From a virus: a DNA stretch of 20,799 bases. A program made the position numbers and the translations under genes. Shown one piece after another: positions 1 to 20,799 of the stretch (the stretch's first letter is position 1; the number at the start of each line of letters is the position of its first letter). Below the pieces are notes generated by a model that saw only the letters and a program-made list of their open reading frames with translations, did no database searches and was not told the origin of the DNA. The stretch covers positions 1-20,799 of IMG/VR virus record IMGVR_UViG_3300031672_000018. The stretch is one strand, 5' to 3'.

Positions 1-2302
1 AGTTAGCGTAGTCGTTGTTGAAGTTTGGCAACGAGGTACCTTGAAAGGACCAAGTTTCAAGATTCGTTCCCGTACCCGTTGTAGATGCGGGGACTAACTT
101 ATGAGGATTCACCCCAGCTACGATCTCTCCACTTAAATCGTTTATGAGAGAGAAGTTGTAGATCTTGCCTCTAAAATTAGAGGAGGCTCCAAGGTCGGTC
201 GCTCCCAGCTCTAGTGCTGATCCCCCTGTAGTCATATCCAGAGGTTCAGACCCAGTAGTAGATAACCCAAGCTGAGTCCAGGTCTTTCCATCATAACTCG
301 TGTAAAAGAGGACGGAGTATGGGGACACACCTCCTGCTTCGCTTTGACCGATCATAACTGTGGTCTCTGTAGTCGAAACGGGAGCATCAGCTACCGCTAT
401 GTTATTGAACATAGTGAAGGGTAGCGGAATCTCGTAGTTGAAATACAGGATCCGCCCCTCTAGCGTAGAGATGGGTGACCCCGAAATAGTTTTGTTATTG
501 AAGTAGGAAATGTAGGAGTAGCCCGTTAGATCGGGTACGAAGAAAGAAGTTTCTACTCCGGATATAGGCATACCTGAAATAGTCTGGTTGTTCAGAGTGA
601 AACTTATACCCGAGCTACCCGTTATGATTGCTCTAACCCAGAGAACCCCGTAGGGAGGAATGTCCAAGGGAACGGTAGAAAAAGCTTCCTCTAGCGATCC
701 ATCCGCCTGATACCATTTCAGAGCTAGATACCCACTAGACATGACTCCGAAAGCCCAGCAGTACGCACTCGAATCCCACTTAGATGCAATGCACTGCAAC
801 CCTGGTATTTGAATTTCGATCGGGGTATCTGGCGTGGAAACGGGAGCACTAGCAATAGAGGTATCGTAAAGTGTGACTGATTCCAGCGCTACTGTGTCAA
901 CTGTCCAGTCCTGGAGTTGTACCTGTGCTACCACATCAAATCCCACCGACATATCGAGGAGGGAGTTATCGGGCGTGAAAGCGTAGTTTCCTGTACTACC
1001 GTCGAACGGGATGTAGTCGCAGTAACTTCCGCCCTTGATGTTAAACGTTGTGTTTATGAGAACGCCCATTCCCAACAAATTATCATCACCCGTGCTATCT
1101 AGAATAAGGATATCAGCAAAGGTGTCAATGTCTCTAAGAACCAGGTTGTAGTTAGAAAACTCGTAGAAGAAATCCTTTAGTGTTCCTAAGTCTACGTTAG
1201 CGTACTTAACAATATCTACAGCTATTTCAACCTGAGAAGTTGAGTACCAAGTCCCTGTAGTGTTTACTGGAGCACTAGTAGTGGGAACGTACCAGCTGGT
1301 ATAAGTACCTGGATAGAACATCCCACCCCATAAGCTTACTGATGCTATTCCATTTCCAGTATAGATGAGATCGGAAATGGAGTCACCTGAAGAAAGAAGC
1401 AGCGTTCCCGTCCCTGTTCCCGTTGCGGACGCAGTAGCCGTAATATAGATTCGGTATAGATAAGGAGCTTCCTGAATTATCCTAGCATCCAGAAAACCTG
1501 TAGAGGACGCTGAGGTAACTCCTAGAACCCCATTGGTCAAGTCGAAGAACGCGTAGGGACTACCTGTGAAGCCTGCTCCACTTAGTTGTAGTGCTACCCA
1601 TTGTCTTCCAAGGCTACCCTTGATGTAGATCGGAAATGTATACGTAGTACCGTTAGTAACCGAAGCATTCTGCGAGATAGAGTGGTAGCCATTGCTTGAG
1701 GTTTCCCGCACTCTGTCCATCGTGTTGGTTTGATTAGGTGCCGTATCTTGATTCGCCTGTACCACTACTCCAGTAGGAGTCCACGCTGCGTTATCGAATT
1801 GTTCGCTGTATAGAAAGGCGTTGTAATTGGATCCCCACAACGGAGCTTGGATCGCGAAATCCCCCCGCGAATAGAAGGAAACGTAATCCTGTGTCCAAAG
1901 ATTGTTTAGCGTAAACTGAGCGTTGAGACAGAATCCAATAAAGTCTATAAAGGCGGGAGTGCCCTTTGAATACCAAAACTTTGCAAGATTTCTGTACAGA
2001 CGAAGCAGGTCGCTGCTCTGAACTATATCCGTGTTAGTTAGTGCGAACCCCAGCAGGTTAAGCTGTTCCGCAAGAACAGTAGGTTCCAGGGTATCAAAGT
2101 CATTGACTGAATCCAGAATCTGACCCGCATTAATTTTGGTTAGGGTACCAGAATTAGTCAGGTAGAGCTGTCTCAGCGACTTAAGAGTGCTGATGGGCTG
2201 GTCGATGTTTGTAGCCCAATATCCATCAAGGGCCGTAATAAGATCCTGCCATATAGGATTGTTTTCTAGATATGGAGGAATCAATACGGTTCTCTTACTC
2301 AT
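1..2302 (-). CDS. Baseplate wedge / receptor-binding protein, P2 gpI- or T4 gp7-like, with CBM-like and ConA-lectin-like domains (3' end cut off)
   Basis: The frame is open from ATG at 2302 to the window edge, giving 767 codons without a stop. A CGGAG ribosome binding site precedes the start. Residues 1-157 and about 349-415 resemble the two halves of a P2 gpI-like wedge protein: an N-terminal MSKRTVLIPPYLENNPIW, a KGTPAFIDF segment, then GTWYSTSQVEI and FFYEFSNYNLVL. Between them, about 159-347, lies a phage carbohydrate-binding-like beta-sandwich (FLYSEQFDNAAWTPTG, YLYRIYITA, VSLWGGMFYPGTYTSWYVP). From about 430 on the sequence resembles a concanavalin-A-like lectin fold (FDGSTGNYAFTPDNS, WVRAIIT, FYTSYDGKTWTQLG, FRGKIYNFSLI), interrupted by repeats of about 31 residues. 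Its place at the end of the baseplate genes suggests it joins the wedge and contacts host glycans. Domain names rest on recalled family patterns; glycan binding is inferred. Confidence 0.8.
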   Translation of the reverse strand, partial: MSKRTVLIPPYLENNPIWQDLITALDGYWATNIDQPISTLKSLRQLYLTNSGTLTKINAGQILDSVNDFDTLEPTVLAEQLNLLGFALTNTDIVQSSDLLRLYRNLAKFWYSKGTPAFIDFIGFCLNAQFTLNNLWTQDYVSFYSRGDFAIQAPLWGSNYNAFLYSEQFDNAAWTPTGVVVQANQDTAPNQTNTMDRVRETSSNGYHSISQNASVTNGTTYTFPIYIKGSLGRQWVALQLSGAGFTGSPYAFFDLTNGVLGVTSASSTGFLDARIIQEAPYLYRIYITATASATGTGTGTLLLSSGDSISDLIYTGNGIASVSLWGGMFYPGTYTSWYVPTTSAPVNTTGTWYSTSQVEIAVDIVKYANVDLGTLKDFFYEFSNYNLVLRDIDTFADILILDSTGDDNLLGMGVLINTTFNIKGGSYCDYIPFDGSTGNYAFTPDNSLLDMSVGFDVVAQVQLQDWTVDTVALESVTLYDTSIASAPVSTPDTPIEIQIPGLQCIASKWDSSAYCWAFGVMSSGYLALKWYQADGSLEEAFSTVPLDIPPYGVLWVRAIITGSSGISFTLNNQTISGMPISGVETSFFVPDLTGYSYISYFNNKTISGSPISTLEGRILYFNYEIPLPFTMFNNIAVADAPVSTTETTVMIGQSEAGGVSPYSVLFYTSYDGKTWTQLGLSTTGSEPLDMTTGGSALELGATDLGASSNFRGKIYNFSLINDLSGEIVAGVNPHKLVPASTTGTGTNLETWSFQGTSLPNFNNDYAN
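317..595 (-). repeat. Three tandem 31-residue (93 bp) degenerate coding repeats inside the lectin-like domain
   Basis: In the protein starting at 2302, three segments begin at residues 570, 601 and 632 with LNNQTISGMPIS, FNNKTISGSPIS and FNNIAVADAPVS. The Asn-Asn pairs are at 571, 602 and 633 and the Pro at 579, 610 and 641, so the spacing is exactly 31 residues. A related isolated copy, YDTSIASAPVSTPDT, starts at residue 479 (base 868), and a weaker one, SAPVNTTGT, has its Pro at residue 345. The DNA copies have diverged, so this is a protein-level repeat and not a recent duplication. The three copies appear to fill a loop between the lectin strands WVRAIIT and VLFYTSYDG. Confidence 0.65.
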
Positions 2303-2333
2303 ACAAAGCTCCGAGTAAATCTAAAGGCTATCA

Positions 2334-3041
2334 TTAAAAGTTTTGCCCTAAGACAAATCCGTACCAGTTAGTTCCAGCGTTATCAGTTAGCAACCTTATA
2401 AAATCGCTCTTACCATTCGTTGAAGTAAGAGTAGGCGCGGCTCCCCCCGCCCATTTGGTTCCAGTGGGCCAGGTTACTGTATAGGCAGTTCCATTGGCTG
2501 TGAACTTGATGACCAGTTCGGACTGTCCTGTTGCGGAGGAATTTGCTACGGTAAAGGTAGTTATGTTCTGGTTCAAAGTTACTTGGTTATAGGAGCCAGC
2601 ATTGAAGTCTAGAGCCAGTGTACCTGTGGTTATAGTAGCCGCATTGATAGCAGTGGTTGCAAACAAGACCTTGCTGTAGATCCTAAGAACGTGAGCATCT
2701 GAACCAATTATGCCATCCCCATTCACTAGGGCATCCACTTGATTTAGCCAGTTAGCATTGAGATCGCAACTGACTGATTTGATATTGGTACCAAAGCTAA
2801 CTAGAGCATTTCCATTGCTACTGGCGTAAACTACGTCCCGACTTAGGACTTCGGAACCCGTCAGTGTACCCTGCCCTACTTCCCAGCTCACCCCATCAGT
2901 AATAAGATATTGGATAGTGGAGCTAAGGGAGAAAACAGAACTAAACGACTGGAAACCAGCCACTGCTCCCAGCATTGAGACTGCGCCAGTACCTGAAGTG
3001 GGAGTTGTCTCCAGGACACGATCGTAGAATTTTAAGCTCAT
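2334..3041 (-). CDS. Tail fibre-like / baseplate-attached receptor-binding protein
   Basis: This 235-residue protein starts at ATG 3041 behind an AAGGATAG ribosome binding site. Residues 5-110 match a module I recognise from many phage tail fibre proteins: FYDRVLETTPTSGTGA, LGAVAGFQSF, an ITDGVSWEVGQGTLTG segment, then LSRDVVYASSNGNALVSF. The C-terminal 90 residues (LNQNITTFTV through VTWPTGTKWAGGAAPTL to the terminal NWYGFVLGQNF) resemble a common C-terminal fibre domain. It lacks a long shaft and is short for a full fibre, so it may be an adaptor, a short fibre or a spike stalk. It lies between the gp6/gpJ-like wedge gene and the large gpI-like gene, where adsorption proteins normally sit. 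The family is clear; the exact position in the virion is inferred. Confidence 0.75.
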   Translation of the reverse strand: MSLKFYDRVLETTPTSGTGAVSMLGAVAGFQSFSSVFSLSSTIQYLITDGVSWEVGQGTLTGSEVLSRDVVYASSNGNALVSFGTNIKSVSCDLNANWLNQVDALVNGDGIIGSDAHVLRIYSKVLFATTAINAATITTGTLALDFNAGSYNQVTLNQNITTFTVANSSATGQSELVIKFTANGTAYTVTWPTGTKWAGGAAPTLTSTNGKSDFIRLLTDNAGTNWYGFVLGQNF

Positions 3042-3057
3042 TTTCTATCCTTGTCTA

Positions 3058-4776
3058 TTAGGGTTGCTGAAGTCTGGTGCTGTAGTCCGCAGCTACGGTT
3101 AGCGTGCCGAGGCTATTGTAGTAAGTAGAAGTAGTATCCTGGGCCAGGAGAGGAGCTACTGGTGAAACGGATCCCGTATCTGTGTAGGTAAACGTTGTGT
3201 TAGATACTGTAGCGATCAGCCCCAGAGTTCCTGAGGATTGCCTACCCCAAATCCTGTACTGGGAAACATTAGGAACAGCCGTCCAGGTTAGAGTTACTGA
3301 CCCTGTAGAAGCTGGTAGCAGTAGAGACTGCCAGTTGGCTGGAGCTACTTCTCCACCAAGTGTAGAAATAAATCCAATAGCGTAGTCGTAATACTGACCC
3401 ACAGTTAGAGTTCCGCCGGAAACTCCAGTCAACACCGGAAAGTCTACCCTCTGTTTTGATATTACCATATCAGCAGTAGGAGAGGATAGGGTAGCATACT
3501 GAATGGTGGGATCCGCCCCCTTTATGGCGTCGTACAAATCACTCAAGTAGTAGTCCTCATTCAGGATACCCTGCTTAGCTTGAAACAGAGCCTGCACCGC
3601 AGCGGTTACGTTTGCTGTTACCGAAGTTAGATTAGCACCCGCCGAACAGTAGACAATGGTGTTGACATTGACTACGTTCGCTACAGGAGTTTCGAACACA
3701 AAGGTGCAGGAGTCAATAGACCTCGCATTCATCCACGCAGCAAAAGCATCGTACTGGGTCTGAGTCCATACCGAGGAGGTTAGAATTATGAGCTTGATGT
3801 TGTTCATCCACTGTAGAGCTTGAGGGTTTATTTCTCTCTGAGCGAATGTAAGTCCATCTACTATACCCGGATATTCGAAGATCAGGCTCGCGTATTGATT
3901 CTTAGTAACCGCAGAGGAAAAGGATCCAAAGTTTGGAGCTGCTATGCTCTTGTAGATGATGGCGGGATCTTCGTTAGCTCCCCCTGAAGGTGAAGTGGTT
4001 GCACTAACCGTTATAGTAGTATCACCCTCGTAGGTAAAAGCTACCCCATTTGTCTGTAAGTTATTCCCGTCTTGCCCTGCGGTTACTGCGTATAGAACCT
4101 GAATTACGTCATTGATTCCAGGGCTGGATCCGTAGTTTGCGTTTCCGAACTGCAGGATAGCCCTGCCATCGGATTGGGTTAGATCCTGTACACCAGGTGC
4201 GCTCTTCAATGACCAGAGCCCATCCGTAACTATTGGGATAGCTACATTGTTGATCAGAATTTGAACGTCTGAGTCAGAAACAGTGAAGCTGTCCTCCTGT
4301 GTTACGAAGGCTTGGAAATCAGTTCCTATTCCATTAAAACTCAGACTGGTAATTGAGCCCTGATAAAGCGTAGCAGCCTGAGGAGTGTTAGCTAACAGGA
4401 TGATGGCTGATCTGTTGAAGAAGTAAGAACCCGCTCCCGTGAACTGGGAGTAGATCGGAATAGTGGTGTTGTAGGTAGAGGTGATAGTGACGGAAACCTC
4501 CGCGGGGGCTTTTCGTGTTAGCCTAACGCCAAGCATCATCGCTATGGCGTAAATACTGGAATCCAGTTTTGCGGAGATAGGAAACAGTTCCTGAAACGCG
4601 CTTTCAATCGCAAACTGATCATACGCTCCCACCGTAGCTATCATTTCAACGATAGTCTGTCCGGTGGAGGAAGTGATGAAGTCCTTCCAGGAGTTGTACG
4701 TGGGTAAAGCAGCTTGAAGCTGAGCTACTATATCCTGCCAGTCGGGTTTGATATTGGATAGAGTTAGAGTGGACAC
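3058..4776 (-). CDS. Baseplate wedge protein, gp6 / gpJ-like, with an FN3-like insertion
   Basis: A 572-residue protein of the baseplate J / T4 gp6 type. It shows the N-terminal helical segment (TGQTIVEMIATVGAYDQFA), the VRLTRKAPAEVSVTI strand, and a middle region with NQYASLIFEYPGIVDG. In the family, this protein dimerises to form the inner ring of the baseplate around the hub. The start is GTG at 4776, preceded at good spacing by AGGGGG; no ATG fits better. Near the C-terminus (about 446-543) is a fibronectin-III-like module (GQYYDYAIGF, VTLTWTAVPNVSQYRIWGR, TFTYTDTGSVSP) after which J-like sequence resumes (YYNSLGTLTVA). The same module type occurs in the sheath protein. It follows the gp25-like gene directly, the usual order in contractile tails. 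Confidence 0.88.
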   Translation of the reverse strand: MSTLTLSNIKPDWQDIVAQLQAALPTYNSWKDFITSSTGQTIVEMIATVGAYDQFAIESAFQELFPISAKLDSSIYAIAMMLGVRLTRKAPAEVSVTITSTYNTTIPIYSQFTGAGSYFFNRSAIILLANTPQAATLYQGSITSLSFNGIGTDFQAFVTQEDSFTVSDSDVQILINNVAIPIVTDGLWSLKSAPGVQDLTQSDGRAILQFGNANYGSSPGINDVIQVLYAVTAGQDGNNLQTNGVAFTYEGDTTITVSATTSPSGGANEDPAIIYKSIAAPNFGSFSSAVTKNQYASLIFEYPGIVDGLTFAQREINPQALQWMNNIKLIILTSSVWTQTQYDAFAAWMNARSIDSCTFVFETPVANVVNVNTIVYCSAGANLTSVTANVTAAVQALFQAKQGILNEDYYLSDLYDAIKGADPTIQYATLSSPTADMVISKQRVDFPVLTGVSGGTLTVGQYYDYAIGFISTLGGEVAPANWQSLLLPASTGSVTLTWTAVPNVSQYRIWGRQSSGTLGLIATVSNTTFTYTDTGSVSPVAPLLAQDTTSTYYNSLGTLTVAADYSTRLQQP

Positions 4777-4790
4777 TTATGGCCCCCTAT

Positions 4791-5213
4791 TCAAACGGGA
4801 ACAAAGAAGGATGCTTTATTGGGTAAGTTAGTAAGCAGATAAAGGTAAGCAACATTAACCTGATAACCAGGCGCTTGATAGTTAGGTAGAAGGGAGGTTG
4901 CCTGATAGATCAGTTTGATCCTTGGTTCCCATTTTTCTATAGACTGAATTAGGCTAGCTCTTATTTTTTGAGCAGACTGGTTACCAAATGGTTCCTGCAA
5001 CAGATACCAAAGAAACGTTCCGTACTCCGGCTGAAAGATTCTCCCTCTACCTCCTATAGGGCATCGGAATAAGTTTTTCAGAGAGTTGTTTATAGCTAGG
5101 ACGTCAGGTAGCAAATCAGGTCTACCATTCTGCCTGGCATCACTATTCACATCCAACCATACTGTATTTGTTAGTCGTGTATTAAAGGGTATAAGAGGTC
5201 CGGAGAGAGCCAT
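4791..5213 (-). CDS. Baseplate wedge protein, T4 gp25-like
   Basis: A 140-residue protein of the gp25/gpW family, which despite a lysozyme-like fold is structural: it joins the wedge to the sheath and helps start sheath assembly. Visible family features are RIFQPEYGTFLWYLLQEPF (about 58-76) followed by the helix ending in EKWEPRI, whose EPRI motif (96-99) is the conserved core of the family, and then a beta-rich C-terminus (VNVAYLYLLTNLP). Length is typical. ATG at 5213 has a modest AGGAT site upstream and lies 8 bases after the stop of the spike gene. It is followed by the gp6/gpJ-like gene, an order kept in phage tails and other contractile injection systems. Confidence 0.93.
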   Translation of the reverse strand: MALSGPLIPFNTRLTNTVWLDVNSDARQNGRPDLLPDVLAINNSLKNLFRCPIGGRGRIFQPEYGTFLWYLLQEPFGNQSAQKIRASLIQSIEKWEPRIKLIYQATSLLPNYQAPGYQVNVAYLYLLTNLPNKASFFVPV

Positions 5214-5221
5214 ATCTAATC

Positions 5222-5950
5222 CTACATCAATTGATTCGGAGTACCTGTTACGCCACCCTGCGGGTCATTGTGGTCGTGAGAATCATACGTTGTTCTCATA
5301 GCACCAACGGTTTCAGTGTTCGTACCCGACTGATCTAGTATATCTCCACTCACAGCCGCTTTAGGCGTAGTCATCACTACCTCAGTGGAAGCATCTAGAG
5401 TCACGGTGGGAGCGGTTAAGTCAATTGCAGTGGAAGCGGTTATTCCCAGCGTTCCAGTTACGTTCCAGGTCACGGTCTGGCTAGTAACACTAACTGAGCC
5501 ATCATTGTTAATAGTCATTGTGGTTCCAGATTTATGCACCACCTGAATTACCACTCCGCCAGTAGTAGTATCTACTATAAAAATGTTTCCTACTTCATCC
5601 TTCCATCCTCGCCTGTTCGGGTAGTTGACCAACCCTTCTGAGGGTCCATTAGTCCCCCTAAGTATAGTGCCCCTATACAGAGGATAGTGAACGTCCCCAT
5701 TCTGCAGAATAATAGTGATATCAGAGTTAACTGCTGGGGCACCGAATTCTCCGAAGCCTGGACCCGTACCAACCTTAACCGCGCGCTCGGGAAAAATCCA
5801 AGGCGAACCTCCATCCTCAGCCTCCCACAGACCTGGTACCGTGACCTTAACCCTCCATTTCTTCAGAGGATCATTGTTGTCTATAACGGTCCCTACTATC
5901 AGGACATTTTTGTAGTCTGCGTCCTCGTGGTCTAACGGAGATCTGATCAT
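5222..5950 (-). CDS. Baseplate central spike protein, gpV / gp5-like, OB fold plus beta-helix, no lysozyme domain
   Basis: I chose ATG at 5950 (242 residues) because it overlaps the hub stop as ATGA; a longer start at 5989 would overlap the hub gene by 43 bases. Residues 15-95 form an OB-fold (VLIVGTVIDNNDPLKKWRV, then FGEFGAPAVNSDITI and DVHYPLYRG). Residues 120-205 are strand repeats suggesting a trimeric beta-helix (TTMTINNDGSVSVTSQTV and following). The C-terminal SHDHNDPQGG has His225-x-His227, like the HxH that binds metal at the spike tip in P2 gpV. In the family this protein is the membrane-piercing needle on the hub. The T4 gp5 lysozyme domain is absent; cell-wall enzymes are found instead in the genes at 8437 and 9749. 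Confidence 0.9.
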   Translation of the reverse strand: MIRSPLDHEDADYKNVLIVGTVIDNNDPLKKWRVKVTVPGLWEAEDGGSPWIFPERAVKVGTGPGFGEFGAPAVNSDITIILQNGDVHYPLYRGTILRGTNGPSEGLVNYPNRRGWKDEVGNIFIVDTTTGGVVIQVVHKSGTTMTINNDGSVSVTSQTVTWNVTGTLGITASTAIDLTAPTVTLDASTEVVMTTPKAAVSGDILDQSGTNTETVGAMRTTYDSHDHNDPQGGVTGTPNQLM

Positions 5951-7080
5951 AGTAGTCCACTCACTGGTCCGTTCAATCCCTGGTTGCAAAGTTCTAGTTT
6001 TTCGAAGTAGTTAAGACCCTGGATGTAGATGGTCCTACTCGTAATGAAATAGTTTCCAGAGTAAGCTTGTACGGGTTTTCCCTCGGGTACACTAGCTACG
6101 AATCCCACGTAGTCCAGAAGATTCAACCCTGTCACATCTGTCGTTATTAATTCTAGACCGAAGGAAAACAAACTGCTAACTCTGACATTTTGGTACGCGG
6201 CCTTCTCATAGTTTTGGTGAACGTTTCCCCCGTCTATGGGGCGAAAGGAAACTCGTCCTTGAAGTTTGACCTCATTGTAGACCTCACTATTAATCATAAA
6301 CTTTGAGGTTGTCCTAGTCCCTTGGGTTGTATTGATAGAGGTCTGGGTAGTGGACATGACAGAGGTTACCTGTATTTCGCCTGCGTATCCTCCACCTACA
6401 CTATTTAGAAACCCCGACTGGTTCTTGATCTTGTAGTCAGTTGCTATGAAGGATCCTTCAGCATGTTTAGCCGTTATAAATACTGCGGCTTGTTTTTGAG
6501 TGGGTTTAGAAATTAGATTCTTGTAGATTAGTTTGTTATCCAAGTCAAATCCCAGCACCATGCAACTCTGATCATCCACATAGCCATGTAATGCGAGGGA
6601 CCTAGCAAACTCCCTCCATCTTTTATTCTTAGGGAACCAGGTTTGGGTATCGGCAGTAGTAGTTCCTACATAGTAGGAAATGCCACAATTTTGTGCTATC
6701 TGCGACAACACCGTATTGGAAGACCCCGATACCGCCTTAGAGGTAGTGGCTAACCAATAGGATACTGAATCCAAATAAGCATCTATGTCGTAGGATGGAC
6801 CTGTCGTATCGAAAATCTGTTTGAAGGTATGGAGTCTAAACGAAAAACTTTGAATCTGGTTTCGTATTACAATATTGATCTGGATGGCTGCACCGTCTAT
6901 TAGATCCTGATCCGCTACTAGAAACTTTGCAGCGTCCTTCACCCTAAAATGAAGCATAGGGATATCCAATCGGGTAGAGCAACACATATGGAGGAAGTCC
7001 AATGCGTTAACCCTGTCGAATGGAAATTCCTTCTGATTTATTATTATCTGAATCCCTAGCCTATTTTTCAAATGAAACAT
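5947..7080 (-). CDS. Baseplate hub protein, T4 gp27 / gpD-like
   Basis: A 377-residue protein that by sequence pattern and position is the baseplate hub, the ring that carries the spike and continues into the tail tube. The family-like core is SNTVLSQIAQNCGISYYV (about 121-138) followed by DTQTWFPKNKRWREFARSLA and LHGYVDDQSCMVLGFD (about 144-180), resembling the conserved hub stretch with alternating strands. The N-terminal half is beta-rich and would supply the tube-like barrels. ATG at 7080 overlaps the upstream stop as TAATG, and its own stop overlaps the spike start as ATGA, so hub and spike are probably translationally coupled. No enzymatic motif is seen. The specific gp27 equivalence is inferred from order and pattern. 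Confidence 0.82.
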   Translation of the reverse strand: MFHLKNRLGIQIIINQKEFPFDRVNALDFLHMCCSTRLDIPMLHFRVKDAAKFLVADQDLIDGAAIQINIVIRNQIQSFSFRLHTFKQIFDTTGPSYDIDAYLDSVSYWLATTSKAVSGSSNTVLSQIAQNCGISYYVGTTTADTQTWFPKNKRWREFARSLALHGYVDDQSCMVLGFDLDNKLIYKNLISKPTQKQAAVFITAKHAEGSFIATDYKIKNQSGFLNSVGGGYAGEIQVTSVMSTTQTSINTTQGTRTTSKFMINSEVYNEVKLQGRVSFRPIDGGNVHQNYEKAAYQNVRVSSLFSFGLELITTDVTGLNLLDYVGFVASVPEGKPVQAYSGNYFITSRTIYIQGLNYFEKLELCNQGLNGPVSGLL

Positions 7081-7439
7081 TATAGAGTCACCACCTGTGT
7101 ACTAGCGGCGGAAGAGCCCGTGGTATTAGCTTGCGTCACCGCTTGGATAAACGATAAGAAGTCCGTAACACTGAAGATGTTTATGATTGTTCCAGTGGGT
7201 AGATCACTGATGGGATCTACCAGTCCGTTGTACAGTCCTAAAGCCCACCACAGCCCAACATCGCCCAATTCCTGATAAGCTAACCCTGGAAGATTAGCGG
7301 AAAAAGCATCGCTAATCACAATGGTCTTAACAGTAACAAGAGCGTACTTAAGGTTAGCATAGGCCGCCTTAAGATAATCCATTTGTGTTCTGTCAACCGA
7401 AAGTGGTAAGTAATTCGCTCTTCTATAGTCAGTAGCCAT
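7080..7439 (-). CDS. Small baseplate protein, gp53 / gpX (LysM-like) type
   Basis: This 119-residue protein has the motif QELGDVGLWWALGLYNGLVD (56-75) followed by PISDLPTGTIINI. That resembles the LysM-like tail protein X family and T4 gp53, where a helix with Trp-Trp leads to an Asn-Gly turn and a LPxGT-like strand. Such proteins sit between hub and wedge. The C-terminus is Ser/Thr/Ala-rich and probably flexible. The start at 7439 follows the gp48/54-like stop by 7 bases with only a weak ribosome binding site; the stop overlaps the hub start. The assignment is moderate because the motif is short. Confidence 0.62.
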   Translation of the reverse strand: MATDYRRANYLPLSVDRTQMDYLKAAYANLKYALVTVKTIVISDAFSANLPGLAYQELGDVGLWWALGLYNGLVDPISDLPTGTIINIFSVTDFLSFIQAVTQANTTGSSAASTQVVTL

Positions 7440-7446
7440 AGTTAAC

Positions 7447-8433
7447 CTATGTAATCGTAGTACCCGCTAGTGCAGCATCCGTCTGCGCTGCGGGATACAT
7501 AAAGTCCACATCCTGTTGGGTTGGTGTAAAGAAGGTTTTGAAAGTAACGTTTACCTTAACCCTACCAGGATTACCGTCTGGGGTGATTAGTACATCGTAG
7601 TCTTGAGACACTGACGTAATAACTACAGCAGGAAAATATAGCCACGATCCAATATGTACCGAAATGTTGTTGACTATGGCATTAAGAATAGGTGTAGTCA
7701 TGGCCACTAAACCTTTGTTAGCCAAGTTCTTTAAGCCTGAAGCTGCGCTAGTTGCTAGACTCAGGGGAGAGGATACAGCATCATGCATTAAGCTCTTTGC
7801 ACTGCCGTATGCAGTAACGGCTCTCCCCCAGGCAGTAGTACCCTGAGAAGCATATCCAGAAATTGATGCAGATCCGCCAGCAATAGCGCTCTTGACCTGC
7901 GTTACTGTCTGCCCATACAAAGGATCCAATGGGCTAAGTGCAGCGTTTACACTGCTCTTGAGTTTGTCTATATCTATGTGCGGACCTGGAGCTTCCAGCA
8001 GTCCACCTCCAGTGGGATCGTTAGGTACTATCATCTTGAGCAGTTGTTTGATAGGTCCTATCACTTCCGTTACAGAGTCAGCTTCCGCTTGAAAGATGAT
8101 GGGTAGGGAAAATTCTATCTCCGAAGAACCCTGCCACACTTGCGCTGTCATAACCTGGGTAATCAAACTTACACCCAGAGCTCTGAGAAGATTTCCTCCC
8201 ACTAGATTGAAGGGAAACATCCCGCTCAAACCTGAGGCGAAGGGCGCTTCATACTGTGCGGAGGCATCAAAGCTTACGCTCTCCGGCAACCAGCCAGTGA
8301 TGTGGACAGATTTTTGTGTACCCTGATTCATCTGAATCGCTATTTTATACGGATCATTATTGGCACCCGACGCATTCTGGTTGCCCAAAGTGATCCAGGG
8401 TAGGTTAGCGGGTAGTAGAGATGGGAGGGCCAT
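7447..8433 (-). CDS. Baseplate-to-tail-tube connector, gp48 / gp54-like
   Basis: A 328-residue protein with a split architecture. The N-terminal part (about 30-125) holds tube-like strands (AQVWQGSSEIEFSLPIIFQA). The middle (about 150-255) is helical and Ala/Ser-rich. A conserved-looking C-terminal part (about 258-315) has VHIGSWLYFPAVVITSVSQD and RVKVNVTFKTFFTPTQQDVD. In T4-like tails, gp48 and gp54 have tube-related folds and form the platform on which the tube polymerises; this pattern and the place between lytic enzyme and hub genes fit. ATG at 8433 lies 4 bases after the upstream stop, with AAGGAG somewhat far upstream. It could equally be described as a second hub-ring protein. Confidence 0.7.
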   Translation of the reverse strand: MALPSLLPANLPWITLGNQNASGANNDPYKIAIQMNQGTQKSVHITGWLPESVSFDASAQYEAPFASGLSGMFPFNLVGGNLLRALGVSLITQVMTAQVWQGSSEIEFSLPIIFQAEADSVTEVIGPIKQLLKMIVPNDPTGGGLLEAPGPHIDIDKLKSSVNAALSPLDPLYGQTVTQVKSAIAGGSASISGYASQGTTAWGRAVTAYGSAKSLMHDAVSSPLSLATSAASGLKNLANKGLVAMTTPILNAIVNNISVHIGSWLYFPAVVITSVSQDYDVLITPDGNPGRVKVNVTFKTFFTPTQQDVDFMYPAAQTDAALAGTTIT

Positions 8434-8436
8434 GGT

Positions 8437-9747
8437 TCAACTTGCTCCTTCTGGTAGAGATACTTCAAACAGTCTTCCTCTACCATCACGTATTAAATTA
8501 GACTCAACTGGTGTTTGTGTTCCCGAAATAGGGATCAAACCGGAACTACCTCCTTCATCTGTTGCACTAGCTACCATCGTTCTAGCCTTAACAGGTTTGG
8601 GTGGAGCGCTGAAAGCTACTACTTGTGCCTGCGTTGTTGGTGCTGAAACTTTAGAGGCTACTGGTGCTGCGGTACTACCCGAAGGAGGCGAGAAACTAGA
8701 GGCTAGGTAATTGCTAGGAGTCCCCTCCATCTGAGAAAACTTTAAGTAGGGTATGCCTACCTTACCGTACAAAGTCTGATACACATCCATCACTGATAGA
8801 TCCCGGCCTCCCCGAAAGAAGATACCAGGGTTATCTCTAGCTGCTGTTGGCATGAGCTTAACAGCATCCATGTAAGGATTCGCAGATATAGCAGATAGAA
8901 GAGTTTTTACACCCGTTGGACCTAGAAAATAGCCTGCGTATATATCCGTCACAGAGGGCTTTCTATGCAGAAACTTCTTAAGCCCGTTCATCACCTCTCT
9001 AACGTACAACGCTCCTATAATTGCGTTTGCTCTTGGGTTCCGAATATCACTCTGACGTATTCCTAGCTGTGATCCATATCTGGATACCATTTGTCTCCAC
9101 GTACCCGGGGTTATTTGCAGTAACCCGATTGCACCGATTCCGGAGACCGCACCAGTCTTGAAATGGGACTCTTGGTGCGCTATAGCTAACAAAACTGCCT
9201 TATCCACTCCCGATATTTTAGAAGCTTCCGTTAAGTATGAGTCCACTCTTTCCGAAGGTCTGCTAATCGGAGCAGACTTCACAGGAAGGGCATTAGTAGG
9301 GATGGAGGTATCGGGTGAAAGAGAAGGAATGCTCGGCGACGACAACCACGTCTTTGCCTTATCCACTCCATGTTCTACTTCACCTCCGACCTTCTCCGCT
9401 GGTTTAACCAACCAGTTCACAACTGGAATTTTTGACGCTACACTCCTCAGTTCCTTTCCTACACCCGATATATCAAACGTTGTTGCTTCCTTAGACAGTG
9501 AGTGCAGGATACCTTTGAGCGTCCAATCTTTCTTCACTCCTAGTAAATTAGTTAGGGCGTACCCTATACCGGCTATCCCTAGAACAGCCGTAGTTCCCGT
9601 TATCATCTCTGCCTTTTTGTGCCGGAACAGAGAGAACGATTTATTCTCTTGTCTCTCCACGCTTTCGAGTTTTCGATCCCCCAGTGCATCCTCCTTTACT
9701 CCACCCAGAATCTTCTCAGCAAATTGAAGAATGACGGACTTAGTCAT
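8437..9747 (-). CDS. Tail-associated lytic transglycosylase (SLT domain)
   Basis: A soluble lytic transglycosylase-type domain occupies about residues 170-310: the catalytic Glu is in LLAIAHQESHF (about Glu193), followed by GLLQITPGTW (about 208-217) and the Tyr-containing TDIYAGYFLGPTG. Such enzymes cleave the MurNAc-GlcNAc bond in peptidoglycan with formation of an anhydro end. Before it are a hydrophobic stretch (about 47-69, ITGTTAVLGIAGIGYALTNLL) and a linker; after it a long Pro/Ser/Ala-rich tail. I chose ATG at 9747 (436 residues), one base after the tape measure stop and behind GGGAG, over in-frame ATGs at 9768 and 9762 that would overlap the upstream gene. It probably replaces the lysozyme missing from the spike. 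Confidence 0.9.
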   Translation of the reverse strand: MTKSVILQFAEKILGGVKEDALGDRKLESVERQENKSFSLFRHKKAEMITGTTAVLGIAGIGYALTNLLGVKKDWTLKGILHSLSKEATTFDISGVGKELRSVASKIPVVNWLVKPAEKVGGEVEHGVDKAKTWLSSPSIPSLSPDTSIPTNALPVKSAPISRPSERVDSYLTEASKISGVDKAVLLAIAHQESHFKTGAVSGIGAIGLLQITPGTWRQMVSRYGSQLGIRQSDIRNPRANAIIGALYVREVMNGLKKFLHRKPSVTDIYAGYFLGPTGVKTLLSAISANPYMDAVKLMPTAARDNPGIFFRGGRDLSVMDVYQTLYGKVGIPYLKFSQMEGTPSNYLASSFSPPSGSTAAPVASKVSAPTTQAQVVAFSAPPKPVKARTMVASATDEGGSSGLIPISGTQTPVESNLIRDGRGRLFEVSLPEGAS

Positions 9748-9748
9748 C

Positions 9749-12100
9749 TCATGCTCCCGCATTGGCAAGCACGTTAAGGTTCATAGCTAGGAGTCCCCCA
9801 TCCACTGTACTGAACAGAGGGAAAGAGTTTACTCCCACTTTAGAAGAGGGCCCTATAGCAGATAGTCCTCCCTTTCCTCCTCCTGCGTTAGCAACGGTAG
9901 GATTCGGTTGCGATAAATCTGTACCCTTTGCAGGAGTGTGGAAGGACTCATTAACAGGAGCAGAATTACTAGAACCAGCACCCGCTGAGAAAGCCCCCGC
10001 CTTTGCTGATGCCAGCGAAACACCCTTCGGCTGAATGTGCCAGGGCTCACCACTTACTGGACGCACGAAACCGTACTTCTGCAGAAGCCCGAGTTGGTTT
10101 AATTTGTTGGCATCGGTGCTCTGAATATCAATAGCGTACCCGTAGTTGTGCATCGAAGTGCCGGGTCTAGCTACTTTCTTGGGCGATCCTTCTGCTATGT
10201 TCTTATTGTAAATCCTCTGCTGATGAGCTATGGAACGAAAAGCGGAGTTAACCGTTATAGTCTTCCCGGTTTTATTTTTGTACTCCTGCGCCATGCTCAT
10301 GAAATTCTTTTTAACGGAAGGGTGCAGGTCCTGCACGTCTACATTACCACTGCTGGTCCTGAAGAGCTTACCCAAGTAGCCCTTCATACTCTCGTAGCCC
10401 TTCCCTACTGATCCTACAGCACTTGTAGCGCCAGTTGCTGCTCCAGTAGCAATCGATCCTGTAATACTTTTTGTAGCACCTCCTATCTGCGCTGCTTTCT
10501 TCTTGGTCCAGTCTACAGCATCTCCTGCCTTCATGGAAGTATAGTCTATGGCTTTGTGTATTCCACCAGAGACGGCGCTTTTGATATTGGATACACTGTG
10601 CTTTAGTCTACCCCATAGATCCGCTATCTTCTCGCCTATCTTACCAAAGAAGGCTTTCGCTTCAGTAAACTTATTCCCTATCCAGTGAACTGTTTTATCC
10701 ACGGCATCCAGGATTTGGACGTCGAACTTCTTGTATATCCAAGAGCCTGCCATCCATCCCGCTACACCAGCACCTATGACTAATCCAGCGGGACTCTTCA
10801 GGAACTTGCCCAGTACACTTCCTATCCCACCCACTATTCGGAGAGCACCTGAAGCTAGTCCAGTTAGGCCACCCAGCATCTTCTTCAGAATGAAGGGGAT
10901 AACAGAACCAATGAGACCTCCGGTGAAAAACCCAATCATAGAACTCAGAATACCTTTAGCGAACCCTCCTATCCAATGGCCTACACTGCTGGATTTATGC
11001 GCAGCTTTCTGGAAAGATTTGCGGAAAAGGATTAACTGATCCAGGTGTTCACGGAACAGGTTTACCAGGCTAAACCTGCTTTTCTTACTGGAACGGAAAT
11101 AGGCAGCGAACATACCTATTACTTTCTCCTCTTCCATCTTCTTAGAAGTTTCCTCAGCAGGGGTCTCTCCCTTCTTAGGAGCGCGCACTTTTACTGACCG
11201 AGCTTTACCCTTTTTGGGAGCGGCTTCCTCTGTAGTAGGAACTGCCTCTTCCGCCTTAGGAGCGCGCACTTTTACTGGGTGCGCTATTCTAGGGATCAAC
11301 CCCATAGCCCTACCCGCACCGAACAGCCATCTAGCTGCTTTAAAGGGCCAAATGAGTGTCTTAACTCCGATCTTCGCTAGTTTGAAAAGATTAGTGATAT
11401 TGATGGGGCCTATACCTACTTCGCTTCCGATATTGGCCAGGGTAGTACCGATGGCCATACCTAAGCCCGCAATCCCTCCCATCACCTTCTCTTTGAAGGC
11501 ACCTATATCCTCTCTTAGCTTGTCTATCTCAGCTAGTCTTTTATCCTTTATGAAAGATAGATGCGCGCTAACTTTCTTACTCACTCCCTCCTTTCCTGTC
11601 TCGATGCCCCCTAGAAGGTTTTCAAGTTTCTCTCTATGCTCCTTAGAGGTGGGAAGATTAAGGTGTTCCCGGGCCTTTTGCATCCGTTTTTTAAGAGCAA
11701 GGATAGGAGCTCCCTTAACACCCTGCCTCTTCATATCCTTCAGAACGGCGTTCAAGTAATGAATCTGCGCGTCGAGGGCAGCCTTCTGTGGAAAGAGGGT
11801 GGTCTTAAACTCCTTCTTTTCCGACTTCTCTAACTTCTTATCCTCTTTGACCTTATGCTTCACCCACCAGCTGGGAGGGTTATGCTCGTACCTTATCAGC
11901 TTACCAAGTTTCTTAGAGGTTTCTTTGCTCACATCCTCTATCAGTTTCTTTCGTTCTTTAGCGTGTTCCTGCTTTTGAGCGATAGTGACTCGGGCTCCCC
12001 GGGGACCTAAAAAGCCAAGCTGATCCCCGGGCTTACCTTCGCCCAACCATTTCTTATATTCCCCCGCAGATCCGAAATCACCAGTAGTCTTAGAGGCCAT
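9749..12100 (-). CDS. Tape measure protein with M15 / VanY-type peptidase domain
   Basis: A 783-residue protein directly after the tail assembly chaperone, the classic position of the tape measure gene. Residues 20-200 are highly charged and probably coiled-coil; hydrophobic stretches occur at about 204-223 and 377-455, as expected for a protein ejected into the envelope. An Ala/Lys/Glu/Pro-rich linker at about 270-320 contains VKVRAPK twice. Residues about 580-693 form an M15-type metallopeptidase: AFRSIAHQQRIYN, SMHNYGYAIDI (His651, Asp658 as zinc ligands) and EPWHIQPKG (Glu685, His688). This family cuts peptidoglycan peptide cross-bridges. By the usual 0.15 nm per residue rule the tail would be near 115-120 nm (inference). 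Its ATG overlaps the chaperone-extension stop as TAATG. Confidence 0.85.
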   Translation of the reverse strand: MASKTTGDFGSAGEYKKWLGEGKPGDQLGFLGPRGARVTIAQKQEHAKERKKLIEDVSKETSKKLGKLIRYEHNPPSWWVKHKVKEDKKLEKSEKKEFKTTLFPQKAALDAQIHYLNAVLKDMKRQGVKGAPILALKKRMQKAREHLNLPTSKEHREKLENLLGGIETGKEGVSKKVSAHLSFIKDKRLAEIDKLREDIGAFKEKVMGGIAGLGMAIGTTLANIGSEVGIGPINITNLFKLAKIGVKTLIWPFKAARWLFGAGRAMGLIPRIAHPVKVRAPKAEEAVPTTEEAAPKKGKARSVKVRAPKKGETPAEETSKKMEEEKVIGMFAAYFRSSKKSRFSLVNLFREHLDQLILFRKSFQKAAHKSSSVGHWIGGFAKGILSSMIGFFTGGLIGSVIPFILKKMLGGLTGLASGALRIVGGIGSVLGKFLKSPAGLVIGAGVAGWMAGSWIYKKFDVQILDAVDKTVHWIGNKFTEAKAFFGKIGEKIADLWGRLKHSVSNIKSAVSGGIHKAIDYTSMKAGDAVDWTKKKAAQIGGATKSITGSIATGAATGATSAVGSVGKGYESMKGYLGKLFRTSSGNVDVQDLHPSVKKNFMSMAQEYKNKTGKTITVNSAFRSIAHQQRIYNKNIAEGSPKKVARPGTSMHNYGYAIDIQSTDANKLNQLGLLQKYGFVRPVSGEPWHIQPKGVSLASAKAGAFSAGAGSSNSAPVNESFHTPAKGTDLSQPNPTVANAGGGKGGLSAIGPSSKVGVNSFPLFSTVDGGLLAMNLNVLANAGA
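11174..11277. repeat. 23-bp direct repeat pair in the tape measure gene, 81 bp apart
   Basis: The same 23 bases (plus strand begins CTTAGGAGCGCGCACTTTTA) occur at 11174-11196 and 11255-11277. Each encodes part of VKVRAPK in the charged linker of the tape measure protein. The 81-base offset is 27 codons, so loss or gain of one unit would keep the frame. Confidence 0.8.
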
Positions 12101-12282
12101 TACTTCTTACTCGCTTGAGCTGCTTTCTGTTTTTGTATTCTATCTTGTCTATCCTTAACCGTCTTATCACTGATGTAGAGTAGCTGTCTTATATCTACCT
12201 GATCATCAGCTAAGAAGGCGCCGTATTCATCTAGGATGAGCATTTTTCTATCTAAAATCTGCTGCTCATCATAGTGCTGGAA
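12100..12282 (-). CDS. +1-frame extension of the tail assembly chaperone (frameshift product C-terminus)
   Basis: The +1 frame relative to the chaperone is open from before its stop to TAA at 12102-12100, which overlaps the tape measure ATG. Shifting at the UUU codon at 12286-12284 adds 60 residues (FQHYDEQQILDRKMLILDEY and onward, ending AAQASKK), giving a product of about 396 residues. Read alone, the only ATG in the frame, at 12243, would give 47 residues, but it has no Shine-Dalgarno sequence, unlike most genes here. The extension is charged and helical. A long form made by frameshifting just upstream of the tape measure gene is the standard arrangement for tail assembly chaperones (gpG/gpGT logic). 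Confidence 0.6.
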   Translation of the reverse strand, partial: FQHYDEQQILDRKMLILDEYGAFLADDQVDIRQLLYISDKTVKDRQDRIQKQKAAQASKK

Positions 12283-13291
12283 GAAAGCTTAGGGCGTCGA
12301 TTGTGACTTGAGTCACTCTCTCCGCCCCGCACTCCTTACACTGCACTTTAGTGGATTCCTCTACCCCGTAGCCGGTCACAGATTTGATGTAGTGCTCAAT
12401 AGCTTGAATCTGATCCGGAGCTAACTCACGAACTAAATCCATCCTCTTTTCTATTGTATCCTCCGGACTTCGCATAGCTATATAACCTGCACGATCCGCA
12501 AGCCATTCCAGTTCCTCGTAGTTGTCGCTCTCTTCCATCTCAGAAAGAACTACGACGTCCCGCATCCTTAGCGCATCCAGTTTGAAGGGTAGCTCCTCAT
12601 AATCAGAGGGGAACTGAATGACTGCTGGATCAAATACAGTTTCTTTCAGAGTAGCTGAAGTGATTAGAGTTTTGATCTCTAAAGTTTTTGCCTCCTTCTT
12701 TTCAGCTATCACCTCTGCAACATGCTTCTCCGCCTCACACATGGTCTCGTTAACATAGGGCAGCTTCCCGTAGGAGTTCATTCTCTGCCAATAGAGCATG
12801 TAGTAAAAATCTAGAGTAGTTAAGTCATAAGCACTAATGCCAGGTTCGAGGGTAGCAGAGATAGCTTCGACTAGGTGACGAAGCTTGTTCTCCTTAGCCG
12901 CTCTATTAAACTTTGCTTGCTCCGATCCTCTTACGTGTCTAGCTGAGAAAGATTTGAACGGGTAGAAGTAAAAGTTACTTGGTAGTTGAATGGAGTAGTA
13001 GTTCGAGTTCTTCTCAGCAAAAGAGGGGTTTGTGGTTACGGGCTCAGCAGGTAGAGCCTGAGGTTGGGAAGCAGGCGGAGAATCTAGCACTACCGGACCC
13101 GAAGCCTTCCTAAGAGGTTGTTCTTGAACAACGGGTTTCGCTACGGAAGCAGGAGGAACGGGAGCTCGCTTAGGTTCGGAACGCGGTTGGGTAGCACTTG
13201 CAGCCGCATTTTTAGCCTTGACTGCTCTATCGGGGAAAGCGAAGGTATCTGTTCTTACGTGTTCACGTTTTACTTCTTTTGATTCTATCAT
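12269..13291 (-). CDS. Tail assembly chaperone / baseplate assembly protein, T4 gp26-like (T4_baseplate family-like)
   Basis: The zero-frame product has 340 residues. After a Pro/Ala-rich, probably disordered N-terminus (about 25-85) comes a segment resembling the T4_baseplate family: AYDLTTLDFYYMLYWQRMNS, then ETMCEAEKHVAEVI with a Cys and His, and near the end CKECGAERVTQVTIDALSF with Cys318 and Cys321, a likely zinc-ribbon half. In T4 the gp26-type protein is needed for hub assembly but is not a major structural part. Here it sits between a tube-like gene and the tape measure gene, the slot of the frameshifted tail chaperone. ATG at 13291 has GAGG 6 bases upstream. The predicted frameshift at 12286-12284 would extend it by 60 residues. 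The family call is moderate. Confidence 0.68.
   Translation of the reverse strand: MIESKEVKREHVRTDTFAFPDRAVKAKNAAASATQPRSEPKRAPVPPASVAKPVVQEQPLRKASGPVVLDSPPASQPQALPAEPVTTNPSFAEKNSNYYSIQLPSNFYFYPFKSFSARHVRGSEQAKFNRAAKENKLRHLVEAISATLEPGISAYDLTTLDFYYMLYWQRMNSYGKLPYVNETMCEAEKHVAEVIAEKKEAKTLEIKTLITSATLKETVFDPAVIQFPSDYEELPFKLDALRMRDVVVLSEMEESDNYEELEWLADRAGYIAMRSPEDTIEKRMDLVRELAPDQIQAIEHYIKSVTGYGVEESTKVQCKECGAERVTQVTIDALSFLPAL
12281..12289 (-). promoter_or_regulatory. Candidate +1 programmed ribosomal frameshift site (AGC UUU CUU)
   Basis: On the minus strand the zero frame reads AGC-UUU-CUU-CCA-GCA-CUA-UGA-UGA. The Phe tRNA that reads UUU pairs better with UUC, so moving one base forward onto UUC is favourable; the same UUU-C step is used in the influenza PA-X +1 shift. 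After the shift the ribosome reads Phe-Gln-His-Tyr-Asp into the extension frame. Two tandem UGA stops end the zero frame five codons later. I see no clear downstream stem-loop. Confidence 0.5.
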
Positions 13292-13318
13292 GATTGACCT
13301 CGTGGGTTAAAAAGCTCT

Positions 13319-14173
13319 TTAGATTAAGTTAGCTAACGTTGCAGCATTTCCAGTGCTAAAAAGTCCATTAGACTGCGAAGAAGTTGATCCATTTGCGCCA
13401 GTCAGTTGATCTATGAGTCCCTGCGGGAAGTTGTTCAACGAACTGAAGATCGCGTTTGCAAGATTAGGTGCGGATATGTTCTGAGCCGTAAACTGCAAGT
13501 CATCTACTGAAAATTCCTGCCCTGCAATAGTTCTATCGGAGGCTGCACTCGTTAAGTTGTACCCTTCCGGGGTACTTGGCCAACACCCGATGTATTTGAT
13601 GATGTAGACCGTTATCATTCTAGTTATATCCAGAATGGTTACAGTCACATTTTTCTTATAGTTTATTGGATAGTTGTATGTTCCTTTCAGTCCTATGACT
13701 TTCTCTCGCCATGCCTCCAAGTAGGCTTGCGTTAGGCCCGTGGAATCATCGTAAAACTTTGCGGATATATTTGATATTGAATGTTGGCCAGCAAAGTGGA
13801 AAACCTTTCCCCGCCTGTACTGATCTAGCGTCTCTAAGCTTCTCAGGGGCGCTGTGAATTCCTCTACATAGTTCCACGGCATCTTGTACCTACCAATAGT
13901 AGGAAACTCTGCGAACCAACAATAGTTCATCAGAGGATCCCGCCGCGAGGACATCCCATTTAGAACATGGTAGTTGAATCCTGCACCGGGGAGTTGAGAG
14001 GTAGGAACTACAGCGGAAGCTAGTACGATCGCGTCTTGGATGCCTTTGAAGTTAGAGCTACCTGCTATGGCTTGCCCTATACCACCCGGAAGACCCGCGA
14101 AAGAAGTTAAGGGGCTAGAAAGACCTTTGGAGATAACCCCTATGATATTGCCTAATCCGTCTTGAATTGACAT
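13319..14173 (-). CDS. Second tail-tube-like protein (tube/baseplate tube homologue)
   Basis: A 284-residue protein with tube-fold-like sequence at about 80-235: DPLMNYCWFAEFPTI, YVEEFTAPLRSLETLDQYRR, KVFHFAGQHSISNISAKFYD, then LEAWREKVIG and VTVTILD. These parallel the order of elements in gp19-type tube proteins (ligand-facing strand, long loop, ring-contact hairpin, helix, returning strands). The Gly/Ser/Ala-rich N-terminus (1-75) and Asn/Ser-rich C-terminus look flexible. It may be a minor tube ring, such as an initiator or terminator or a gp54-like protein. ATG at 14173 has AGAGG upstream. It lies between the 84-residue protein and the chaperone gene. Confidence 0.62.
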   Translation of the reverse strand: MSIQDGLGNIIGVISKGLSSPLTSFAGLPGGIGQAIAGSSNFKGIQDAIVLASAVVPTSQLPGAGFNYHVLNGMSSRRDPLMNYCWFAEFPTIGRYKMPWNYVEEFTAPLRSLETLDQYRRGKVFHFAGQHSISNISAKFYDDSTGLTQAYLEAWREKVIGLKGTYNYPINYKKNVTVTILDITRMITVYIIKYIGCWPSTPEGYNLTSAASDRTIAGQEFSVDDLQFTAQNISAPNLANAIFSSLNNFPQGLIDQLTGANGSTSSQSNGLFSTGNAATLANLI

Positions 14174-14201
14174 CTAATGGCCTCTGTGGGCAAAGTATTA
14201 T

Positions 14202-14456
14202 CTACATATCCTTTTTGATATTCTTAATCTCATCCTCTATCTGGTTCCACCTCTCACGGCTCATGGTCATTTTAGCTAGGCGTTCCAAAGCTTCTTTCTG
14301 AGCCTTTGACTTGGCTTTCGGGATCAGCTTCTCAATATCTTCCTTAAAGAAGCCCTCCCTAAGCACGGACGCCTCTATACCCTCTTTCGTCGCTAGCCCT
14401 TTACCACGACTAACTCTAGCTAGTTCTCTCAAGTCTTGCTTGAGAAAACGATCCAT
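14202..14456 (-). CDS. Small charged helical protein with the MD[RK]...DL[RQ].LA N-terminal motif
   Basis: Unknown function, 84 residues. I chose ATG at 14456, which overlaps the tube stop as TAATG; a longer in-frame start inside the tube gene would add a low-complexity Arg/Ser/Tyr segment that is out-of-frame tube sequence. The N-terminus MDRFLKQDLRELA closely matches those of the proteins at 15013-15198 (MDKYFGRDLQELA) and 15874-16236 (MDRLLFKDLRALA). The rest is Lys/Glu-rich and probably all helical (AKSKAQKEALERLAKM). It sits between tube and second tube-like gene. Confidence 0.75.
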   Translation of the reverse strand: MDRFLKQDLRELARVSRGKGLATKEGIEASVLREGFFKEDIEKLIPKAKSKAQKEALERLAKMTMSRERWNQIEDEIKNIKKDM

Positions 14457-14980
14457 TACAGACCACCCTGAGAGTCTACGGTGTAGTCGTAGGAGAATGT
14501 AATTGTTATAGTTACTGCACCCGAAGCCTGACCGTCTAGAGTAGCGTCGCTTACAGTCTGCGGCCATGCACCAAAGATCTGAACAGTGCGTACCTCAGAT
14601 GGGGTATCATCATACAAGACTAGCTGTATGGTAGTGGAATAGATAGATTTAGGAGCGCCTGTGTTAGCTACCCAGCTTCTTGCTAACTCACTCCAGTTCA
14701 CAAACATGGCCCTGGAACCCAAGTCACTAGTCTCCAGGAGCTGAACATCAAACGTATGGGTGTAGTTCTTGCGTCCCGCAAACTTTAATTCTACTCCGTG
14801 CAGAGCTACCGCAACCTCTTCTAGGTTTACGCCCGGAATGACCGCTGTCATGCACTTGAAGGTAAACGCGCGGGAGCTAGAGTTACCCGGCATGGAAGGG
14901 ATGATTAAGTCCCAGTTCCATTGCTGTAGAGGGTCTCCAACGCTCCTAACATCTTGCAAGCTAGATCTATTGAGTGCCAT
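14456..14980 (-). CDS. Tail tube protein, T4 gp19-like
   Basis: A 174-residue protein of the gp19 tube family, whose hexameric rings stack to form the inner tube for DNA passage. Family-like elements are a beta-rich N-terminus (QQWNWDLIIPSMPG), TAVIPGVNLEEVAVALHGVE (about 45-64), the strand YTHTFDVQLLETSDLG, a helix with MFVNWSELARSW, and returning strands TIQLVLYDD, RTVQIFGAWPQ and VTITITFSYDY. Length fits T4 gp19. ATG at 14980 has AAGGAG at good distance, among the better ribosome binding sites here, consistent with a major structural protein. It is separated from the sheath gene by four small genes, unlike T4 where gp18 and gp19 are adjacent. Confidence 0.9.
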   Translation of the reverse strand: MALNRSSLQDVRSVGDPLQQWNWDLIIPSMPGNSSSRAFTFKCMTAVIPGVNLEEVAVALHGVELKFAGRKNYTHTFDVQLLETSDLGSRAMFVNWSELARSWVANTGAPKSIYSTTIQLVLYDDTPSEVRTVQIFGAWPQTVSDATLDGQASGAVTITITFSYDYTVDSQGGL

Positions 14981-15012
14981 TGCTAATTGCTCCTTGGCCT
15001 AAATTGGCTGGA

Positions 15013-15198
15013 CTACTTCTTGAATACATCTAAATTTTTAGGTCTCTTATCCGTGCCTAAATTTTTGATAGAGGGACAGTACGCGCATTTACCCACCCAT
15101 TTATTAGTTTTGGAGTTGTAGACAGGATAGTACGTGTGCTCATGTTTCTTGACCTTCTCCGCTAACTCTTGCAGATCTCTTCCAAAGTATTTATCCAT
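15013..15198 (-). CDS. Small CxxC protein with the MD[RK]...DL[RQ].LA N-terminal motif
   Basis: Unknown function, 61 residues. It begins MDKYFGRDLQELAEKVKK, the shared motif, then HEHTYYPVYNSKTNKWVGKC and AYCPSI. His19, His21, Cys38 and Cys41 could form a small zinc site, with the short hairpin between them typical of a zinc ribbon; this is inference. The C-terminus is Lys-rich. It has no good ribosome binding site of its own: its ATG lies inside the last codons of the upstream 18-codon micro-ORF (sequence TAATGGATAA), suggesting translational coupling. The tail tube gene follows. Confidence 0.72.
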   Translation of the reverse strand: MDKYFGRDLQELAEKVKKHEHTYYPVYNSKTNKWVGKCAYCPSIKNLGTDKRPKNLDVFKK

Positions 15199-15247
15199 TA
15201 GCCGGTTCTGGTTCGAGTTCAGGGAAGGGCCACTTAGGATCGTTCAT
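15191..15247 (-). CDS. 18-codon micro-ORF (possible leader peptide)
   Basis: On the minus strand ATG at 15247 follows GAGGAGGT by 4 bases, the strongest Shine-Dalgarno sequence I found in this window. It encodes MNDPKWPFPELEPEPANG and stops at TAA 15193-15191, which overlaps the start of the 61-residue gene. It begins one base after the stop of the acidic protein. The peptide is Pro/Glu-rich. Either it is a real micropeptide or its translation delivers ribosomes to the next start, which has no good site of its own. Confidence 0.5.
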   Translation of the reverse strand: MNDPKWPFPELEPEPANG

Positions 15248-15248
15248 C

Positions 15249-15866
15249 CTAACCTCCTCGGTGATAGCTCTTTTTGGCTGCTAAAGTCCTTGCGCGTTTA
15301 TATAGAGTGCTCATTTCTACATCCTCTTCCCGTTTAAGAGTTGCATCGGAATCGTCACCGTCGGCAGAATCGTCCGCCACCTCTGGCGCGAATCCCGCTT
15401 CATCATCCTCTAGCTCCTCGTCACAGGCTTCATCAGTAACCCCAATTCCACCCGCACTTCCCTGACCTGATACACCCTCGCCCTCGGCTAGGGTAGCGAC
15501 ATCATCCATCTCACCAACACCGTAGTCAGAGTCCTCGTTGTTGTCGCCCACCTCGTTCTGCCCTACCATGCCCTCTCCGCTTTCCGCATCACCCGCGTCA
15601 TCTGCGAAGTCCGTATTGGTGTAGTTCTCCAGAGAGATTTGGGCTTTTGTTTTTCGACGTACAGAAGCTTTGTTCATGTTATCACGGATCTCATTCTTCT
15701 CATCCGTGTTCAGCTTTACTTTATCATTGAGGGTCTTCTCTTTGTTAGTGTCCCCCTTGCTTCTAGCATTCTTCATTTGTTTTTGCAGGTTCTGACCCTG
15801 CTTCTGCTTCTTCGAAAGTTTTTCAACTGGAGTTGCAGCGGGCTTCTTAGCAAGAGTTTTGATCAT
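15249..15866 (-). CDS. Acidic low-complexity protein with basic ends (possible prohead-core-like or assembly protein)
   Basis: A 205-residue protein with three zones: a Lys-rich N-terminus (1-75; EKLSKKQKQGQNLQKQMKNA), a strongly acidic Asp/Glu/Gly/Ala zone (about 85-185; CDEELEDDEAGFAPEVADD), and a basic C-terminus TLYKRARTLAAKKSYHRGG. I recognise no fold. A similar basic-acidic-basic plan is seen in the protein at 20162-20799. Acidic internal proteins such as T4 gp67/gp68 belong to the prohead core, but the position between sheath and tube is unusual for that, so a tail assembly or nucleic-acid-mimic role is also possible. ATG at 15866 has GAGG upstream. Its last codons contain the Shine-Dalgarno of the micro-ORF. 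Confidence 0.72.
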   Translation of the reverse strand: MIKTLAKKPAATPVEKLSKKQKQGQNLQKQMKNARSKGDTNKEKTLNDKVKLNTDEKNEIRDNMNKASVRRKTKAQISLENYTNTDFADDAGDAESGEGMVGQNEVGDNNEDSDYGVGEMDDVATLAEGEGVSGQGSAGGIGVTDEACDEELEDDEAGFAPEVADDSADGDDSDATLKREEDVEMSTLYKRARTLAAKKSYHRGG

Positions 15867-15873
15867 GGTGACC

Positions 15874-16236
15874 TCAATCTACTGGAATCTTATCTACTAG
15901 AGTAGCTATTCTTTTGTACGTAGCCTTATTCTTCTTGCACTCATCGACGAATCTCCTGACCAAATTACTGTAAGGTTCTTTCACGCTCTTAGCTACGATA
16001 GTCATGTGCGCTAAATAGAAAGACAGAGCATTGTCTAGAAAAGATCCGCCCGCTGTTAGAGGGTTCACCCCAAAGATATTCTTGACGATTCTACGAGCTA
16101 AATTGATTTGGACGGGAGTGACCATAACCCGGAGCCCCTTGCTAGGAACTGTTTCGTAGGGTCCGGGTTCACCTAGATCAGGAAACTTATCCATGTTAGC
16201 TAGAGCCCGTAAGTCCTTAAAGAGTAAGCGATCCAT
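15874..16236 (-). CDS. Small helical protein with the MD[RK]...DL[RQ].LA N-terminal motif
   Basis: Unknown function, 120 residues. The N-terminus MDRLLFKDLRALANMDKF carries the motif shared with the proteins at 14202-14456 and 15013-15198; its first bases, ATGGATCG, are identical to those of the 14202-14456 gene. After a Pro/Gly-rich linker (PDLGEPGPYETVPSKG) the remainder appears helical (INLARRIVKNIFG, FLDNALSFYLAHMTIVAKSV, LVRRFVDECKKN). No catalytic motif is seen. ATG at 16236 has AAGG ribosome binding sequence upstream and lies 15 bases after the sheath stop. Confidence 0.78.
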   Translation of the reverse strand: MDRLLFKDLRALANMDKFPDLGEPGPYETVPSKGLRVMVTPVQINLARRIVKNIFGVNPLTAGGSFLDNALSFYLAHMTIVAKSVKEPYSNLVRRFVDECKKNKATYKRIATLVDKIPVD

Positions 16237-16251
16237 TTACCTTATCCTTAT

Positions 16252-18528
16252 CTAGGGAAGTTGCTGAATGTTGATTTCAGAGTAAGTCACTCCTTGTTTC
16301 GTAATTACCAGATCCACTTGAATCTGATGAATCGGAATGATAGGAGTAATGAACACAGTTACCTTGAGGATACCCGCTCCAGTTAAAGAGCTCGGGTTAT
16401 TTGTGGCATCACTGACCACTAAGTAGTCCGAGATACCCTGGGCATTCATAATCAGTTCTAAGTAATCGCTGATACCCGATACGATGCTTCTACGCACAAA
16501 GTCATCGTTCGGTTCTTCCAAGGAATACAGCAAGAACTGATATGTTGACTTCTTAATCGCATTAACTAGTCTGCGAACAGATAGCCATCTAAGTGCGGAT
16601 ACCTTTGCTTCCAGAGTGGTTTGTTCCCACAGGGCAATACCCGCACCAACAAAGTTTCGAGTAAAGTTGATCTGGGCTGCGAACAGCGCGTTTCTATCTC
16701 CTTGATCAAACCCAGGTAATCCCGTGACTGGATTCGGTCGTATACCCAGTACGTTCACTAAGCCTCTATTCAGACCAGCGATGGAATACCAAGTCTGCGC
16801 TACCCTATCTGTTCTAGCACATAGAGCAGCCGCCCAACCTGAGAAGGGAACGTACAGTGCGGTTCCATTATACGGATCACTCTCTAGCACATCCGGACCA
16901 AACAAGGCGGAGAAGGAGCTGTTTAGATTCAGGGTTAGGTTCCTGTAATCTATCATCCCTTGCGCGCCACTCTGTGAAGTGGCAGGAACATCAAGCAGCG
17001 CAATGCTCGTCGCTCTGCTCGTCGCAATGCTGTCTAGATTCTGTTGAATCCCGACGTCCGTGTACCCACCATTGATCAGGATATCTACATCAACCAGATC
17101 CCTTGAACTAAAGTAGGTTGTCCAAGCTGCCTGTATCTCTGAATTAGTCGGAGCAGTACCCGAAGTCCCTCCAGTTAGCGCCTGTGAAGATCCATACCCC
17201 CAAATAGTGGGGATAGTTACAAGGCTAGGAGCATTGCTTGAAACGTTGATATACTGGGAGAACGGATTAATACGTTGAGTTATCTCCATCTGCACACCAG
17301 TAGAATCTACCTGATCTACTAGCGAAACAGGGAAGGACTCAGCGGGTGTAGAACTAGAAACGGTTAAGTCAAAAACATTGACTGTAAACGTATTTACCAG
17401 CACCTGATTAGAGGCAACGGTAATCGGAAGTTGGGCACCCGGAGTTACTGAACCCGTATCCGTGTAGGTGTAAGTTCCCCCACCCACCGAAGCGATCAAA
17501 CTTTCCTTTCCTCCTACCCTACCGTAAACATTGAACCCTATCGCTCCTGCTTCCGCAGTCCAAGTAAGAATTACGGTATTGGTAGAACCTGAGGCTACTA
17601 CAGTTGTGATCTCACTGGAAGCAAGACTCTCTCCCGCCTTAGAAACAGCAGAAATTTTGTAAGCATAAGTACCAGTAGTATTAGTAACTGGTAGGGTACC
17701 GGTAGTTCCAGTAGACGAAACTAAATCAAAGCTAGTAGAAACAGATGTAAAGTATTCCGATTCAGCGTTTGTTGCCGTACCGAACCAAATCTGGTAACTG
17801 GTAGCTCCCGTTACTGCGGTCCAGGTGTAGGAGATCGAAGAAGTAGAACCAGTAGTCGTAACCCCAGTAGATTCTGCTCCCGCCTGCGTCGTGTTTCCAA
17901 AAGCGTCTACCGCTACGATTTTAACGTAGTAGGTAGCAGCGGCTAGGGTACCACCAGTCGTTGAGCCCACACCAGTCGCGGCGGTAGGTGTGAGTAACGC
18001 CGCTGTTAAATCACCACCCGTAGTAGACTGGGTCAGAACGGGAGCAGCCGGCGCTACAAGGTTATCGGAATTGATGCTAACTGCAATATTGTTACCATAC
18101 GATCCTGGACCATGTTTGGGCCAGAACAGAACCAATGCTGTGTTCGCTCCCTCTAGGGTTGTCCAGGCAGGAGTATTGGGAGTAGCTACTCCTCCACTCA
18201 CACCAGCTAACAGAGTTGCGTCAGCTGCGGTATTGGAGAGTAGGGCCGCAGAATAAGCGTATCCTGTTCCCAGAACTCTAAGACACCAAAGGGAGTTTCC
18301 CTCGCGGTGATAGTCTAGAGAGCAGTAGTGACCGAAAGAAATAGCTGCGTTAGGATTGCCATATTCCGATAGGAAAATATCCGGAGCAGTGCTATGAAAC
18401 AGGCCTTCCCTACCCTGCGAGGATACAAAAACTATTCCGGCATTAGCAGTGCTTTCCTGGACTAAGATCTGACTTAAGTCGATCTCATTAAAAGTTACAT
18501 CCGAAGATGTTTGAGTTAGGATTGCCAT
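16252..18528 (-). CDS. Tail sheath protein with two inserted FN3-like modules
   Basis: A 758-residue sheath protein. In the family it forms the contractile outer cylinder. The N-terminus (FNEIDLSQILVQESTANAGI) and the C-terminal half (GLNRGLVNVLGIRPNP, NFVGAGIALWEQTTLEAK, WLSVRRLVNAIKKSTYQFL, then VDLVITKQGVTYSEI at the end) are typical sheath. Between strands GNNIAVSI (about 152) and NTFTVNVFD (about 387) lie about 220 extra residues forming two fibronectin-III-like modules: about 160-285 (ATYYVKIVAVDAFGNTTQAG, YTWTAVTGATSYQIWFG) and 285-372 (TYAYKISAVSKAGES, VILTWTAEAGAIGFNVYGR, TYTYTDTGSVTPG). These probably decorate the sheath surface. ATG at 18528 follows GGAGAAGG. Confidence 0.93.
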   Translation of the reverse strand: MAILTQTSSDVTFNEIDLSQILVQESTANAGIVFVSSQGREGLFHSTAPDIFLSEYGNPNAAISFGHYCSLDYHREGNSLWCLRVLGTGYAYSAALLSNTAADATLLAGVSGGVATPNTPAWTTLEGANTALVLFWPKHGPGSYGNNIAVSINSDNLVAPAAPVLTQSTTGGDLTAALLTPTAATGVGSTTGGTLAAATYYVKIVAVDAFGNTTQAGAESTGVTTTGSTSSISYTWTAVTGATSYQIWFGTATNAESEYFTSVSTSFDLVSSTGTTGTLPVTNTTGTYAYKISAVSKAGESLASSEITTVVASGSTNTVILTWTAEAGAIGFNVYGRVGGKESLIASVGGGTYTYTDTGSVTPGAQLPITVASNQVLVNTFTVNVFDLTVSSSTPAESFPVSLVDQVDSTGVQMEITQRINPFSQYINVSSNAPSLVTIPTIWGYGSSQALTGGTSGTAPTNSEIQAAWTTYFSSRDLVDVDILINGGYTDVGIQQNLDSIATSRATSIALLDVPATSQSGAQGMIDYRNLTLNLNSSFSALFGPDVLESDPYNGTALYVPFSGWAAALCARTDRVAQTWYSIAGLNRGLVNVLGIRPNPVTGLPGFDQGDRNALFAAQINFTRNFVGAGIALWEQTTLEAKVSALRWLSVRRLVNAIKKSTYQFLLYSLEEPNDDFVRRSIVSGISDYLELIMNAQGISDYLVVSDATNNPSSLTGAGILKVTVFITPIIPIHQIQVDLVITKQGVTYSEINIQQLP

Positions 18529-18543
18529 GTAGCCCTTCTCCTA

Positions 18544-18729
18544 TTAGGCAACTTCATGAATCTTAAGTGCTTTTGGATTTTGTTTTAGGAATTCGGGATT
18601 CACGCGCATTCCTTCTCTTAGTGTCACTCTAGAACGTCTCTGTAGATTCACCGAGTCTTTCCTACCATCGCTATGGATCACGGGAACCACAAGGTGAATT
18701 TCATTTGGATTCAAGATAAGAAATTTCAT
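18544..18729 (-). CDS. Small protein of unknown function upstream of sheath
   Basis: I chose ATG at 18729 (61 residues, MKFLILNPNEIHLVVPVIHS...), behind AGGA and 7 bases after the upstream stop. An in-frame start at 18864 would add a Leu/Pro-rich segment that is merely the upstream gene read in another frame. The sequence is beta-like then basic: DGRKDSVNLQRRSRVTLREG, with a short C-terminal helix. It resembles small unnamed proteins I have seen beside sheath genes in other large myophages, but I cannot name it. It is probably a minor structural or assembly protein. Confidence 0.72.
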   Translation of the reverse strand: MKFLILNPNEIHLVVPVIHSDGRKDSVNLQRRSRVTLREGMRVNPEFLKQNPKALKIHEVA

Positions 18730-18736
18730 GTTCCGA

Positions 18737-19087
18737 TCATCCTGAAATAATCTGCAAAGCAGCAGCATCGGTGGTGGATGGATTGGTAAAAACAATCTGA
18801 GTAATAGACATGTCACAAACGAAAATAGAAGTAATCGTATTACTAAACACAGCGGCGTTGGCATAGGTAACCGAAACCGACAATGGTAAGTTAGTTGTGA
18901 TTACCGATATTAGGTTGCCCGAGGCCGGAATGTAGGTGTAGGTTCCATTGTTAGGAAGAACAGATACCGAGTACGTGGTCAGCACACCATTTGTATTTGT
19001 GATATTAATGGTCGCTGAACCCTGGCTAGTTTTGATATTGTTATCAGCTAAATATGTATTGACCTGAACTATTGTTGCCTGTGTCAT
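18737..19087 (-). CDS. Beta-rich protein of unknown function
   Basis: A 116-residue, Ser/Thr/Val-rich protein with alternating strands (SATINITNTNGVLTTYSVSV, NGTYTYIPASGNLISVITT, LPLSVSVTYANAAVF), suggesting a small beta-sandwich or decoration-type domain. The strong ribosome binding site AAGGAAGGA precedes ATG at 19087. No family is recognised. It lies between the IPT/TIG-domain neck-type protein and the small gene before the sheath, so a neck, collar or decoration role is plausible but unproven. Confidence 0.72.
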   Translation of the reverse strand: MTQATIVQVNTYLADNNIKTSQGSATINITNTNGVLTTYSVSVLPNNGTYTYIPASGNLISVITTNLPLSVSVTYANAAVFSNTITSIFVCDMSITQIVFTNPSTTDAAALQIISG

Positions 19088-19123
19088 GTGCTAGTATCCT
19101 TCCTTTCGCTATCATAAAACTAA

Positions 19124-20080
19124 TTAGGAATACGCAAAGGATGTGGGTGATTGCACTGTACTTCCATTTCCAACTACGGAAACGTACCCTGTCGTTGCAC
19201 TTCCAAGATTGGGTGTAGTAGCAGTAATCTTATTGTTGGCCCAAATCTGAAATGATGGGGCAGCCACACCTTTAAAGTAAACAGCAGTAACGTAGTTCAA
19301 ATATGAACCAAGTATGGTTACCACAGTTCCATTGTGAATTACCGAGGGAGTAACAGCTTGAATGACGGGTATAGGAGAGTTATTCTCGTTGTCCACTTTC
19401 TCTACTCCACCCCATTTGTTTTGAAATAGGAATACTTGATCACCCGGACTTGATTGATCTCCAAGCAAACCCTGCACCTCTACATCTGTAGCGACTTGCT
19501 GGATTCGTAGCTTCTTGGAACTGGTCCATCCCTTGACAGTTAGAGTAGAAACAGTTATGAACTCGCTTATATTTGTCGGATCCGCTTCTCTCTTGGGGAT
19601 AGCTATATCTTCAGTTAGGATTAACCATATGTGAAACGGAGTATCTCCGTACTGAATACTAAACTTTAAGTAACCCGATCGGGCAGCAAACAACCATAGC
19701 TTCGAAAATTCCATCACTCCAACGAAGTTGTTATCCTTGTAGGTCACTTCTAAAACGAAATCCGTTGGAAGGCACGTAACTTTATAGACTTGATGCTGGT
19801 CAGAAGAGAGCATCGTATCCACTCCGCGCCGCAAAAAAGGCGTGGGTCGCCACCCATCAGGCGAAGTAGTTAAGGAGGTTATTGTCGCTGTAATGTAGGG
19901 ATAGGCAACAGCGTCACCGCCTTGTATTTTTTTGACAGCTTGAATCTCATTTGTAGCGTTAACAAGAACAGTGGGAACTCCAAAAACTTCCTGCAGTCTG
20001 CCCAGAAGGCCACTAAAAATGTAGCTTTCAATGGGTTCAATTTTAGGTTGTGCAGGAGCGCTAGGGAGAGGAGCAGCCAT
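19124..20080 (-). CDS. Probable neck / tail-completion protein with C-terminal IPT/TIG-like domain
   Basis: A 318-residue protein. Residues 1-235 look like a phage head-tail joining or tail terminator-type protein (ESYIFSGLLGRLQEVFGV, then beta strands such as VYKVTCLPTDFVLEVTYKD and YLKFSIQYGDTPFHIWLIL); the gp3/gp15-like role is inferred from its place just upstream of the sheath. Residues about 236-318 form an IPT/TIG-like immunoglobulin domain: VIQAVTPSVIHNGTVVTILG, VTAVYFKGVAAPSFQIWANN, ITATTPNLGSATTGYVSVVG. ATG at 20080 has no Shine-Dalgarno match (CTTCCTAAATT precedes it) and lies only about 20 bases from the terminator hairpin, so how its translation and transcription start is unclear. 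Confidence 0.72.
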   Translation of the reverse strand: MAAPLPSAPAQPKIEPIESYIFSGLLGRLQEVFGVPTVLVNATNEIQAVKKIQGGDAVAYPYITATITSLTTSPDGWRPTPFLRRGVDTMLSSDQHQVYKVTCLPTDFVLEVTYKDNNFVGVMEFSKLWLFAARSGYLKFSIQYGDTPFHIWLILTEDIAIPKREADPTNISEFITVSTLTVKGWTSSKKLRIQQVATDVEVQGLLGDQSSPGDQVFLFQNKWGGVEKVDNENNSPIPVIQAVTPSVIHNGTVVTILGSYLNYVTAVYFKGVAAPSFQIWANNKITATTPNLGSATTGYVSVVGNGSTVQSPTSFAYS

Positions 20081-20096
20081 AATTTAGGAAGTACAT

Positions 20097-20143
20097 AAAA
20101 CAACGCCGGGATGTTCCTTTGACAGAACGAGCCCCGGCGTTGT
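20097..20143 (-). terminator. Rho-independent terminator after the acidic gene
   Basis: On the minus strand CAACGCCGGG (20142-20133) pairs perfectly with CCCGGCGTTG (20110-20101), and the next base pair (A-T, 20143/20100) also fits. The loop contains a smaller GTTC/GAAC stem. TTTTAT follows at 20100-20095. It lies 20 bases after the TAA of the acidic gene. The plus strand has no T-run after the hairpin, so the direction is minus. Confidence 0.75.
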
Positions 20144-20161
20144 GAGAGGTTACAACTCTAG

Positions 20162-20799
20162 TTACTTCTTGATAGGACGATACGAAGCAGAGAGTCTCGC
20201 CAGGATTCTAAGATTTCTCATGGAGCGGGCAACGTTCTGGTTCGATAGCCCAGCACGAGCCTTTTTCCGCTTCTTAGCCTTTTTCTTGGCTTTAGCTAGG
20301 ACAGCTCGGGCTCTGGCTACAGCTTTGGACTCAACCCCATCCTCGCCGAAACCATCCGCACCCATCATCAGGGAGTCGCCTTCCTGACCATCGGCACCTT
20401 CTTCCTCATCTCCATCTTCTTCGCTATCTGCGTCTGCCTGCTCCTCCTCATCGTCGCCGTCAACGCTTTCGTCGATATCCGCGTCTTCCTCGGATTCGTC
20501 CTCATCGCCATCTGCGTCCGCTTCTGTTTCCGCGGGGACGTCGGCGTCCCCTGGCATAGCAGGATCACCCTGGTACAGATCTTCGCTTTCTTCTTGATCT
20601 AGCTCTAGATCGTCGTTACTGTCAGCATCCGCCCTAATCTGTTTTCTTGCCTTAGCAAGCAACTGAGAAAACTTAGGATCGCGCTTAGCAGCGATTTCGT
20701 TCGCCCGATCAAGAATACCAGCGGTCGTTTCCATCCGAGGATGAATGGCCGCCCTAACAAACATGCGAGCCGCCTGTTCCTTCTTACCTTGTCTGTACA
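20162..20799 (-). CDS. Acidic low-complexity protein, 5' end beyond the window (possible prohead-core-like protein)
   Basis: The frame stays open past the first ATG at 20764 to the window edge, reading YRQGKKEQAARMFVRAAIHP, which looks like real coding sequence, so the true start lies outside. The visible 211 residues comprise a helical basic N-terminal part (GILDRANEIAAKRDPKFSQL), a long Asp/Glu tract (DGDEDESEEDADIDESVDGD), and a Lys/Arg-rich end (AKAKKKAKKRKKARAG, then RILARLSASYRPIKK). Function is unknown. The charge layout resembles the protein at 15249-15866, and phage head-core or scaffold-type proteins are often of this kind. It ends 20 bases before a strong terminator, so it probably closes an upstream transcript. 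Confidence 0.72.
   Translation of the reverse strand, partial: YRQGKKEQAARMFVRAAIHPRMETTAGILDRANEIAAKRDPKFSQLLAKARKQIRADADSNDDLELDQEESEDLYQGDPAMPGDADVPAETEADADGDEDESEEDADIDESVDGDDEEEQADADSEEDGDEEEGADGQEGDSLMMGADGFGEDGVESKAVARARAVLAKAKKKAKKRKKARAGLSNQNVARSMRNLRILARLSASYRPIKK

Follow-up and report, generated by a model that had tools for sequence, protein, structure and literature searches.

Shared N-terminal labels on unrelated small proteins of a jumbo myovirus and its relatives: a possible head-loading signal

Introduction

Why should three small proteins with unrelated bodies, encoded among the tail genes of a single phage, begin with the same 13-residue pattern? The question is raised by a 20.8-kb fragment (the whole stretch of DNA analysed here, hereafter the window) of a jumbo myovirus related to phages Motura, BcepSaruman and Lu11. 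The genomes of jumbo phages include hundreds of small genes of obscure function, and it is mostly unclear which of the products accompany the DNA into the host.

There are precedents for N-terminal sequences that direct proteins into phage heads. The best known is the capsid-targeting sequence (CTS) of T4 (PMC5694885), where Alt, an ADP-ribosyltransferase, is packed into the head and then injected (PMC5512222). In P1, the first 30 residues of DarB are enough to bring a reporter into the capsid (PMC9024508), whilst DarA sits inside the head and loses its N-terminus during assembly (PMC12810830). A sequence-only reading of the window had likened the logic of the shared N-terminus to that of the T4 peptides. 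Here we describe the three proteins, compare them with the small proteins of related phages and weigh what the shared N-terminus might do.

The window phage and its labelled trio

The window tail sheath (16252..18528, minus strand; phrog_23, 1e-65) is ~47% identical to the sheaths of the Burkholderia phages BcepSaruman and BcepSauron and the Achromobacter phage Motura. A second contig (L084), 99.8% identical to the window over 5.8 kb, adds 8.6 kb of the same phage and takes in the gene for the capsid protein and that for a scaffold-like acidic protein of 539 aa. A helicase-profile scan for more of the phage returned no contig from its sample; the available sequence is 29 kb, and the three label copies described below are the most that can be counted in it.

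The three genes lie on the minus strand. Those encoding ORFans of 120 aa (15874..16236) and 61 aa (15013..15198) occupy the slot between sheath and tube, and that encoding a charged ORFan of 84 aa (14202..14456) lies between the tube (14456..14980, minus strand; phrog_45, 2e-26) and a second tube-like gene (13319..14173, minus strand; phrog_45, 5e-12). Between the labelled genes is a gene for an acidic 205-aa protein (15249..15866, minus strand), a candidate docking partner only. The interleaving of the trio with sheath, acidic, tube and second tube genes is upheld, with the sheath and tube identities coming from PHROGs. The 13319-14980 region (minus strand) is also of interest in its own right, as two different tail-tube-like proteins of one family are parted there by the 84-aa labelled gene.

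The labels themselves, MDRLLFKDLRALA (16198..16236), MDKYFGRDLQELA (15160..15198) and MDRFLKQDLRELA (14418..14456), all on the minus strand, are found exactly at the starts 16236, 15198 and 14456 and have the consensus MD[RK]xxx[KRQ]DL[RQ]xLA; nothing else in the whole window matches either the strict or a loosened form of this motif. A Shine-Dalgarno-like site, AAGGATAAGG, lies upstream of the 16236 start; a clear ribosome-binding site was not seen for the 61-aa ORFan. The 14456 start is nested in a longer ORF beginning at 14567, and its ATG shares one base with the end of the tube gene stop codon; it is the likelier start of the two.

Ungapped BLOSUM62 comparison of residues 2-13 gives scores of 35, 34 and 24 for the three pairs, against 13 for the next best pair amongst the 28 N-termini of the window phage. 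When N-termini were shuffled, no trio as good was obtained in 2000 attempts, the best shuffle scoring 16. When N-termini were instead drawn from a pool of real ones at related loci, trios as good did occur (80/3000), but this pool still contains orthologues and residual labels and was discarded as not being a clean null. Sharing of the N-terminus by the trio is confirmed as a real observation. Identical residues are mostly encoded by different codons, with third positions equal at 3-6 of 13, showing that it is the peptide that is conserved and not the DNA, and excluding recent DNA copying. The label is an amphipathic helix with a moment of 0.57-0.69.

Behind the label are bodies of 107, 48 and 71 residues, between which no similarity was found. 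They had been described as diverging completely after the motif into a helical protein, a CxxC protein and a charged coil; the divergence stands, no alignable similarity being detected, and the descriptions are fair by eye (the 61-aa protein has one CxxC, in HTYYP...KWVGKCAYCPS). Nor are the three proteins full-length homologues of one ordinary family, as full-length similarity of the kind expected of paralogues is absent among them. Neither of the two findings that the sequence-only reading had named as refuting a tag (homologues that lack the motif, or membership of one family) was made, the bodies having no homologues to compare. PDB and Pfam searches with the three bodies gave no match. 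The 120-aa protein has no homologue in phages, Pfam, PHROGs or the PDB, none was found for the 61-aa protein (PDB and Pfam included) and the phage search with the 84-aa protein gave matches only at E values of 0.5-0.6. AlphaFold modelling of the 120-aa protein from its single sequence gave a pLDDT of 47 and no usable model.

Other features of the window can be noted briefly. Two neighbouring wall-degrading domain proteins are encoded at 8437-12100 (minus strand), one of 783 aa that has a VanY D-Ala-D-Ala carboxypeptidase domain at its C-terminus (1e-12) and one of 436 aa with an SLT transglycosylase domain (1e-16). At 19124-20080 (minus strand) is a conserved phrog_17324 protein with an additional C-terminal IPT/TIG domain (5e-8); the homologue in L003 is shorter, at 228 aa, and apparently lacks IPT/TIG. 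A strongly acidic protein at 20162-20799 (minus strand) is truncated at the window edge but complete in L084, where it is 229 aa long, begins MLKQYSRALDLLLA and adjoins the capsid gene. Because its N-terminal helix pair is seen again in relatives, a core or scaffold role for this protein is plausible.

Labels in related phages

A sheath profile search identified 77 loci. In the relatives, the slots that hold the window ORFans are filled by other small genes, many of which start M-K-[LI]-x-A-A-x-R-L-x-A; around the sheath and tube, the bodies encoded by these same-slot genes are unrelated to one another. Small genes with tag-like N-termini also occupy the slot between tube and second tube in L003, L068 and L078. 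The window trio fits this pattern in its gene slots (between sheath and tube, and after the tube) and in its small ORFan bodies. In a set of 36 non-redundant loci, 22 of which have a labelled slot gene, the label was present on 38 of 100 slot genes compared with 0 of 121 conserved structural genes.

The label is not confined to these slots. Motura and two metagenomic phages each have some 11-22 proteins with MK[LI]xAAxRLxA, and many of the labelled genes of the relatives lie away from the tail genes. A position-specific scoring matrix (PSSM) for the label picked out 220 of 40,171 candidate starts in the relatives, against 11 of 21,734 internal controls. Clustering that made no use of the motif, pairing N-termini where the bodies are unlike, again gave the label, whose cluster was the largest in each of Motura, G009 and G010 (14, 22 and 13 proteins, respectively); N-terminal pairs outnumbered those in a matched internal control by 31 to 8, 159 to 3 and 34 to 1 in the same three genomes. 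Few labelled proteins are seen in BcepSaruman, and no repeated label was found in the 41-kb contig of L003, the nearest relative.

Conservation falls away sharply at the end of the label, from 2.43 bits at the final Ala to 0.86 at the following position (A/S/T) and about 0.3 or less beyond. Ala occupies the last conserved position in all three window labels and in 103 of 125 labels of relatives.

In some relatives the label motif is found internally or at C-termini as well. Examples occur in the BcepSaruman 52692-53067 and 177614-178100 region, in the 23833 region of G009 (L127) and at L005:16437-17009, and C-terminal ends include ...GLGAAARLVATAQ and ...KLGASARLLATAK. A 124-aa BcepSaruman protein has two label copies and the Motura acidic protein carries the label motif AIKASKRLKAEAE. 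BcepSaruman also encodes a 576-aa protein (L004:20998-22728) with repeated WW/WFxxL...YxxEHPxSKxA segments, which in many relatives follow labels too. The label MQAVARLLVTA inside this 576-aa protein suggests that two labelled proteins have been fused.

Other lineages have labels of their own. In Lu11, MKIQLAxA is present on about a dozen proteins. The label is MxIxNR[IV]xA in L202 and L248, MKLTAHYVEAA in L241, xFKIEAxxRIxA in L246 and MKTQALARLxxE in L226, the last being near the ALARLQxLA of G013; one contig of 231,255 bp has Y[ED]IKAAVxRL. Judged from these peptides, the labels are lineage-specific in sequence. The shared PaBG start [MTS]GLTRIP, on three proteins only, was not counted as a label. 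About ten of the genes with the Lu11 label form a cluster at 154-170 kb (L194-L195), several of them with YHGT/YHxT motifs and resembling ADP-ribosyltransferases.

What do the labelled proteins of the relatives look like? In L064 a DarA_C anti-restriction domain lies directly behind the label (Pfam, 1.6e-10); the protein matches P1 DarA and phrog_1926, annotated 'released from the phage upon host infection' (1.7e-21). DarA_C is also found in G013, behind a different N-terminus, and labelled NUDIX hydrolases occur in G009 and L202 behind two different labels, so that the same cargo classes recur under different labels. In a labelled homospermidine synthase, the alignment with the bacterial enzyme begins only at residue 19, behind the label, whilst the Motura synthase is unlabelled. 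G009 has a labelled T7-gp0.7-like kinase (3.4e-6). Amongst the labelled YHGT-motif proteins of Lu11 there is one weak ART-PolyVal match (9e-4), below the cut-off. From their domains, these proteins look like what would be expected of cargo delivered with the DNA.

The window label itself was not found in the relatives. Searching for the motif in the rest of the genome and in related phages had been proposed as a check, and it turned up no further copy in the window or in the complete genomes of BcepSaruman, BcepSauron and Motura. A search of viral contigs with three of the four codon variants found the window-type label nowhere besides the window phage's own near-identical contig; label-like matches in L085 and L166-L170 are short or internal frames and were attributed to chance. 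Conversely, no start in the window or L084 scored 9 or more with the clade-label PSSM. The labels of G013, the closest relative (ALARLQSLA), look by eye like a good intermediate between the clade and window labels, but are not the best matches of the window label in a BLOSUM search (ranks 7-8 of 259); this is not significant and homology is not claimed. The mean amphipathic moment of the relatives' labels is 0.25 (0.32 when shuffled), well below that of the window helix. For window and relatives we would therefore suggest a common way of working, from position and analogy, and not common descent.

A head-loading signal?

Taken alone, the trio is a curiosity; taken with the relatives, it appears to be an example of a widespread and apparently undescribed label system in jumbo phages. 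We found no paper describing these labels. The explanation that we favour, with a probability of about 0.6, is that the label is a lineage version of a head-loading signal that works like the capsid-targeting sequences of T4 and P1. The label would dock a small protein on the core, scaffold or inner shell of the prohead as it assembles; shut in alongside the DNA, the labelled protein would be carried into the next host, where its variable body would act. Localisation to the head, docking and ejection are inferred throughout. For the relatives, whose sequences suggest such a role, comparison makes a good case; for the window trio the proposal draws on position and analogy. The earlier idea of a tag on different bodies with T4-like logic is well supported by the relatives, where the same slots carry clade-specific labels and the labelled bodies are cargo-like; neither PSSM nor BLOSUM comparison matches the window label to theirs.

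How close is the resemblance to known systems? As in T4, where the CTS is a 10-20-residue N-terminus on otherwise unrelated proteins (internal proteins IPI-III and Alt; the protease is gp21), the window trio and the relatives have a short N-terminal peptide on unrelated bodies in one phage, and the ART-like proteins of the relatives recall Alt in T4's host-takeover cargo. The T4 sequence is unrelated, however, and cleavage in T4 and SPN3US-type phages follows Glu, at A-X-E and similar sites (PMC5694885), whereas the labels here end in Ala and Glu is absent from the leader end in the window. P1 offers the DarA body domain found in L064 and the loading capacity of the DarB N-terminus, but relies on an N-terminal region of its own and on the ordered assembly of Dar proteins; in the P1 Dar literature we found no description of a label common to tens of proteins. 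The phiKZ-like phages, with their inner-body and ejection proteins (SPN3US gp53, gp54 and gp45), are likewise jumbo myoviruses in which many proteins are loaded together with the DNA, but most propeptides in that group are long (111-254 residues), and they are cut off after A-X-E (PMC10052503, PMC5694885).

Removal of the label by cleavage after the final Ala is possible. The relatives have a head protease (phrog_18299), and in PaBG, a related phage, the mass of the capsid protein falls by about 20% on maturation (PMC7412058). The window major capsid protein (in L084) has QLKLMA and an acidic protein ends NLRILA, both resembling the DLRALA/DLRELA of the labels. When capsid proteins are aligned, however, QLKLMA falls outside the conserved F[LM]xA|[AS] register, and we do not claim this as a propeptide end with the same cleavage motif. 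As copies of the label are internal or C-terminal in some relatives, docking fits better than a purely cleaved leader.

Other explanations have to be weighed against head loading. The label might instead dock small accessory proteins on the tail, through the tube, the sheath or the acidic protein, a possibility that the sequence-only reading had raised too. All three window genes do lie among the sheath, tube and second tube-like genes, but many labelled genes in relatives are remote from tail genes and encode cytoplasmic enzymes or anti-restriction domains behind the label, and none of the 121 conserved structural genes is labelled; we regard tail docking as unlikely. Alternatively, one ORFan might have been copied, its N-terminus kept and the bodies replaced or diverged, with no common targeting role. 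The same MD[RK] start, the adjacent locations and the identity of 27 of 39 bases between two of the label sequences are in keeping with old duplication. The bodies differ in length and composition, however, retention of the first 13 residues whilst codons drift requires selection on the peptide and labels on unrelated bodies are general in relatives, all of which makes duplication alone distinctly unlikely. It is improbable that the label sends proteins to another site in the infected cell, such as an early vesicle, phage compartment or membrane: the amphipathic window helix could bind a membrane or coat, but labelled genes are grouped with the structural genes expressed late, and DarA_C is a domain of a protein that is known from P1 heads (PMC12810830). 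Chance, in the form of a helix-prone start common in phage proteins, is highly improbable: the motif is short and seen in one phage only, but the shuffles and the gap in pair scores speak against it.

Implications

If the label is a head-loading signal, the small genes of these phages could be sorted by sequence alone into those whose products are injected and those whose products are not, candidate anti-defence proteins would be flagged (the protein with the DarA-type domain being one) and short tags might be used to load chosen proteins into very large phage heads. A broader and more tentative proposal is that a large group of jumbo phages has an address-label system for the injected proteome, in which each lineage has its own short label on up to about 20 proteins, changing together with a receptor in the prohead, and of which the window phage may have the most divergent, helical version yet seen. 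Were this true, the set of proteins that a phage injects could be read from its genome.
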